Source: Salipaludibacillus neizhouensis
GTDB lineage: Bacteria; Bacillota; Bacilli; Bacillales; Salisediminibacteriaceae
DNA length: 64,000 bases
Direction of reading: 5' to 3'
Assembly: GCF_002886185.1 (NCBI RefSeq)
Contig: NZ_KZ614146.1
Span: 193,927-257,926, forward strand
Part shown: piece by piece, positions 1 through 64,000 of the stretch
Position numbering within the stretch: position 1 is the stretch's first letter
Layout of the letters: each line of letters begins with the position of its first letter
Position numbers and translations under genes: made by a program
Notes under the pieces: model-generated
Seen by the model: only the letters and a program-made list of their open reading frames with translations
Told to the model about the DNA's origin: nothing
Databases searched by the model: none

Positions 1-1
1 T

Positions 2-121
2 TTTACAATTTGGATTAGAAAGCGGAAATATACACAAGAAGACGCTGAACGTGAAAAACATTTTCAAGATTGTGTTGAACGTAAAAGGGCTCTCGATGTG
101 AAGCATTATTTTCATTACTAA
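2..121 (+). CDS. C-terminal end of an unidentified protein (5' end outside window)
   Basis: An open frame enters from the left edge and ends at TAA 119-121, giving 39 residues. The tail is strongly basic and acidic, beginning FTIWIRKRKYTQEDAERE, which would suit the cytoplasmic end of a membrane protein such as a transporter, but this is only a guess from composition. It lies just upstream of the rhamnose genes and is convergent with rhaR. I do not recognise the family. Confidence 0.5.
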   Translation, partial: FTIWIRKRKYTQEDAEREKHFQDCVERKRALDVKHYFHY

Positions 122-158
122 GATTTAAAAATACTTAAGAAGAAAGGAGAAGATAGCT

Positions 159-224
159 ATGATTAATTTTATCTTATCGTCATTATTAAAGGTTAAACTG
201 CCAAAGGGGAAGGGGTTTGTTTAG
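159..224 (+). CDS. Possible 21-residue small protein
   Basis: ATG at 159 follows an AAAGGAGA ribosome site (about 143-150) and is read for 21 codons to TAG 222-224. The peptide MINFILSSLLKVKLPKGKGF is hydrophobic then basic, like a tiny membrane peptide. It follows the truncated upstream frame by 37 bases and precedes the terminator at 291-322. It could be a genuine small protein, or the start of a gene lost by deletion. There is no family recognition. Confidence 0.3.
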   Translation: MINFILSSLLKVKLPKGKGFV

Positions 225-290
225 CGAAGTTAAAGTTAAAATCTCAAATCTCAAATCATAAATAATCCACAAATTATAACAGACCAAAAA

Positions 291-326
291 AAGCAAGGAC
301 GTCTTATATGACGTCCTTGCTTTCTT
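291..326. terminator. Bidirectional terminator between upstream gene and rhaR
   Basis: A perfect 13-bp stem (291-303 with 310-322) with a 6-base loop lies between convergent genes. Seven T follow the stem on the minus strand, so it is strongest as the rhaR terminator; the plus-strand tail is weaker. Confidence 0.85.
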
Positions 327-364
327 CATTCCAGTCGCTCATTTAGTGTAAGAAAAATATTGCA

Positions 365-1159
365 CTAAATTTCGGGGTTTACAACGATGACTTCAGTCAC
401 TTTTTCTTGATATCTATCCAGTTGTTCTTTTGATAACGCGTCATCTGTTATCACCATACGGACATTTTCAATAGGTAACCAACGAACTAATGATTTTTGA
501 TCAAATTTACTATGATCGGCCAGAACAATGATTGATTCGCTAAGGTCTGCAATACGTTTCTTTGTTTTTGCTTGCATTTCATGACTGTCGCTTATTCCCC
601 ATTCACTGTGAATCGCCGCACTGGAAATAAAAAACTTATCGATATGATAATCATTAATGACCTTATCTGAAGAGACACCGACCAATGACATAGATTCATG
701 TCTTAAATATCCACCAGTTAAGATTACGGTTATCTTTTTTTTCTTCGCGAGTTCAATAGATACTTGAATCGAATTGGTGATCACAGTAAGTGGTTTATTT
801 TCTATGTTTTTGGCGATTTGCAAACAAGTGCTGCTTGCATCGATTGCAATAATTTCTCCCTCTTCAATAAAGCTGCATGCCTTTTTTGCAATGGCATTTT
901 TTTCAGGTAAATATTTTCTTTCGCGTTCTAATGCGGGTGTCTCAAATCCTTCAGATTTCTTTTCAATGGCACCACCGCGAATTCTAATTAAAAAATTCTG
1001 CTCTTCTAGGATTTCTAGATCCCTTCGAATTGTTTCTTCTGTAACTTCTAATGAACTGCTCAACTCTGTAACCTTTAATTTATCTTTATGATCAAAAAAA
1101 CGCAGAATTTTTTTGTGCCTCTTATCTGCCTTTGATTCTTTACCATTATTTAGAGACAT
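365..1159 (-). CDS. rhaR: DeoR-family regulator of rhamnose genes
   Basis: The protein has an N-terminal DeoR winged helix (ITERD-like helix seen as VTEETIRRDLEILE, about residues 35-50) and a C-terminal DeoR sensor domain with the ribose-isomerase-like fold (ITNSIQVSIELA and ILTGGYLR segments). Members of this family sense phosphorylated sugars. It is divergent from rhaEW, as RhaR (YulB) sits with the rhamnose genes of Bacillus subtilis, so repression of rhaEW is the likely role. Start choice: ATG at 1159 has GGAG/GGTGG upstream at 1165-1174; two GTG codons at 1171 and 1168 overlap that ribosome site and are less likely. The 15-bp palindrome at 1233-1270 is the likely operator. Confidence 0.88.
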   Translation of the reverse strand: MSLNNGKESKADKRHKKILRFFDHKDKLKVTELSSSLEVTEETIRRDLEILEEQNFLIRIRGGAIEKKSEGFETPALERERKYLPEKNAIAKKACSFIEEGEIIAIDASSTCLQIAKNIENKPLTVITNSIQVSIELAKKKKITVILTGGYLRHESMSLVGVSSDKVINDYHIDKFFISSAAIHSEWGISDSHEMQAKTKKRIADLSESIIVLADHSKFDQKSLVRWLPIENVRMVITDDALSKEQLDRYQEKVTEVIVVNPEI

Positions 1160-1195
1160 TACTGCCACCACTCCATGCGATTCGTCTTGTTTACT

Positions 1196-1225
1196 ATTAT
1201 ATATCCATAACTAGGTTTAAGCCAA
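1196..1225 (-). promoter_or_regulatory. Putative sigma-A promoter of rhaR
   Basis: On the minus strand TTGGCT (1225-1220) and TATAAT (1201-1196) are separated by 18 bases. This is a fair match just upstream of rhaR; no transcript data. Confidence 0.5.
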
Positions 1226-1232
1226 GTATATA

Positions 1233-1270
1233 ACGAAGATTATTTTTGAAAAATAAAAAATAATCTTCGT
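1233..1270. promoter_or_regulatory. Long palindrome, likely RhaR operator
   Basis: Perfect 15-bp arms ACGAAGATTATTTTT (1233-1247) and its complement (1256-1270) surround an 8-base loop in the divergent rhaR/rhaEW intergenic region. The right arm ends 16 bases before the rhaEW -35 box. It is A/T-rich and too far from either gene end to be a terminator, so an operator for the DeoR-type regulator is the simplest reading (inference). Confidence 0.65.
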
Positions 1271-1286
1271 AATAAAGAAAATAATG

Positions 1287-1315
1287 TTGTAAACAGAAAA
1301 TAATAGTTTTATAAT
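1287..1315 (+). promoter_or_regulatory. Sigma-A promoter of rhaEW
   Basis: TTGTAA (1287-1292), a 17-base spacer and a perfect TATAAT (1310-1315) stand 42 bases before the rhaEW start codon. Confidence 0.75.
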
Positions 1316-1357
1316 AGACGTAGTGAAGAATCTATTACATTCAAAGCGGAGGTTATT

Positions 1358-3427
1358 ATGGTTAAAAACTTATGGGATAAGCAAGAAGCTACGGCATTGA
1401 ATACTGGTTTAGATGAGTTAGTGTATCGTTCTAATTTAATTGGTTCTGATCGTGCAGTCTGTAACTGGGGCGGCGGAAATACATCTATGAAAACAATCGA
1501 AAAGGATTTCCGTGGACGGGATATCGAGGTAATGTGGGTGAAAGGAAGCGGGTCAGATCTCGCTACCATGAAGCACAAGAATTTTACCGGATTGAATATG
1601 GAGGATATTCGTCCTTTGCTAGAACGTGATGAAATGCCAGATCAAGAGATGGTAGATTACTTGTCTCATTGTATGATTGACAGTAAACATCCGCGTTCTT
1701 CGATAGAGACGCTATTACATGCATTTTTACCATTTAAACACGTGGATCATACACATCCCGATGCAATAATCAGTCTATGTTGTGCGGATAATGGTAAAGA
1801 ACTTGCGAAAGAAATATTTGGTGATAGATTTGTATGGGTTCCATATGTACGGCCTGGCTTTACGCTTTCTAAAATGATTGCAGAAGGTGTGCAAAACAAT
1901 CCAAATGCAGACTTGGTATTGATGGAAAAACACGGTTTGGTTGTTTGGGGAGAAACATCAAAAGAAAGTTATGATAAAACAATCTCTGTGATTAACGAAG
2001 CAGAGGCATTCATTAATGAAAAAGCAAAAGGACAAGAAGCATTTGGTGGAGCGAAATACACTAGTCTTTCTAAAGCAGATCGAGAAGATGTATTCGCTTC
2101 GATCTTGCCATATTTAAGAGGACAAGTGTTTGAAGAGAAAGCAATGATTTTGGCTTTTGATGATAATGATGACGTGCTTGAATTTGTAAACAGTCATAAT
2201 GCGAAATCACTTTCTCAAGTTGGAGCTGCTTGCCCGGATCATCTCGTGCACACAAAACGTGTTCCATTATATCTTGACTGGGATCCAGCTTCAAAAGATA
2301 TAGACGCATTAAAGGCAACGATTGAAGCAGGCGTTCAGGCTTATAAAGAGGACTATCAAGCATATTTTGAAAGAAATAAAAATGAAGGAGATGTTATGTT
2401 TGAACCATCTCCGCGTGTCATTTTAATTCCAGGTCTAGGTTTGGTGAAAACAGGTAAAAACCTTACGATGGCAAATGTAAGTGGTGCTCTTTATAATCGA
2501 GCTGTTCAAGTAATAAAAGGAGCGACAGCATTAGGAGAATTTGTGTCTCTCAGTGAGAATGAATCCTATGAAATCGAATACTGGCCACTGGAGCTTTATA
2601 AGCTATCGTTAGCACCTGCTGAAGCAGAATTTTCACGTAAAGTAGCTCTTGTAACCGGTGGAGCAGGTGGAATTGGCAGTGAAACATGCCGTACCTTTGT
2701 TGAGCAAGGAGCACACGTTGCGGTTACTGACTTGAATCTTGAAGGTGCTGAAAAAGTAGCACAAGAAATAAATGAGAAGTATGGTGAAGGCCGTGCTACA
2801 GCAATTAAAATGGATGTAACGAAAGAAGAAGATATTCAAGCGGCATACAGAACCGTTGCCTTAACATATGGTGGTGTAGATACGATCGTAAATAATGCTG
2901 GATTAGCAACATCTAGTCCATTCGAAGAGACAACGTTGAAAGAATGGGAATTGAACATGAATGTGCTCGGTACAGGTTATTTCTTAGTAGCACGTGAAGC
3001 ATTCAAGCAAATGAAAATTCAAGGGTACGGTGGAAGTATGGTATTTGTTGGATCGAAAAATTCTGTTTATGCCGGTAAAAGTGCATCTGCCTATAGTTCT
3101 GTGAAGGCGCTTGAAACTCATCTCGCACGATGCATTGCTGCGGAAGGTGGAGAACATGGAATTCGTGTAAACTCGGTCTTACCTGATGCTGTTCTTCAAG
3201 GCTCTGCTATTTGGGGATCAGCTTGGAGAGAAGAGCGGGCAGCTGCCTACGGTATTGAACCACATGAATTAGAAGACCACTATAAAAAACGAACAATTTT
3301 AGGTGTACACATCCTGCCTAAGGATATCGCTGAGACAATCTCATTCCTTGCATCATCTAAATCAGCTAAAACTACTGGTTGTATGGTTACGGTTGATGGC
3401 GGTGTGCCAGCAGCATTTACAAGATAA
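1358..3427 (+). CDS. rhaEW: Bifunctional rhamnulose-1-phosphate aldolase / lactaldehyde dehydrogenase
   Basis: The 689-residue protein is a fusion. Residues about 15-400 are a class II aldolase domain (HVDHTHPDA near 127 gives the HxH metal ligands) that splits L-rhamnulose 1-phosphate into dihydroxyacetone phosphate and L-lactaldehyde. Residues about 430-689 are a short-chain dehydrogenase with the nucleotide motif TGGAGGIG near 435 and the catalytic YSSVK near 578, oxidising the lactaldehyde to lactate. This length and order are those of the Bacillus RhaEW (YuxG) protein. GCGGAGG lies 7 bases before the ATG. The gene has its own promoter and is followed at 44 bases by the ASRT-domain gene, so the two are probably co-transcribed to the terminator at 3846. 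Confidence 0.95.
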   Translation: MVKNLWDKQEATALNTGLDELVYRSNLIGSDRAVCNWGGGNTSMKTIEKDFRGRDIEVMWVKGSGSDLATMKHKNFTGLNMEDIRPLLERDEMPDQEMVDYLSHCMIDSKHPRSSIETLLHAFLPFKHVDHTHPDAIISLCCADNGKELAKEIFGDRFVWVPYVRPGFTLSKMIAEGVQNNPNADLVLMEKHGLVVWGETSKESYDKTISVINEAEAFINEKAKGQEAFGGAKYTSLSKADREDVFASILPYLRGQVFEEKAMILAFDDNDDVLEFVNSHNAKSLSQVGAACPDHLVHTKRVPLYLDWDPASKDIDALKATIEAGVQAYKEDYQAYFERNKNEGDVMFEPSPRVILIPGLGLVKTGKNLTMANVSGALYNRAVQVIKGATALGEFVSLSENESYEIEYWPLELYKLSLAPAEAEFSRKVALVTGGAGGIGSETCRTFVEQGAHVAVTDLNLEGAEKVAQEINEKYGEGRATAIKMDVTKEEDIQAAYRTVALTYGGVDTIVNNAGLATSSPFEETTLKEWELNMNVLGTGYFLVAREAFKQMKIQGYGGSMVFVGSKNSVYAGKSASAYSSVKALETHLARCIAAEGGEHGIRVNSVLPDAVLQGSAIWGSAWREERAAAYGIEPHELEDHYKKRTILGVHILPKDIAETISFLASSKSAKTTGCMVTVDGGVPAAFTR

Positions 3428-3470
3428 AAAGTTTTATTCCAACCAGCAATAATAACAGGGGGACAGGATC

Positions 3471-3839
3471 ATGAGTGAAAGACTTGGTCAAAAGAATTGG
3501 TTTATTGCCGATGGGTTTATTCCACCAATAAGTAACGGAGATCAAGAAAGTCATGAATCTATATGTGTGTTAAATTGTAATCTCGAGCAAGTTGAACTCG
3601 AAGTAATTGTTTATTTTGAGGACCGCGATCCTTTAGAAGGATTATTTTATTCAATAGAAGGAAGAAGAACGAAGCATATACGTACTTCTTGGTTGAAAAA
3701 TGACCAAGGAGAACAAATTCCACTAGGGGTTCCATATGCGATGGAAATACGGAGTAATCAAGCTATTATTGTCCAATATAGTAGATTGGATTCTACTCAA
3801 AAAGAGTTGGCATTAATGACAACCATGGGATATTCGTAA
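3471..3839 (+). CDS. ASRT (sensory rhodopsin transducer-like) family protein
   Basis: This 122-residue all-beta protein resembles the family named after the Anabaena sensory rhodopsin transducer (Pfam ASRT): opening WFIADGFIPP, a middle VYFEDRDP strand and a closing segment with the YSRLD motif. There is no rhodopsin gene nearby. Homologues without rhodopsins occur beside sugar-catabolism genes, and their fold resembles carbohydrate-binding beta-sandwiches. It shares the transcript of rhaEW (44-base gap, GGGGGACAGG ribosome site) and ends at a strong terminator. A ligand-binding or regulatory role in rhamnose use is inference; the exact function is unknown. Confidence 0.75.
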   Translation: MSERLGQKNWFIADGFIPPISNGDQESHESICVLNCNLEQVELEVIVYFEDRDPLEGLFYSIEGRRTKHIRTSWLKNDQGEQIPLGVPYAMEIRSNQAIIVQYSRLDSTQKELALMTTMGYS

Positions 3840-3845
3840 ATAAAA

Positions 3846-3883
3846 AGAGCTGACATCTTTACGTTGATGTCAGTTCTTTTTTT
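3846..3883 (+). terminator. Terminator of the rhaEW operon
   Basis: A 12-bp stem (3846-3857 with 3866-3877, two G-T pairs) is followed by a run of T. Confidence 0.85.
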
Positions 3884-3909
3884 GGTTGTTGATTCCATTT
3901 GAACAGAGA

Positions 3910-3937
3910 ATTCGAATTCGCTCTAGGTGGACGCTTC
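3910..3937 (+). repeat. Short fragment of the Bacillaceae-type intergenic repeat (family A)
   Basis: The segment TTCGAATTCGCTCTAGGTGG and a few bases after it match the first 30 bases of the full repeats at 7961 and 50223; the rest is missing. Confidence 0.6.
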
Positions 3938-4065
3938 CGTCCATGATAAGAAGGTAATTAAAATAGATAAAAATCACATAGTATTTTTACCTCTGTGCAA
4001 ATAAAGACTATCTATCCTTCCTATGATAAGATGAGATTAATTGCTCTGACAGGGAGATGGATAGA

Positions 4066-5022
4066 TTGAAAAGCAATCTTTTAGACGAACTAATGACACT
4101 GACAGAAGAAGAAAAAGAGATTCTAGAATTTAAAAATAATGTGATGAAAGATATCTATACGAGTCAAACTAATTTTGTTATTGAAAGTGAGAAGTTTCTT
4201 TCAAAGGACCATATGATTACGTTGCGTAAACATACACGTTTCATTGATTTCCCTAAACATAAGCATGATTATATTGAGATAAATTATGTGTACAATGGAA
4301 ATTTTCATCAAAGAATCGGAAATGAAGAGATTTCTTTAGGAAAAGGAGAAATGGTGTTTTTAAACCAGCATATCGAACATGAAATAAAAGCATGCTCGGA
4401 AGAAGATATCATTATTAACTTTATTATTCAACCCCGATTTTTCGAATTTATTTTCTCATATTTAAATTCGGAAAACATGGTTAGTGATTTTTTAATAAAT
4501 AGCCTTTACAGCTCTACTCAAAAAGGGCAGTACCTCTATTTTCAAGTAGCGCATATCGATAACATACAGGATTTAATGAAGAAAATTATCGACGAAATGA
4601 TGCGTCCTACATTATTATCTGACTCTTCCATCAAGCTGTATATGGGTCTGTTTATTATCGAACTAATCAAGAATTCTGATAAGATTGTAAAAAAACATAC
4701 CTATTCCATGCAGCATTATTTGATTGTAGAAGTGTTGAAGTATATTGAAGAGAATTACCGTAACGCTACACTTTATGAGGTTTCTGATCGTCTTAATCAA
4801 ACTCATTATTCGTTAAGTAAAGCTATTAAAAAGGCAACTTCATTTACATTTAAAGAACTATTGCAGGAACGCAGGCTTAATAAAGCGAAGGAATTTCTTG
4901 AAAATACAACATTACCAATTGCGGAAATTGTAGATAAAGTAGGATATGAAAATATCAGTTATTTTTATCGTATTTTCAAAAAGAGATATCATCTTACCCC
5001 GAAAGCATATCGAGACCAATAA
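4066..5022 (+). CDS. AraC-family transcriptional regulator
   Basis: An N-terminal cupin sensor (about residues 55-120, with HKHDYIEINYVYNG carrying the usual histidine pair) is followed by a C-terminal AraC double helix-turn-helix (about residues 225-318; ending YFYRIFKKRYHLTPKAYR). It lies between rhaEW and rhaB in the same orientation, so it probably activates rhaB-rhaA or a rhamnose transporter in response to rhamnose (inference). Start choice: TTG at 4066 sits 9 bases after AGGGAG (4051-4056), whereas the in-frame ATG at 4057 directly abuts that ribosome site; the ATG would add three residues. There is no clear terminator before rhaB. Confidence 0.85.
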   Translation: MKSNLLDELMTLTEEEKEILEFKNNVMKDIYTSQTNFVIESEKFLSKDHMITLRKHTRFIDFPKHKHDYIEINYVYNGNFHQRIGNEEISLGKGEMVFLNQHIEHEIKACSEEDIIINFIIQPRFFEFIFSYLNSENMVSDFLINSLYSSTQKGQYLYFQVAHIDNIQDLMKKIIDEMMRPTLLSDSSIKLYMGLFIIELIKNSDKIVKKHTYSMQHYLIVEVLKYIEENYRNATLYEVSDRLNQTHYSLSKAIKKATSFTFKELLQERRLNKAKEFLENTTLPIAEIVDKVGYENISYFYRIFKKRYHLTPKAYRDQ

Positions 5023-5183
5023 TGCAGGTAAGTATGGATTTAAAAGATTTAATCCATTCCAAGGATAGCGAGGTAAATCCTATCTCTTTCTTCTAACTAT
5101 TACGAATGAGTGCAAATAAGGACATAAAAAAGATGAGAGACGTTATTTCCTGATCATGAAGTAGCACGTAAAATAGAGATTAA

Positions 5184-5197
5184 AGTAAACGTTTGCA
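5184..5197 (+). promoter_or_regulatory. cre-like site before rhaB
   Basis: AGTAAACGTTTGCA matches 12 of 14 positions of the CcpA cre consensus TGWAANCGNTNWCA and lies just ahead of the rhaB ribosome site, suggesting carbon catabolite repression. Confidence 0.5.
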
Positions 5198-5212
5198 ATT
5201 AGGAGGGTGTTT

Positions 5213-6625
5213 ATGAACAAGACTAGCATAGCCGTGGATATCGGAGCTTCCAGTGGAAGATTAATAGCTGGAAGCCTGGAGGCTGGTAAATTAAAGCTAG
5301 AAGAAGTCCATCGCTTTAATAATGAATTAATCAAAAAAGGCGATCATTTCTGTTGGGATATTGATAAACTATTTTCCGAAATCAAAACAGGACTGAAAGA
5401 GTGTCACGCCAAAGGTATCACGCCATCTAGTATCGGCATTGATACATGGGCGGTGGATTTTGTATTACTTGATGAGAATGATAACCTTCTGACAGATGCA
5501 GTAGCATACAGAGATCCTCGAACAGATGGAATGATGGAAGAAGTCTTCGAAATTATATCGAAAGAAAGACTATATTTAGAAACAGGAATACAATTTCAAA
5601 AGTTCAATACAATTTACCAATTATATTCCTTAAAGAAAAACGATCCGGAAGTTTTAAAGAAAGCAAAAACATTTTTAATGATTCCGGATTACTTAAATTT
5701 TTTACTTACAGGCATAAAGTCTAATGAATATACAAATGCGACATCCACACAACTTGTTAATGCCTTTACGAAAAAGTGGGATATGGAATTAATAGAAAGT
5801 CTGGGGATTAACAAGGAAATGTTTCAAACAATTAAACCACCAAAAACAATCCTAGGTCCTTTTAAGGCATCTATAGTTGAAGAAACCGGAATCGATATGG
5901 ATGTTGTCCTTCCGGCCACCCATGACACAGGTTCAGCAGTTATTGCTGTTCCGGAAATAGAAGGAACCATTTACATTAGTTCTGGAACCTGGTCACTAAT
6001 AGGGGTTGAAAATCACTTTCCTATCTGTGTGACAAAAGCACTCGATTACAATTTCACCAATGAAGGCGGCATTGATTACCAGTTTCGTTTTTTGAAAAAT
6101 ATCATGGGTCTTTGGATGATTCAGGAAGTAAAACGAAATTATCAGGATCAGTACACATTCGCAGAACTCGTAAAACTTGCAAAGGAACCAGAACACTTTA
6201 CCTCAACTGTAAATGTGGATGACGAGAGATTCCTTAAGCCAGAAAATATGATTGAGGAGATCAAAAATTATTGCAGCGAAACGAATCAGAGTGTTCCTGC
6301 AACACCTGGGGAGATATCTAAATGTGTCTTTGACAGTTTAGTTGTTAGTTATCAATCAGCAATTCGTCAAATTGAAGAAATTTACGAGAAGCAGTTTACT
6401 AAAGTGAATGTCATTGGTGGAGGCTGTCAAAATGAATTATTAAATCAACTCATTGCTAATGCGACGGCCAAAGAAGTAAATGCAGGACCAATAGAAGCAA
6501 CGGCAATTGGCAATGTTACAGCCCAACTCTTAGCTTTAGGGGAGTTAAAAAATGTAAGAGAAGCCCGTTCGATAATCAAGGAATCATTTGATGTAAAAAC
6601 ATACACAAGGAGTGAGTTAGGATGA
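5213..6625 (+). CDS. rhaB: L-rhamnulokinase
   Basis: FGGY-family carbohydrate kinase of 470 residues that phosphorylates L-rhamnulose to rhamnulose 1-phosphate. Visible signatures are the N-terminal phosphate loop [10 protein letters not shown] (about 7-16), the sugar-binding segment [10 protein letters not shown] near 73-82, ATHDTGSA near 242 and the C-terminal ATP-site [11 protein letters not shown] near 405. AGGAGGG (5201-5207) with 5-base spacing fixes ATG 5213; an upstream in-frame GTG at 5207 lies inside the ribosome site. The stop codon overlaps the rhaA start (ATGA), so the two are translationally coupled. A cre-like box precedes it. Confidence 0.95.
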
Positions 6626-7878
6626 CAGTAAAAGAAAATTTTGAACTAGCTAAAAAAGCATATGAAAAATGGGATATTGATATTGATCACGTATTTGCAC
6701 AATTGAAGCAAGTACCGATCTCGATACATTGTTGGCAAGGAGATGACATTGGTGGTTTTGAAGTGAATCAGAGTGAACTCTCAGGTGGAATAGAAGTAAC
6801 GGGTGACTATCCGGGAAAAGCTACAACTCCTGAAGAATTACGGCAGGATATTGAAAAAGCATTATCATTAATCCCTGGAAAACATCGGATTAATCTGCAT
6901 GCGATTTATGCAGAAACAGATGGAATCGCAGTTGAGCGGGATGAATTAGAACCAAAACACTTTGAAAAATGGGTGCAATGGGCAAAGAAAAATGGTTTAG
7001 GATTAGATTTCAACCCTACTCTCTTTTCCCATGAAAAAGCATCTTCAGGATTGACATTATCTCATCCGGATAAAGAAATTCGTCAGTTTTGGATAGATCA
7101 TTGTATCGCCAGCCGAAAAATAGGAGAGTATTTCGGGAAAGAGCTTGGTACACCATGCCTAACAAATATTTGGATTCCAGATGGATATAAAGATACTCCA
7201 AGTGATCGATTAACACCACGAAGAAGATTAAAAGAATCTTTAGATGAAATATACACTGTGAAGCTTGATGAGAAATTTAATATTGATGCTGTGGAAAGTA
7301 AAGTTTTCGGGATTGGTTCGGAATCTTACGTTGTAGGTTCTCATGAATTTTATTATGGATATGCATTGAAAAATGATAAATTGTGTTTACTGGACACAGG
7401 ACATTATCATCCAACTGAAATGGTATCAAATAAGATTTCCTCTATGCTTTTATACAGTGAAAAATTAGCGCTACACGTATCAAGACCAGTTCGCTGGGAC
7501 AGTGATCATGTAGTCACATTAGATGATGAATTAAAAGAATTGGCGTTGGAGATTGTAAGGAATGACGCTCTCAATCGAGTGATTATTGGCTTGGATTTCT
7601 TTGATGCCAGTATTAACCGCGTTGCGGCGTGGACAATTGGTACGAGAAATATGATTAAAGCATTGATGCTTGGAATGCTTATGCCAAACGAGCATTTAAA
7701 ACAACTTCAGGAAGACGGAAATTTCACAGAACGTTTAGCACTTCTAGAGGAGTTTAAAACATATCCATTTGGTGCCATTTGGGATTATTACTGCGAAACA
7801 ATGGGAGTACCAGAAAGAGAAAACTGGTTAAATGACGTGAAGCAATATGAGAAAGAAGTATTATCACACAGAGAGTAA
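6622..7878 (+). CDS. rhaA: L-rhamnose isomerase
   Basis: The 418-residue protein converts L-rhamnose to L-rhamnulose, the first step of the pathway, in the cytoplasm. It matches the RhaA family by length and by motifs such as HCWQGDD near 37, the metal-binding region [16 protein letters not shown] (about 130-145), IWIPDG near 180 and [13 protein letters not shown] near 257. It overlaps rhaB by four bases and ends at a strong terminator, closing a rhaBA transcript. No rhamnose mutarotase (rhaM) gene follows, unlike some Bacillus operons. Confidence 0.95.
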
Positions 7879-7890
7879 ATAATATAGTTC

Positions 7891-7929
7891 AAAACGTTAA
7901 TTCTGTTACAGGAATTAACGTTTTTTTTT
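7891..7929 (+). terminator. Terminator of rhaBA
   Basis: A 12-bp perfect stem (7892-7903 with 7912-7923), 8-base loop, and a run of nine T. Confidence 0.9.
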
Positions 7930-7960
7930 AGAGATTGTTGTTTTCGTCGAATAAAGAAAC

Positions 7961-8090
7961 TCGAATCCGCTCTAGGCGGACGCTTTCCGCGGGCAATGCT
8001 TCAGTCTCCTCGGGAAAGTTCTTCCCTGCAGGGTCTTCGCTATTGCTTTCCCCACAGGAGTCGCCGCCTTCGCTACTTCGATTTATTTTT
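7961..8090 (+). repeat. Full copy of intergenic repeat family A
   Basis: The G/C-rich block begins TCGAATCCGCTCTAGGCGGA and ends GGAGTCGCCGCCTTCGCT. It is closely matched by 50223-50342 and, inverted and shortened, by 62574-62650; a stub is at 3910. Composition differs sharply from the A/T-rich surroundings. Short open frames running through it on both strands are artefacts of the repeat. Confidence 0.85.
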
Positions 8091-8259
8091 TTAAAAATGA
8101 AAGTCAACGTAGACAGTCTTTCTAAATGTTTATCGACTTCCAAATTAGGCATAAAAGTTTATTAAGATTAAACAATGCAGTTTTTCTTAAGCTTTTGCTA
8201 GTTTAACTGATATAAATCAAAACTCTTATAAGGTATGATAAAGAAAGAGGTGATAGTCA

Positions 8260-9138
8260 GTGAAGGAAACGAGCTTGTATCAAACTCTGTCAAGAGAAAG
8301 AGAAGTCCACCCTGAAGTAACCTTCTACTATTTTAAACAATGGAGTAATTATGAAATGTCAGAGGCCCACGCTCATGAAGCGATTGAGATAATGTACGTA
8401 CTATCCGGGAAGGCTCAAGTAGAGATCGAACAGGATTCGTTCATGCTAAAAGAAGGTCAGTTCATCTTGATTGATTCCTTGATTGCCCACAGGCTTATCG
8501 CTAAATCTTCTATTCCGTGCAGAATGTTGAATGTGGAGTTCACTTGGAAAAGTAAAGAGGGTAGTTTTCCATCTTTGAAGGACTTAGCCAAGGAAAATGA
8601 TAATCTGTTAGAATTACTAAAAACACCAATATCCTTTCTTCTTCTTCAAGATGGTAATGACATCGCAACGACATTAAAACGTTTAGTCCTCGAATTAGAT
8701 TCGAAAGTGAGTAACCCAATAATGGTACAACTGATGTTTACGGAACTCTTCCTACAAATAGCTACATTAAAAAAATCGGACGCTACTTTTTCCTCTCAAC
8801 TAAAAAATCGAAATGTGTACATAAAAAAAGCTGTTGAATATATTCATCATCATTATGACCGTCCACTCTTAATTGATGATATTGCAGAAGTAATTCATTT
8901 GAATGCTAGCTATTTGCAACGTATATTCAAAACAGAGATGGGCTGTACTATTATGCAGTATTTAACGTCGATACGGATTGAAAAAGCAAAAATGCTGTTA
9001 AGAAACTCTGTTATTCCAATCACTGAGATCTCGGAGTATATCGGTTTGAATAGTAGACAGCATTTTAGTTATTTATTCAAAAAAGAGACCGGGTATAGTC
9101 CAAGTAAGTTTCGAGGTGACATTGAGTTGAAACGGTAA
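8260..9138 (+). CDS. AraC-family transcriptional regulator
   Basis: The 292-residue protein has an N-terminal cupin (EAHAHEAIEIMYVLSG, about 34-50) and a C-terminal AraC DNA-binding domain (two helix-turn-helices, about 190-288, ending HFSYLFKKETGYSPSKFR). GTG at 8260 follows AAAGAGGTG. It lies directly upstream of the GH4 gene in the same direction, so it probably activates that gene and possibly the lplABC importer (inference). A decayed, internally rearranged copy of this gene lies at 18490-19137. Confidence 0.88.
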   Translation: MKETSLYQTLSREREVHPEVTFYYFKQWSNYEMSEAHAHEAIEIMYVLSGKAQVEIEQDSFMLKEGQFILIDSLIAHRLIAKSSIPCRMLNVEFTWKSKEGSFPSLKDLAKENDNLLELLKTPISFLLLQDGNDIATTLKRLVLELDSKVSNPIMVQLMFTELFLQIATLKKSDATFSSQLKNRNVYIKKAVEYIHHHYDRPLLIDDIAEVIHLNASYLQRIFKTEMGCTIMQYLTSIRIEKAKMLLRNSVIPITEISEYIGLNSRQHFSYLFKKETGYSPSKFRGDIELKR

Positions 9139-9244
9139 ATGCAGTTTTAGCAACAAATTTTATTGTCTTTGGTCAGAATAAGAGAGTCCTTTGGAATGTC
9201 AAATGTCAGAATTTCTTACCTTTGTAATTAAATTAGTTATTATT

Positions 9245-9259
9245 TTGAAAGCGTTACAA
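9245..9259 (+). promoter_or_regulatory. cre-like site before lplD
   Basis: TTGAAAGCGTTACAA resembles a cre box with one base missing in the right half. It lies about 55 bases before the gene start. Confidence 0.4.
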
Positions 9260-9312
9260 CGCCAATTTGAATTAGAATTAAACTAATCTTAATTATAGGA
9301 GGACTGAAAAAC

Positions 9313-10818
9313 ATGTCATTTAAAGTTACATTTATTGGTGCAGGTAGTATTGGATTTACTCGTGGGTTATTAAGAGATTTACTTGCTGTAGCGGAGTTCA
9401 AATCAATTAGGGTAGCTTTTACAGATATAAATGAGCGGAATCTTGAAATGGTAAGGGAGCTTTGTCAACGCGACATTAAAGAAAACGGATTGGATATTCA
9501 AATCGAGGCGTCGACAGATCGGCGCCAAGCCTTAAAAGATGCTAACTATATTTTTAATGTTGTTAGAATTGGCGGATTAGAGGCTTTTGAATCAGACATT
9601 GAAATTCCTCTCAAGTACGGTGTTGACCAATGTGTCGGGGATACCCTTTGTGCCGGTGGAATTATGTATGGACAACGCGGGATTGCAGAAATGTTACTTA
9701 TTTGCGAGGACATACGTGAAGTTTCCGACCCAGAATGTCTTTTATTAAATTACGCGAACCCAATGGCCATGATTACGTGGGCGTGCAACAAGTATGGTGG
9801 AGTAAAAACAGTTGGTTTATGTCACGGTGTACAAGGTGGGCACAAACAAATTGCTGACGTGTTTGAGCTCGAAAAAGACGAAGTTGATATTATTTGCGCT
9901 GGAATTAACCATCAAACTTGGTATATTAGCATTCAACATAACGGGGACGATCTTACAGGAAAGGTCCTAGATGCTTTCGAAAATCACTCGGAATTTAAAG
10001 ATACAGAAAAGGTACGTATCGATATGATTCGCAGGTTTGGTTATTATAGTACCGAATCTAACGGTCATTTAAGCGAATATCTTCCTTGGTATCGGAAGCG
10101 ATCAGAGGAGATCAAGGATTGGATTGATTTAGGAACATGGATTAATGGAGAAACTGGTGGCTATTTAAGAGTTTGTACGGAAGGACGTCATTGGTTTGAA
10201 ACAGACTTTCCTAACTGGTTAAAGGATCCTGCTCTTGAATATAAAGAAGAAAATCGAAGTGAAGAACATGGTTCTTATATTTTAGAAGGGTTAGAGACTG
10301 GAAGAGTTTATCGAGGACACTTCAATATGGTAAACGATGGTATCATTACAAATTTGCCGAATGACGCAATCATAGAAGCCCCAGGATACGTGGATCGAAA
10401 CGGAATTAATATGCCAGTAGTGGGTGAATTACCGATGGGACCAGCGGCAGTCTGTAATGTAAGTGTGTCTGTGCAGCGACTGGCAGTAGAGGGGGCCGTT
10501 CACGGAGATGATATGTTACTTCGTCAGGCATTCATGATGGATCCTCTTGTGGGGGCTGTTTGCAATCCACCTGAAATTTGGCAGATGGTGGATGAGATGT
10601 TAGTTTCACAGCAGGAATGGTTACCTCAATTTAAGGAGGCGATAGAATCGGCAAGAAATAGAATGGAATCAGGAGATCTCCTTCCAACGAAAGAATATCA
10701 AGGTGCTGCTCGGGTCAAGACGAAAACAGTAGAAGAAATGCAGGAAAATCGTGATGAAGCAAATCGAAATGCGGGAGAAGCGGATAAGGCGAAGGAAAGA
10801 CCAGCAAAGCAAAAATAG
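9313..10818 (+). CDS. lplD: GH4 glycosidase, LplD-like (probable alpha-galacturonidase)
   Basis: Glycoside hydrolase family 4 enzymes use NAD+ and a divalent metal to open alpha-glycosidic bonds by redox elimination. Seen here are the N-terminal dinucleotide fold (FIGAGSIGFTRGLL), the GGLEAFESDIEIPLKYG segment, the metal-cysteine motif CHGVQGG near 173 and GINHQTW near 200. The CHGV motif places it with the GH4 members that act on unphosphorylated sugars, not the CNVP/CDMP phospho-glycosidases. The sequence and its place with an LplABC-type importer fit B. subtilis LplD, an alpha-galacturonidase; alpha-galactosidase is the alternative. At 501 residues it carries a charged, low-complexity C-terminal tail of about 45 residues beyond the enzyme core. 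A 3' fragment of a second copy lies at 19138-19552. Confidence 0.82.
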   Translation: MSFKVTFIGAGSIGFTRGLLRDLLAVAEFKSIRVAFTDINERNLEMVRELCQRDIKENGLDIQIEASTDRRQALKDANYIFNVVRIGGLEAFESDIEIPLKYGVDQCVGDTLCAGGIMYGQRGIAEMLLICEDIREVSDPECLLLNYANPMAMITWACNKYGGVKTVGLCHGVQGGHKQIADVFELEKDEVDIICAGINHQTWYISIQHNGDDLTGKVLDAFENHSEFKDTEKVRIDMIRRFGYYSTESNGHLSEYLPWYRKRSEEIKDWIDLGTWINGETGGYLRVCTEGRHWFETDFPNWLKDPALEYKEENRSEEHGSYILEGLETGRVYRGHFNMVNDGIITNLPNDAIIEAPGYVDRNGINMPVVGELPMGPAAVCNVSVSVQRLAVEGAVHGDDMLLRQAFMMDPLVGAVCNPPEIWQMVDEMLVSQQEWLPQFKEAIESARNRMESGDLLPTKEYQGAARVKTKTVEEMQENRDEANRNAGEADKAKERPAKQK

Positions 10819-10873
10819 GAAACGAATAACTGGAAGGAGTATGGAATGACTTCATCCGTTTATTGCTTTTAGG

Positions 10874-10908
10874 CAGACCCAAAAGGTTTTTTGAACCTTT
10901 TGGGTCTG
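10874..10908 (+). terminator. Terminator-like hairpin after lplD
   Basis: A 15-bp perfect stem (10874-10888 with 10894-10908). The usual T run is missing because the sequence switches at 10909 to an oppF fragment; the sister copy at 19598 keeps its T-rich tail. Confidence 0.75.
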
Positions 10909-11172
10909 TAATGTTTCCTTTGAAATATATGAAGGCGAAACTTTAGATCTTGTTGGTGAATCTGGTTGCGGAAAATCGACGATCGGTCGTACTATCTTAA
11001 ATTTATATCAGGCAACTAGTGGAGAAGTTAATTATAAAGGAAAGAACTTGCAAGAAAAGCTCTCAAAAAAAGAGAAAAAGTTTTATCAAGACAAGATCCA
11101 TACTCATCATTAGATCCTCAGATGACTGGTCTGGAGATTATGCTGAAGGTATAAAAGTTCATCAAAGTAATC
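10909..11172 (+). pseudogene. oppF fragment (duplicate of 27101-27383)
   Basis: The segment matches the intact oppF at high identity from TAATGTTTCC onward, including the Walker A codons for GESGCGKS. It lacks the first 80 bases of the gene and everything after about codon 121. One 19-base internal deletion between two CAAGA repeats accounts for the whole length difference (264 against 283 bases) and shifts the frame. It begins exactly at the end of the lplD terminator, so a deletion joined the two. Non-functional. Confidence 0.9.
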
Positions 11173-11690
11173 TCCGTATATGGGCACTCAGTTTTTTCAG
11201 GACCAATATTCGATTTATTATTTGCTTAGTCATTAAAGATTTTCCATTTCTGTTTTAATTGGACATATTTTTATAGATTATATTGGAAGTGGGGTAGCTT
11301 TTTTTATCCTAATGTAAAAAGGAAGTTTAGTTTCTATATCATCACAAGCGTTGGTTTTATCATTATATTAACCTTACTTCTTAGTGTTATCGTTGGATTT
11401 TTTTCACCCGAAAGGTAAGTTAATTATTATTTTGATTGGTACTATTATTACCTGTTTATATTTAGCTTTTTATCGATCACTAAAGTCCAACTTGAAAATA
11501 CATTAAAAAGTAAATATGATGATTGTGAAATTAAGTTACTGGTTACCCAAGTTTTAATCAATTCGGTACATGGGGTTTTCGGGTAAGAACTAACGAGGTA
11601 TTGGTAAATGTGTATTCTTCTATTTATAAAACAGAAATACATATCGACAGTGAAAGAGAAGTAGGTTTGTAATTTATCCACTCTTCAACA
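11173..11690 (+). pseudogene. Degenerate remnant, possibly of a membrane protein
   Basis: No intact gene is present. Broken plus-strand frames give hydrophobic stretches (for example from about 11310 to 11417, containing FYIITSVGFIIILTLLLSV) and a following stretch to about 11586, interrupted by stops. This looks like a decayed membrane-protein gene and has no counterpart in the sister copy between oppF and the acetyltransferase. Identity unknown. Confidence 0.4.
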
Positions 11691-11699
11691 AGACTTAAG

Positions 11700-11731
11700 A
11701 GAGAGGGAACCTTATCCGAGGTTCCCTCTCT
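11700..11731. terminator. Hairpin terminator after the degenerate region
   Basis: A perfect 13-bp stem (11700-11712 with 11719-11731) with a 6-base loop; the tail is only weakly T-rich. Confidence 0.65.
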
Positions 11732-11770
11732 AATTGTACTAAAATAATATTATTATTTAACATAGCTAAC

Positions 11771-12247
11771 AAAAAAGAAAGTGCTCATCATTAAAGTTAG
11801 AAGATTCGTAAAAAGTGATACATCTAACCATTGCTATACTCTTTAGAGAAACAATTATTACTATCAACAAAGGTGACTATTCAACGCAATAACTTGAAAT
11901 ATGGGCGAACAGCACTTTGAGTTTACAAGAATGGGAAACTCAACTGGGAAGTAGTTTTACCTTTGTAGTAGTTCACGGGGGTGAAATAAGAGTTTTGGAA
12001 ATTTAGCCTGCACAGAAGAAATTGATTTATTATATACACACAAATTCAAAGAGAAGGGATTGCCGCTAACCTGTTAACTCAATTGGAGATGACTGCTAAA
12101 TCAAATGGTTTTACAGAAATAGATACAGAAGCTAGTATCACAGCGAAACCATTTTTTGAGTCGAAAGGTTATCAGGTCAATCAAAAACAAAATAAAAGTG
12201 TAAAAGAGGTAAATTCACCTAATTTTGTGATGAAGAAAACATTGTGA
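11771..12247 (+). pseudogene. GNAT acetyltransferase pseudogene (duplicate of 28031-28511)
   Basis: Nearly the whole of the downstream acetyltransferase gene, with its leader, is recognisable. The start codon is ATT instead of ATG (11790), a TAA interrupts the early frame (near 11890) and small indels break the rest, including one near the acetyl-CoA motif region. It follows the oppF fragment in the same order as the intact oppF-acetyltransferase pair at 27-28.5 kb. Confidence 0.92.
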
Positions 12248-12430
12248 TCGGTAATTATATGATTTCTCCAAAGTGAAATTAAAACTACAAAATATTGTAT
12301 TCTATTAATTCTTGATCATGAACTTTTACTATTGAATCGTAGCATTAGAAAGCTCCTATATACACTACTTCGGTTAATTCAATTGATTATGATACAATCA
12401 ATGCAAAATAAATTAGTTAGGATGAGAGAT

Positions 12431-12958
12431 ATGAAAAAAAAAATTATTACACTAATTATCTTTAGTTTTACTATATTAGTGAGTGCGTGCGGGAGTGATG
12501 AAGATGGGTTTGAAATATTATTTTTTACAGAAGAGTTGGGTACAAAGATGGATGAAGAAATGTTAAAAAAAATGATCAAACAAAAGATACCAGAGATTGA
12601 GGAAGAAAACTTCTCAATCATTTTTCATGTAGCATTAGCAGAGAAATTTTTTATTGAAATTGCAGTACATGAAGGTGATCTTATCTTTGTTGATGAAGAC
12701 ATTTTAAATGCTGTTGTTGATCTCGAGGATCTAGCCCTACCTCTAGATTCGATTGTCTCATCAGGATTTGATAAGAATCTGAAAGAATCGGAGACAGAAG
12801 AAGAAAACACTTATGCTCTTCCTCTCAACAATGAGGCAAGAATAATTAAAGAATTGAATCTGGAATTAGAAACACAAGTCGCAGGATTCATTCCGGTCTA
12901 TGGTGGCAATAATGATTTATCAAATGAAATAATGGAATACTTAGTAAGTCAAGAATAA
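12431..12958 (+). CDS. Putative small acidic lipoprotein
   Basis: A lipoprotein signal peptide (MKKKIITLIIFSFTILVSAC) places the lipid-modified cysteine at residue 20. The mature part of about 155 residues is acidic and has no motif I recognise. ATG 12431 follows AGGATGAGAG; an upstream in-frame ATG at 12332 would put 33 residues ahead of the signal peptide and is unlikely. It stands alone between the acetyltransferase pseudogene and the lplABC operon. Function unknown; it may bind a ligand at the membrane surface. Confidence 0.7.
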   Translation: MKKKIITLIIFSFTILVSACGSDEDGFEILFFTEELGTKMDEEMLKKMIKQKIPEIEEENFSIIFHVALAEKFFIEIAVHEGDLIFVDEDILNAVVDLEDLALPLDSIVSSGFDKNLKESETEEENTYALPLNNEARIIKELNLELETQVAGFIPVYGGNNDLSNEIMEYLVSQE

Positions 12959-13329
12959 TTGATTTATGTTGGAATGAAAATTAAGTTATGCTGGAAAATA
13001 GAATAATTTAAGTGGTCATTAAGTAAAAAATTATTATTGTAAAATATGTAAAATGGATATTCTAAATATAATTATATATAAAAAGAAACTAGTAGATCTT
13101 ATATTCCATAATAGTTTTTAGTAGATATCTTTATCATTAGTTCAAATACACCTTTCACTTATTTAAGTGAAAGGTGTATTTGTTCGAAAATTATAACTAA
13201 CTAGTATTCAAGATTAAGCACAATACAAAAAAACTATGTTTACTAAAGTACTTTTGGTCATTTATATATAGTAATAATGTTTAATATTAATGTTATCATT
13301 TATTATTAAATTTGGTCTAAAAATATAAG
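12959..13329. other. A/T-rich intergenic stretch with one strong hairpin
   Basis: Nothing coding is visible. The only structure is the 18-bp hairpin at 13143-13182, listed separately. It separates the lipoprotein gene from the lplA promoter. Confidence 0.6.
13143..13182. terminator. Strong hairpin, probable terminator
   Basis: An 18-bp perfect stem (13143-13160 with 13165-13182) around a 4-base loop, 185 bases after the lipoprotein gene. The T run is short. Confidence 0.65.
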
Positions 13330-13361
13330 TTGACATCTACTCATTACATCACTAATATAAT
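13330..13361 (+). promoter_or_regulatory. Putative promoter of lplABC
   Basis: A perfect TTGACA (13330-13335) is followed by TAATATAAT; the -10 could be TAATAT at 17-base spacing or TATAAT (13356-13361) at 20-base spacing. Confidence 0.55.
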
Positions 13362-13364
13362 GAA

Positions 13365-13378
13365 TGTATACGTTTTCA
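13365..13378 (+). promoter_or_regulatory. cre site at the lplABC promoter
   Basis: TGTATACGTTTTCA matches 13 of 14 positions of the cre consensus and covers the expected transcription start, so CcpA would block initiation. Confidence 0.7.
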
Positions 13379-13506
13379 AACGCAAGTATTTCGAATTGGT
13401 GAAGTATTGATTGCTTTAATAATCTAGGAGATTCACATCGTTTATTGTAAAATTATAATTTATTTATTATTTGGTTAACAAAAAAGTTAAATAAGGGGGA
13501 ATAAGG

Positions 13507-15117
13507 ATGAAAAAGTTTTCGGCAATGTTTTTAGTTTTTGGTATCTTTATATTTACATTAGTAGCTTGTAGCGGGAATTCTAATGAAGAAGCAAGTGAAG
13601 AAACAGAAGATGGTGTAGTCCAGCTAACGGCTATAATGCTAAAGCATCCATTAACAGAAAGTTTAGAAAATATGGAGTGGTTAGCAGAAGCAGAAGAAAA
13701 AGCAGGTGTTGATATCCAATGGGAAGAAGTTTCTGCTGATTGGGACGAGAGAAAAAATGCGATGCTTGCCGGTGGTGATATACCTGATCTAATCGTTGGA
13801 CCTAACGCCATTACAGATGGAGATTTCGCGCAATTTACTGGTTTATTTCAAGATTTAAATGAATTAATGGAGCATGCTCCAAATGTACAAACGATGTTTG
13901 ATGAAAAGGCGGAACTTGAAATTATTGCAACCCAAGAAAGTGGGGAAGTTTATGGGTTGCCTAAATATCAAAGATATTGGCCTGAATCAGCTACTATGCA
14001 ATTTATTAATACTGACTGGTTAGATAATGTAGGTATGGACATGCCTACTACTTGGGATGAATTACATGAGGTTTTACTAGCGTTTAAAGAAGAAGATGCA
14101 AACGGTAATGGAGATACAGATGATGAAATTCCATTTGATTGGGCTCCGGTAGGAACAGGAGGTTTTGGATTTTTCCATCCAACAGTTCTTTTAGGTAGTA
14201 CAGGCATTACACCATCGGAAAGTGGAACTGGATATTTTGCAGAAGATGGTGAACTTAAAAACTTTTTTATGGACGAAAGATATAAAGAGGTAGTAGTCTT
14301 CTTGAATAAGCTTTACGAAGATGGGTTAATCAACCAAGAAGTCTTTACTCAAGAATACACAAATTATCAATCTACAGCCCGGGGTGACGGAGACACTGCG
14401 AAAGTAGGTTACACCTATGGTTGGGAAGGTACAGATAGATTTGGTAAAGCATTAGCTCCACAATACACTACAATGGAGCCGTTGAAAATGTCAGATGATT
14501 CCACTGATGATCTTAGATGGGCTTATGATAATAACGTATTGAATTACGGCACGAATATGATTCAAATGTCGGCACAAACGGAAGAAAAAGAGGCAGCTAT
14601 GAGATTCATAAATGAATTGTATGACCCAGAAACAAGTATGCAAGTTTTATTTGGATCAATCGGAGAAAGTATTGAAGATCATGGAGATGGCACTTTTAGT
14701 GTCTTACCGCCGGCAGATGATTCAATGGACCCGGGCACTTGGAAATGGACGAAGAGTTGGGCTGATAATGGACCAATGTATATCTCAGATTCACTAGAAT
14801 TAGAACTAGGAACGGATATGCAAGCAGGTAATCTCCAACAAGAGGCATATCAGGATGCTTATTCTCGGACTGATCTAGAGTTAGATGTGTATCCAGGTAT
14901 ATTTCTCAAATACAGCCAAGAAGACAACAACACTATGAGTCTTCGAAATACAGAGCTAATGAATTTAGCAATGGCAAAATTCGCTCAATGGGTTACTGAA
15001 GGTAATATAGAAGATGAATGGGATGGATACCTAGACCAATTAAATACAATGGGGATGCCAGATAATCTTGAATTAATGCAACCTTACTATGATGAGTACT
15101 TGAGTGAAATTGAATAA
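13507..15117 (+). CDS. lplA: Extracellular solute-binding lipoprotein, LplA family
   Basis: The 536-residue sugar-binding lipoprotein has a signal peptide ending in LVAC (cysteine near residue 21), then an acidic linker and a family 1-type solute-binding fold. It is the large LplA/YtcQ type that works with LplB and LplC rather than with MalFG-type permeases, and these families carry complex plant oligosaccharides. Two permease genes follow in the same direction; no ATPase gene is present. With the LplD-like GH4 nearby, a pectin-derived galacturonide or rhamnogalacturonide substrate is likely (inference). A cre box and promoter precede it. Confidence 0.85.
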   Translation: MKKFSAMFLVFGIFIFTLVACSGNSNEEASEETEDGVVQLTAIMLKHPLTESLENMEWLAEAEEKAGVDIQWEEVSADWDERKNAMLAGGDIPDLIVGPNAITDGDFAQFTGLFQDLNELMEHAPNVQTMFDEKAELEIIATQESGEVYGLPKYQRYWPESATMQFINTDWLDNVGMDMPTTWDELHEVLLAFKEEDANGNGDTDDEIPFDWAPVGTGGFGFFHPTVLLGSTGITPSESGTGYFAEDGELKNFFMDERYKEVVVFLNKLYEDGLINQEVFTQEYTNYQSTARGDGDTAKVGYTYGWEGTDRFGKALAPQYTTMEPLKMSDDSTDDLRWAYDNNVLNYGTNMIQMSAQTEEKEAAMRFINELYDPETSMQVLFGSIGESIEDHGDGTFSVLPPADDSMDPGTWKWTKSWADNGPMYISDSLELELGTDMQAGNLQQEAYQDAYSRTDLELDVYPGIFLKYSQEDNNTMSLRNTELMNLAMAKFAQWVTEGNIEDEWDGYLDQLNTMGMPDNLELMQPYYDEYLSEIE

Positions 15118-15186
15118 TAGCTTTATTGAGAGAATACTAAACCAATATGGTTTAGTATTCTTCCTTAAATAAGGGGGGGACAAATA

Positions 15187-16149
15187 ATGGCCATTATAAA
15201 AATGGAAACAAAATCGAGTGATCTAACTATTATTACTAAACCAAAAAAAGATACTATTTTTAACACATTCAAACGCGACTATCAATTATGGCTGTTAATT
15301 TTGCCTGCAATCATCTGTGTGGGCATATTTAATTACATACCAATGTACGGTATTCAATTGGCCTTTCGTGAATATGACTTTACAGCAGGTCTTACGGGTG
15401 GTGAATGGGTTGGATTAAAATACTTTATTCAATTCGTTAATAGTCACCTATTTTATGACCTAATGAGAAACACACTTATGATTAGTATCACAACGATTGT
15501 GGTAGGTTTTCCAGCACCAATTATATTGGCTCTAGTAATTAATCAAATTAGAGTTCAACGAGCTAAAAGGGTTTTGCAGACAACGGTTTATTTACCACAT
15601 TTTATTTCAATCGTTGTATTAGTTGGTATGATGAACGTTATACTAACGCCTTCTGGTATAGGGGGTAATGTAATGAGTGCAATCGGACTTGGTGACATTA
15701 ATTTATTAGCTTCTGTAAAAACATTTATTCCTGTTTATGTCCTATCTGATGTTTGGCAACATGTAGGATGGAATAGCATTATATATTTAGCTGCTCTGTC
15801 AGCTGTAGATCCACAACTTTATGATTCTGCAAAGGTTGATGGAGCTAGCAGATGGCAAATTATTCGGAATGTGGAAATCCCAGCGATTACTCCGACTATT
15901 GTTATCCTCCTTATTTTAAATATGGGTACTATTATTAGTACAGGTTTCGAAAAAATATTTCTCATGCAAAACTCTTTAAACTTGCCAATTTCAGAGGTAA
16001 TAGAAACTTATGTCTATAAAATAGGTATCGTTTCAAATCAATTTAGTTATGCTGCAGCAATTGGATTATTTAATACACTTATTAACTTCTCGTTGCTAGT
16101 TGCGATGAATTACCTTGCTAAAAGAACTTCAAGAATAAGTTTATGGTAA
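15187..16149 (+). CDS. lplB: Sugar ABC permease, LplB family
   Basis: Six transmembrane helices are predicted by eye, beginning near residue 35 (LWLLILPAIICVGIFNYIP). The EAA-type loop that contacts the ATPase is seen as YDSAKVDGASRWQIIRNVEIP near 218-238. The opening YIPMYGIQLAFREYDF is typical of LplB/YteP permeases. It follows lplA by 69 bases with a strong AAGGGGGG ribosome site, and pairs with the next permease. Confidence 0.88.
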   Translation: MAIIKMETKSSDLTIITKPKKDTIFNTFKRDYQLWLLILPAIICVGIFNYIPMYGIQLAFREYDFTAGLTGGEWVGLKYFIQFVNSHLFYDLMRNTLMISITTIVVGFPAPIILALVINQIRVQRAKRVLQTTVYLPHFISIVVLVGMMNVILTPSGIGGNVMSAIGLGDINLLASVKTFIPVYVLSDVWQHVGWNSIIYLAALSAVDPQLYDSAKVDGASRWQIIRNVEIPAITPTIVILLILNMGTIISTGFEKIFLMQNSLNLPISEVIETYVYKIGIVSNQFSYAAAIGLFNTLINFSLLVAMNYLAKRTSRISLW

Positions 16150-16202
16150 TTAATTATTAAATTATTTTAGTGCCATCTATACTTTTGTAAGGAGGGAAAG
16201 AC

Positions 16203-17108
16203 ATGAGTATCTTCAGTCTAAAAAGAAAAAGTCTTTCAGATGTATTTTTTGATATATTTATCTATGGAACATGTATAATTATGTTTTTGGCCGTTGCATA
16301 TCCTTTATGGTTTGTAATTATTGCATCAGTCAGTGATTCAGGGATGGTTGCAAGCGGCCAAGTGTTATTGTTTCCTAAAGAATTTAGCCTTTTTGGGTAT
16401 AAAGAAATCTTCAGTGATAGTAGAATATGGAATGGTTATAAAAATACTGTGGTATATGCAACGTTAGGAACAACAGTTAACTTGCTGTTGACAATACCAG
16501 CAGCTTATGTGTTATCGAGATATGAATTTAAAGCACGACGTTTATTAATGTTTTTCTTTATTTTCACTATGTTTTTCAATGGTGGTCTAATACCTACTTA
16601 TCTATTAATGAAGGATTTAAGTTTAATAAACACCATGTGGGTTTTCATTTTTAACCCTTGGACAGTAAACGTCTTTAATCTTATAATTGCCCGAACATTT
16701 TTTGAGCATACTATCCCTAAAGAAATGTACGAAGCCGCAGCTATAGACGGTTGTAATCATTTCAGGTTCTTTTCTCAGATAGTTTTACCTCTTTCAAAAG
16801 CTGTCCTTTCCGTTATTGCTCTTTACTATTTAGTTTATCATTGGAATAATTTCTTCACTGGTTTGATTTACGTGAGGGACTCTGGTATCCAACCACTGCA
16901 AATTATTTTAAGGGACATTCTCATATCAAACCAAGTATTCGGTGAAGGTGCTGGTACTGGGGGTGCTGATGGAGGTTATGCACAGAGATATGCAGATCAA
17001 ATTAAGTACGGAGTTATCATTGTATCTACATTACCGGTTTTAGTTATTTATCCTTTCATGCAAAAATACTTTGAAAAAGGGGTTATGATTGGATCTGTAA
17101 AAGGTTAA
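16203..17108 (+). CDS. lplC: Sugar ABC permease, LplC family
   Basis: The 301-residue integral membrane protein has the LplC/YtcP signatures VIIASVSDSG, GGLIPTYLL and the EAA-type loop MYEAAAIDGCNHFRFFSQIVLP near 178-198, and ends in the typical FEKGVMIGSVKG. It forms the second half of the channel with the preceding permease. It is the last gene of the operon and is followed by a terminator; the ATPase must come from elsewhere, as for MsmX-energised importers. Confidence 0.88.
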   Translation: MSIFSLKRKSLSDVFFDIFIYGTCIIMFLAVAYPLWFVIIASVSDSGMVASGQVLLFPKEFSLFGYKEIFSDSRIWNGYKNTVVYATLGTTVNLLLTIPAAYVLSRYEFKARRLLMFFFIFTMFFNGGLIPTYLLMKDLSLINTMWVFIFNPWTVNVFNLIIARTFFEHTIPKEMYEAAAIDGCNHFRFFSQIVLPLSKAVLSVIALYYLVYHWNNFFTGLIYVRDSGIQPLQIILRDILISNQVFGEGAGTGGADGGYAQRYADQIKYGVIIVSTLPVLVIYPFMQKYFEKGVMIGSVKG

Positions 17109-17187
17109 GGGATAATCTAGTCTATTAAAATTTTTGTGTTTATAAATCCAACTAAATTTGAAGCACCCAAAAAAGTCAAAAATTGAG

Positions 17188-17221
17188 GATGTCCAAAAGT
17201 TATTTTGAGCTTTTGGACATC
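17188..17221. terminator. Terminator between lplC and the DUF624 gene
   Basis: A 12-bp perfect stem (17188-17199 with 17210-17221) with a 10-base loop between convergent genes. Confidence 0.75.
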
Positions 17222-17254
17222 AGCTTTTATAAGTGTAGTTAAGTATAAACTTGA

Positions 17255-17860
17255 TTAATTAAGGGTGCCACTTTTTTCTGGAAAAGAGAGTGATGCTGTT
17301 TTCATAATAACCAGACTAATTAAACTAACCCCGAACACAGGTATCAAGCCAGGTAATATCGTATATAAAAATATTACTATTGCTAATACTATCATCATAA
17401 CTATAGTCTTTAATGGGCGTCCTATTGCTAAGATAAAAGCATGTTTTGGATATTGTAAAACCTTCAGATCAAAGTGTACAAACACTGGAAAGATGTACAA
17501 AAAGATAAGTAAATATACAAAGCCGATGACAAAGGTAACAATAGATAACGATACATGAAAAAGATTGTTGTCTAACTGTTGTAGTACTCTTATATCTAAG
17601 TATAAAATAAACCCACAAATAGAAAGTATAAATCCTACCAGATTTGACTTTAAGAACTCTGATTTAAATTTACTCCAAAATAATCTAATAACCTCTAAAG
17701 TAGAAAGATCATCCGTTTCCATTATTAAATTTCTTAAAACTGAAAATAAAGCCGCAGTAGCTGGAAATAAACCAAAAATGATTAGTCCCAATAAAGAAAA
17801 GATGAACCACAGTAAATTCAATAGAAATACATTAAAGATCCATACGCCTATACGTATCAT
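17255..17860 (-). CDS. DUF624 (YesL-like) membrane protein
   Basis: The 201-residue protein has about five hydrophobic helices and the DUF624 opening (NVFLLNLLWFIFSLLGLIIFGLFPATAALF) and the later YLFIFPVFVHFDL-like segment. YesL of B. subtilis stands at the head of the rhamnogalacturonan operon, and DUF624 genes commonly accompany carbohydrate ABC importers. Its molecular job is not known. GGAGG precedes the ATG by 10 bases. It is convergent with lplC, and a second DUF624 gene lies at 28657-29304. Confidence 0.85.
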   Translation of the reverse strand: MIRIGVWIFNVFLLNLLWFIFSLLGLIIFGLFPATAALFSVLRNLIMETDDLSTLEVIRLFWSKFKSEFLKSNLVGFILSICGFILYLDIRVLQQLDNNLFHVSLSIVTFVIGFVYLLIFLYIFPVFVHFDLKVLQYPKHAFILAIGRPLKTIVMMIVLAIVIFLYTILPGLIPVFGVSLISLVIMKTASLSFPEKSGTLN

Positions 17861-17879
17861 GGTTTTAAATCCTCCATAG

Positions 17880-18284
17880 TTTTAGACTTTTTATTGTTAG
17901 TATGTAAAGACCGCCCATTGGTGATAATTGGATAAATTTATGGAGAATTACTAATTGAAAAAGTAAGGCCTGCACATCGACAATATTACACTAATTCCTT
18001 GATTTCGTAAACAAAACGATTAACTATACGACTGTGTGAGAAAATTATATATTTCAAGTTGTCTTTCCAAATAGCAATTGACGTTGCTCTGGTCCTAGTA
18101 CTTAAACATTTGCAATAATTCTAGTGCCGACGATGTTTTAGATAGAGGCACAAAAAAGTATAATTCAGTCTGAGTTTCTACATCTGCCTCTTAATTTTTT
18201 ATTTAGTTAACATTTGTATAAAGTTACTAATATAAATAACAACTAAGGGGTTTGGTATGATGGAAAAAAATATTTAATTTGACT
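17880..18284. other. Intergenic stretch without a gene
   Basis: No coding frame or clear promoter is visible. A weak 7-bp stem (AGAGGCA near 18143 with TGCCTCT near 18186) precedes a T-rich run and may be a remnant terminator. Gene fragments begin at its right edge. Confidence 0.5.
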
Positions 18285-18385
18285 TATCATAATCCAATTT
18301 TGAAGCAACGAGCAGATCCATGGATCTATAAACGCACGGATGGATATTATTACTTTACTGGTTCGGTTCTGGGATATAACTAATC
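18285..18385 (+). pseudogene. 5' fragment of a GH43 gene (duplicate of 34426-34526)
   Basis: About 100 bases match the start of the second GH43 gene, including codons for QRADPWIYK and DGYYYFTG. The sequence then stops matching and changes to an abfA 3' piece. It lacks a proper start and most of the enzyme. Confidence 0.85.
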
Positions 18386-18388
18386 TGA

Positions 18389-18500
18389 AGAATACTAAAT
18401 CGTGGAACACATTGAGTTGGAACATGATGATATAAAAGAAACGAATACATATGTAGAAGAAAAAGTAAAACCGCACACTCATGGATCTTCTATTTTAAAA
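18389..18500 (+). pseudogene. 3' fragment of abfA (duplicate of 36732-36843)
   Basis: The 112 bases align with the GH51 gene without any indel (constant offset of 18343). They cover the codons around [11 protein letters not shown] to GSSILK. The right end fuses to an araC fragment at the shared string CTATTTTAAA. Confidence 0.9.
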
Positions 18501-18920
18501 AATGGAATAATTATGAAATGCCAGAGGCCCACATTCATAAAGCAATAGAGAATATGTACTTACTATACACGGGAAGGCTCAAGTAGAGTGAACAGGAATC
18601 GTTTTTGTTAAAAGAAGGACAGTTGATCTTGATTGAGTCCTTGATTTCCCACAGGCTTATCGCTAATCCTCCATTCCGTGCAGAATGTTGAATTTGGAGT
18701 TTACTTGGAAAAGAAAAGAGGGTAGTTTTCAAATCTTTGAAGGATTTGGCCAAGCTTTCAGAATTACTAGAAAAGCCAAATCCCTTTCTGCTTCTTCAAG
18801 ATAACAAGGACATCGAAACGTCATTAAAGCGTTTAGTCCTTGAATTAGATTCACAAGGGAGTAATTTATTAATGGTACATCTAATGTTTACGGAACTCTT
18901 CCTTCAAAATGCTACATTAA
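18490..18920 (+). pseudogene. araC fragment, direct orientation (duplicate of 8328-8770)
   Basis: The region matches the cupin half of the AraC gene at 8260. Several small deletions (12 bases in total) and in-frame stops break it. It ends at the string ATTAA, where the sequence switches to an inverted piece of the GH4 gene. Confidence 0.9.
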
Positions 18921-19049
18921 TATCCGTTTCGATCCACGTATCCTGGGGCTTCTATGATTGCGTCATTCGGCAAATTTGTAATGATCCCATCGTTTACCAT
19001 ATTGAAGTGTCCTCGATAAACTCTTCCAGTCTCTAACCCTTCTAAAATA
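18921..19049 (-). pseudogene. Inverted lplD fragment (complement of 10278-10406)
   Basis: Read on the minus strand these 129 bases match the lplD codons from about LEGLETGRVYRG to GYVDRNGI. The orientation is opposite to both flanking fragments. Confidence 0.9.
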
Positions 19050-19059
19050 CAAAAATCGG

Positions 19060-19137
19060 GATGATGAATGTATTCAACAGCATTTTAATGTAAACATTTT
19101 GGTTTTTAAGTCGAGAGGATAAAGCAACGTCAGCTTT
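19060..19137 (-). pseudogene. Inverted araC fragment (complement of about 8770-8851)
   Basis: On the minus strand the segment matches the AraC gene around the codons for the linker and YIHHHYD, with several substitutions and small indels. It adjoins the inverted lplD piece, so both belong to one inverted block with an internal deletion. Confidence 0.8.
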
Positions 19138-19552
19138 AATTAATATGCCAGTAGTGGGTGAATTACCGATGGGACCAGCGGCAGTCTGTAATGTAAGTGT
19201 GTCTGTGCAGCGACTGGCAGTAGAGGGGGCCGTTCACGGAGATGATATGTTACTTCGTCAGGCATTCATGATGGATCCTCTTGTGGGGGCTGTTTGCAAT
19301 CCACCTGAAATTTGGCAGATGGTAGACGAAATGCTAGTTTTACAGCAGCAATGGTTACCTCAATTTAAGGATGCGATAGAATCTGCGAGTATCAGGATGG
19401 AATCAGGAGATCTCCTTCCTACGAGAGAATATCAAGGTGCTGCTCGCGTCAAGACGAAAACAGTAGAAGAAATGCAGGAAAACCGTGACGAAGCGAATCG
19501 GAATGCGGGAGAAGCGGATAAGGCGAAGGAAAGACCAGCAAAGCAAAAATAG
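19138..19552 (+). pseudogene. lplD: 3' fragment of lplD (duplicate of 10404-10818)
   Basis: The last 138 codons of the GH4 gene are kept without an indel (constant offset of 8734), including the charged C-terminal tail. It lacks the NAD- and metal-binding parts, so even if translated from the internal ATG at 19145 it could not be an enzyme. The 3' untranslated part and terminator are also duplicated. Confidence 0.95.
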
Positions 19553-19597
19553 GAAACGAATAACTGGAAGGAGTATGGAATGACTTCATCTGTTTTA

Positions 19598-19641
19598 GGC
19601 AGATCTAAAAGGTTCAAAAACCCTTTTAGGTCTGCCTTTTA
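19598..19641 (+). terminator. Terminator of the lplD duplicate
   Basis: A stem of about 15 pairs (19598-19612 with 19621-19636) followed by TTTTACTTTT; it is the sister of the hairpin at 10874. Confidence 0.8.
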
Positions 19642-19890
19642 CTTTTCCAAGTAAATCTTTTAACGACATTTGGCTTGCTACATTAAATGAGTTTGTCTAA
19701 TTATCTAACAAAACTATAGCAACAATATACTGCATCAGATAATCTTACTATTACTAGCTTGTTAAAATTAACCAATGGTAATAAAAGTCAAAGAAGATGT
19801 ATATTACATATTAATCATCGAAATTCTTTAACGAGTATATTCATTGAAAAGTCAGAAAAATTATTTAGGCAACAAGAGGAGGCAAAAGAA

Positions 19891-20601
19891 ATGAAACCGT
19901 TAATTGGTATTACCTCATCTACCGAAGTAGATGAGGTGCAATTATTAGTTGGCTCCGATAATATTAATGCTGTTTCTCGGGCTGGAGGACTTCCTGTTAT
20001 CCTACCTAATCTAGCAGACGAAATCGATATTCTGGAATTTGCAGAAAAGATTGATGGCTTAGTGCTAACAGGAGGGTATGATATCGATCCTACTCTGTTT
20101 GGTGAAGAGCCTTATCCAAATCTGGGAACAATCATCCCTGCAAGAGATATATTTGAGATTACACTAATTAAAGAATTACTGGAAATGAATAAACCTATTT
20201 TAGCAGTTTGTCGAGGCTGTCAAATACTAAACATTGCAGCCGGTGGCGATATGTACCAGGATATGTATACACAAATAAATAGAGACTTGTTGCAACATGC
20301 ACAAAACGCCCCTAAAGGACATGGATCCCATTATGTGACTGTTGTAAAAGATTCCTTGTTGAACCGTTTGACAGGGGTAGAAAGGTTAAAAGTGAACAGT
20401 CGACATCATCAAGCTAATCGCAGAGTATTGGACCCCTTTACGGTTAGTGGAATTGCCAGTGATGGAATTATCGAATCTATTGAAAGTAAAGAGCACTCCT
20501 TTGTCCTTGGATTACAGTGGCATCCAGAGAATATGGCAAAAGTAGATGATTTTGCATCAGTGAAGATATTCGAAGGATTTATAGCAGCTTGTCAGATTTA
20601 G
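19891..20601 (+). CDS. Class I glutamine amidotransferase-like peptidase C26 (gamma-glutamyl hydrolase family)
   Basis: The 236-residue protein has the C26 features: MKPLIGITSS start, nucleophile cysteine in AVCRGCQILN near 108 and the catalytic His-Glu pair in LQWHPE near 216. Relatives cleave gamma-glutamyl amides, such as PuuD (gamma-glutamyl-GABA). AGAGGAGGC precedes ATG 19891; an upstream in-frame codon at 19759 would add 44 poorly supported residues. It is 16 bases ahead of a dipeptidase gene and shares the neighbourhood with a peptide importer, suggesting use of gamma-glutamyl peptides (inference). Confidence 0.88.
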   Translation: MKPLIGITSSTEVDEVQLLVGSDNINAVSRAGGLPVILPNLADEIDILEFAEKIDGLVLTGGYDIDPTLFGEEPYPNLGTIIPARDIFEITLIKELLEMNKPILAVCRGCQILNIAAGGDMYQDMYTQINRDLLQHAQNAPKGHGSHYVTVVKDSLLNRLTGVERLKVNSRHHQANRRVLDPFTVSGIASDGIIESIESKEHSFVLGLQWHPENMAKVDDFASVKIFEGFIAACQI

Positions 20602-20617
20602 GAGGAGGTGTGGGGGG

Positions 20618-21577
20618 ATGAACATAATAGATACTCACTGCGATGCATTACTGAAATTGCAAATTGCGAAAAACGGGAAATATTACGGGGAAAAACCATT
20701 AGACTTTCGTTCTGCTCAAAATTTAAACACGAATCTTGAACGATTAGCATTAGGACAAGCAAAAGCGCAGTTTTTTGCGATATTCATTTATCCGGATACC
20801 CCCGAAGATCAAAAATGGCAACAAGCACTTGATCAAATCGACTTGTTTTTTACAGAAGTATTGGGAAAAAATCAAGAAATGAAGCATATTACCAGGTGGG
20901 AAGATTTTGATACGTTAAAAGAAGGCGATATCGGTGCTGTCCTTACTTTGGAAGGTGCAGATGCTTTCGGGAACGATTTGGCTAAATTGCGTCATTTGTA
21001 CCGTGTTGGTGTTTTATCAATCGGGTTGACATGGAATAATGCCAATCTCTGCGCAGATGGAGCAGGAGAACCCCGTGGTGGGGGTTTGACATTGCTCGGT
21101 AAAAAGGTAGTTACATTAAATAATACCCAACAAGTGTTAACAGATGTGTCTCACTTATCAATTAAGGGATTTTGGGATGTGGTTGAATTAGCAGATTATC
21201 CTATTGCCAGTCATTCTAATGCAAGAGCAATTTGTGATCATCCTCGAAATTTGTACGATGATCAAGTAGAAGCTTTATTTGCTAAAGGAGGGTTAATAAA
21301 CGTTGTTTTTAACCCTCCATTTATTGTTAAAAACAGCAAAAAATCATCTTTTGCAGATCTAATAAAGCATATTGATCATTTATGCTCACTAGGAGGTGTA
21401 AAACTAATCGGTTTTGGCTCTGATTTTGATGGAATCGCTTATTTCATCAAAGATTTAGAAGATGCATCCAAGTATCAAAATCTGATCAACGAGTTGTTGA
21501 AATATTTTTCAGAAGACGATGTAAAAGGCTTTGCCTATCAAAATTTCTTAAGTCAACGTCCTAAGTACCTATTTTAA
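20618..21577 (+). CDS. Membrane dipeptidase, peptidase family M19
   Basis: The 319-residue zinc dipeptidase resembles renal dipeptidase: IDTHCDALLK (HxD zinc ligands at residues 6-8), the bridging Glu in LTLEGADAF near 111, and later histidines in DVSHLS and SHSNAR. There is no signal peptide, so it acts in the cytoplasm on imported dipeptides, often including those with a D-residue. An AGGAGGAGGTG ribosome site precedes the ATG. It forms an operon with the C26 gene. The next element is the structured repeat B. Confidence 0.9.
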   Translation: MNIIDTHCDALLKLQIAKNGKYYGEKPLDFRSAQNLNTNLERLALGQAKAQFFAIFIYPDTPEDQKWQQALDQIDLFFTEVLGKNQEMKHITRWEDFDTLKEGDIGAVLTLEGADAFGNDLAKLRHLYRVGVLSIGLTWNNANLCADGAGEPRGGGLTLLGKKVVTLNNTQQVLTDVSHLSIKGFWDVVELADYPIASHSNARAICDHPRNLYDDQVEALFAKGGLINVVFNPPFIVKNSKKSSFADLIKHIDHLCSLGGVKLIGFGSDFDGIAYFIKDLEDASKYQNLINELLKYFSEDDVKGFAYQNFLSQRPKYLF

Positions 21578-21583
21578 GAGATT

Positions 21584-21730
21584 TATAAGTTGACAGTTAA
21601 CTTTAGGGCACGCGTGTCAAGGGAAACCCACCTCCTTTCGATTAGCACCTACACGCACTACATAGGTGTTAATCGGGGGCGGTGGAAGCTGACGCTGTAT
21701 TTAATAAAAGACGGCTAGCCGTTTATCTTA
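21584..21730. repeat. Structured repeat family B, copy 1
   Basis: About 147 bases match 45932-46080. Inside are an outer TTGACA/TGTCAA pair, a hairpin built from GATTAGCACCTA and its near-complement, and a final palindrome ACGGCTAGCCGT. The element fills the gap between the convergent dipeptidase and DUF3899 genes and reaches the stop codon of the latter. Confidence 0.85.
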
Positions 21731-22096
21731 AATAATCACTAAAGAAATCATGGTAGAAAGAGCGAGCAGAATTACACCTGCACAGACGATTGGGACTCGT
21801 ATTGGTAGATTAATAGAGTCGATAGCTTTGTATCGATCGTTTCTGCGCTCTAATTCGCTAATGACTTCTTCTGTGCGGTTGATCCTTCTAAGGAAGTAAT
21901 TGAAATTTTTAATAAAACTGTTAAAGAAGCCAACTTGAATAATATGTAATATCGCCCCTCCCATCGTTACTACTAGTGAAAAAATAAATAGTATATTAAC
22001 CCAATTAAGTAAGGTAAACGCTGTAGAAAAAAAGAAGGTTGTAACAATTGAACTGAAAAAGATGATAAGCATGATTAGAAAAATAATAATGATCAT
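21728..22096 (-). CDS. DUF3899-like membrane protein
   Basis: The 122-residue protein has two N-terminal hydrophobic helices, a charged middle (NRTEEVISELERRNDRYKAID) and a C-terminal helix, the layout of DUF3899 proteins of Bacillaceae. ATG 22096 follows GGAGGTAACACTT; an upstream in-frame ATG at 22132 lacks a ribosome site. It is divergent from the oppA gene. Function unknown. Confidence 0.7.
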   Translation of the reverse strand: MIIIIFLIMLIIFFSSIVTTFFFSTAFTLLNWVNILFIFSLVVTMGGAILHIIQVGFFNSFIKNFNYFLRRINRTEEVISELERRNDRYKAIDSINLPIRVPIVCAGVILLALSTMISLVII

Positions 22097-22230
22097 AAGT
22101 GTTACCTCCGTAAATAAATGGTTAGATTCCATTATAAGATATTTAGTTATACAAAGTATATCGCACTTTGGTTAATTATGGTAAAATTAATTTCAATACT
22201 TTCAGAAAATTCTGTTAAGGGGGATTTATA

Positions 22231-23895
22231 ATGAAAAATCTTTTATTTTTACTAATGCTCATGGTTATTATTGGATTAGCAGGATGTAACTTCGGAGGAG
22301 ACTCTTCAAATGAAAGTTCCACAGAAGATACGATAGAAAATTCTAGCGAAAATACAGGAACCGTAGGAGAAGAAACTAGCGGAAAAGTTATAAATCTTAC
22401 TTCCGATGGTGATATCCCTACATTAGATTCAGCACATGCCCATGATGGAATTGCATTTACAGTATTGAATAATGTAAATGAAGGACTTTATCGGGGAGAT
22501 GATGCTCATAATCCAGAACTGGCGATGGCTGAGGATCATCAAGTTAGTGAGGATGGACTTGTACACACATTTTTGATTCGTGATGCCCAATGGAGTAATG
22601 GTGAAGCAGTAACAGCCAATGATTTTGAATATGCTTGGAAACGTGTTTTTGAAGAAGTAGGACATTACAATGTCATGTTCGAAACAGCCGGTATCAAAAA
22701 CGCTTCAGCTATCATAGCGGGAGACATGACACCGGATGATTTAGGTATTGTAGCGCTAGATGAAAAAACACTTGAGATTACCGTAGAAAACCCAAGTGCT
22801 TTATTAAACCAATTACTAACTTTTCCGATATTCCTACCATTGAATCAAGCGCATGTTGAAGAAGTAGGTGATACGTTCGGTACAGAAGCCGAAACTATTT
22901 TATCAAATGGTCCTTTCTTGTTGGACTCTTGGCAGCAAGATCAGGGTTGGGTTTATAAGAAAAACCCTGATTATTGGGACGCTGAAACTGTTAGTCTTGA
23001 TCAAATCAACGTCAACGTTGTAAAAGAAGTTTCTACAGCAGTAAACCTATGGGAATCAGACGCTGTCGATCGTATTACAATATCATCTTCCTATGTAGAT
23101 GAATATGAAAACGATGAAAACTTTGCCAATGTCGTACGCCCAGAAGTTATTTTTATGCGTTTTAACCATAACCATGAACATTTTGCAAACGAGAATATTC
23201 GTAAAGCAATTGATATGACAATTGATAAAGAAGGTTTGACGAACACTATTTTAAATAATGGTTCTGTACCGTTATATTCGTTGGTACCTCAAGAATTTTC
23301 TTATTCTCCTAATGAGGAAGTTGATTTTAGAGAATTAAATGGAGAATTCAATCAAGGATCTGTAGAAGAGGCAATTGCATTATGGGAAGATGGACTGTCG
23401 GAAATTGATAGTGATGGATTTGAAATGAGTTTAATGTCTTCAGACGATGACAACCATGTCAAATCAGCTGAATTTATAAAAAATCAATTGGAATCTAACT
23501 TGGAAGGTATCACGGTGAATATTAAGACGGTTCCATTTGAGGCGCGTTTAGAGAATGAAAAAGCTGTCGAATATGACATGGTCATTTCTTCTTGGGGACC
23601 TGACTATAGTGACCCAATGACTTATATCGATATGTGGGTTACTGATGGTCCTGCTAACAGAATGGATTTTTCTGATGATGAGTTTGATAGTATTGTAGCT
23701 GAGGCTAATGTTGAAACCGATGCAGAAGTACGGTATCAACTTTTGTTAGATGCTGAGAAAAAACTAATGGATGAAATGCACATCGCTCCCCTATACCAAA
23801 GTGCTGACGCACTACTTACACGTAGTAAGATCAAAGGTATTGTACGTCACCCTTCTGCCCCGGAATATGAATACAAATGGGCTGATGTAGAGTAA
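22231..23895 (+). CDS. oppA: Oligopeptide-binding lipoprotein, OppA family
   Basis: A lipoprotein signal peptide (VIIGLAGC, cysteine at residue 19) and an acidic Ser-rich linker precede a family 5 solute-binding fold, shown by YRGDDAHNPELAMAEDHQVS, the VHTFLIRDAQWSNGEAVTANDF motif and ISSWGPDYSDPMTY near 450. It captures peptides outside the cell for OppBCDF. Translation starts at ATG 22231 after a GGGGG ribosome site. A strong hairpin at 23931-23967 separates it from oppB and probably keeps the binding protein in excess. Confidence 0.92.
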   Translation: MKNLLFLLMLMVIIGLAGCNFGGDSSNESSTEDTIENSSENTGTVGEETSGKVINLTSDGDIPTLDSAHAHDGIAFTVLNNVNEGLYRGDDAHNPELAMAEDHQVSEDGLVHTFLIRDAQWSNGEAVTANDFEYAWKRVFEEVGHYNVMFETAGIKNASAIIAGDMTPDDLGIVALDEKTLEITVENPSALLNQLLTFPIFLPLNQAHVEEVGDTFGTEAETILSNGPFLLDSWQQDQGWVYKKNPDYWDAETVSLDQINVNVVKEVSTAVNLWESDAVDRITISSSYVDEYENDENFANVVRPEVIFMRFNHNHEHFANENIRKAIDMTIDKEGLTNTILNNGSVPLYSLVPQEFSYSPNEEVDFRELNGEFNQGSVEEAIALWEDGLSEIDSDGFEMSLMSSDDDNHVKSAEFIKNQLESNLEGITVNIKTVPFEARLENEKAVEYDMVISSWGPDYSDPMTYIDMWVTDGPANRMDFSDDEFDSIVAEANVETDAEVRYQLLLDAEKKLMDEMHIAPLYQSADALLTRSKIKGIVRHPSAPEYEYKWADVE

Positions 23896-23930
23896 GTTTT
23901 GCAATGAAAGAAGATGGGGAGATATTGCAA

Positions 23931-23967
23931 GGGCACTGAAAAAGTACAAATGGACTTTTCAGTGCCC
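23931..23967 (+). terminator. Leaky terminator or mRNA-stabilising hairpin between oppA and oppB
   Basis: GGGCACTGAAAAAGT (23931-23945) pairs with 23954-23967 with one bulge. The lack of a long T run and the position inside the operon suggest partial read-through. Confidence 0.7.
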
Positions 23968-24049
23968 TTATTTGCAACTTTTTATTTATTATTTAAACAT
24001 TGTTCTATAGCAATAAATGCTAAACATTTTGCTCAAATGAGGTGGAAAT

Positions 24050-24988
24050 ATGGGCCGTTATGTCGTCCAACGAATGGGATATATGGTAATAACACTATTA
24101 ATCATTGTTACAATTACCTTTTTTTTAATGCAGTTGTTACCAGGTACACCTTTTAGTAATCCAGAGAAGCTAAGTGAACGTCAGCTAGAATTAATGAGTG
24201 CAAAATATGGGTTAGATAAACCATTAGCCATTCAATATATGACGTATATAGGAAACCTGATACAGGGAGATTTAGGACTCTCCTTTCAATCGGAAGGTCG
24301 TACAGTCATTAGTATGATCGGCGACCGTATCGGACCTTCTGCTTTGATTGGTGGACAGGCAGTTGTAATAGGTGTTCTATGTGGATTTATTCTTGGTGTC
24401 ATCTCGGCATTAAAACACAATACCATCTTTGATTATGGATCGGTTTTTGTTGCTGTAATAGGTATGTCAATCCCATCCTTTGTGTTTGCAGCATTAATGC
24501 AATACTACATCGGGGTTCAGTGGGGCTTACTACCTGTAGCACTTTGGAAAGATTACAGTTACTCGATAATGCCATCCTTAGCGTTATCAGCAATGGTTAT
24601 TGCGACAGTTGCACGTTTTATCAGATCAGAGATGCTTGAAGTTTTAGGTCAGGAGTTTGTCACTACAGCGCGAGCTAAAGGAATTACGGAGTTTGTTGTA
24701 ATTATTAGACACGTGCTTCGCAATGCTCTTATACCAGTTGTTACGGTGCTTGGACCTTTGACAGTTAGTATTATGACAGGGACACTTGTCATCGAAAAAA
24801 TCTTTGCCGTCCCAGGCTTAGGTGAACAATTCACGCTATCTATTCTTGTCAACGATTATAGTGTGATTTTGGGCATTACACTTTTTTATAGTGCTTTATT
24901 TATATTTATAGTTTTTATCGTAGATATCCTTTACGGCATTTTAGATCCACGAATCAGTATGGGGGGTGGAAAAAAGGATGCAGCATAA
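24050..24988 (+). CDS. oppB: Oligopeptide ABC permease OppB
   Basis: The 312-residue membrane protein starts GRYVVQRMGYMVITLLIIVTITF and shows the OppB motif LPGTPF, six hydrophobic helices and the EAA loop FVTTARAKGITEFVVIIRHVLRNALIP near 201-227. GAGGTGG precedes ATG 24050. Its end overlaps the start of oppC. Confidence 0.93.
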   Translation: MGRYVVQRMGYMVITLLIIVTITFFLMQLLPGTPFSNPEKLSERQLELMSAKYGLDKPLAIQYMTYIGNLIQGDLGLSFQSEGRTVISMIGDRIGPSALIGGQAVVIGVLCGFILGVISALKHNTIFDYGSVFVAVIGMSIPSFVFAALMQYYIGVQWGLLPVALWKDYSYSIMPSLALSAMVIATVARFIRSEMLEVLGQEFVTTARAKGITEFVVIIRHVLRNALIPVVTVLGPLTVSIMTGTLVIEKIFAVPGLGEQFTLSILVNDYSVILGITLFYSALFIFIVFIVDILYGILDPRISMGGGKKDAA

Positions 24989-25988
24989 TCGACCGAAAAT
25001 CACAAAAGACCTTTTTGTTCACGAACCTATGAAAAAGCGATCTGCGGAAGAGATTGAAGGCCCGCCATCAAGTTTCTGGAAAGAGGCGAGAGTAAGGCTT
25101 TTTAAAAATAAAGGAGCTGTATTGGGACTTATTATCATTATCATTATCTCAATTATGGCTATTGTAGGGCCAATGATGAATAATTTTCATTATGACGATC
25201 AAGACTTACTTCGATCTAACTTACCACCGCTTGTTCCAGGTATGGAATGGCTGGGCTTAAATGGTGAAAACAGTCACGGCACTAATATATATGAGGAAAA
25301 TTCGATTACCGATAACAATGCGTGGATTGGAACCGATGAATTCGGCAGGGATTTGTGGACCAGACTTTGGAGCGGTACTCAAATCTCATTATTCATCGCA
25401 TTGACAGCTGCTTTTCTTGACCTAGTTATTGGCGTTCTATACGGAGGAATATCAGCGTTTTACGGCGGGAAAATTGATGACATTATGCAAAGAATTGTCG
25501 AAGTGTTAATCGGAATTCCTAACTTAATACTTATCATCTTGTTTATCCTCATTTTAGAACCTGGAGTTACATCCATTATTTTAGCAATGGTCATAACTGG
25601 TTGGGTTAATATGTCAAGAATAGTACGTGGACAAGTACTTCAATTAAAAGGACAAGAATTTATTCTTGCTTCTAAGGCGCTAGGTGCTTCTAATAGTCAG
25701 TTAATTTGGAAGCATTTAATTCCTAATGTAATGGGACCGATCATTGTGACATTGATGTTTACAATACCGACAGCTATTTTCTTTGAAGCCTTTCTTAGTT
25801 TTATAGGGCTGGGGATACAACCGCCCCTTGCCTCACTAGGAACATTAATAGAGAACGGCTATCAGGAAATGAGGTATTTTTCCTATAAATTAATTTTTCC
25901 GGCAATCGTGATTAGTGCCATCATGATTAGTTTCAACGTCTTAGGTGACGGATTAAGAGATGCGCTCGATCCTAAAATGAGAAAATAA
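24978..25988 (+). CDS. oppC: Oligopeptide ABC permease OppC
   Basis: The 336-residue permease has a cytoplasmic N-terminus, a first helix (GAVLGLIIIIIISIMAIVGP), a large extracellular loop and the EAA loop FILASKALGASNSQLIWKHLIPN near 225-247. ATG 24978 follows a G-rich ribosome site (GGGGGGTGG) and overlaps oppB by 11 bases; a GTG at 24966 is inside that site and less likely. It pairs with OppB. Confidence 0.92.
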   Translation: MQHNRPKITKDLFVHEPMKKRSAEEIEGPPSSFWKEARVRLFKNKGAVLGLIIIIIISIMAIVGPMMNNFHYDDQDLLRSNLPPLVPGMEWLGLNGENSHGTNIYEENSITDNNAWIGTDEFGRDLWTRLWSGTQISLFIALTAAFLDLVIGVLYGGISAFYGGKIDDIMQRIVEVLIGIPNLILIILFILILEPGVTSIILAMVITGWVNMSRIVRGQVLQLKGQEFILASKALGASNSQLIWKHLIPNVMGPIIVTLMFTIPTAIFFEAFLSFIGLGIQPPLASLGTLIENGYQEMRYFSYKLIFPAIVISAIMISFNVLGDGLRDALDPKMRK

Positions 25989-26002
25989 AAGGAGAGACAA
26001 TT

Positions 26003-27028
26003 ATGGGGGAGACAATTTTATCAGTAGATAACTTAGACGTATCTTTTCAAACAAATAGCGGGCTGATTAAGGCTGTACGAGGTGTAAGTTTTGACCTTAA
26101 AAAAGGAGAAACATTAGCTATTGTAGGTGAATCTGGATCCGGTAAATCAGTTACTGCAAAAAGTATTATGCAACTTTTACCGAAACAGTCAACAAGGATA
26201 GATAGTGGATCTATTGTTTATGGAGGAAATGATTTGTTGGAATACGGGAATAAAGAAATCGAGAAAATTCGTGGTAAGGAGATCGCCATGGTTTTCCAAG
26301 ATCCAATGACATCATTAAACCCAACAATGAAGATAGGTAAACAAGTGATGGAAGGCTTGATAAAACACAATAACATCCGCAAGAAAGAAGCTAAAAAACG
26401 TTCGATAGAATTGTTGACAGAAGTTGGGATTCCTTATGCCGAAGAGCGGATGAATTCATTTCCTCATGAATTTTCTGGTGGAATGAGACAGCGTGTTGTA
26501 ATAGCGATGGCTTTAGCCTGTGATCCCAAGGTTCTGATCGCCGACGAACCGACGACAGCTCTCGATGTAACGATTCAAGCACAAATTCTCAATTTAATGA
26601 AGGAACTTCAAAAAAAGACAGGGACTTCTATACTGATTATTACTCATGATTTAGGTGTAGTCGTAAATATGGCACAGCGTATTGCGGTGATGTATGCAGG
26701 TGAAATAGTTGAAACAGGTACGCTAAGGGAAATCTTTTATAAACCTAAACACCCTTATACTTGGGGGCTTCTGCAATCTATGCCTAAGATGCACCAGGAT
26801 CAATCGGTTCCACTCATTCCTATTGCTGGTTCTCCACCTGATGTGAGTCTTATGCATGATGGTTGTCCTTTTGCAGCACGTTGTCCATATGTAATGAAAG
26901 TTTGCCACAATCACAAACCAGATCAAACTCAAATTTCAGTTACTCATGCAGCCGCATGCTGGTTAGAAGACGACTGGGCTCCAGAGATTAAACAACCAGA
27001 GAAGATAGGAGGGGTTAGCAATTCCTAA
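26003..27028 (+). CDS. oppD: Oligopeptide ABC ATPase OppD
   Basis: Walker A GESGSGKS is near residue 40, the ABC signature FSGGMRQRV near 155, Walker B VLIADEP near 178 and the switch His in ITHDLG near 213. The C-terminal oligopeptide-transporter extension carries the cysteine group [14 protein letters not shown] near 290. It powers OppBC together with OppF. It starts 14 bases after oppC, and its stop codon overlaps the start region of oppF. Confidence 0.94.
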
Positions 27029-27980
27029 ACAGAAGTTATTGGAAGTTAAAAATCTAAAAAAATATTTTAATGTTGGCAAGAAACAATTAAAGGCAGTAGA
27101 TAATGTTTCCTTTGAAATATATGAAGGGGAAACTTTAGGTCTTGTTGGTGAATCGGGTTGCGGAAAATCGACAATTGGTCGTACTATCTTAAATTTATAT
27201 CAGGCAACTAGTGGAGAAGTTAATTATAAAGGAAAGAACTTACAAGAAAAGCTCTCGAAAAAAGAGAAAAAGTTTTATCAAGAAGAAATACAGATGATTT
27301 TCCAAGATCCATACTCATCACTAGATCCTCGGATGACTGTTCTTGAGATTATCGCTGAAGGTATAAAAATTCATCAAAGTAATATGATTGGGAAGGAAAG
27401 GCTAGAGCGAGTTTATGAACTATTGGAACTAGTCGGTTTAGATAGGAAACATGCAAAAAGGTATCCTCATGAGTTCAGTGGAGGACAACGACAGAGAATC
27501 GGGATTGCTCGCTCATTAGCCGTCAATCCAAATTTAATTATCGCTGATGAACCAATTGCTGCATTGGATGTATCCATTCAAGCACAGATCGTTAATTTAT
27601 TGAAAGAGCTACAAAAAGAGCGTGGACTAACCTATTTATTCATCGCACATGATCTATCAATGGTGAAATATATTAGTGATCGGGTAGGTGTCATGTATCT
27701 GGGAAGTATGGTTGAGTTAGCCAGTAGTGAGGAACTTTATAATAACCCCCTCCATCCTTATACGAAAGCCTTGATGTCAGCTGTACCTATTCCTGATCCG
27801 GATATCGAAGAGAAGCGGGAACAAATCATTTTGCAAGGAGATATGCCAAGTCCTTTGAATCCTCCGAGTGGCTGCCGGTTTATAACTCGTTGTCCCGCAG
27901 CGATGGATATGTGTGCGAAGCTATCGCCTGAATGGACGGAGGTAGAAAAAGATCACTTTGTAGCCTGTCATTTATTTTAA
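27021..27980 (+). CDS. oppF: Oligopeptide ABC ATPase OppF, apparent ATT start
   Basis: Walker A GESGCGKS, signature [10 protein letters not shown], Walker B IIADEP and the C-terminal cysteine motif [14 protein letters not shown] identify OppF. No ATG, GTG or usable TTG lies where the family begins. AGGAGGGG (27008-27015) is followed after 5 bases by ATT at 27021, giving (M)[15 protein letters not shown], which matches the usual OppF opening. The alternative, TTG at 27039, has no ribosome site and trims the first strand. With ATT the gene overlaps oppD by 8 bases. Part of a second copy lies at 10909-11172. Confidence 0.9.
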
Positions 27981-28049
27981 ATTAGAGAAAAAATTATTAA
28001 CAATAAAAATGTCCAAAACCTTATTTGAATAAAAAAGAAGGTGCTCATC

Positions 28050-28511
28050 ATGATAGTTAGAAGGTTCAAAATAAGCGATACGTCTTCCATTGCTAAACTC
28101 TTTAGAGAAACAATTTTTACTATCAACAAAGGGGACTATTCAATGCAACAACTTGAAGTATGGGGGAACAGCACTTTGAGTTTACAAGAATGGGAAACTC
28201 GACTGGAAAGTAGTTTTACCTTTGTAGCAGTTGACGGGGGTGAAATAAGAGGTTTTGGAAATTTAACCTGCACAGGAGAAATTGATTTGTTATATACACA
28301 CAAAGATTATCAAAGAAAAGGGATTGCCGCCAATCTGTTAACTCAATTGGAGACTACTGCTAAATCAAAGGGTTTTATTGGAATTGATACAGAAGCTAGC
28401 ATTACTGCGAAACCATTTTTTGAGTCGAAAGGTTATCAGGTCATTAAAAAACAAAATAAGTGTATAAAAGATATGTTTTTCCTTAATTTTGTGATGAGGA
28501 AAACATTATAA
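28050..28511 (+). CDS. GNAT-family N-acetyltransferase
   Basis: The 153-residue protein has the GNAT fold: VRRFKISDTSSIAKLF at the start, then the acetyl-CoA motif HKDYQRKGIAANLLTQLE near 88-105 and the closing FFESKGYQVIKKQN. The family transfers acetyl groups to amines; the substrate is not evident. ATG 28050 follows GAAGG with 8-base spacing; the GTG at 28041 is within the ribosome site. It is 69 bases after oppF and probably the last gene of the peptide operon. A decayed copy is at 11771-12247. Confidence 0.9.
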   Translation: MIVRRFKISDTSSIAKLFRETIFTINKGDYSMQQLEVWGNSTLSLQEWETRLESSFTFVAVDGGEIRGFGNLTCTGEIDLLYTHKDYQRKGIAANLLTQLETTAKSKGFIGIDTEASITAKPFFESKGYQVIKKQNKCIKDMFFLNFVMRKTL

Positions 28512-28563
28512 ATATTTAGTTTTATGGATCGATATTCGGTACATGAAAGATATATTGAAGAAA

Positions 28564-28601
28564 AGACGGCGTTAAATGGAATATTCCATTTAACGCCGTC
28601 T
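28564..28601. terminator. Terminator after the acetyltransferase gene
   Basis: A 38-base perfect palindrome (19-bp arms) lies between convergent genes, with a short T-rich tail. Confidence 0.85.
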
Positions 28602-28656
28602 CTTCTATTAAATAATTCGTTTCTTTGCTTTGATTCCCAAAATTAGGCAGATATCA

Positions 28657-29304
28657 CTATTCAACAGCTGATTCCATTTGTAGATGTTCTTTCTTTTCTT
28701 CAATTTTTCCAAAACCTTGTAAGAAAGACCACATATTAATTGCACCAAAAATACTGGCACCTATGATCGGAAAAAGGATTGGAATAGTAAACAATAATAA
28801 AACTGTTATTGCGTTAGTAATAATTAAGAGGAAAAACCTGAAAGGCTGTAATAAACTAAGATAAAAAGCGCGTTTGTAATATTCTTTAAAGGAAAGTTTA
28901 AAATGAGTTAAAACTGGAAAAATATTGACGATAACAAATAGATAAACTAGTCCTATCATACCAAGAATAACGAGTAAGGCATTGCTCATCCAGTTCGATA
29001 TTTCAATTAATATAAGAAAATCAACATATAGAAAGATACCTATCATCAAAAGTGGAATTCCTATTACATTTGAATTCTTGAAATTTAGTTTATACTCGTT
29101 CCAATAAGTACCGAAAACCGGAAATTCTTCTTCACCTCGAAACCATCTTCTAAATAACGAAAACATGGCTATAGTTGAAGGCATAAAGCCAAAAACAACA
29201 CCACCCAACAGTGTAAAGACAAACCACAATACATTTACATAAGTAAATCGTACGAACCATTCGGCTATACGCATGATTCCAGCGTAAGGGTTACTAGTAT
29301 TCAT
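28657..29304 (-). CDS. DUF624 (YesL-like) membrane protein
   Basis: The 215-residue protein shows the DUF624 pattern: NVLWFVFTLLGGVVFGFMPSTIAMFSLFRRW near the start, about five helices, and IFPVLTHFKLSFKEY in the middle. AAGGAGG with 6-base spacing fixes ATG 29304; an upstream frame to 29430 is not supported. It is divergent from an arabino-oligosaccharide importer, the usual company of this family. It is a distant paralogue of the gene at 17255-17860. Confidence 0.87.
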   Translation of the reverse strand: MNTSNPYAGIMRIAEWFVRFTYVNVLWFVFTLLGGVVFGFMPSTIAMFSLFRRWFRGEEEFPVFGTYWNEYKLNFKNSNVIGIPLLMIGIFLYVDFLILIEISNWMSNALLVILGMIGLVYLFVIVNIFPVLTHFKLSFKEYYKRAFYLSLLQPFRFFLLIITNAITVLLLFTIPILFPIIGASIFGAINMWSFLQGFGKIEEKKEHLQMESAVE

Positions 29305-29692
29305 AAAAACCTCCTTAAAAATGTTCTTCATTTCAGTAACATATATACTCTCTATTATAATGTTTACATTTATATAAATATTAAAGGAGTCAGAGTTTCC
29401 GAGCACAATACTTTTATAAAGATATTTCAAACTGTCTGTGAAAAGAAAAATATAACGGATACACTCTCTTATATTATACCTTTAATGGTATTTACACAAG
29501 ATGAAAATAAAAATAAGTATCCGCTTACATTATTTCTAAAAATACCATTGACTTTAATGATTAATAAAAATACAATACTAATATAAAGCGAATTAATTAA
29601 TGATAATGTTAATTAGTTTGCGAGATGATTTCTCAAAAGGAATTTCATCTTTGTAAAATATAATTTTATTATAGATTAAGGGGAGGTCAATG
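29305..29692. other. Divergent regulatory region between the DUF624 gene and the arabinan operon
   Basis: There is no gene. An inverted pair AATGGTATTT (29484-29493) and AAATACCATT (29540-29549) is separated by 46 bases; its right arm overlaps the -35 box of the promoter at 29548, which suits a repressor loop or an activator site (inference). Confidence 0.5.
29548..29576 (+). promoter_or_regulatory. Sigma-A promoter of the arabinan operon
   Basis: TTGACT (29548-29553), a 17-base spacer and TACAAT (29571-29576), about 115 bases upstream of the binding-protein gene. Confidence 0.65.
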
Positions 29693-31108
29693 ATGGAGAT
29701 TTCGAAAAAGAAAATGGGTGCGTTTTCAATGATTATGGCATCATCAGCGCTACTATTTGCTTGTAGTGGTAGTGGAAGTACAGGTGGTGTGGAAGATAGT
29801 GAGGTTGATGAGGACGGAGTTACACATATCAGTCTATCAACTTGGGGGATCCCAGCGGAATTAAAGGTTATGGAAGAGTTGGTTACTAATTTTGAAGAGG
29901 AAAACCCTGATATTAACGTAAATTTATTACACATTCCGGATGATTACACAGGTAAAATGAATACGATGCTAGCAGGTGGAACAGCACCTGACGTTGTATT
30001 CGCATCAGATGGAGATTTTGGTGGATGGGCACGTGCAGGATTGTTTTTAGACATTCAAGAAATGGCTGAAGAAAGTACGATTGACCTTGACGATATGTGG
30101 GACACAGCACTCGATCGTTATCGATGGGATGGAAGTCGTCGTGGACAAGGTAATTTGCATGCGCTACCAAAAGATATCGGACCGTCTGCTATCTACTATA
30201 ATAAAGACCTCTTTGATGAAGCAGGAGTTGAATACCCAGATCCAGTAGAACCTATGACTTGGGATGAGTTGTTAGAGACCGCAAAAGCATTAACTGATGC
30301 TGAAAAAGATCAATTTGGTCTTGGACCTATCTGGTGGGAAGGCTTTGTATGGTCAAATGGAGGAGAGTTCCTTAGTGAAGATCTAACTGAGTTTATCCTT
30401 CATGAAGAAGAAGGTGTTGAAGCATTGCAATTTGTTGCTGATTTAACAAATGTTCACAAAGTAGCTCCGAATTCGCATCAACTTGATGCGATGGATGCAG
30501 ACCAAATGTTTGAAACTGGACGTATAGCTATGAACATGGCAGGTCGTTGGATGGTTCCAGATTATCGTGAAATGAACTTTGACTGGGATGTAGCTCCAAT
30601 GCCACAAGGGCCTACAGGAATTTCAACAAACTGGTCAGGTTCTGTAGGTTATGCAATTAATGAAAAAACAAATTTCCCAGAAGCTTCATTTAAACTGGTT
30701 GAGTATTTAGCTGGTGAGCGTGGTCAAGAGATTCAAACAGAACTTGGCTTTGCAATTCCAACTTATGAATCATTAGCAGAAACAGATGTCTTTCTTCAAC
30801 CAGATCAAAAACCAGCGAATGCGGAAGCTTTCATTATCGGAGCAAAAACGCAACGCCCTGGACCTTGGAATATCACGCCGAATAATCGTTGGTTAGATGA
30901 ATTGAACCAAAATTTAGGTGACGTTATGAATGGTGAAAGATCTGCTGAAGAAGTGTTAAATGAAATACAGCCTGCCGTTCAAGAGTTCCTTGAGGCTGGC
31001 AACCCTGAAATCTTTGGTGAAGAAGTAACAGAGGAAGATCTTGAACTTCATATTGATGAAGACATTGAACTTGATGATGAACTTAAAGAATTAGAAGAAA
31101 GAGAATAA
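29693..31108 (+). CDS. Sugar ABC solute-binding lipoprotein (AraN-like)
   Basis: A signal peptide ending in LLFAC gives a lipid-anchored family 1 sugar-binding protein; ISLSTWGIPAELKVMEELV and MLAGGTAPDVVFASDG are typical. Two MalFG-type permeases and intracellular arabinan enzymes follow, so arabino-oligosaccharides are the likely ligand, as for AraN. The tail is very acidic. The second of two tandem ATG codons (29693) has the better spacing to GGAGGT. Confidence 0.87.
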   Translation: MEISKKKMGAFSMIMASSALLFACSGSGSTGGVEDSEVDEDGVTHISLSTWGIPAELKVMEELVTNFEEENPDINVNLLHIPDDYTGKMNTMLAGGTAPDVVFASDGDFGGWARAGLFLDIQEMAEESTIDLDDMWDTALDRYRWDGSRRGQGNLHALPKDIGPSAIYYNKDLFDEAGVEYPDPVEPMTWDELLETAKALTDAEKDQFGLGPIWWEGFVWSNGGEFLSEDLTEFILHEEEGVEALQFVADLTNVHKVAPNSHQLDAMDADQMFETGRIAMNMAGRWMVPDYREMNFDWDVAPMPQGPTGISTNWSGSVGYAINEKTNFPEASFKLVEYLAGERGQEIQTELGFAIPTYESLAETDVFLQPDQKPANAEAFIIGAKTQRPGPWNITPNNRWLDELNQNLGDVMNGERSAEEVLNEIQPAVQEFLEAGNPEIFGEEVTEEDLELHIDEDIELDDELKELEERE

Positions 31109-31213
31109 TTAGATAATTACGGACTAAAAGAATATTTTAAATATCTATATCGGGGGGGATAGAACCCCTCGATATTTTCGTAATAAAACGTAATGTAAGG
31201 AGAGGTGAGATCT

Positions 31214-32155
31214 GTGGCTGCGAATACATCAACAAACGAAGAAAAACCGTTAAATAGTGGACCTGAAGTTCCGTTAAATAAGAAAAAAAAGTGGAATAAA
31301 GAATATACATGGGGCTACCTATTTATAGCTCCACCGCTTATTGGATTTGTGCTATTTGCTTTTCTACCAATACTTTATTCAGTATATGTAAGTTTTACTA
31401 ATTATGATTTGTATAATGATCCTGTTTGGATTGGGGCAGATAACTATACGCGTTTGTTTTTTGAAGATGCTCTTTTTAGGAAAACAATTGTTAATACATT
31501 TTATGCTGCAGTAGGGATTCCTTTGGGGATGATCGTTTCCTTAGGGATTGCTATGGCACTTAACCAGAAAATTAGAGGGATTTCTATATTTAGAACGGCA
31601 TTTTTTCTCCCGGCAGTAAGTTCTGTCGTTGCAGTCACTCTTTTATTCCGTTGGATTTTTAATGCAGACTTCGGGCTATTAAACATCGGTCTTGGTTTCA
31701 TCGGAATTGATGGACCTAACTGGTTAACGAGTGAAACATGGGCGATGCCTGCTTTGATCATTCAAGGTATATGGGGTGGTCTAGGTATTAACATGATATT
31801 ATATCTGGCAGCATTGCAAGGTGTAAATAGAGCATTATATGAAGCAGCAGATATCGATGGAGGAAATGGGTGGCAAAAGTTCCGCTTCATAACAATCCCT
31901 TCGATTTCACCAACAACGTTCTTTATTTTGATTACATCGACGATTGGTGCTTTGCAAGATTTCCAAAGGTTTATGATTATGACAGAAGGTGGACCGAACT
32001 ATTCAACTACCACCGTAGTTTATTATATTTATAACAATGCCTTTAGTTATATGGAAATGGGCTATGCCTCAGCGATGGCTTGGCTTCTCGGTATTATCAT
32101 ACTGATCATTACACTGATTAACTTTAAAGTAGCGCAAAAATGGGTTCATTACTAG
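31214..32155 (+). CDS. Sugar ABC permease (AraP/MalF-type)
   Basis: The 313-residue protein starts with a hydrophilic tail, then YTWGYLFIAPPLIGFVLF and further helices, with the EAA loop LYEAADIDGGNGWQKFRFITIP near 214-235. GTG 31214 has AAGGAGAGG eight bases upstream; a GTG at 31205 overlaps that site. It forms the channel with the next gene. No ATPase is encoded in the operon. Confidence 0.88.
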   Translation: MAANTSTNEEKPLNSGPEVPLNKKKKWNKEYTWGYLFIAPPLIGFVLFAFLPILYSVYVSFTNYDLYNDPVWIGADNYTRLFFEDALFRKTIVNTFYAAVGIPLGMIVSLGIAMALNQKIRGISIFRTAFFLPAVSSVVAVTLLFRWIFNADFGLLNIGLGFIGIDGPNWLTSETWAMPALIIQGIWGGLGINMILYLAALQGVNRALYEAADIDGGNGWQKFRFITIPSISPTTFFILITSTIGALQDFQRFMIMTEGGPNYSTTTVVYYIYNNAFSYMEMGYASAMAWLLGIIILIITLINFKVAQKWVHY

Positions 32156-32171
32156 AAAGGGGTGGAGAGAC

Positions 32172-33032
32172 ATGGCAGATCAACGCAATTGGTATCAAAG
32201 TAAAGAAAAAGTAAGGAAAATGAAAAAATTATTCTCTTACATCTTCCTGACTATTGGTGGATTATTTATGGCTATTCCAGTCATTTGGATGATTTCAACT
32301 TCCTTAAAAAATAAAGGTGATATTTTTACAATGCCTCCGGAATTTATTCCGATGAATCCTACGTTTGACAACTACATACGAATTTTTGTTGAATCGGATA
32401 TCGTTCGAGGGTTTATGAACACGATGATTATTATTCTACCAACGACGTTTATAGGTGTTTTCGCAGCTGCTTTGGCTGCATTCGCATTTGCAAAATTAAA
32501 TTTCCCTGGAAGAAACAAGTTATTTTTCTTTCTTATCGCAACAATGATGTTACCTGGTATTGTTGTATTAGTTCCGCAATTTATCCTTTTCCGTACGATA
32601 GGATGGTTAGATACGTTCCTTCCACTTATGGTGCCTGGATTCTTTGGTGCTGCAATGGCAGTTTTCTTCTTACGGCAATTCTTTATGGGAATTCCAGACG
32701 ATTTAATTGAAGCAGCAAAAATTGATGGACTGAGTTACTTTGGTATCTTTCGCGTCATCATGGTTCCGTTAGCTAAACCGGCCATTGTTACACAGGTCAT
32801 TCTGGGATTACTAGCTGGGTATAATGATTTTATGGGTCCATTAATATATTTAAATTCACCAGAAAACTTCACATTACAGCTTGTTCTAGCTTCATTTCGA
32901 GGTTATTATACGTCAGATTGGGGCCTAATCATGGCGGGTTCTGTATTAGCTTTGATTCCGACGTTACTGGCTTTCTTCTTTGCTCAGAAACAGTTTATTG
33001 AAGGGATTACCATGACTGGAGTGAAAGGATAA
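32172..33032 (+). CDS. Sugar ABC permease (AraQ/MalG-type)
   Basis: The 286-residue permease has the MalG-type pattern: MAIPVIWMISTSLK, a central EAA loop (DLIEAAKIDGLSYFGIFRVIMVP near 178-200) and the end FIEGITMTGVKG. It starts 16 bases after the previous permease, and its stop codon shares a base with the ATG of the GH43 gene (TAATG), so transport and hydrolysis are co-translated. Confidence 0.9.
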   Translation: MADQRNWYQSKEKVRKMKKLFSYIFLTIGGLFMAIPVIWMISTSLKNKGDIFTMPPEFIPMNPTFDNYIRIFVESDIVRGFMNTMIIILPTTFIGVFAAALAAFAFAKLNFPGRNKLFFFLIATMMLPGIVVLVPQFILFRTIGWLDTFLPLMVPGFFGAAMAVFFLRQFFMGIPDDLIEAAKIDGLSYFGIFRVIMVPLAKPAIVTQVILGLLAGYNDFMGPLIYLNSPENFTLQLVLASFRGYYTSDWGLIMAGSVLALIPTLLAFFFAQKQFIEGITMTGVKG

Positions 33033-34345
33033 TGAATAAATCGGGTGATGCACTTTCGAAATCTCCAATGAATTGGGGGAGTTATAATTGTCATGATCCG
33101 TCTATTTTCAAAGCTAGCTCTGGCACATACTATATTTTTTCGACAGATACAAAATCTCACTCTAATACACATACCTTTCCAGGAGGTTGTCAGATTCGTA
33201 CTTCTGAAGATCTTGTGCAATGGACTTGGAAAGGTACTGCATTAGATGGGGTTCCGAGTGAGGCTTATGCTTGGACAAGTGCCCAAGGACTTTGGGCCCC
33301 AGAAGTTGCCTTTTGGGATAATGTATATCATTTGTATTATAGTGCTTCTCAATTTGGCAAAAACCAATCATTTATTGGCTTAGCAACTAGCAATTCTATC
33401 GAAGGACCTTGGGAAGAACAAGGTGTTGTAGTAAAGACAAAGAATGGTGTGTCTGCACCAAATGCTATTGATGCGAATATTGTTTTTGATAAACAAGAAG
33501 AACCTTATTTATGTTATGGATCTTTTTTTGGGGGCATTTATTTAAAGAAACTAGATCGACAAACAGGAAAGCCTCTTTCTGAAGGCGATGGTTCTTGTAT
33601 TGCAAAAAGAGACAATATCACACGAGAAGGTGCAGTAGAAGGACCTTATATTTATTATCACTCTCAACATGATTATTACTATTTATTTGTTTCATATGAC
33701 TCTCTCTTCACGAACTATCATATTCGAGTTGGGAGAGCACGTTCTATTGAAGGTCCTTATTTTGATTCTAAAGGTTTCATGATGACAAATGACTCTGTGG
33801 AAGTTGCAGACGAAGTTGGAGAAAAAATTCTTTCGGGCTATTGTTTTTCTGACGAAACAGGATGGATGGCTCCAGGGCATAATTCAATCTTGGATGACGG
33901 GGAACAAACCTTTCTAGTTCATCATGCCAGAGAATTAAATGAAAAAGATCTATTTTCTCTTCATATTAGAGAATTAAAATGGCTTTCAGATGGATGGCCT
34001 GTAGTAGCAATTGAAAGGTATAAACGAATTCCTGATGATGATATGAGTCTTTCTCCAGTAGGTATGTATGAAGGCTTTCTTTTTGGTAATGCCTATAATG
34101 GTATTCATCAATCAGTCATATTGAACCGGGAATCTATAAATGCTCTTACAATAGATGAAGAACCCTTTGAACTAGTGGGTAAAAATGAGGAAAACCAATT
34201 ATATCGGTCGTTACTAAATAACGAAAATACAATGGAGTGTATTGAATTTAAGGGGTGGGATTGGGAATTACAACAACCTACTTGGCTTATTTCCGGAAGA
34301 TTATCAAATAAAACCTCCTTTTCCTTTAAAAAGAGGGTAAACTGA
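33032..34345 (+). CDS. GH43 glycosidase, probable intracellular arabinanase
   Basis: A five-bladed propeller GH43 enzyme: the catalytic base Asp is in YNCHDPSIF near 23, the middle Asp probably in NAIDANIVF near 148, and the acid Glu in EGAVEGPYIYYH near 202. Residues after about 320 form a C-terminal beta domain as in arabinan endo-1,5-alpha-L-arabinosidases. There is no signal peptide, so it acts on imported arabino-oligosaccharides. Its place inside an importer operon beside another GH43 and a GH51 supports this. An exo-acting arabinosidase is an alternative. Confidence 0.87.
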   Translation: MNKSGDALSKSPMNWGSYNCHDPSIFKASSGTYYIFSTDTKSHSNTHTFPGGCQIRTSEDLVQWTWKGTALDGVPSEAYAWTSAQGLWAPEVAFWDNVYHLYYSASQFGKNQSFIGLATSNSIEGPWEEQGVVVKTKNGVSAPNAIDANIVFDKQEEPYLCYGSFFGGIYLKKLDRQTGKPLSEGDGSCIAKRDNITREGAVEGPYIYYHSQHDYYYLFVSYDSLFTNYHIRVGRARSIEGPYFDSKGFMMTNDSVEVADEVGEKILSGYCFSDETGWMAPGHNSILDDGEQTFLVHHARELNEKDLFSLHIRELKWLSDGWPVVAIERYKRIPDDDMSLSPVGMYEGFLFGNAYNGIHQSVILNRESINALTIDEEPFELVGKNEENQLYRSLLNNENTMECIEFKGWDWELQQPTWLISGRLSNKTSFSFKKRVN

Positions 34346-34398
34346 TGTATTATAGTTAATGAATATATTAATTGATTTATATGAATGGAGTGTATTAT

Positions 34399-35376
34399 AT
34401 GGCGGTTACGCAAAAAAAGACAACGTATCATAATCCGATTGTAAAGCAACGCGCGGATCCATGGATCTATAAACATACCGATGGATATTATTACTTTACT
34501 GGATCAGTTCCTGAATATAATCTTATTGAACTAAGAAGAGCTAAAACAATAAACGGTTTAGAAGATGCAGAAACAAAAGCAGTATGGCATAAACACACTG
34601 AAGGACCTATGAGTGCAAATATATGGGCACCTGAAATTCATTATATTGACGGGAAATGGTACATATATTTTGCAGCAGCTAAATCAGCTGAAACAAAAGA
34701 AGGTCTTTTCGATCATCGAATGTATGTTTTGGAAACCGATGCAGAAAACCCGCTAGAAGGTGAATGGGTAGAAAAGGGACAAATCAAAACGAAGTGGGAA
34801 ACGTTCGCATTAGATGCAACGAATTTTGAACATAAAGGGGTAAGGTATCTTGTCTGGCCACAAAAAGATCCTGAGATAATCGGGAATTCCAATCTTTATA
34901 TCGCAGAAATGGAGAATCCATGGACGATTAAAGGAGAGCAGGTAATGATTACAAAGCCTGAGTATGATTGGGAAATTAAAGGGTTTTTAGTTAATGAAGG
35001 GCCAGCTGTTATAAAGAGAAACGGGAAAGTATTTATTTCCTATTCTGCTAGCGCAACAAATCATCATTATTGCATGGGGCTTTTATCAGCTGATGAGGAT
35101 GCTGATCTGCTGGGCTCGTGTAGTTGGGAAAAAGCAAAGCAACCTGTTTTTCAGACTAATGAGACGACGTCCCAATATGGACCAGGGCACAATAGTTTTA
35201 CTGTATCTGAGGATGATAAAGAAGATGTGATTATTTATCATGCTCGTAATTACAAGGAAATAGAAGGGGATCCTCTATATGATCCAAATAGACATGCGAG
35301 AGCTCAAGTATTTAGTTGGGATCAAAATGGGACTCCTTTCTTTGGAATTCCAGAGCCGGATTCGATAAAGAAATAA
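34399..35376 (+). CDS. GH43 glycosidase, probable arabinosidase or arabinofuranosidase
   Basis: The 325-residue protein has a single GH43 propeller without an extra domain: base Asp in QRADPWIYK near 21, ALDATNFEHKG in the middle and acid Glu in LVNEGPAVIKR near 200. ATG 34399 has GGAG eight bases upstream; the in-frame ATG at 34372 has no ribosome site. No signal peptide, so cytoplasmic. The short single-domain form is common among exo-acting arabinofuranosidases of GH43. A 5' fragment of a duplicate lies at 18285-18385. Confidence 0.85.
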   Translation: MAVTQKKTTYHNPIVKQRADPWIYKHTDGYYYFTGSVPEYNLIELRRAKTINGLEDAETKAVWHKHTEGPMSANIWAPEIHYIDGKWYIYFAAAKSAETKEGLFDHRMYVLETDAENPLEGEWVEKGQIKTKWETFALDATNFEHKGVRYLVWPQKDPEIIGNSNLYIAEMENPWTIKGEQVMITKPEYDWEIKGFLVNEGPAVIKRNGKVFISYSASATNHHYCMGLLSADEDADLLGSCSWEKAKQPVFQTNETTSQYGPGHNSFTVSEDDKEDVIIYHARNYKEIEGDPLYDPNRHARAQVFSWDQNGTPFFGIPEPDSIKK

Positions 35377-35394
35377 TAATCTAAGAAAGGATGA

Positions 35395-36909
<1,515 letters not shown>

Positions 36910-36916
36910 TAATAGT

Positions 36917-36959
36917 AAAAATCCCCGGCCTGATAGATTATCGGACTGGGGATTTTTTT
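36917..36959. terminator. Bidirectional terminator between abfA and the ArsR-like gene
   Basis: Arms AAATCCCCGGCCTGAT-like and its near-complement, then seven T on the plus strand and five on the minus strand, between convergent genes. Confidence 0.85.
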
Positions 36960-36960
36960 C

Positions 36961-37893
36961 TTACCTTTTTTTAGAATCTGGATTCAAATCTTTAGTATGA
37001 AATAGTCTGAAAACGATATCTTGATTATAGTTACCGAAGTTGGAACCAAAAATGGTCACACCACCAACATTTTTGGCTTCTTCCGGTACGGATACTCGAA
37101 AAGACCACTGCTTGGAACGAATTTGAACATCCTGAATGGATACATCGGAGAGCTTCATACCATCCATAAAAGTTCCTTCTTCTGTCACTCTAATAAACTT
37201 AAGTAGTCCATACTGATTAATAATCTTAGGCCACCAGTCCGGGGTGTATTTACCTGGACTATCACCGAAATCACCGGGACTTGTCCAAGTCCCAAGATCA
37301 ATATTATTCAAGTAAAAAGTAATGTCAGACGGCCAGTTTTCATTGGTGAAAGGAGCTTCTGAAGACATTTCTAAAGAGATCTCAAGTGCCTTTGGTGTTT
37401 CGGTTGACGTCAGGAAATTAGGGATCTTATATTCAATGTATCCTTTACTGAACCACAAAATTTTCGCGTTAACTCTTTCTGGATCCAGAAAATACCTTGG
37501 TTCATCAAATTCACCAATAATTTGTTCTGTTGAAGCTAAACCGCAGGTAGGTTCAACATCAAAATCAGTATAATGTCCAACAGATAAAATGGTTTCATGA
37601 AATTGCGTCAAGCTTTCTGTTTTTGGGGGGAAATGAATGTCAATGTGGTCTACGTCTAAAATACATAGCTTTTGTATACCGGCTTTTCCCGGAACCATTT
37701 CCGTACGTATAATACCCGATTTCTCTAACTTTTTAATATGCATAGTCATAATTGCACTACTTAAACTCACAGCTGCGGCCAATTCTCTAATGTTCATTGA
37801 ACGCATTGTAAGTTGCTGAATAATTGCTAACCTGACTTTGCTGGCAAGTGCTTCATAAACAGGCAATGAATCAGTCGAAATATCTAATTGCAT
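36961..37893 (-). CDS. ArsR-type winged-helix regulator with a large C-terminal domain
   Basis: Residues about 10-75 are an ArsR/SmtB-type winged helix (LASKVRLAIIQQLTMRSMNIRELA, then SSAIMTMHIKKLEKSGII). The remaining 230 residues are mostly beta and hold few cysteines, so this is not a metal sensor of the usual 100-residue kind; segments such as ITFYLNNIDLGTWTSPGDFG recall a jelly-roll sugar-binding fold. Its position between the arabinan operon and araD suggests regulation of arabinose genes by a carbohydrate ligand (inference). A ribosome site GGAGG is 4-9 bases from ATG 37893. Confidence 0.8.
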   Translation of the reverse strand: MQLDISTDSLPVYEALASKVRLAIIQQLTMRSMNIRELAAAVSLSSAIMTMHIKKLEKSGIIRTEMVPGKAGIQKLCILDVDHIDIHFPPKTESLTQFHETILSVGHYTDFDVEPTCGLASTEQIIGEFDEPRYFLDPERVNAKILWFSKGYIEYKIPNFLTSTETPKALEISLEMSSEAPFTNENWPSDITFYLNNIDLGTWTSPGDFGDSPGKYTPDWWPKIINQYGLLKFIRVTEEGTFMDGMKLSDVSIQDVQIRSKQWSFRVSVPEEAKNVGGVTIFGSNFGNYNQDIVFRLFHTKDLNPDSKKR

Positions 37894-38302
37894 GCTAGTT
37901 CCTCCGTTACAATAGTATGGAATAATCTCCTCTAAAAACAGTATGTTCTAAGTACCCTTCAATTTCTAGTTATAGCTTATCATAATTTAATGGGCTTAAA
38001 AGAATAATGTACATTTTCAGGCTTGTTTACTCACTTTTACCAAAATTAATCGGTCTATACAGTGAGCTATATAAGATAGTAAATTGATGCCTTATTCATA
38101 TTTTAATTAGAATACCTTCATTATAATATTAACATTTATGTTTACTAAATGAAAGAGTATATAATAAGGTTTTATTAGTGAATTTTAGTTTAATTTTTCT
38201 ATACTTGTACAAAAACACCATTTTATTAATAAAAATATAAAATGAATTACAGAAATTATGACTAAGTACTTCCAATTGTTATCAATTTCATATAAAATAA
38301 AC

Positions 38303-38316
38303 CTTATACGTATAAG
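38303..38316. promoter_or_regulatory. Perfect 14-bp palindrome, candidate AraR operator
   Basis: CTTATACGTATAAG has the spacing and centre of the B. subtilis AraR operator (core GTACGTAC, here ATACGTAT). It lies 13 bases after a TATAAAAT element. Confidence 0.5.
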
Positions 38317-38545
38317 TTATTTCCTGAGGAGGGATTTTTAAAGGTTAATTTTCATTCTCAATGTAGCGATTTTCTCTAAAAAACAGAGTGATTTGAACAA
38401 TTCATGCTATAAAGCGGAATAATTAAGCTATGAAAATAAGTAAAAAATGAAAGTCTTAATTGAGCAATGGTATTACATGCAGTTTAATAAAAAGTAAAAT
38501 AATTAGAAAGGGTTTTCATTTATTTTTATAAAAAGGATGAAAAAT

Positions 38546-38565
38546 CATCCGTACAAGTTTATAAT
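38546..38565 (+). promoter_or_regulatory. araDA promoter region with AraR-like half-site
   Basis: CATCCGTACAAGTT (38546-38559) resembles an AraR half-site and immediately precedes a perfect TATAAT (38560-38565), 46 bases before the araD start. No good -35 box is visible. Confidence 0.5.
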
Positions 38566-38610
38566 GAAAATTATATTATTATTTAATTTCATGGAAGGGA
38601 ATGAAGCATC

Positions 38611-39300
38611 ATGCTACAGCAGTTAAAAGAAACTGTATTTAAAGCGAATTTAGCACTTCCGAAATACCAATTGGTAACGTTTACGTGGGGAAATGTAAGC
38701 GGTATTGACAGAGAAAATGGTTTGGTTGTAATTAAACCAAGTGGTGTCGAGTATTTTGAGATGAAGAGTAAGGATATGGTCGTTGTAGACTTGGATGGGA
38801 ATGTGGTTGATGGGGAACTTAAACCGTCATCGGACACACCTACTCATCTAGCATTATATAAAGCGTTTGAAAATATTGGTGGAATTGTTCATACACACTC
38901 AGCTTGGGCGACTTCATGGGCACAAACCGGACAAGGTATTCCTGCTTATGGAACGACTCATGCGGATTATTTCCAGGGTGAAATTCCTTGCACACGACCG
39001 ATGACAGAAAAAGAGATTAATGGCGATTATGAATTGGAAACCGGAAACGTAATTATTGAAGCTTTTGAAAACATGAATCCTTTGCATACACCAGGAGTTC
39101 TCGTAAACTCACATGCTCCTTTTGTGTGGGGGACTGATCCGATGAATGCTGTTCATAATGCAGTAGTTATAGAGGAAGTTGCTAAGATGGCAGCAAAAAC
39201 CCGATCCATAAAAGCGGACACTCCTCCTATGGATCAAACTTTGTTAGATCGTCATTTTAATAGAAAACATGGTAAGGATGCTTACTACGGTCAAAAATAA
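38611..39300 (+). CDS. araD: L-ribulose-5-phosphate 4-epimerase
   Basis: Class II aldolase-family enzyme of 229 residues converting L-ribulose 5-phosphate to D-xylulose 5-phosphate. Seen are [21 protein letters not shown] near 29-50, [11 protein letters not shown] near 74, the zinc ligands in [12 protein letters not shown] near 95 and the C-terminal [16 protein letters not shown]. It heads an araD-araA pair, 78 bases apart. AAGGGAATGAAG precedes the ATG. Confidence 0.95.
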
Positions 39301-39378
39301 CAAAAGCGCAAAAAATGGGAAGAGTCCAAGACGAAACAAACGGACAAAAAATATATCTAATTCCAGGGAGGAATAACA

Positions 39379-40869
39379 ATGTTAAAGACAAAAAAGTATA
39401 CATTTTGGTTTATTACAGGGAGTCAGCACTTATATGGAAAAGAAGCAATTGATGAGGTAGAAAGCCATTCACAGGAAATTGTTGATAAATTAAATAAGGG
39501 AGCGAATTTCCCTTCTGAAATTGTTATCAAACCGGTTTTAACCAATCCACAGGCGATTCGCCAAATGGCAATTGATGCAAATAGTGATGAAGAGTGTGCG
39601 GGAATTATCACATGGATGCATACTTTTTCACCTGCAAAAATGTGGATCGCAGGATTGAAGCAATTGAATAAACCTTTATTGCATCTTCATACGCAATTTA
39701 ACAGAGAAATCCCATGGGAAGATATTGATATGGACTTTATGAATTTAAATCAATCGGCACATGGTGACAGAGAGTATGGATTTATTGGAGCGAGAATGAA
39801 TATTGCGAGAAAAGTAGTCGTCGGTCACTGGGAAAACGACGATGTGAGAGAGCGAATTGCAGGGTGGATGCGAACTGCGGTTGCTGTCACAGACGGACAT
39901 AATCTTAAAGTTGCTCGTTTTGGGGACAATATGCGTGAAGTTGCTGTAACAGAGGGAGACAAAGTAGAAGCGCAGATCAAGTTTGGCTGGTCTATTACTG
40001 CTTTTGGTATAGGCGATCTTGTAGAGCGTATGAATAAAATCTCAGATGAAGAAGTAAATGCTTTGTTTGAAGAGTATCAAGAGCTATATCTATTGGATGA
40101 TGCGATCAAGCAATCCGATGAGGTAAAAGCATCCGTCCTTGAACAGGCGAGAATTGAATTAGGTATGAAAGCATTTCTAGAAGAAGGTGGCTTCTCTGCT
40201 TTTACAACTAACTTCGAAGATTTACACGGTATGAAGCAGCTACCAGGTCTAGCGGTTCAACGATTAATGGCTGAAGGATATGGTTTTGGTGGTGAAGGCG
40301 ATTGGAAAACTGCGGCATTAATGCGTATGATGAAGATTATTTCTGATGGTAAAGGTACTTCGTTCATGGAAGATTACACGTATCATTTAGAAGAAGGAAA
40401 TGAGCTTGTTGTAGGATCTCATATGCTTGAAGTGTGTCCAACAATTGCTGCTAACAAACCTAAAATCTTAGTACATCCTCTTTCTATTGGTGGAAAAGAA
40501 GATCCTGCAAGATTAGTGTTTGATGGAGCAAGTGGACGTGCGTTGAATGCTTCTTTAATTGATATTGGCCATCGTTTCCGTCTAGTAGTCAATGAAGTTG
40601 AAGCTGTGACAGCACCGAAAGAAACGCCTAAATTACCAGTAGCTAAAGTATTATGGAAAGCCAAGCCATCTTTAAGTGAAGCGACAGAAGCTTGGATTCA
40701 TGCAGGTGGAGCACATCACACAGTGTTTAGTTTTAACGTTACTCCTGAGCAACTGAACGATTGGGCAACATTAACAGATGTTGAAGTTGTGTTTATTAAT
40801 GAAAGCACGAATGTAATGAACTTCCAAAATGAATTGAAATGGAATGAAGTGTATCACCGACTTTCATAG
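39379..40869 (+). CDS. araA: L-arabinose isomerase
   Basis: The 496-residue enzyme converts L-arabinose to L-ribulose. FWFITGSQHLYG at the start, the active-site strings GGFSAFTTNFEDLHGMKQLPGLA and GGEGDWKTAALMR, and the metal-binding histidine in VGSHMLEVCP identify AraA. Inverted-repeat element 40904-41091 follows. A kinase gene (araB) would be expected between isomerase and epimerase but is not in this window. Confidence 0.96.
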   Translation: MLKTKKYTFWFITGSQHLYGKEAIDEVESHSQEIVDKLNKGANFPSEIVIKPVLTNPQAIRQMAIDANSDEECAGIITWMHTFSPAKMWIAGLKQLNKPLLHLHTQFNREIPWEDIDMDFMNLNQSAHGDREYGFIGARMNIARKVVVGHWENDDVRERIAGWMRTAVAVTDGHNLKVARFGDNMREVAVTEGDKVEAQIKFGWSITAFGIGDLVERMNKISDEEVNALFEEYQELYLLDDAIKQSDEVKASVLEQARIELGMKAFLEEGGFSAFTTNFEDLHGMKQLPGLAVQRLMAEGYGFGGEGDWKTAALMRMMKIISDGKGTSFMEDYTYHLEEGNELVVGSHMLEVCPTIAANKPKILVHPLSIGGKEDPARLVFDGASGRALNASLIDIGHRFRLVVNEVEAVTAPKETPKLPVAKVLWKAKPSLSEATEAWIHAGGAHHTVFSFNVTPEQLNDWATLTDVEVVFINESTNVMNFQNELKWNEVYHRLS

Positions 40870-40903
40870 ACGAGTACTAACTTAGACCCTCTAAAAAGAA
40901 AAA

Positions 40904-41091
40904 TAGCTGTTTTCCTAAACCTTGTTGTTTTTTGCGGAAAAGGGGTCACTCTAGTGGGTCATGAAAGCTTCAAACTCCACAGTGTTATTTTCCTGAGGAG
41001 TTTGAAGCGTTGACCACGGAAAGAGTCTGCCCTAAACAAATTCAAAAGATTTCATACCCTTTAGTAAGCAACATATTTTAGAAAACAGCTA
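40904..41091. repeat. Small element with terminal inverted repeats between araA and araR
   Basis: TAGCTGTTTTCCTAAA (40904-40919) is mirrored by TTTAGAAAACAGCTA (41077-41091), one base different. Inside, GCTTCAAACTCC (40967-40978) and its exact complement (40997-41008) form a hairpin flanked by a GTGGGTCA/TGACCAC pair. It has no coding capacity and looks like a MITE-type insertion or a structured RNA. Confidence 0.6.
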
Positions 41092-41168
41092 AATAGATTG
41101 AATAAAATAGTTGATGTACTTAAATCTTATCCTAATGGTATGAAATGCATCAGTGTGTGAGGTGGAGA

Positions 41169-42293
41169 ATGGGAACAAAATATAACTATGTTAAAAACAA
41201 TATTCGATCAAAACTTTTAGAGGGCTTTATCATTGCTCATCAAAAAATAGGTTCTGAAAATGAATTAATGAAAGAATATCATGTAAGCCGTCACACCATC
41301 AGGAAAGCAATTGATGATTTAGTCAATGAAGGTTTACTTTATCGGAAACAAGGAGCAGGAACTTTTTGTGCGGACAGATCATTGCATGTGGATCGTAGTC
41401 AGGAGTCAGGAAAAAATATCGCCGTTATTACTACATATTTCTCGGACTATATTTTCCCGTCGATTATCCGTGGTATTGAAGGTTTCCTTAGTGAAAAAGG
41501 CTATCATATGACTGTCTTCAGCACCAATAACAATCCCGAACAAGAAAAAAGATGCCTGGAATCAATCTTGTCTCAGAATTATGATGGATTGATCGTAGAG
41601 CCTACGAAAAGTGCGCTTCCTAACCCGAATATTAATTATTACTTAAATATAGAACGTGTGGGTATTCCTTATGTAATGATAAACGCTTATTATGAAGAGT
41701 TGGAACCTGTTCATATCATGATAGACGATATTTTAGGTGGTATGAAACAAACAGAGCATCTCATTGACTTAGGGCATAAACATATTGTTGGTATTTTTAA
41801 GAATGATGACATTCAGGGGACCAAGAGGATGAAAGGGTTTATTAAAGCGCATCGAAAGGCTAATCTACCTATCTCTCCTCATAACATCATTACGTATACC
41901 ACAGAAACAAAACATGAAGAGCCTCACCAGAAATTGAAAAAATTGCTTCAAGGTAAAGAACTCAGCCCCACTGGGATTGTTTGTTATAACGATGAATTAG
42001 CCCTTAAATTTCTTGACATTGTTCGTGAAATGGAACTGACAACTCCAAATGATATTTCAATAGTAGGGTATGATGATTCTTTTTTATCTGTAGCATCAGA
42101 AGTGAAATTAACGACAATTACACATCCAAAAGTAGATATGGGTGTTGCTGCCGGGAAAAAGATTATCCAACTAATTCAATGTAAACAAGAGAATAGTTCA
42201 CTAATAAAGGAAGCGGAATCGTCAATTATTTATACACCTGAATTAGTGCTTAGAAATTCAACGAAATCAATTGAGATGATGGAGATGAAGTAG
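41169..42293 (+). CDS. araR: Arabinose repressor, GntR-type head with LacI-type sensor
   Basis: Residues 1-70 form a GntR winged helix (KIGSENELMKEYHVSRHTIRKAIDDLVNEGLLYRKQGAGTF, shown here in part), and residues 75-374 a periplasmic-binding-protein-like arabinose sensor ending in GYDDSFLSVASEVKLTTITHP. This domain mix is that of AraR. ATG 41169 lies 3-5 bases after GAGGTGG; an ATG at 41145 has no ribosome site. It abuts araM. The palindromes near 38.3 and 38.55 kb are candidate targets. Confidence 0.93.
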   Translation: MGTKYNYVKNNIRSKLLEGFIIAHQKIGSENELMKEYHVSRHTIRKAIDDLVNEGLLYRKQGAGTFCADRSLHVDRSQESGKNIAVITTYFSDYIFPSIIRGIEGFLSEKGYHMTVFSTNNNPEQEKRCLESILSQNYDGLIVEPTKSALPNPNINYYLNIERVGIPYVMINAYYEELEPVHIMIDDILGGMKQTEHLIDLGHKHIVGIFKNDDIQGTKRMKGFIKAHRKANLPISPHNIITYTTETKHEEPHQKLKKLLQGKELSPTGIVCYNDELALKFLDIVREMELTTPNDISIVGYDDSFLSVASEVKLTTITHPKVDMGVAAGKKIIQLIQCKQENSSLIKEAESSIIYTPELVLRNSTKSIEMMEMK

Positions 42294-43487
42294 ATGCATG
42301 GATGGAAGGAATCGTATAACCATTTAGCAAACACGTGTCAGTGTGGGAATACACATTATCCTCTACCCGTTGAAAAGATCATTGTAGAAAACAACGCTAT
42401 AGACAAAGTATCCGAATTTTTAAAAGTGAAAAGGTTTCTAAAGGCCGTTTTAGTCGTTGATCAAAATACGAATGACAAAGCTGGTAAAAAACTAGTTAAT
42501 CTTTTGACAGATGAAAATATCGATGTGACCATATCGGTGGTAGGTGAGAATGGGCAAGGCGATGTCATTGCTGACGAGCGTTCTATTGTACAAGTATTAC
42601 TTGATGTACCACAGGATACCGATGTACTAATTGCTGTCGGTTCGGGAACATTGCATGATATTACTCGTTTTGTGAGTTTTAAAATGATGAAAGCGTTTAT
42701 CTCCGTTCCAACAGCCCCATCGGTGGATGGATTTAATTCCATGGGAGCTCCGATTGTTGTTAATAAGAAAAAACTAACTTTTCAAACGCATGCACCGCTT
42801 GCTGTTTTTGCTGATTTAAATATTTTGGCGAATGCTCCTAAAGAAATGATAGCTGCTGGGTTTGGCGATATATTGGGAAAATACACCTCATTAACAGATT
42901 GGCGATTTAGTCATCTGGTAAACAATGAACCATATTGCGGTGCAGCTGATAAAATGACCCGAGCAGCATTGAATACTTGTATTAGTAACTTTGATGCTAT
43001 AACAGAACGAGAAGATAAAGGCATTAAGCATTTAATTGAGGCACTTATTCAATCCGGATTAGCGATGTCATTGTTCGGACATTCACACCCAGCGTCTGGG
43101 GCAGAACATCACTTGTCTCATTTTTGGGAAATGGAATACATTCAACAGGAGCGACCGCAACTTTTGCATGGAGCCAAGGTAGGAGTATCAACTAGTATTA
43201 TTGCTGATTTCTATAAGTCCAAAGTGTTTCTGGAACTAGTGAAATCTTTGCTAGAAAAATCTAAAATTTCAGAGAACGAACTAAAAGAAATTGAAAAGCT
43301 AGTTCATGAGATTCCAAGTAAGGTTGAAATGGAACAGATGCTTGAAAAGCTTGGAGGTCCCGGAAATGCAGCGGCTTTAGGTATTAGTGATGATCTAATT
43401 AGAAGAAGTGTAAAGGAAGCTCATTTGATCCGCGATCGGTGTACGATGCTATATTACTATAATACGAAAGTGACAGAAAAAATTTAG
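42294..43487 (+). CDS. araM: AraM, glycerol-1-phosphate dehydrogenase family
   Basis: The 397-residue protein has the iron-containing-dehydrogenase-like fold: NAD segment AVGSGTLHDITRF near 105, SVPTAPSVDGFNSMGAP near 130 and metal histidines in GHSHPASGAEHHLSHFWE near 263. In B. subtilis AraM (EgsA) reduces dihydroxyacetone phosphate to sn-glycerol 1-phosphate and belongs to the arabinose operon without a clear role in arabinose breakdown. Its ATG directly follows the araR stop codon. Confidence 0.92.
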   Translation: MHGWKESYNHLANTCQCGNTHYPLPVEKIIVENNAIDKVSEFLKVKRFLKAVLVVDQNTNDKAGKKLVNLLTDENIDVTISVVGENGQGDVIADERSIVQVLLDVPQDTDVLIAVGSGTLHDITRFVSFKMMKAFISVPTAPSVDGFNSMGAPIVVNKKKLTFQTHAPLAVFADLNILANAPKEMIAAGFGDILGKYTSLTDWRFSHLVNNEPYCGAADKMTRAALNTCISNFDAITEREDKGIKHLIEALIQSGLAMSLFGHSHPASGAEHHLSHFWEMEYIQQERPQLLHGAKVGVSTSIIADFYKSKVFLELVKSLLEKSKISENELKEIEKLVHEIPSKVEMEQMLEKLGGPGNAAALGISDDLIRRSVKEAHLIRDRCTMLYYYNTKVTEKI

Positions 43488-43499
43488 GAGGACGAAGAG

Positions 43500-44990
43500 A
43501 TGACAAAACAAATTATTATTAATACAGATATCGAAAAAAGTACCATTAATAAAAACATTTACGGGCATTTTGCCGAACATTTAGGAAGATGTATTTATGA
43601 AGGGTTTTGGGTAGGGGAGGATTCACCGATACCTAACACAAACGGCATTCGCAATGATGTTGTAGAAGCTTTGAAAAATATTAATATTCCCCTTCTTCGC
43701 TGGCCTGGTGGTTGTTTTGCCGATGAATATCATTGGAAGGATGGCATTGGTCCACGTGAAGGTCGTAAAAGAATGGTTAACACTCATTGGGGCGGTGTTG
43801 TTGAAAACAATCACTTTGGAACACATGAATTTATGTTGCTCTGTGACATGCTTGGTGCGGAGCCTTATATTAATGGTAATGTTGGGAGTGGTACAGTTCT
43901 GGAGATGCAAGAGTGGATCGAGTATTTGACATTCGAAGGTGAATCACCGATGTCCAACTTGCGTAAAGAAAACGGAAGAGAAGAGCCATGGAAAGTGAAA
44001 TATTTTGGAGTAGGTAATGAGAATTGGGGATGTGGTGGAAACATGCGCCCACAATATTACTCTGATCTTTATCGTCAATTCCAAACGTATGTCAGAAATT
44101 ACGGTGATAATAAGCTTTATAAAATTGCAGGTGGCGCGAACGTTGATGATTACAATTGGACAGAGGTCCTTATGCGGGAATCTGCTCCTTTAATGGATGG
44201 TCTTAGTTTGCATTACTATACTATTCCAGGGGACTTCTGGGAAGGCAAAGGTTCTGCTACTGATCCAAGTGAAAGCGAATGGTTCATCACAATGCAAAAA
44301 GCGTTACATATGGATGAATTGATTACGAAGCATTCTACCATCATGGACAAGTATGATCCAGATAAACGTATCGGGATGATTATCGATGAGTGGGGAACTT
44401 GGTTTGATGTAGAGCCAGGTACGAACCCAGGTTTCCTTTATCAGCAAAATACGATTCGCGATGCTTTAGTAGCAGGTTTACACTTCCACATTTTTCATGA
44501 ACATAGTGATAGAGTTCACATGACAAATATTGCTCAAACTATTAACGTTTTGCAGTCAGTGCTGTTAACAGAAGGGGAGAAAATGATATTAACCCCGACT
44601 TATCATGTCTTTGAAATGTTCAAAGTTCACCAAGATGCACAATTCCTGTCTGTATCAGCTGATGTTCAGTCTTATAAAATGGATGAGAAAGAACTTCCAC
44701 AAGTAAGCGTTTCTGCTTCCAAAGCAGCCAACGGAGAAGTCAATATTAGCTTGTGTAATATTGATACTAAGAACGATGCTCCGCTGTCATTACAGCTTCG
44801 AGGTTTAACAGAAGGAGAACCTAAGGTAACTGGACGAGTTCTAACGGCAGATAAAACAAATTCTCATAACACGTTTGATCAGCCTGAAAATGTTTCTCCA
44901 AAAGAACTTAAAAATATAAATGTTTCAGAGGGTGCTCTTTCTGTCACATTACCGCCGATGTCAGTTTCTGTTATTACGCTAAGTAATTAA
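43500..44990 (+). CDS. abfA: GH51 alpha-L-arabinofuranosidase, second gene
   Basis: The 496-residue enzyme has the acid/base Glu in [15 protein letters not shown] near 174 and the nucleophile Glu in [11 protein letters not shown] near 295. It differs substantially from the GH51 protein at 35401, so this is an old duplication or separate acquisition and the two may prefer different linkages. No signal peptide. It follows araM by 12 bases with GGAGG and closes the araR-araM-abfA transcript, probably with the small gene behind it. Confidence 0.92.
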
Positions 44991-45001
44991 GAGGTGGACC
45001 G

Positions 45002-45250
45002 ATGCTAATTGCAAATAACGCCACACGAGTGTGTAAAAGCTGTGATAGAGATGTCACAGCAGACATAGAAATAGATGTGTCGGACGAAGATTCTGTATCA
45101 GAAGAAACGTATCAAAAAAGGCTTGGAATCTGCATGGAATGTCCTTCTTTACAATATGGAACGACATGCCAGCATTCGGGCAGTATTGTGTATCATAGGG
45201 CTATGTTAAAAGATAAAAAATGCCCTAAACCATTGGATGCACAATGGTAA
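45002..45250 (+). CDS. Small cysteine-rich protein (DUF6171-like)
   Basis: The 82-residue protein has two CxxC-type groups, CKSCDRDV near 12 and CMECPSLQYGTTC near 44-56, plus a His and a late Cys, suggesting a bound zinc ion. It follows the GH51 gene by 11 bases, with GAGGTGG before the ATG, and ends at a terminator. Small proteins of this kind are conserved in Bacillaceae (DUF6171, from memory). Function unknown. Confidence 0.75.
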   Translation: MLIANNATRVCKSCDRDVTADIEIDVSDEDSVSEETYQKRLGICMECPSLQYGTTCQHSGSIVYHRAMLKDKKCPKPLDAQW

Positions 45251-45257
45251 AATAGAT

Positions 45258-45303
45258 AACCAAAAAGAAGACGAATGTTTTAGTAGTCTTCTTTTTGGTT
45301 TTT
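45258..45303 (+). terminator. Terminator after the araR-araM-abfA transcript
   Basis: A 15-bp perfect stem (45258-45272 with 45286-45300) with a 13-base loop, arms rich in A/T giving a T-rich 3' side. Confidence 0.85.
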
Positions 45304-45451
45304 AGCAAAAACTCGGTCAAGATCTGATTCAAGATTATTAAAACGAGACTTATTATTATAAATTTAAGTATCCTTTTCTTGTATAAGAGCATTAAATTGT
45401 AGAAGCGATTGAAATTATAACGCCCATTAAAGGTAGCTATTCTTTTATGTT

Positions 45452-45477
45452 GTTTATATTCTCGTATGTAAGGGAAC
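45452..45477 (+). promoter_or_regulatory. Possible sigma-B-type promoter
   Basis: GTTTAT (45452-45457), 14 bases, GGGAAC (45472-45477) resembles the general-stress promoter GTTTAA-N14-GGGTAT and lies 36 bases before the next gene. Confidence 0.4.
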
Positions 45478-45512
45478 ACAATAAGTAAATAACCGATGAA
45501 AGGGTGTTTACG

Positions 45513-45878
45513 TTGAGTCATAAAATTCAAGCTTATTTTAAGACAGAGAATGATGCAGAAGCAGCTTCCGCTAAGCTTCAAAAAGTAAACGTTTCCAATG
45601 TTCTTATTGATAAAATTCCTGAGGGTTCAAAAGGAGTCATGTTATTGCCGATTACGAATTTAGGAGTAGGTGGAAGCGGTATGGGTACTGCTGCAGGACC
45701 ACCTGGGATGCTCGCTAGACTAACAAACCTAAAGGATGTCGGGAAATCGGACAGAGAAAAAAGTGATGCCTTTTCTCATCTATTAGATTTCGAAGTTACA
45801 GATGAAGATTTTGAAGAAGCATTAGATGTGTTAAGTGAATCTGATGCATATCTAGATGAAAGCGTTACTGGAAAATAA
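45513..45878 (+). CDS. Hypothetical protein, possible general-stress family
   Basis: The 121-residue protein opens SHKIQAYFKTENDAEAASAKL, similar in style to YflT-type general-stress proteins, with a central glycine-rich linker (GVGGSGMGTAAGPPGML) and an acidic C-terminal half. TTG 45513 has GAAAGGG eight bases upstream; a GTG at 45504 touches that site. A sigma-B-like promoter stands ahead and a terminator behind, so it is its own transcript. Family assignment is weak. Confidence 0.65.
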   Translation: MSHKIQAYFKTENDAEAASAKLQKVNVSNVLIDKIPEGSKGVMLLPITNLGVGGSGMGTAAGPPGMLARLTNLKDVGKSDREKSDAFSHLLDFEVTDEDFEEALDVLSESDAYLDESVTGK

Positions 45879-45887
45879 ACGGTGAAA

Positions 45888-45917
45888 CAAAAAGCAACCA
45901 CTTGTGGTTGCTTTTTG
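45888..45917 (+). terminator. Terminator
   Basis: A 13-bp perfect stem with a 4-base loop (CTTG); the 3' arm ends in TTTTTG. Confidence 0.9.
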
Positions 45918-45931
45918 AAATGATAAGAATG

Positions 45932-46080
45932 TATAAGTTGACAGCTATCTTTACGCCACGCGTGTCAAGGGAAAACCACCCTCCTTTCGAGTAGCACCTA
46001 CACGAAATTACGTAGGTGCTACTCGGGGTGGCGAAAGATCACGCTATTTTTAATAAAAGACGCTACGCGTTTTTCTTATA
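45932..46080. repeat. Structured repeat family B, copy 2
   Basis: Matches 21584-21730 along its length. The central hairpin is perfect here: CGAGTAGCACCTAC pairs with GTAGGTGCTACTCG around a 10-base loop, framed by CCACCC and GGGTGG. It again separates convergent genes and ends at the terminal region of the minus-strand gene. Confidence 0.85.
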
Positions 46081-46082
46081 TG

Positions 46083-46358
46083 TTAAATTTTTTGAGAGAA
46101 GCGCCTGCGTGCTTTCTTTGAAAAATTGAGGTAAATGTTCTTTGTGTGCTTCAAGCATTTCATCCAGAATTTTTTTGCGACTGTATCAGGTGGAACTAAT
46201 GGATTAATCGCCATTGCTAATAATGCTTTTTTATAATCACCGCTTACTGCTGCTTCTGAAGCGGTTCGTTCAAAAGACTTAATTTGTTGTACTAAACCTC
46301 GCATGGAAACTGGAAGATCGCCAATTGTTGCAACTTTAAGCCCTTTTTCGTTACTCAT
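46083..46358 (-). pseudogene. Relic of a GH4 6-phospho-beta-glucosidase (LicH-like), internally deleted and frameshifted
   Basis: A strong AAAGGAGG site precedes ATG 46358. The first 13 residues (MSNEKGLKVATIG) are the N-terminal strand of a GH4 enzyme; DLPVSMRGLVQQIKSFER to NPLVPPDTVAKK is the conserved C-terminal part. The middle of roughly 350 residues is missing, apparently joined in frame at a repeated IG. After VAKK a run of seven A has lost one base: the other frame continues the family sequence (ILDEMLEAHKEHLPQFF), while the present frame ends in nonsense. It lies next to a GH1 enzyme of the same activity. Cannot be an active enzyme. Confidence 0.85.
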
Positions 46359-46465
46359 AGTGAAACCTCCTTTGTAATATAAGATGGATTTCGATAATCA
46401 CAGCTTACGACATCATAGCGTCAACAAATTAGTAAAGAGGATAGAGTCTATTTGTGGTGTAAACG

Positions 46466-47371
46466 TTAGTTAGTCACGACACCTTGATATTTAGATAAAT
46501 GTTGAGCTAGCGCCCCGACAAGTCCAGCATCGTTTTTAAAGTGACATGTGTCTATTCGAGTATTAAACACTTGATCAATATAATGTAAATGCTGTTCAAG
46601 TTCTTTGATGAAGGTTGGACGTTCCGTGATACCCCCGCCGATAAGTATTTTTTCAGGATTTAAAACGGAAGTAATATTGTATATACCAATAGCTAGACTT
46701 TGATAAAAAGTTTCCACTATTTGCGTGGCCACGGACTCTTGTGCATCATAGGCTTGAAAAACTATTTCACCCGTTACTTCCTTTAATGGTACGTTGAAAT
46801 AATCTGCATATTTTTTTCGCAATCCAAGAACAGAAGCCGAAGTGCTTAAAGACCCCTGTACCGGTATCGTCGTTTGGACTCCTTGGGTAATCATATAGCC
46901 GAATTCACCGCCTCTAAATGAGTGACCACGGTAAAGTTGGTTATTTAATATGAGTGCACCACCAATTCCTGTTCCTACAGTTATACAAATAAAATCAGTT
47001 AGTTTTTTACCCTTTCCTAACCATTGTTCTGCGAGAGCAACACAGTTCACATCGTTTTCTATAGAGACGGGGAGGTCGAATTTTTCCTCAATATTTTTTT
47101 GAAGGTAGAAATCATCGAAGGCGAGAATAGCCCCTCCTTTTTCTAAATAACCTTTATCAGGATCAATGAAGCCAGGAGCACTTATTGCAATACCTTTAAT
47201 AGAAGATTGCCATTCGGTAATTATTTCTTGTAATCCCTTTAGAATGGTTTCCCCATCCGCGTCGTCTGAGGAAAAGTGGTCTTTTTTAATAATTGTTCCT
47301 TCTTCATCTAGAATTCCCCACTTTACGTGAGTCCCCCCTATGTCAAAGGAAAGATACTTATTTTTTGTCAT
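46466..47371 (-). CDS. bglK: ROK-family sugar kinase, probable beta-glucoside kinase
   Basis: The 301-residue kinase has the phosphate loop FDIGGTHVKWG near 9, the catalytic Asp in SIENDVNC near 104 and GTGIGGALI near 130. It lacks the cysteine-rich zinc motif of glucokinase-type ROK proteins and has GHSFRGGEFGYM in its place, as do beta-glucoside kinases (BglK). It is 24 bases after a GH1 6-phospho-beta-glucosidase gene, so phosphorylating imported cellobiose-like sugars is likely. Fructokinase or another ROK kinase cannot be ruled out. Confidence 0.82.
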   Translation of the reverse strand: MTKNKYLSFDIGGTHVKWGILDEEGTIIKKDHFSSDDADGETILKGLQEIITEWQSSIKGIAISAPGFIDPDKGYLEKGGAILAFDDFYLQKNIEEKFDLPVSIENDVNCVALAEQWLGKGKKLTDFICITVGTGIGGALILNNQLYRGHSFRGGEFGYMITQGVQTTIPVQGSLSTSASVLGLRKKYADYFNVPLKEVTGEIVFQAYDAQESVATQIVETFYQSLAIGIYNITSVLNPEKILIGGGITERPTFIKELEQHLHYIDQVFNTRIDTCHFKNDAGLVGALAQHLSKYQGVVTN

Positions 47372-47395
47372 ATGGCACCTCCCTTAAAATAATTT

Positions 47396-48886
<1,491 letters not shown>

Positions 48887-48940
48887 TTAGTTTCCCTTTT
48901 TATATTTACTTTTTCTCAGTCAAGGAGTAAACTAGAGTAA

Positions 48941-48954
48941 CGAAAGCGGTTTCG
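48941..48954. promoter_or_regulatory. LacI-type operator between GH1 and regulator genes
   Basis: CGAAAGCGGTTTCG is a near-perfect palindrome, one base from the perfect site at 50661-50678. Confidence 0.7.
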
Positions 48955-48969
48955 AAAAAACGGAATTTT

Positions 48970-48983
48970 TGTAAACGCTTTTT
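48970..48983 (-). promoter_or_regulatory. cre-like site upstream of GH1
   Basis: On the minus strand AAAAAGCGTTTACA matches 12 of 14 cre positions. Confidence 0.55.
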
Positions 48984-49120
48984 TATTAGTCTAACATATA
49001 AATCCTGATTAGGAATATTTTTTTATAGGATTAGAAAATAAATTTAAACTTATTAAAATATCATATCAAAAAAGGAAGAATAATCGATAATTATAACATG
49101 AGAGAGAAGGAGCTAGGAAA

Positions 49121-50143
49121 ATGAAGATGACTATTAAAGAAATTGCTAAGTTAGCGGGTGTTTCGCAAGCAACAGTTTCAAAAATTATTAATAATTATAG
49201 TGATGTTGGTGAAAAAACGAAAAAAAAAGTTTTAAACATCATGGATGAGCATGGATATCGTCCATCCTACTCAGCACAGTCATTAGCGAAAAATGTGACA
49301 AATGTTATCGGAGTAATTTATGCTGGTAAGATTAATGCTCAATTTAACCACCCGTATTTTGTTGAAGTAGTTAGTTCATTTAAAAAAACAATTGGCTTAA
49401 ATGGGTACGACCTTTTATTTTTTTCAAATGAAAGATTTCATAAAGGGGATGAAAACTATCTTGCCCGTTGCGCTCACTATAATGTGGATGGTTGCATTAT
49501 TATTGGGGGAGATGATGTTGAACCGTCCATTTATGATCTCGATCGTAGTACTATTCCCTGCATGGGAGTAGATATCGAGCTCAAGGGAGAAAGGTCAAGC
49601 TATATAATGACGGATAACAATAAAGTATCGAGTTTGACAGTGGAGCATTTTTATATGCAAGGTCATCGAGAAATAGCATTTATTGGCGGTAATGAAGGGT
49701 CTATGGTGACAGAGCAACGATTGCATGCCTTTAAAAATGCTATGACATCTTATGGAATACCTATAAGAGAAGAATGGATTTTGACTGGTGATTATTTTGA
49801 AGAAAGTGGCTATAAAGCGATGAAAAAATTGTTGGCATTCGATAAAGTACCTAGTGCTATTTTTGCTATTTCGGATCTAATGGCGATAGGTGCTTTGCAG
49901 GCTGTGAAAGATGAAGGCTTAAATGTAGAGGATTTTTCTATTATTGGTTGTGATGACATTATTGCATCACAATATGTCGATCCGCCCTTAACAACTGTGA
50001 GACAAAACAAAGAAAAACTAGGAAAGATTGCAGCTCTCATGCTAACGGACATTATTAAGGATAAACTGCAACCTTCTTTTGTTAAAGTTGAGCCAGAATT
50101 AATTATTAGAAAATCATGTAAAGCTAAAAAAATAAGTACTTAA
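49121..50143 (+). CDS. LacI-family transcriptional repressor
   Basis: The 340-residue protein has a LacI helix-turn-helix (TIKEIAKLAGVSQATVSKIINN, here given in part) with the hinge EHGYRPSYSAQSLA and a periplasmic-binding sensor domain ending in TTVRQNKEKLGKIAALML. It is divergent from GH1-ROK and upstream of the importer. Three copies of a CGAAA-CG-TTTCG-like operator flank it, so it probably controls both transcripts and responds to a beta-glucoside. GAAGGAG precedes the ATG. Confidence 0.92.
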   Translation: MKMTIKEIAKLAGVSQATVSKIINNYSDVGEKTKKKVLNIMDEHGYRPSYSAQSLAKNVTNVIGVIYAGKINAQFNHPYFVEVVSSFKKTIGLNGYDLLFFSNERFHKGDENYLARCAHYNVDGCIIIGGDDVEPSIYDLDRSTIPCMGVDIELKGERSSYIMTDNNKVSSLTVEHFYMQGHREIAFIGGNEGSMVTEQRLHAFKNAMTSYGIPIREEWILTGDYFEESGYKAMKKLLAFDKVPSAIFAISDLMAIGALQAVKDEGLNVEDFSIIGCDDIIASQYVDPPLTTVRQNKEKLGKIAALMLTDIIKDKLQPSFVKVEPELIIRKSCKAKKIST

Positions 50144-50222
50144 TTGCTTTTAGAGGAAACGGTTAACCTTCTTGTTTAGAAGGTAGTTTTTAAAATTCTT
50201 AGAGAAATATTGAATAAAGTGC

Positions 50223-50342
50223 TCGAATCCACTCTAGGCGGATGCTTTCCGCGGGCAATGCAACAGACTCCTCGGGAAATTCGTCCCTGTGGGGTCTTCA
50301 GCTATTGCTTTTCCCGAAGGGAGTCGCCGCCTTCGCTGCAGG
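50223..50342 (+). repeat. Full copy of intergenic repeat family A
   Basis: Closely matches 7961-8090 in sequence and orientation, from TCGAATCCACTCTAGGCGGA to GAGTCGCCGCCTTCGCT. Confidence 0.85.
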
Positions 50343-50481
50343 TTTTTATTATTGAATCCATAACTACAACACTTAATTGGTGGTTTTTACTGATACTGAG
50401 ATATTACGAGAGTTATAGCTTGATGAAAATAAACTTGTTGAGAACGTTCTCTTTATCAGGTAATAAAAGTAAAATAAATGA

Positions 50482-50510
50482 TTGACATTAAAATAAGTTG
50501 GATGTAAACT
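50482..50510 (+). promoter_or_regulatory. Promoter of the beta-glucoside importer operon
   Basis: TTGACA (50482-50487), 17 bases, TAAACT (50505-50510); an operator follows 15 bases later, in the usual place for repression. Confidence 0.6.
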
Positions 50511-50526
50511 AACATCAAGAAGTAAA

Positions 50527-50540
50527 CGAAACCGGTTTAG
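50527..50540. promoter_or_regulatory. LacI-type operator 1 of the importer operon
   Basis: CGAAACCGGTTTAG matches the perfect site at 50661 in 12 of 14 positions and lies just downstream of the promoter. Confidence 0.7.
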
Positions 50541-50579
50541 TGAGTATGAAAGAGAATGATTATATTTTTTTGCTGAATG

Positions 50580-50593
50580 TGTAAGCGCTTTAT
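50580..50593 (+). promoter_or_regulatory. cre-like site in the importer leader
   Basis: TGTAAGCGCTTTAT matches 12 of 14 cre positions. Confidence 0.6.
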
Positions 50594-50660
50594 ATTTTTT
50601 AAGTATAATAGTTTTAAAGACTTTTGTTTCTAAACTATATAGGAGTATCAATGTCTTATT

Positions 50661-50678
50661 TACGAAACCGGTTTCGTA
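50661..50678. promoter_or_regulatory. LacI-type operator 2, perfect palindrome
   Basis: TACGAAACCGGTTTCGTA is an 18-bp perfect palindrome centred 136-137 bases from operator 1, allowing a repression loop. Confidence 0.8.
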
Positions 50679-50794
50679 ATAATTGGATGTGTCTTTTGTT
50701 CAGACGATGATTGATTATTTTTAGGAGGTGGAAACTTCTTACTTCATGTTTTCGTGTTATGAAAATGATTAATTAAACTTAGGGGGTAAAATGG

Positions 50795-52144
50795 ATGAAA
50801 AAGTTAGGTTATATTACGATGTTGTCCTTGTTCACATTTTTAGGTGCTTGTTCTGATAATAGTGAAAATTCATCTTCTGATGGAAATGGTGATTCTAACA
50901 CTAATTCAGGCAATGAAGATGCCACTGTCAATGAAGAAAATGAAGGGGAAGAAACCGTTGTAGGTGGAGAAAGCGCTGAAGTGGAATTGTCATTTTGGTT
51001 ATTTGGCGCAACAGGTTATCCAGAATTAGCGAAAGAGTATATGGAGGAAAATCCAGAAATTTCAATCACATTTCAGGAAATAGAGATGGAGGATCATCAC
51101 AATAACTTATTCACAGCTCTTTCTGCTGGAAGTGGTGCACCTGATATGGCGGCAGTAGAGGTATCTGAGATGGGAAGATATCAAGATGCACAGGATCGCT
51201 TCCACAACCTTTATGACCTGGGAGCAAAGGAAATAAAAGGTGATTATCTAGAATGGGTTTGGGAAATTGGCGAAAATGTAGACGGAGACTTTTTGTTTGG
51301 TATTCCAACAGATATTGGGCCGACGGTAATGTTCTATCGTTCAGATGTTTTTGAAGAAGCGGGACTGCCATCAGAACCTGAAGACGTTGAAGCATTAATT
51401 CAAACCTGGGATGATTTTGAAGAAGCAGCAGCTACTATTCTTGAGGAAACAGGCGTCCCAATGGTGGATAACCCTGAATTAATGTTTAATGCTTTGAGAG
51501 ATCAGCAACCACAACAATATTTTGACGAAAATGATGAGTTAATTATCGAATCAACTTCAGATACAAAAGAGTCTTTCATGAAAAATGCCGATTTTATTGA
51601 AAAAGGATATGTTGGCTCGATGGAATTATGGTCCCCTGAATGGGGTGCTGGTATGGCAGAAGGAAACTATGCAACGCTACTTGCGCCAGCATGGATGCAA
51701 GGTCAAATCAAAGACAATGCTCCAGATGCAACGGAATGGAGAATTGCAACGCTTCCAGAAGGTGCCGGTAACTGGGGTGGATCGTGGATCACGATACCTG
51801 CAGAATCAGAACATGCAGAAGAAGCGTATGATTTCTTAACATGGCTGTTATCTCCAGAAGGACAGCTAAAAGCGTTTGAGAATATGGGACTGTTCCCGTC
51901 TGCTCCAGAGGTGTATGAAATGGAGGAGTTTGTAAACTACACGGATGATTATTTCGGAGGGCAGCATACGGCAGAAATTTTTGCTGAGGCTGCTTTACAA
52001 GTAGAGCACGTATACAAAGGGGAACATTATCCGGCTGTAAATCAGGAAATTCAGGATGGACTATATAATGTCCAAGAAGGTGTTGATAAAGAGGAAGAGT
52101 GGGCAGATATTTTAGAACGGGTAGATCAAAGGATTTCACGATAA
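50795..52144 (+). CDS. Sugar ABC solute-binding lipoprotein
   Basis: A signal peptide ending in FLGAC (cysteine near 19) and a long acidic Asn/Glu-rich linker lead into a family 1 sugar-binding fold (SFWLFGATGYPELAKEY; SAGSGAPDMAAVEVSEMG). It heads an importer operon controlled by the LacI-type sites upstream; beta-glucosides such as cellobiose are the likely ligand from context. An overlapping ATG at 50791 is out of frame. The leader of about 285 bases is unusually long. Confidence 0.87.
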   Translation: MKKLGYITMLSLFTFLGACSDNSENSSSDGNGDSNTNSGNEDATVNEENEGEETVVGGESAEVELSFWLFGATGYPELAKEYMEENPEISITFQEIEMEDHHNNLFTALSAGSGAPDMAAVEVSEMGRYQDAQDRFHNLYDLGAKEIKGDYLEWVWEIGENVDGDFLFGIPTDIGPTVMFYRSDVFEEAGLPSEPEDVEALIQTWDDFEEAAATILEETGVPMVDNPELMFNALRDQQPQQYFDENDELIIESTSDTKESFMKNADFIEKGYVGSMELWSPEWGAGMAEGNYATLLAPAWMQGQIKDNAPDATEWRIATLPEGAGNWGGSWITIPAESEHAEEAYDFLTWLLSPEGQLKAFENMGLFPSAPEVYEMEEFVNYTDDYFGGQHTAEIFAEAALQVEHVYKGEHYPAVNQEIQDGLYNVQEGVDKEEEWADILERVDQRISR

Positions 52145-52225
52145 CTTTAGTAACGAGGATAGGTACGGTGCGACGTCCGTGCTGTATCTGCCCTTCATGA
52201 TTTAGTGAAAGGAGGAGGTATTCAT

Positions 52226-53173
52226 ATGTCGTTGGAGTTAGAAAAATCAGTACCCCAAACACCTAAAAAACGAACTTTTTCACAGAAGAAGAAAAATATT
52301 GTATCAGGTTACTTATTTATCTCTCCATTCTACTTACTGTTCCTGATTTTCGGACTATTTCCGATAGGTTTCAGCTTTTATTTAGCTTTTTTCAGTTGGA
52401 ATGGACTCGGAGCAATGGATTTTGTCGGTTTGAATAACTTTGTAATCATCTTTAATGATCCTCTGTTTTGGAAATCTGTTTATAACACGATTGTCATTGG
52501 AGTAATGGGAACCGCGCCGCAACTTATTGTTGGGATATTACTAGCTTTTGCTTTAAACTCTGTATTAATTAAAAGCAAATCCTTGTTCCGGGTGGCAATA
52601 TTTTTACCTTATGTTACGTCAATCGTGGCTGTGGCTATTGTATTCAGTGTATTATTCAGCAATCAGGAATTTGGACTTGTGAATTCTATATTAAGTATTT
52701 TTGGAATAGAACCTATTACTTGGACCCGCTCAGAATGGGGGACGAAAGTTGCGATTTCAGCAATGGTATTTTGGAGATGGCTAGGATATAACACGATTAT
52801 TTATCTTGCAGGGATGCAAGCAATCCCAAATGATTTATATGAGGCGTCAAAAATAGATGGAGCTACGCTAAGGCAACAAATTTGGCATATTACGATTCCT
52901 CTATTAAAGCCTTTTATTTTATTTACAGTATTCACTTCGACCATTGGAGCACTTCAACTTTTTGCAGAACCACATATTTTCCAGGGGCGTGGTGGTAGAC
53001 CAGAAGGAATAACTGTCGTTGTATATCTTTATAGAGAAGCTTTTGATAGTAATTTCTTTGGAACGGCATCCGCTACAGCAATTGCATTGTTTTTCTTAAT
53101 CATTATAATTTCCGCGCTAAATATGTACTTTACTAATCGATTGGGTAATTCGAGTAAGGTGGGATCTAAATGA
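52226..53173 (+). CDS. Sugar ABC permease (MalF-type)
   Basis: The 315-residue permease has a short hydrophilic start, then YLFISPFYLLFLIFGLFPIG and the EAA loop LYEASKIDGATLRQQIWHITIP near 207-228. ATG 52226 follows AAAGGAGGAGG with 7-base spacing. It overlaps the next permease by four bases (ATGA). Confidence 0.9.
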   Translation: MSLELEKSVPQTPKKRTFSQKKKNIVSGYLFISPFYLLFLIFGLFPIGFSFYLAFFSWNGLGAMDFVGLNNFVIIFNDPLFWKSVYNTIVIGVMGTAPQLIVGILLAFALNSVLIKSKSLFRVAIFLPYVTSIVAVAIVFSVLFSNQEFGLVNSILSIFGIEPITWTRSEWGTKVAISAMVFWRWLGYNTIIYLAGMQAIPNDLYEASKIDGATLRQQIWHITIPLLKPFILFTVFTSTIGALQLFAEPHIFQGRGGRPEGITVVVYLYREAFDSNFFGTASATAIALFFLIIIISALNMYFTNRLGNSSKVGSK

Positions 53174-54027
53174 AACAAAATAAAAACGAAGAAATAGGTA
53201 TCAAGAAATTCTCACTGTCAAAATTACTTGTTTACACTATGTTAATCGGAATCTCTCTTGTTTCTTTGTTTCCGTTTTACTGGATGTTTGTTATGGCTAC
53301 GAATTCAAATAACATGATCAATAAAACTCCACCGGTTGTCATTCCCGGTCCTTTTTTTAAAGAAAACTTCGAAAAAGTGCTAGATAGCATCCCTTTTTTT
53401 GGATCAATGCTAAATTCGCTAATTGTAGCATCTTCTGTAACGTTAGGAGTTATCGTTCTTTGTTCACTTGCAGGATTTGCTTTTGCTAAATTAGAGTTTC
53501 CAGGCAGGAATATTCTATTTCTGTTTATTTTAGGGACAATGATGATTCCGCCTCAGTTAGGGTTGATTCCTCAGTATTTTATCATCACAGAGTTAGGATG
53601 GTTAAGCCAATTAAAGGCAGTAATCATACCAGGACTTATGAATGCATTCGGAATATTTTGGATGAGACAATACATTGCAAGTGGGGTTCATGATGAGATA
53701 ATTGAAGCGGCAAGGATTGACGGTTGTTCTAACTTTAGAATCTATTGGAACATTGTTATACCAATGGTTTTACCTGCTTTTGCAACACTTGGTATCATCG
53801 TTTTTATGACAATATGGGGAGACTACATGTGGCCTTTAGTTGTATTGCAAGACCAATCGATGCATACCATTCAAGTAGCTCTGCGATCGTTAATGGATGA
53901 CCGGGTAAGAGATTACGGGATGATTTTATCCGGAACATTCTGGGCAACCGTGCCTTTAATTATCGTATTCCTTTTATTTAATCGTTTGTTTATAAAAAGT
54001 ATTACTGATGGTGCAGTTAAAAGTTAA
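53170..54027 (+). CDS. Sugar ABC permease (MalG-type)
   Basis: The 285-residue permease shows the EAA loop IIEAARIDGCSNFRIYWNIVIP near 177-198 and six helices. It is the last gene of the operon; no ATPase is encoded. A terminator follows. Confidence 0.9.
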   Translation: MKQNKNEEIGIKKFSLSKLLVYTMLIGISLVSLFPFYWMFVMATNSNNMINKTPPVVIPGPFFKENFEKVLDSIPFFGSMLNSLIVASSVTLGVIVLCSLAGFAFAKLEFPGRNILFLFILGTMMIPPQLGLIPQYFIITELGWLSQLKAVIIPGLMNAFGIFWMRQYIASGVHDEIIEAARIDGCSNFRIYWNIVIPMVLPAFATLGIIVFMTIWGDYMWPLVVLQDQSMHTIQVALRSLMDDRVRDYGMILSGTFWATVPLIIVFLLFNRLFIKSITDGAVKS

Positions 54028-54370
54028 TTGGAAGTTGAATTATATTAGAAACGTAAATTCTACTAAATAATCTCACCGGCATCATTGCTGGTGGGATTAT
54101 TTTTTTCACGATAAATTCCCTCAATAAGAGGACAACATCCAAATGAATCAGCATAAACAATAAGATTGTCAAAAGTATACATTCGTGAGAAAATAAACTT
54201 AACAGAAAATTTAATTAATTTTCTTGCGAAACTTTTGAAGAAGTGAAAGGCGACGAATGTAAGGAAAGTTTAGTTTTAGCCATTAGCAAAATCCGAGTAG
54301 TACCAACCTATTCTACTTAATCAACAATTTATAATAAAAAAGTATTAGTTTAACAGGATGAGGTGATGGG
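54028..54370. other. Intergenic stretch before the PucR gene
   Basis: Apart from the terminator at 54065 there is only an AGAAAATT-TAAT-AATTTTCT palindrome near 54203-54222, of unknown role. No gene and no clear promoter. Confidence 0.5.
54065..54106 (+). terminator. Terminator of the beta-glucoside importer operon
   Basis: AATAATCTCACCGGC pairs with GCTGGTGGGATTATT (two G-T pairs), followed by a run of T. Confidence 0.85.
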
Positions 54371-56056
54371 ATGGGTTTAGCGGCAAAAAAAGTTGTTGCA
54401 CTCTCGATATTAAATGATTCTGTCATAAAAGTAGGAGAAGAGTATATAGATCAAAAATCGGTCGAGTGGATCTCCGTGATCGAAATGCCAGTAGAAAATT
54501 TTGTTCGAGAAAATGAATTTGTTCTTACTACTGGAATAGGATGTCATGGGGATCCAAAGTTATTGGAACAATTTGTGAAAGACGTCATTCAATCAGGTGC
54601 CTCTATGTTAGGAATTGCAACAGGAAGGTATGTTTTCGATTTCCCTGATCAGTTAATTACTTTGGCAAAGAACCATCAATTTCCGATTATCGATATTCCT
54701 TGGGATATTCGTTTTGGTGATATCATGCAGATGGTGTTGGAAGAAATAAATAAAGATAAAAAAACAGAACGGCAGCAATCGGAGGAAGTGAGACAAGAAC
54801 TTATTAACGATGTGTTGCAAAGCAAAGGATTGGAAGAGATTGCGGACGGTATTTTTAAACATATTAAATTGCCGATTATTATTAATGACTACGTTAAAAA
54901 GATTAGAACCTCTAAGCATGTTGAGAAAGATATTATCTCGATTTTCACCCACGAAGAAATGATTCCCACTCAAGACCCAAGTATGTTTGAAGGAACATAC
55001 GTAGATCACCCCCTTTATCCACATATGGAGGAGTATAAAGTTGGGGAACAAAGATGGTACCAACTTTTAATTGCCACAAATCACCGAAAACAAGGGTACC
55101 TTTGGTTTCGTTTAGAGAAAAAAGAGAATTTGACTTGGTTTGTTATGAACGTTTTGGAGCATTCATTAACAGCATGTGCCCTTTATTTTTTAAAAGAGAA
55201 TGCAATAGAAATGACTGAAATCCGATTAAAGGATAATTTTTTGCTACAGTTGTCCAAGGATAAAAAGCCTAATGAACAAGATCTTAAATCAAAAGCACAG
55301 CTTTTAGGCTATGACTTAGATTTGACTTATTTGTGTATAGTGGGTGAAATTAGTTGGAAAGAGGAATATGCGGACTTCCCAAAATTAAAGAAGGATAGTC
55401 CAACCACTTCGTCGTTACAAAGTATAAACTATTACATTCAGAAGGAAGTCACAAATGCTGCAAATTTACTCGATAGAAAAACCATGGCTACGTTTGATGA
55501 AAATGAGGTCATTATCTATTTAGAAACAGATCACCATTTGCATACGGAAACTGCGAATCAGTTTTTGGATACGATTGATCGCCGGTTAAATGAATTGCTG
55601 ACAGAAGTAGAGATGTCTTGGGGGATTGCCGCGCGGAAAAATAATAACAGTGGTTTTCATGAAAGTTACTATGAAGCTAAAACGGCCTTAGAGATTGGGC
55701 AACAGCAATTTGGGTGCGGAGAACGTATCTTTTTTAAAGACACAAGAATTAATCGACTATTAATAACTGTTTCAAGCGATAGCACGGTGAATCAGATAGT
55801 TCAAGATACAATAAAGCCGTTAATTGAGTACGATAAAAAACGAAAGACTGATTTGATTCAAACGTTTATGGCTTACAACAAATATAAGGGCAATGTAAGT
55901 CAAACGGCTAGGGCGCTTAACTTGCACCGTCAATCTCTTCTTTATCGTTTAAGAAATATTGAGTCTTTAACGCAATTATCGTTGGTCAATTCTGATGATG
56001 TTTTCCTTTTGGAATTAAGTATTCGTTTATGGATGTTTCGAAAAATTGAATATTGA
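54371..56056 (+). CDS. PucR-family transcriptional regulator
   Basis: The 561-residue protein has the PucR N-terminal domain (FVLTTGIGCHGDPKLLEQFVKDVI, about 55-80, and FPIIDIPWDIRFGDI near 106), a GGDEF-like middle and the C-terminal PucR helix-turn-helix (TFMAYNKYKGNVSQTARALNLHRQSLLYRLRNIE, about 498-531, given in part). Such regulators usually activate catabolism of nitrogen compounds in response to the substrate. It lies ahead of, and reads toward, the M24-PLP-dehydrogenase operon, which it probably controls. GAGGTG precedes ATG 54371. Confidence 0.9.
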   Translation: MGLAAKKVVALSILNDSVIKVGEEYIDQKSVEWISVIEMPVENFVRENEFVLTTGIGCHGDPKLLEQFVKDVIQSGASMLGIATGRYVFDFPDQLITLAKNHQFPIIDIPWDIRFGDIMQMVLEEINKDKKTERQQSEEVRQELINDVLQSKGLEEIADGIFKHIKLPIIINDYVKKIRTSKHVEKDIISIFTHEEMIPTQDPSMFEGTYVDHPLYPHMEEYKVGEQRWYQLLIATNHRKQGYLWFRLEKKENLTWFVMNVLEHSLTACALYFLKENAIEMTEIRLKDNFLLQLSKDKKPNEQDLKSKAQLLGYDLDLTYLCIVGEISWKEEYADFPKLKKDSPTTSSLQSINYYIQKEVTNAANLLDRKTMATFDENEVIIYLETDHHLHTETANQFLDTIDRRLNELLTEVEMSWGIAARKNNNSGFHESYYEAKTALEIGQQQFGCGERIFFKDTRINRLLITVSSDSTVNQIVQDTIKPLIEYDKKRKTDLIQTFMAYNKYKGNVSQTARALNLHRQSLLYRLRNIESLTQLSLVNSDDVFLLELSIRLWMFRKIEY

Positions 56057-56071
56057 ATGATGATAGTTGTG

Positions 56072-56098
56072 GGCAGCCTTTGGGTTGCCTTTTTTTAA
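56072..56098 (+). terminator. Terminator of the PucR gene
   Basis: Stem GGCAGCC / GGTTGCC with a 4-base loop and eight T. Confidence 0.85.
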
Positions 56099-56332
56099 TG
56101 CGGGAAAGTAAGTTTGCGGATGAATGAGTGGATGGAGCATTGATATGAAAGGGTCGAGCGTTGAGATGAACGCGCAGTGTACTCAAATGAATGGGAAAGG
56201 AGCGGAAATGAGTGCGTAATCGGAAAATGAATACGTCGTGCGTTGAAATGAACGCGTCGTCCTCTCAAATAAACGTGTCAACCCCTTAAATGACCGGGAA
56301 ATCAGTATAAAAATGAGAGGATGACAAACAAA
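56098..56332 (+). repeat. Degenerate 21-bp tandem repeat array
   Basis: Units starting ATGAACGCGTCG-like recur at 56124, 56145, 56166, 56187, 56208, 56227, 56248, 56269, 56290 and about 56311: spacing 21 except one of 19. The consensus is roughly ATGAAYGCGTCGNNCNNTSAA. The period preserves reading frame, and short plus frames read MNAS-like heptads, but stops interrupt them. There are no unrelated spacers, so it is not CRISPR. Confidence 0.85.
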
Positions 56333-56484
56333 GAAACAAAATAGCAGAAAATCTCTCCTAAAGTTGTATAAAAGGCGGTGATAAAACTTCATACACATTG
56401 TACATTACATAATGAAGTGTATTGGAATAGACTGAGAGTAAGAAAAGTCCTAATATTCAGACTTACAAAAGAGAGGTGAATGGA
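56333..56484. promoter_or_regulatory. Upstream region of the M24 operon with a dyad
   Basis: ACTTCAT (56386-56392) and ATGAAGT (56412-56418) form a dyad around an A/T-rich centre and could be the site of the PucR-type activator (inference). No convincing sigma-A promoter was found. Confidence 0.4.
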
Positions 56485-57696
56485 ATGCTACCTTTTGATA
56501 TTTTAGAATATCAAAAACGTATGAATGAAACAAAGGTAAAGATGGAGAGTCGGGGTATTGATGTGCTACTCATAACCGATCCGGCCAATATGAATTATTT
56601 AACAGGGTATGATGCATGGTCGTTTTATGTTCATCAAATGGTAGTGATTATTATTGATGAGCCTCAGCCTATTTGGTTAGGAAGATTTCAGGATGCTAAT
56701 GGTGCCAAAGCGACAACATGGATTTATGATCAGAATATTATTGCTTACCCTGATTATTATGTTCAATCCGATACGCATCATCCGATGGAGTTCTTCGGAG
56801 AAATCATTGAGCAAATCGGACATGGAAATCGAAGAATTGGTGTAGAGATGGATAGCTACTATTTTACGGCAAAAGCTTTTCTTAAATTAAAAGCTTCGTT
56901 AGCGAATGCAACTTTTGTTGATGGAGATCTTCTTGTAAATGAAGTGCGTATTATTAAATCTAATCAAGAAATAGAATATATGAAACGGGCAGCGGTTATT
57001 GCTGATCAAGCAATGTATAAAGGCGTAGATAGAATTCGTGCTGGTATAAGAGAGTGTGATGCCGCAGCAACAATCTACTACAATATGATCTCTGGTACCG
57101 ATGCTTTCGGCGGCGATTATCCGTCAATCGTTCCTTTGATGCCATCCGGTAAAAATACGGGCATTCCACATCTCACTTGGACAGATAGAAAGTTTGAAGA
57201 AGGGGATTCAGTGATCGTGGAATTAGCAGGTTGTTACAAACGATATCATGTGCCTTTAGCACGAACGATCAATATTGGGAAACCATCTTCCCAGTTAGAC
57301 GGAATCATTCCGATTGTGCAGGAAGGGATTCATGAAGTTTTGACAAAAGCAAAACCTGGAGTGACGTGTGGGGAATTAGAAGAAGTATGGCGAAATAGTA
57401 TTGGGCAGTACGGTATAAAAAAAGAAGCGAGACTTGGTTACTCGGTCGGATTAGGGTATCCACCAGATTGGGGCGAGCATACGGCAAGTATTCGAAAAGG
57501 TGATCGAACCGTTTTACAGCCAAATATGACCTTTCACTTAATACCGGCGTTGTGGTTTGATCGATGTGGAGTAGAAATGAGTGAAACGTTCAGAGTAACG
57601 GATGAAGGCTGTGAAACGTTTACGACTTTTCCAAGGGAGTTGGTCATCCAGCATCCTTTTATGATCAGCCAACAGCAAGGTGAGGAAATCAGCTAA
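56485..57696 (+). CDS. M24-family hydrolase, creatinase/DoeA-like
   Basis: The 403-residue protein has an N-terminal creatinase domain (about 1-150) and a C-terminal pita-bread domain (about 165-395). The peptidase metal ligands are not kept: the segment reads VELAGCYKRYHVPLARTI where aminopeptidases have two Asp, and LGYPPDWGEHTASI replaces the His motif. The same pattern occurs in ectoine hydrolase DoeA/EutD, the closest family I recognise; these cleave C-N bonds of small nitrogen compounds. ATG 56485 follows GAGAGG by 8 bases. It heads the operon and its end is 22 bases from the PLP gene. Substrate unknown; see findings. Confidence 0.82.
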   Translation: MLPFDILEYQKRMNETKVKMESRGIDVLLITDPANMNYLTGYDAWSFYVHQMVVIIIDEPQPIWLGRFQDANGAKATTWIYDQNIIAYPDYYVQSDTHHPMEFFGEIIEQIGHGNRRIGVEMDSYYFTAKAFLKLKASLANATFVDGDLLVNEVRIIKSNQEIEYMKRAAVIADQAMYKGVDRIRAGIRECDAAATIYYNMISGTDAFGGDYPSIVPLMPSGKNTGIPHLTWTDRKFEEGDSVIVELAGCYKRYHVPLARTINIGKPSSQLDGIIPIVQEGIHEVLTKAKPGVTCGELEEVWRNSIGQYGIKKEARLGYSVGLGYPPDWGEHTASIRKGDRTVLQPNMTFHLIPALWFDRCGVEMSETFRVTDEGCETFTTFPRELVIQHPFMISQQQGEEIS

Positions 57697-57718
57697 TAAA
57701 AAAAGGGGGATATTTAAG

Positions 57719-58918
57719 ATGAAAAACATAAAAAATGGAACTAAATCAATTTGGGCAGGGGAAAAAGATTATCTGGCTTTTGGAGCGACACAAGTACCGG
57801 TCGTTCATAGTGTATCGTTTGGTTATGATGACATGGATGAATGGTACGATGTAGCGCTTGGTAAAAAAGAAGGGCATATTTATGGAAGAAACACGAATCC
57901 AACAGTTCAGGCTTTCGAGGATAAGATCCGAATTTTAGAAGGTGCAGAAGCGGCAACAAGCTTCTCCACTGGAATGGCAGCGATTAGCAACACACTTGCT
58001 ACTTTCCTGACACCTGGTGATAGAATTGTTTCGATCAAAGATTCTTATGGTGGAACGAATAAAATATTTACAGAATTTTTGCCAAGACAAAAAGTTGACG
58101 TAACGCTATGCGATACAGGTGATCATGAGGGAATGGAAAGAGAAATTGCTAAGGGGTGCGATATTGTTTATTTGGAGACACCAACCAATCCAACCGTGAA
58201 AATAACAGATATTGAAAGAATGGCGAAAGCAGGAAAAGCAGTAGGTGCAATCGTCGTTGTTGATAATACGTTTGCTACGCCAATTAACCAGAATCCTTTA
58301 GCTTTAGGAGCAGACTTGGTTATTCACAGTGCAACAAAGTTTCTGGGTGGGCATGCCGATGCTCTTGGCGGTTCTTTATGCGGATCAAAGGAATTAGTGG
58401 AACAAGTGTATCATTTCCGTGAAATTAATGGAGCAACTCTCGATCCTATGTCCGCTTATTTCTTGTTAAGAGGAATGAAGACACTTCAACTGAGAATCGC
58501 TCGTCAAAATGAAAATGCTATGAAAGTAGCAACCTATTTAAAAACGATCGATATTGTAGAGGATGTTTTTTATCCGGGACTTGAAGACCATCCGGGACAT
58601 GACATCGCGAAGAAACAAATGAACGGATTTGGCGGGATGCTTAGTTTTGCAGTGAAAGGCGGAGTGGATACTGTTCGACATCTGCTACCTAAACTGACCT
58701 ACGCAAATCGAGCAGCAAATTTAGGTTCGGTGGAAACAATTGTTGGGCCAGCCCGCACGACAAGTCATGTTGAATGCACGCCTGAAGAAAGAGCGGCAGT
58801 TGGGATTGCTGAAGGACTTATACGATATTCAGCAGGTATTGAAGACAGTGAGGATTTGCTTGCAGATTTAGAACAGGCTTTTCAAGCTCTTCCTAAACAC
58901 ATTCATGTTCAAGTCTAA
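57719..58918 (+). CDS. Cys/Met-metabolism PLP enzyme (gamma-lyase/gamma-synthase family)
   Basis: The 399-residue enzyme belongs to the cystathionine gamma-synthase/lyase, methionine gamma-lyase family: YGRNTNPTVQAFEDKI near 60, FSTGMAAIS near 88, Asp in VVVDNTFATPINQNPL and the PLP Lys in SATKFLGGHAD (Lys near 207). These enzymes eliminate or replace the gamma-substituent of amino acids. It sits between an M24 hydrolase and a homoserine dehydrogenase, not with sulfur genes, so production of homoserine by gamma-replacement with water, as in canavanine-gamma-lyase, is a plausible role (inference). ATG 57719 follows AAAGGGGGA; an upstream frame start at 57680 is not supported. Confidence 0.85.
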   Translation: MKNIKNGTKSIWAGEKDYLAFGATQVPVVHSVSFGYDDMDEWYDVALGKKEGHIYGRNTNPTVQAFEDKIRILEGAEAATSFSTGMAAISNTLATFLTPGDRIVSIKDSYGGTNKIFTEFLPRQKVDVTLCDTGDHEGMEREIAKGCDIVYLETPTNPTVKITDIERMAKAGKAVGAIVVVDNTFATPINQNPLALGADLVIHSATKFLGGHADALGGSLCGSKELVEQVYHFREINGATLDPMSAYFLLRGMKTLQLRIARQNENAMKVATYLKTIDIVEDVFYPGLEDHPGHDIAKKQMNGFGGMLSFAVKGGVDTVRHLLPKLTYANRAANLGSVETIVGPARTTSHVECTPEERAAVGIAEGLIRYSAGIEDSEDLLADLEQAFQALPKHIHVQV

Positions 58919-58943
58919 CGATTGAAGTGAAGGGGGATTTAAA

Positions 58944-59996
58944 ATGACAGTAAATTTAGCGTTTATCGGTTTTGGAGGCGTTGGTCAGGCATTAGTGAAA
59001 ATTCTTATGGAAAAGCGTGGCTCACTTATTTCGGAGCATGATTTGGATACTCGAATTGTAGCTGTGTCTGATGTCATGAAAGGTTCTGTCTACGATCCAA
59101 ATGGGCTCGATCCCCAAGTGCTCCTGGATACTGTTGAAACTTGGAACCATGTTGAAAAATACCCGGAAAGTCCTACTACAATTAAAGGATGGGACAGTTT
59201 TAAGACAATAAAGGAATCAAATGCTGATGTGATTGTGGAGGTGGCATTTACAAATGTCACCACCGGTCAGCCGGCAATTGATCATTGTCGGACAGCTTTT
59301 GAATACGGAAAAAGCGTGGTGACGACAAACAAAGGTCCTGTAGCCTTAGCATACAAAGAACTAGCTGCTTTAGCTAAAGATAAACAACGGTTTTGGGGAT
59401 TTGAAGGAACTGTGATGAGTGGTACCCCTGCATTACGCCTTCCATTTACCACTCTTGCCGGTAATGAAATTTCTGAGATTAAAGGAATTTTAAACGGAAC
59501 TACTAACTTTATGTTGACGGAAATGGAAAAAGGACTTGAATATGAGGAGGCGTTAAAACTAGCGCAAACAAAAGGATATGCGGAAGCTGATCCGACAAGT
59601 GACGTAGAAGGTTATGATGCTCGATATAAAACAGTGATCCTGGCGAATGTTGTCTTAGATTATCCGCTTACCTCGGAAGACGTTGTTTGTTCGGGAATGA
59701 CAAGTATTACCCGGGAAATGTTGCTTGAAGCGATCAAGCAGAAGAAAAGATGGCGACTAGTGTCTAGACTGAAGTCGAACAACGGAACAGTCGATGCAAG
59801 TGTTGGACTTGAATTGCTGGATGAGAATGACCCTTTAGCGACAGTAAGTGGTGCTCTTAATGCGATTGTTTACGAATGTGATTTGTCTGGTTCTATTTTA
59901 TTAACGGGTGCAGGAGCTGGTTTAAAAGAAACAGGATTTTCATTACTCATTGACCTTATTCATTATCAAAAAGAGAGAAAATTACTGAATATTTGA
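58944..59996 (+). CDS. Homoserine dehydrogenase-like enzyme
   Basis: The 350-residue protein has an N-terminal NAD(P) fold (LAFIGFGGVGQAL), the link VVTTNKGPVAL near 128 and the catalytic domain motif KGILNGTTNFML near 178, followed by YAEADPTSDVEGYDA. It lacks the ACT regulatory domain of the biosynthetic Gram-positive enzyme of about 430 residues, so it is not feedback-controlled in the usual way. In this operon the oxidative direction, homoserine to aspartate semialdehyde, is likely (inference). 25 bases separate it from the PLP gene. Confidence 0.88.
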   Translation: MTVNLAFIGFGGVGQALVKILMEKRGSLISEHDLDTRIVAVSDVMKGSVYDPNGLDPQVLLDTVETWNHVEKYPESPTTIKGWDSFKTIKESNADVIVEVAFTNVTTGQPAIDHCRTAFEYGKSVVTTNKGPVALAYKELAALAKDKQRFWGFEGTVMSGTPALRLPFTTLAGNEISEIKGILNGTTNFMLTEMEKGLEYEEALKLAQTKGYAEADPTSDVEGYDARYKTVILANVVLDYPLTSEDVVCSGMTSITREMLLEAIKQKKRWRLVSRLKSNNGTVDASVGLELLDENDPLATVSGALNAIVYECDLSGSILLTGAGAGLKETGFSLLIDLIHYQKERKLLNI

Positions 59997-60084
59997 TAAA
60001 TAGACGATGTTATCGATTAGTGCTGATTATAGTAAAATCAGTAAGCTTTAACATACCCAATAAATAAAAGGTGGTGTAATAAGA

Positions 60085-61536
60085 ATGCAAACAAAAATAA
60101 TGTCAGAAAAAATGTTTATAGCAGGAAAGTGGCAAGCCGGAAAAGAGACATTTGACGTAGTTAACCCGCAAAATAACGAAGTGATTGCGAAGGTGCCTTT
60201 AGCGAGTAAGGATGACATGATCTCTGCAATAGAGCAGGCTGATGTAGCGTTTCAACATCTCGCTTCCTGGCCCGTACATGAACGGATTAGAGTATTAACA
60301 AGTGCAGCAAATTACTTGCAGGAGCACCACGAATTGTTTGCAGAAACGATTTCACTTGAAGGAAGTAAAACAATAACGGAATCTCGCGGAGAAGTTTCAC
60401 GGGCAATTCAAACGATAAGGATAAGTGCTGAGGAAGCAAGAAGATTAAAAGGGGAAACCATCAATTTTGATCAAAAGGAAGGCAGTGAAAATCGAGTAGG
60501 GTATTACTACCGCTTCCCGATTGGAGTTATTGGAGCAATCACGCCGTTCAATGATCCTTTAAATTTAGTCGCTCATAAAATAGGTCCGGCAATTGCTGCA
60601 GGAAATCCAATTGTTTTAAAACCGGCATCTGTGACACCATTAAGTGCGATTATGCTAGCAAAAGCATTTGATCAGGCAGGCATTCCAAAAGGATTTCTTT
60701 CGGTAATTACAGGAGCAGGCAGAGAAATAGGGGAAGTGTTGGTGACGCATCCGGCTGTAAAAATGGTTTCGTTTACGGGAGGACTAGAAGCAGGCAAGCA
60801 TATTGCTCACCAAGCCGGTTTGAAAAAAATAAGTATGGAATTGGGATCAAACTCCCCGGTGATCATTTTAAATGATGCGTGCTTAACTGAAGCAGTTGCT
60901 TCAACAGTATCAGGAGCATTTTCTGCCGTAGGGCAAAATTGTATCGGTGTTCAACGAATTTATGTGGAAGAAGCCATTTATGATACATTTCTGCAAAAAT
61001 TTATTGAGAGGACAAAAGAGCTTCAAGTGGGAGACAAAATGTCTGAGTGGACGGATATGGGTCCGCTTATTCAGGAAAAAGAGGCAATTCGAGTCGAGGA
61101 GTGGGTGCAAGAAGCATTGATGGAAGGCGCTACACTTGAAACTGGAGGCACAAGAGATGGTGCTTTTTATGACCCAACTGTACTAACAAATGTGTCTCAT
61201 GATTCTAAAGTTTATTATGAAGAGATATTTGGTCCAGTTGTCATCATTGAATCGATTCAAAACATTCAAGAAGCTGTAAAGCGTGCGAATGAAGTTGAGT
61301 ATGGCTTACAAGCAGGGATATTCACGAAAAATTTAGATGATGCCTTCTATACGGTTCAAAAACTTCATGTTGGCGGTGTCATGGTCAATGATAGCAGTGA
61401 CTATCGGATCGACGAGATGCCTTTTGGTGGAGTAAAAGGTTCTGGATTAGGTCGAGAAGGTGTGAAATTCTCTATGGAGGAAATGACAGAGCCAAAGGTT
61501 GTTTGTTTTAAGTTAGGTAACACGTGGGGGATGTGA
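60085..61536 (+). CDS. NAD(P)-dependent aldehyde dehydrogenase
   Basis: The 483-residue protein has the aldehyde dehydrogenase core: TPFNDPLNLVAHKIGPAIAAGN near 152-173, the general base Glu in SMELGSNSP near 254 and the nucleophile Cys in VGQNCIGVQR near 285. With a homoserine dehydrogenase just upstream, aspartate semialdehyde to aspartate is the obvious candidate reaction (inference); succinate-semialdehyde or lactaldehyde-type activity is the alternative. A GGTGG ribosome site precedes ATG 60085. Its 3' end overlaps the convergent EamA gene by 24 bases. Confidence 0.9.
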   Translation: MQTKIMSEKMFIAGKWQAGKETFDVVNPQNNEVIAKVPLASKDDMISAIEQADVAFQHLASWPVHERIRVLTSAANYLQEHHELFAETISLEGSKTITESRGEVSRAIQTIRISAEEARRLKGETINFDQKEGSENRVGYYYRFPIGVIGAITPFNDPLNLVAHKIGPAIAAGNPIVLKPASVTPLSAIMLAKAFDQAGIPKGFLSVITGAGREIGEVLVTHPAVKMVSFTGGLEAGKHIAHQAGLKKISMELGSNSPVIILNDACLTEAVASTVSGAFSAVGQNCIGVQRIYVEEAIYDTFLQKFIERTKELQVGDKMSEWTDMGPLIQEKEAIRVEEWVQEALMEGATLETGGTRDGAFYDPTVLTNVSHDSKVYYEEIFGPVVIIESIQNIQEAVKRANEVEYGLQAGIFTKNLDDAFYTVQKLHVGGVMVNDSSDYRIDEMPFGGVKGSGLGREGVKFSMEEMTEPKVVCFKLGNTWGM

Positions 61537-62412
61537 TCCCTTGCGTGTTTTTACTGTTAGTAAGACAGAAACCAGTACAAGAACAACACCTAATGTTTGC
61601 CATAGACTGAGAATATCCCGGAATACAGCTACGCCAATAAAAATGGCAACTACAGGTTCAACGGTTGATAGAATCGCAGCACGGCTTGATTCCACATAAG
61701 TGAGACCAAAAGTGTACAATGCATAAGCACCGACTGTGGCAAAAATAGCTAACCCAATACCATTAAAGATTACTGCCGGTTCTGAAAAGAGCTGGGTCTT
61801 ATTCCACAACTGACGTGTAGGAAGTAAGAATAAAGCTCCAAAAAACATCGAGTAAGCAGTAATGGTCAACGTGTTATATCTCCCACTAACGTACTTGCCA
61901 AAGATACTGTAAAGGGCATAGAAAAAACCGGAGGCAATCCCAAATAAAATTGTCGATATTCCTACAGATGATTGACCGAAAGGGAAAAGTCCAACGGCTA
62001 AACTGCAACCTGCGAGCATGACGATTAATGCAGATATTTTATTTAATGAAAAAGGTTCGCCGAAAGTAAACCGTGAAATCAGCGTCACAAACACTGGTCC
62101 GGTATATAAAAGCACAACAGCTAATGATAAATTTGCTTCATCCATAACTGTAAAAAAGAAAAAGTTAAAAAATGCAATACTTATGATTCCTGTTCCAACG
62201 AAGAATGGAAGATCGCGAAATTGTATGTACAGAAGAGAACGTTTCGTGAAAAATAAAAAGAAAAAGATAATTATTGCCGAGAAGATGAGGCGAATGCCGA
62301 CGACTTCCCATGGTGTAAATTCAAATGTATATAAGTTTTGGACAAATAATCCAGTAACCCCCCAAAGTGCTGCACCGAGAATGACCATTAAATATGCGAG
62401 TCGCGGACTCAT
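61513..62412 (-). CDS. EamA (drug/metabolite) transporter
   Basis: The 299-residue protein has ten hydrophobic helices in two EamA repeats, the first starting LGAALWGVTGLFVQNLY and the second GIASGFFYALYSIFGKY near 150, and a basic tail. Members export or import small metabolites, often amino acids. It is convergent with and overlaps the aldehyde dehydrogenase gene, so it may serve the neighbouring operon, but nothing in the sequence proves this. AGGGAGG precedes ATG 62412. Confidence 0.9.
   Translation of the reverse strand: MSPRLAYLMVILGAALWGVTGLFVQNLYTFEFTPWEVVGIRLIFSAIIIFFFLFFTKRSLLYIQFRDLPFFVGTGIISIAFFNFFFFTVMDEANLSLAVVLLYTGPVFVTLISRFTFGEPFSLNKISALIVMLAGCSLAVGLFPFGQSSVGISTILFGIASGFFYALYSIFGKYVSGRYNTLTITAYSMFFGALFLLPTRQLWNKTQLFSEPAVIFNGIGLAIFATVGAYALYTFGLTYVESSRAAILSTVEPVVAIFIGVAVFRDILSLWQTLGVVLVLVSVLLTVKTRKGSHPPRVT
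61519..61553. terminator. Bidirectional terminator inside two overlapping gene ends
   Basis: AACACG (61519-61524) pairs with CGTGTT after an inner GGGATGTGATCCC; T-rich tails follow on both strands. It lies within the 3' codons of both convergent genes. Confidence 0.7.
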
Positions 62413-62573
62413 AAGTTTCCCTCCTTACAACAGTTAGTTTACTAGATCAAAACTTAGCTTAACAGATAAATTCAAAAAAAGCATGAATAGACTTATTAGT
62501 CTGTCCATGCTATAAATAATAGCTTTGTTATCATAAAATTTTCGTCTTTTTGTAGAAGAAACCTGAAAAAAAA

Positions 62574-62650
62574 GGTGGGCGACTCCCACGGAAAAAGTAA
62601 TGGCTGAGGAGTTGGCCGCGGAAATCGTCACACCTAGAGCGAATTCGAGT
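62574..62650 (-). repeat. Shortened, inverted copy of intergenic repeat family A
   Basis: Read on the minus strand it runs from CTCGAATTCGCTCTAGGTG to GTGGGAGTCGCCCACC, the two ends of the family, with the middle shortened. Confidence 0.75.
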
Positions 62651-62685
62651 ACGGCCCTGTTCAAACTAAGAACCCATACTTTATT

Positions 62686-63543
62686 TTATTTCTCCTCGTT
62701 AGACCAAATTAAAACAGTCGTTCCTTCTCCGGCATGAACAGCGATGGAAGAGCTGATTTCTCCAACAAAGGTATCCAATTTTGGAAATTGAATATTAATC
62801 ATTTCCTTTATTTCGTTTGCCCGGTGAAGATCGTTACCGTGCATAATCTGAACTTGTTCAATACGATTTTTTTCTAAAGCTTGTTGGAGTAATTCTAGCA
62901 TTCGGTTCGTTGCCTTTTTCTCAGAACGAACCTTTTGAAATAATTCAAATTCACCGTTTTTAGTAATACGAATGATCGGCTTGATTTTTAGAATGTTGCC
63001 GATTAGGAACTGAGTCCCGGACATGCGGCCACCTTTATAAAATTGATCGAGACTTCCTAGTAGAATATAGTTTTCAGATCGCTTTGATTCTGCTTGAAGT
63101 GTTTCTCTTATTTCCTTTGCAGACTGTTCTTTTTCAGCTAGTTTCATTCCCTTATAAATAAGAGTTGTAATCGCGTAAGACATCGAAAAAGAGTCTACTA
63201 TTTGTACGTCAAATCCAGCCATGTCTCTACCAGAAGCAGAACTATCAAGAGTTCCACTTAATTTACTTGAAATATGAATGGCGACAGCAGATTCGTATTC
63301 CTCGCTTAATTTTTCATATAATTCAGCAAATCTGCCGGCAGCAGGCTGAGAGGTTTTTGGAATTTCCTTATTTGTACGAATACGCTCATATAATTCATCA
63401 GTTGATAAATCGATTCCATCATCAAATGCTTCTCCATCGAATATAATGGCTAATGGCAAAACGTACACGTCAGGATGGTCGAGTAGATCCTTCGTTATAT
63501 ATGCAGTACTGTCGGTTACCCAAGCAATTTTCTTTTTAGTCAT
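62686..63543 (-). CDS. DegV-family fatty-acid-binding protein
   Basis: The 285-residue protein opens KIAWVTDSTAYITKDLL and has the DegV motifs TSQPAAGRFAELYEKL near 79, HISSKLSGTLDSA-like near 100 and GGRMSGTQFLIGNILKIKPII near 171. The family binds a fatty acid and presents it to the kinase FakA for use in phospholipid synthesis (FakB role). It is monocistronic here. No specific partner gene is nearby. Confidence 0.92.
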   Translation of the reverse strand: MTKKKIAWVTDSTAYITKDLLDHPDVYVLPLAIIFDGEAFDDGIDLSTDELYERIRTNKEIPKTSQPAAGRFAELYEKLSEEYESAVAIHISSKLSGTLDSSASGRDMAGFDVQIVDSFSMSYAITTLIYKGMKLAEKEQSAKEIRETLQAESKRSENYILLGSLDQFYKGGRMSGTQFLIGNILKIKPIIRITKNGEFELFQKVRSEKKATNRMLELLQQALEKNRIEQVQIMHGNDLHRANEIKEMINIQFPKLDTFVGEISSSIAVHAGEGTTVLIWSNEEK

Positions 63544-63850
63544 TACTATATCCTACTTTCTTATAATAGAGTCAGTATATAATGAGACGAAGAGTTTATT
63601 AATTAGGTTTTAAGGCTATTCAGCGTGAGTTCTTACAAAATGTTTAATTTCTTATATTATACTAGCTATTTTAATTAATACCAAGTACTAATTACAGGTC
63701 CTAATATATTCCTTTTTTGTTACTTTCGTAAACTCCGGTTTTCTATAGTAATGATCGATAAAGCGAAGGGTGTTGCCGATGGATCTGTCTATAGCTGATT
63801 CAAGCCAAGCATTTCAAACTAAAACAACAATCTATAAGAAAATACCCTTT
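63544..63850. other. Intergenic stretch without a recognised gene
   Basis: No gene is visible. It separates the divergent DegV gene from the hairpin and Mur-ligase fragment at the right edge, and could hold lost N-terminal remains of the latter. Confidence 0.5.
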
Positions 63851-63890
63851 ATTAAATATAAAACAAGAAGATTGTTGTTTTATATTTAAT
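63822..63890. repeat. Overlapping inverted repeats at the edge of the Mur-ligase fragment
   Basis: ATTAAATATAAAACAA (63851-63866) is mirrored exactly at 63875-63890. Independently, CAACAATCT (63822-63830) is mirrored by AGATTGTTG (63869-63877). The two hairpins are mutually exclusive. Confidence 0.75.
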
Positions 63891-64000
63891 TGGTCACATC
63901 TGAAAGCTATAATACAAAGCTTGGTGTAACGAGAACTATTAATGAGCAATTGAAGCCGTATCATGATATTTTTATTGCTGAAATGGGTGCGAAGCAAGAA
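63890..64000 (+). pseudogene. 5'-truncated Mur-ligase-like fragment (runs off the window)
   Basis: 37 codons open at the right edge: VTSESYNTKLGVTRTINE, then PYHDIFIAEMGAKQE. This is the central ATP-ligase region of the MurF-like Mur ligase family. A TAA at 63887 precedes it, and no N-terminal domain or ribosome site is upstream, so the gene appears cut within its reading frame by the palindrome at 63851-63890. Without sequence to the right, a gene broken by an insertion or an old deletion cannot be told apart. Confidence 0.65.

Follow-up and report, generated by a model that had tools for sequence, protein, structure and literature searches.

A salt-loving relative of Bacillus, Salipaludibacillus neizhouensis, apparently employs an enzyme of the sulfur-amino-acid type in place of the usual aminotransferase in ectoine breakdown. 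In a 64,000-nucleotide stretch of its genome (hereafter the window), genes for a PucR-family regulator, an M24 enzyme, a Cys/Met-family pyridoxal phosphate (PLP) enzyme, a homoserine dehydrogenase (HSD) and an aldehyde dehydrogenase (ALDH) form a real, conserved set and not a chance arrangement, and this set probably breaks down the salt protectant ectoine. We favour, at rather better than even odds, an ectoine catabolic operon whose PLP enzyme makes homoserine from 2,4-diaminobutyrate (DABA). Gene content, enzyme families, conservation, linkage to ectoine genes and one replacement by a class-III transaminase are read from the sequences themselves.

Results

All five open reading frames lie on the plus strand, at the positions given by the original prediction. 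The regulator gene (54371–56056), whose product matches PF07905, PF17853 and PF13556 above cut-off, is followed by a likely terminator (56071–56096, plus strand; a hairpin, then a T run). The pattern scan that found it returned 10 sites in 7.9 kb against 6.1 expected in shuffles, and the call is therefore weak by itself. Upstream of the M24 gene, an inverted repeat, TGTATAAA-N15-TTCATACA (56365–56395, plus strand), is a candidate regulator operator to which PucR may bind; it has one match in the window and none in 100 shuffles. A slightly looser form stands 5' of 16 of 30 M24 genes from the window's taxonomic family, is missing from the other 14, and occurs nowhere else in those loci. The M24 gene (56476–57696; PF00557/PF01321) and the PLP gene (57680–58918; PF01053) probably start at ATG 56485 and ATG 57719, respectively, as judged from ribosome-site-like sequence, and are followed by the genes for HSD (58944–59996) and ALDH (60085–61536). 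The operon contains no M20 gene or other deacetylase and is adjoined by no ectoine transporter. Scanned with Rfam, the window yields nothing at gathering scores, and thus no guanidine riboswitch was found there.

Among NCBIfam models, the M24 protein best matches TIGR02993 (DoeA) with 471.4 bits; as this lies below the curated cut-off of 613, we class it as DoeA-like and not as DoeA. That cut-off is passed in none of 299 genomes sampled from the order, and one of 14 controls, Haloferax volcanii, has a comparable sub-threshold match. The best solved-structure match is DoeA 6twk (E = 4.7e-111). Of 178 columns invariant across seven annotated DoeA proteins the window protein keeps 126, as does an archaeal M24 protein, and rhizobial M24 proteins without DoeA annotation keep 108, 113 and 143. 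The prolidase D, D and H positions, which we take to be metal ligands, align to E249, P260 and Y322 and are not conserved. We take the M24 protein as an ectoine-hydrolase-like enzyme that would open the ectoine ring. The original prediction had seen a link to ectoine through M24, with ectoine-derived diaminobutyrate among the candidate substrates, and the best matches to DoeA in both NCBIfam and the PDB bear this out.

The PLP enzyme passes NF006097/PRK08249, a cystathionine gamma-synthase family protein model, with 750.7 bits (cut-off 600). Methionine gamma-lyases are its closest solved relatives, but the methionine gamma-lyase model TIGR01328 gives 392.4 bits, below its cut-off of 549.7. Fold family, PLP lysine and Tyr-x-Arg motif are common to the window enzyme and methionine gamma-lyase (PDB 7bqw, 6lxu, 1e5e), whereas YGC, QHPASMTH and KD of the latter correspond to YGG, GPARTTSH and RE; the active-site Cys of the lyase aligns to Gly here. 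In a tree from which the four other full-length PF01053 paralogues of the window's genome and 14 further sequences were excluded, the PLP family separates from 10 other PF01053 sequences with support of 100/100, and a 26-sequence group with Priestia, Shouchella and Halobacillus has support of 97/86; the forks closest to the window protein within the family have weak support (88/48). It is 79% identical to a Priestia homologue and 63% identical to a Klebsiella homologue, both encoded inside hydroxyectoine/ectoine clusters.

Within the window's family, the PLP enzyme occurs in 32 of 35 genomes, and the same 32 have M24, the other three having neither. Ectoine synthase is present in all 35 versus none of 14 controls. 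In 31 loci from 30 of the 32 PLP-carrying genomes (window included), the PLP gene is accompanied by M24 in 28, PucR in 24, and HSD and ALDH in 23 each; 22 loci contain all five genes. Five loci (L039, L040, L045, L062 and L066) have M24-PLP without HSD/ALDH alongside. The 31 loci hold no eutB or eutC homologues (E≤1e-25) and no DoeD-like class-III transaminase (E≤1e-30). A Na-symporter gene adjoins 14 of them; its nearest homologue in the window's genome is only 46% identical.

The association extends through the order. Of 299 genomes, 83 have both the PLP family and a DoeA-like M24, always within 5,335 bp of each other, whereas four have the PLP family only (87 carriers of NF006097 altogether), two M24 only and 210 neither. 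Thirteen order loci with M24 and PLP were read: HSD and ALDH are present in 11, an M20 gene lies inside the operon in 10, and L246 and L254 have M24-PLP without HSD/ALDH alongside. One M24-only genome (L235) carries eutB-PucR-M24-eutC-M20-ALDH-class-III transaminase, lacking PLP and HSD, and is the same operon with these two replaced by the transaminase; absence of HSD would be expected were HSD confined to the homoserine route. The second M24-only genome (L236) carries a GABA-transaminase/dehydrogenase pair, perhaps an unrelated one.

Ectoine genes also stand beside the PLP gene on plasmids and in more distant loci. A Priestia plasmid cluster reads PucR-eutB-pdxS-M24-eutC-PLP-M20-HSD-ALDH-ProP, its PucR being 41% identical to that of the window; a Marinithermofilum locus has eutB and an EhuB-like gene with the PLP-family gene, and a Halobacillus locus has eutC. 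A Klebsiella plasmid cluster reads ehuABCD-eutB-eutC-MocR-doeA-doeB-PLP, and the PLP gene is directly 3' of doeA-doeB on both Klebsiella plasmids read. No class-III transaminase is annotated in the Klebsiella cluster, for which the gene table is incomplete; HSD is missing, and the sole ALDH lies past a transposase on the opposite strand. Among six other plasmid clusters with annotated doeA-doeB and a semialdehyde dehydrogenase, four also have a PF00202 transaminase and in two the stretch ends in the dehydrogenase; an NF006097-type PLP gene is annotated in none. Class-III transaminases near L077, L078 and L080 were discarded as counter-examples, being ornithine transaminases in the first two and EctB in the third, and a PF01053 gene near an archaeal M24 (L230) encodes an O-acetylhomoserine sulfhydrylase and not an NF006097 member.

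The PLP enzyme is not confined to ectoine, since only 9 of 22 listed wider loci have M24 and 8, some on short contigs, have no reference partner. One PLP-family copy (L055) adjoins a gamma-glutamyltransferase gene. NF006097 members occur in 45 of 249 genomes sampled from the Pseudomonas genus; in 22 Pseudomonas loci without M24, ALDH accompanies the PLP gene in 21 and HSD in 18, both being labelled in 18. M24-less members in Paenibacillus and in G466/G555 still adjoin HSD and ALDH, and in all these groups an amino-acid permease goes with them.

The window HSD passes PRK06270 (415.9 bits; cut-off 373), and Pfam lists no ACT domain in it. The ALDH belongs to PF00171 and passes no equivalog cut-off among 25 models listed. 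At L210 in Pseudomonas, the ALDH beside a PLP gene linked to a canavanyl-tRNA-deacylase-like (B3/4) gene is 51% identical to it, but the Caballeronia dehydrogenase that served as DoeC reference only 35%; the window HSD is 44% identical to the HSD near the same B3/4 gene. In two genomes whose PLP gene is elsewhere, PucR-M24-HSD-ALDH remain grouped. The likeness to the L210 enzymes, and the retention of HSD and ALDH with the PLP gene even without M24, suggest that the downstream part of the operon is of the homoserine type; family assignment likewise supports the predicted catabolic end chain from homoserine through aspartate semialdehyde to aspartate. As for deacetylation, DoeB is absent from all 35 family genomes, the best M20 protein of the window's genome is only 37% identical to the operon-type M20, and for the operon-type M20 of relatives the DoeB2 model gives a score of 242, short of its cut-off of 550.

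Pfam PF03483 returned ten B3/4 matches outside PheT. Of eight loci read, five have a Cys/Met PLP enzyme with ALDH (four also HSD) and three have none of these. The B3/4-linked Pseudomonas PLP enzymes, which from that linkage are probably canavanine-gamma-lyases, are 32–35% identical to the window enzyme, which lies outside their clade; two that were scanned with NF006097 scored 279 and 297 bits against the cut-off of 600. The window's genome has no CtdA-like standalone B3/4 gene, the domain occurring in PheT only. Pseudomonas NF006097 members were also considered as canavanine enzymes and rejected: no standalone B3/4 gene adjoins them in the 20 genomes checked, and in two further genomes PheT is the sole B3/4 protein.

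Discussion

Co-occurrence of the PLP enzyme with a DoeA-like protein, together with its replacement by a class-III transaminase in L235, leads us to infer a route from DABA through homoserine and aspartate semialdehyde to aspartate. The M24 enzyme would act as DoeA does and turn ectoine, made by the same cell or scavenged, into N-acetyl-2,4-diaminobutyrate by opening its ring. DABA would then be released by a deacetylase, found as M20 in the operon of many relatives and presumably encoded elsewhere in the window's genome. The PLP enzyme, in place of the DoeD transaminase, would take off the gamma-amino group and add water to yield homoserine and ammonia; HSD, running in the oxidative direction, would convert homoserine to aspartate semialdehyde, and ALDH would finish with aspartate. 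PucR probably controls the operon through the inverted repeat 5' of the M24 gene. All substrates and products, the direction in which HSD runs and the target of the regulator are what we infer from the genes. To our knowledge, no Cys/Met-type PLP enzyme removes ammonia from the gamma-carbon of DABA, and the literature searched yielded nothing uniting ectoine, gamma-lyase, homoserine dehydrogenase and diaminobutyrate, nothing on pyridoxal-dependent gamma-elimination of diaminobutyrate and, by title, nothing on diaminobutyrate to homoserine by an ammonia-lyase. A broader proposal, to which we give a little less than an even chance, is that NF006097 comprises L-2,4-diaminobutyrate gamma-lyase/hydrolases, in which ammonia departs from the gamma-carbon, that a second, homoserine-based lower ectoine route is standard in Bacillales and has been carried on plasmids into Enterobacteria, and that the Pseudomonas and Paenibacillus core, where a permease takes the place of the ectoine genes, consumes imported DABA.

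Two other fates for the amino acid would leave the operon devoted to ectoine. The PLP enzyme could gamma-eliminate DABA to 2-oxobutyrate and two ammonia, as methionine gamma-lyase would, with HSD and ALDH salvaging a side product or serving another branch. Its closest solved relatives, and the M24-PLP pairs without adjacent HSD/ALDH in Klebsiella, L039, L040, L045, L062, L066, L246 and L254, fit such a reaction, but HSD and ALDH stand with PLP in 23 of 31 family, 11 of 13 order and 18 of 22 Pseudomonas loci and HSD is missing where the transaminase takes over (L235), which makes elimination unlikely in our judgement. Alternatively, N-gamma-acetyl-DABA could be cleaved directly to acetamide and homoserine with no need of a deacetylase. 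We doubt this somewhat more strongly: acetamide is a poor leaving group, and the M20 gene within 10 of 13 order operons and the Klebsiella doeB just 5' of the PLP gene indicate free DABA. The free alpha-amino group of the substrate, the window operon's lack of a deacetylase, the absence of DoeB from the family and the formation of both alpha- and gamma-ADABA by H. elongata DoeA (PMC5924519) would nevertheless suit it.

Outside ectoine, the PLP enzyme could be a gamma-lyase for another gamma-substituted 2-aminobutyrate, freed by M24 from an amide or cyclic precursor. M24-less members with a permease in Pseudomonas, Paenibacillus and G466/G555, the neighbour of L055 and the 8 of 22 wider loci without a reference partner would accord with this, but the associations with eutB, eutC, doeB, EhuB and ectoine synthase, and the class-III replacement, leave it only a small probability. 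Canavanine, or a hydroxyguanidine-type compound, had been the first-named candidate of the original prediction and is now highly improbable: HSD and ALDH partners resemble those at L210, but the B3/4-linked PLP enzymes form another subfamily, the genome has no standalone B3/4 gene, no riboswitch was found in the window, and we know of no role for an M24 enzyme in that pathway. Biosynthetic transsulfuration or methionine synthesis, with which the operon has only the fold family of its PLP enzyme in common, is scarcely credible. The PLP enzyme passes NF006097, but the models listed for methionine gamma-lyase and cystathionine gamma-synthase stay under their own cut-offs; an HSD for which no ACT domain is listed, together with PucR and M24, is unlike a methionine operon, and the genome has its four additional full-length PF01053 genes.

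If the homoserine route from DABA is correct, many Gram-positives degrade ectoine, a major osmolyte and nutrient, by a path whose third step departs from textbook transamination; a large enzyme family, NF006097, gains a substrate, and PLP chemistry a new reaction. Ectoine and canavanine breakdown would then be linked in their lower parts by sharing one kind of homoserine-to-aspartate module.

The original prediction of a new operon calls for qualification. PMC13188858 (2026) already proposes for Bacillales a putative cluster for ectoine catabolism, pucR-eutBCD-atf / abgB-thrA-adh / eutD-msf. Its gene types and their order match the Priestia, L243 and L244 clusters, and for this reason it is very probably the same system, of which the window operon is a shorter version without eutB, eutC and abgB. 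In the accessible part of that paper, thrA is credited with the reduction of aspartate semialdehyde to homoserine, and no lower pathway is offered. The two accounts differ in the identity of the PLP gene: apparently the one called atf, an aminotransferase, there, it belongs here to Cys/Met family NF006097, is linked to HSD and is once replaced by a class-III enzyme. The homoserine route would explain the dehydrogenase that PMC13188858, as far as accessible, leaves open, and correct the atf label.

With the canonical DoeABCD/EutDE-Ssd-Atf systems of Proteobacteria, the window operon shares an M24 enzyme for ring opening and an aldehyde dehydrogenase for the last step, but it lacks DoeB and the class-III DoeD, adds HSD, has an ALDH with only 35% identity to the reference DoeC and carries PucR instead of EnuR/AsnC. 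It differs from the canavanine-gamma-lyase operon of Pseudomonas and Rhizobium in its PLP subfamily, the absence of CtdA and the presence of M24; it would nonetheless work alike, a PLP enzyme acting at the gamma-carbon and feeding HSD and ALDH by way of homoserine.

Organization of the operon and its control region

The five ORFs named in the original prediction were confirmed as described. On the + strand, a regulator gene of the PucR family (54371-56056) is followed by an M24 gene closest to the ectoine hydrolase DoeA (56476-57696), a gene for a Cys/Met-family PLP enzyme (PF01053, NF006097/PRK08249; 57680-58918), a homoserine dehydrogenase gene without a listed ACT domain (HSD; 58944-59996) and an aldehyde dehydrogenase gene (ALDH; 60085-61536). 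Likely starts are ATG 56485 for M24 and ATG 57719 for PLP, as read from the sequence. Directly upstream of pucR, at 49121-54027, a LacI-like regulator, a binding protein and two permeases have, by eye, the look of a carbohydrate ABC transporter; these ORFs belong to no shared cluster of 31 loci from the family Salisediminibacteriaceae and are probably unrelated to the operon.

A pattern scan, in which chance matches are frequent, places a terminator-like hairpin after pucR at 56071-56090. Closer to the M24 gene, a 31-base inverted repeat, TGTATAAA-N15-TTCATACA (56365-56395), occurs once in the window and in none of 100 shuffles. A slightly looser form lies upstream of 16 of 30 family M24 genes and is absent at 14, with no further copy in those loci; the repeat is our best candidate for an operator. 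Between pucR and M24, three copies of a degenerate 21-base direct repeat (56143-56266) are 71-76% like the reference copy, and additional half-copies can be seen by eye.

Conservation and linkage

The PLP family is present in 32 of 35 family genomes, as is a DoeA-like M24 (E at most 1e-60); the same three genomes (G015, G032 and G033) lack both, and the M24 match in G018 is partial and contains a stop. From 30 of the 32 PLP-bearing genomes (G006 and G018 left out, G022 contributing two) we read 31 loci, in which the PLP gene is accompanied by M24 in 28, PucR in 24, HSD in 23, ALDH in 23 and all five genes together in 22. Three loci (L039, L040, L062) have M24-PLP without HSD/ALDH; in two more (L045, L066), two different DoeA-like M24 genes flank PLP in an M24-PLP-M24 arrangement, HSD/ALDH not adjoining. 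The PLP gene stands without M24 in L044, L055 and L067, and the genomes of L044 (G021) and L067 (G014) hold PucR-M24-HSD-ALDH together at another place. L055, the second PLP-family copy of G022, adjoins a gamma-glutamyltransferase gene (scanned) and ORFs resembling a peptide ABC transporter. An M20 amidohydrolase gene lies between PLP and HSD in three family loci (L054, L057 and L064; one scanned), and an SNF-family sodium symporter gene points away from PucR in 14 of 31.

Across 299 genomes sampled from the order, the PLP family was detected in 87 (E at most 1e-180) and a DoeA-like M24 in 85 (E at most 1e-115): both occur in 83, PLP only in 4, M24 only in 2 and neither in 210 (Fisher p 3e-66, uncorrected for kinship). 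The nearest PLP-M24 pair is on the same contig and within 5,335 bases in 83/83, and within 3 kb in 63/83. At the same thresholds, 0/14 controls matched the PLP family and 1/14 (Haloferax volcanii) the M24 family, none above the DoeA cut-off. Twenty stretches from 19 order genomes were read. Among the 13 that have M24 together with PLP, L242 being the Priestia plasmid itself, HSD and ALDH occur in 11, M20 in 10 and eutB or eutC in 6, and none has a gene like that of the class-III transaminase DoeD (E at most 1e-30).

Both M24-only genomes have a class-III aminotransferase gene (PF00202). One locus, L235, reads eutB-PucR-M24-eutC-M20-ALDH-aminotransferase and is the same operon, with the transaminase standing where PLP and HSD have both been lost. 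The other, L236, is weaker evidence for replacement, because its aminotransferase scores above the GABA-transaminase cut-off and adjoins a semialdehyde dehydrogenase. Two PLP-only genomes (G466, G555) show PLP-HSD-ALDH-permease. In a third, G473 (L238), the PLP gene is near genes for a lipoamide dehydrogenase, sigma-54 and MarR regulators and a spore-germination permease; the fourth, G520, has ORFs of about the same sizes, and several ORFs of L239 and L241 are size-matched to the L238 setting (domain scan of L238 only).

Relatives were also found on plasmids and GTDB contigs. In tblastn, 34 of 634 matching plasmid records carry the PLP family at 60-80% identity. Two Priestia plasmids read PucR, eutB, pdxS, M24, cyclodeaminase (eutC), PLP, M20, HSD and ALDH and, last, either ProP or an MFS transporter. 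Two Klebsiella plasmids hold eutC, eutB-like, ehuABCD, a MocR-type regulator, doeA, doeB and PLP, with no class-III transaminase annotated in the cluster, for which the gene table is incomplete; in one record, ALDH lies on the other strand, past a transposase. On both, a cluster for taking up and breaking down ectoine/hydroxyectoine terminates with the PLP gene, next to insertion sequences; in all, 27 Klebsiella plasmid records and one from Pluralibacter have this gene at 63% identity (L072, L073, L223). Among the best 80 of 596 GTDB matches, at least 22 are PLP-family members at ~60% identity or more, the next matches, after a gap, being at 43% and below. M24 is near PLP in 9 of these 22 loci, one of which (L075, Salipaludibacillus aurantiacus S9) is the same record as the family locus L065 (G025), letter-identical over 19,194 bases. 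With M24 occur eutC in Halobacillus, eutB and an EhuB-like protein in Marinithermofilum, M20 in Shouchella and doeB in an Acidimicrobiales MAG. In the Marinithermofilum locus (L080), a gene for EctB of ectoine biosynthesis (1489-2802) adjoins the catabolic cluster. One short contig reads M20-PLP-HSD-ALDH, a Paenibacillus locus PLP-HSD-ALDH plus permease; two Pseudomonas loci have ALDH (HSD labelled in one) without M24, a Bacteroidota locus has a distant M20 only, and 8 of the 22, some on short contigs, have zero reference partners.

The M24 enzyme and ectoine

Alignment of the M24 protein with DoeA spans almost the full protein (E 4.7e-111); from an aligned prolidase, the M24 protein departs at two Asp positions and one His position. 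Of 178 columns that are invariant among seven annotated DoeA proteins, it conserves 126, and other family M24 proteins conserve 118 to 133. The count does not by itself set DoeA apart, because a haloarchaeal M24 also reaches 126 and three M24 proteins from rhizobial plasmids, none of them annotated as DoeA, reach 108, 113 and 143. As its score of 471 bits is below the curated cut-off of 613, we label it DoeA-like rather than DoeA. Ectoine synthase is encoded in 35/35 family genomes versus 0/14 controls, and family members are therefore probably ectoine producers. The window operon contains no deacetylase gene and adjoins no uptake gene; the deacetylase DoeB was found in 0/35 family genomes, and the best M20 protein of the window's genome is just 37% like the operon-type M20.

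A proposed route through homoserine

In canonical clusters (PMC5924519), the steps that come after doeA-doeB are carried out by a class-III transaminase together with a semialdehyde dehydrogenase. Nine plasmid stretches around DoeA matches were read. In six, doeA and doeB are both annotated; of these, four contain the transaminase (PF00202 confirmed) as well as the dehydrogenase, two break off with the dehydrogenase at the edge of the stretch, and none has a window-type PLP gene annotated. The remaining three, with M24 proteins not annotated as DoeA, are non-canonical. By contrast, the window operon lacks the transaminase, has a gamma-carbon-type Cys/Met-family enzyme and carries an extra HSD between PLP and ALDH. 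A transaminase acting on 2,4-diaminobutyrate (DABA) gives aspartate semialdehyde directly and does not need HSD, whereas a gamma-acting enzyme yielding homoserine requires exactly such a dehydrogenase. In L235, PLP and HSD are gone together. The window ALDH is 51% identical to an ALDH beside a PLP gene linked to a canavanyl-tRNA-deacylase-like (B3/4) gene and 35% to the reference for the semialdehyde dehydrogenase DoeC, and the operon tail thus looks to be of homoserine-to-aspartate type. Cys/Met-family membership, HSD linkage and the one transaminase replacement together suggest that the PLP enzyme would convert DABA to homoserine, which HSD and then ALDH would take onward to aspartate. To our knowledge, such a PLP reaction is undescribed.

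Canavanine, a substrate entertained in the original prediction, fits the comparison poorly. Twenty Pseudomonas genomes gave 10 B3/4 matches (in G118, G151, G192, G199, G204, G210 and G256) other than PheT, which carries this domain too; around 8 of them, a Cys/Met PLP gene and ALDH occur in 5, with HSD in 4. Given this linkage, we take these PLP proteins to be putative canavanine-gamma-lyases. The five are 32-35% identical to the window's PLP protein, a scan of two gave 279 and 297 (NF006097 cut-off, 600), and three placed in a tree form a separate clade. With the B3/4-linked enzymes in another subfamily and no standalone B3/4 protein in the window's genome, we rejected canavanine.

An active-site comparison (residues counted from base 57716) shows positions particular to the PLP family. 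W13, Y37, W43, G147, C148, E236 and P345 are identical in 61/61 aligned members and occur in none of nine other PF01053 or five B3/4-linked proteins; G344 is found in 61/61 members and 1/9 other PF01053 proteins. Where methionine gamma-lyases have QHPASMTH, the window protein has GPARTTSH, which contains G344-P345, and the Asp of the methionine gamma-lyase KD pair aligns with E236, a Glu that could hold the gamma-ammonium of DABA.

The PLP family keeps company with HSD and ALDH even where M24 is lacking: of 22 Pseudomonas loci (L092, L093, L189-L208), 21 have a labelled ALDH and 18 a labelled HSD. Recurring there are genes for an S-methylmethionine-permease-like permease, LysR, a threonine-synthase-like protein and Lrp (names from L092); 45 of 249 genomes in a Pseudomonas genus sample exceed the PLP-family cut-off. 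As a guess, these operons act on imported diaminobutyrate.

Comparison with described clusters

PMC5924519 (2018) considered ectoine consumers to be confined to Proteobacteria; in PMC13188858 (April 2026), putative clusters are described from Bacilli, Clostridia, Actinomycetes and Halobacteria. Its eutD-eutC-atf-abgB-thrA-adh corresponds to M24-eutC-PLP-M20-HSD-ALDH of the Priestia plasmid cluster L070 and of L243 and L244, and from this identical order atf is very probably the window-type PLP gene. For the gene in the atf position, our analysis adds Cys/Met-family membership, linkage to HSD and, in one genome, replacement by a transaminase; together these suggest a step from DABA to homoserine.
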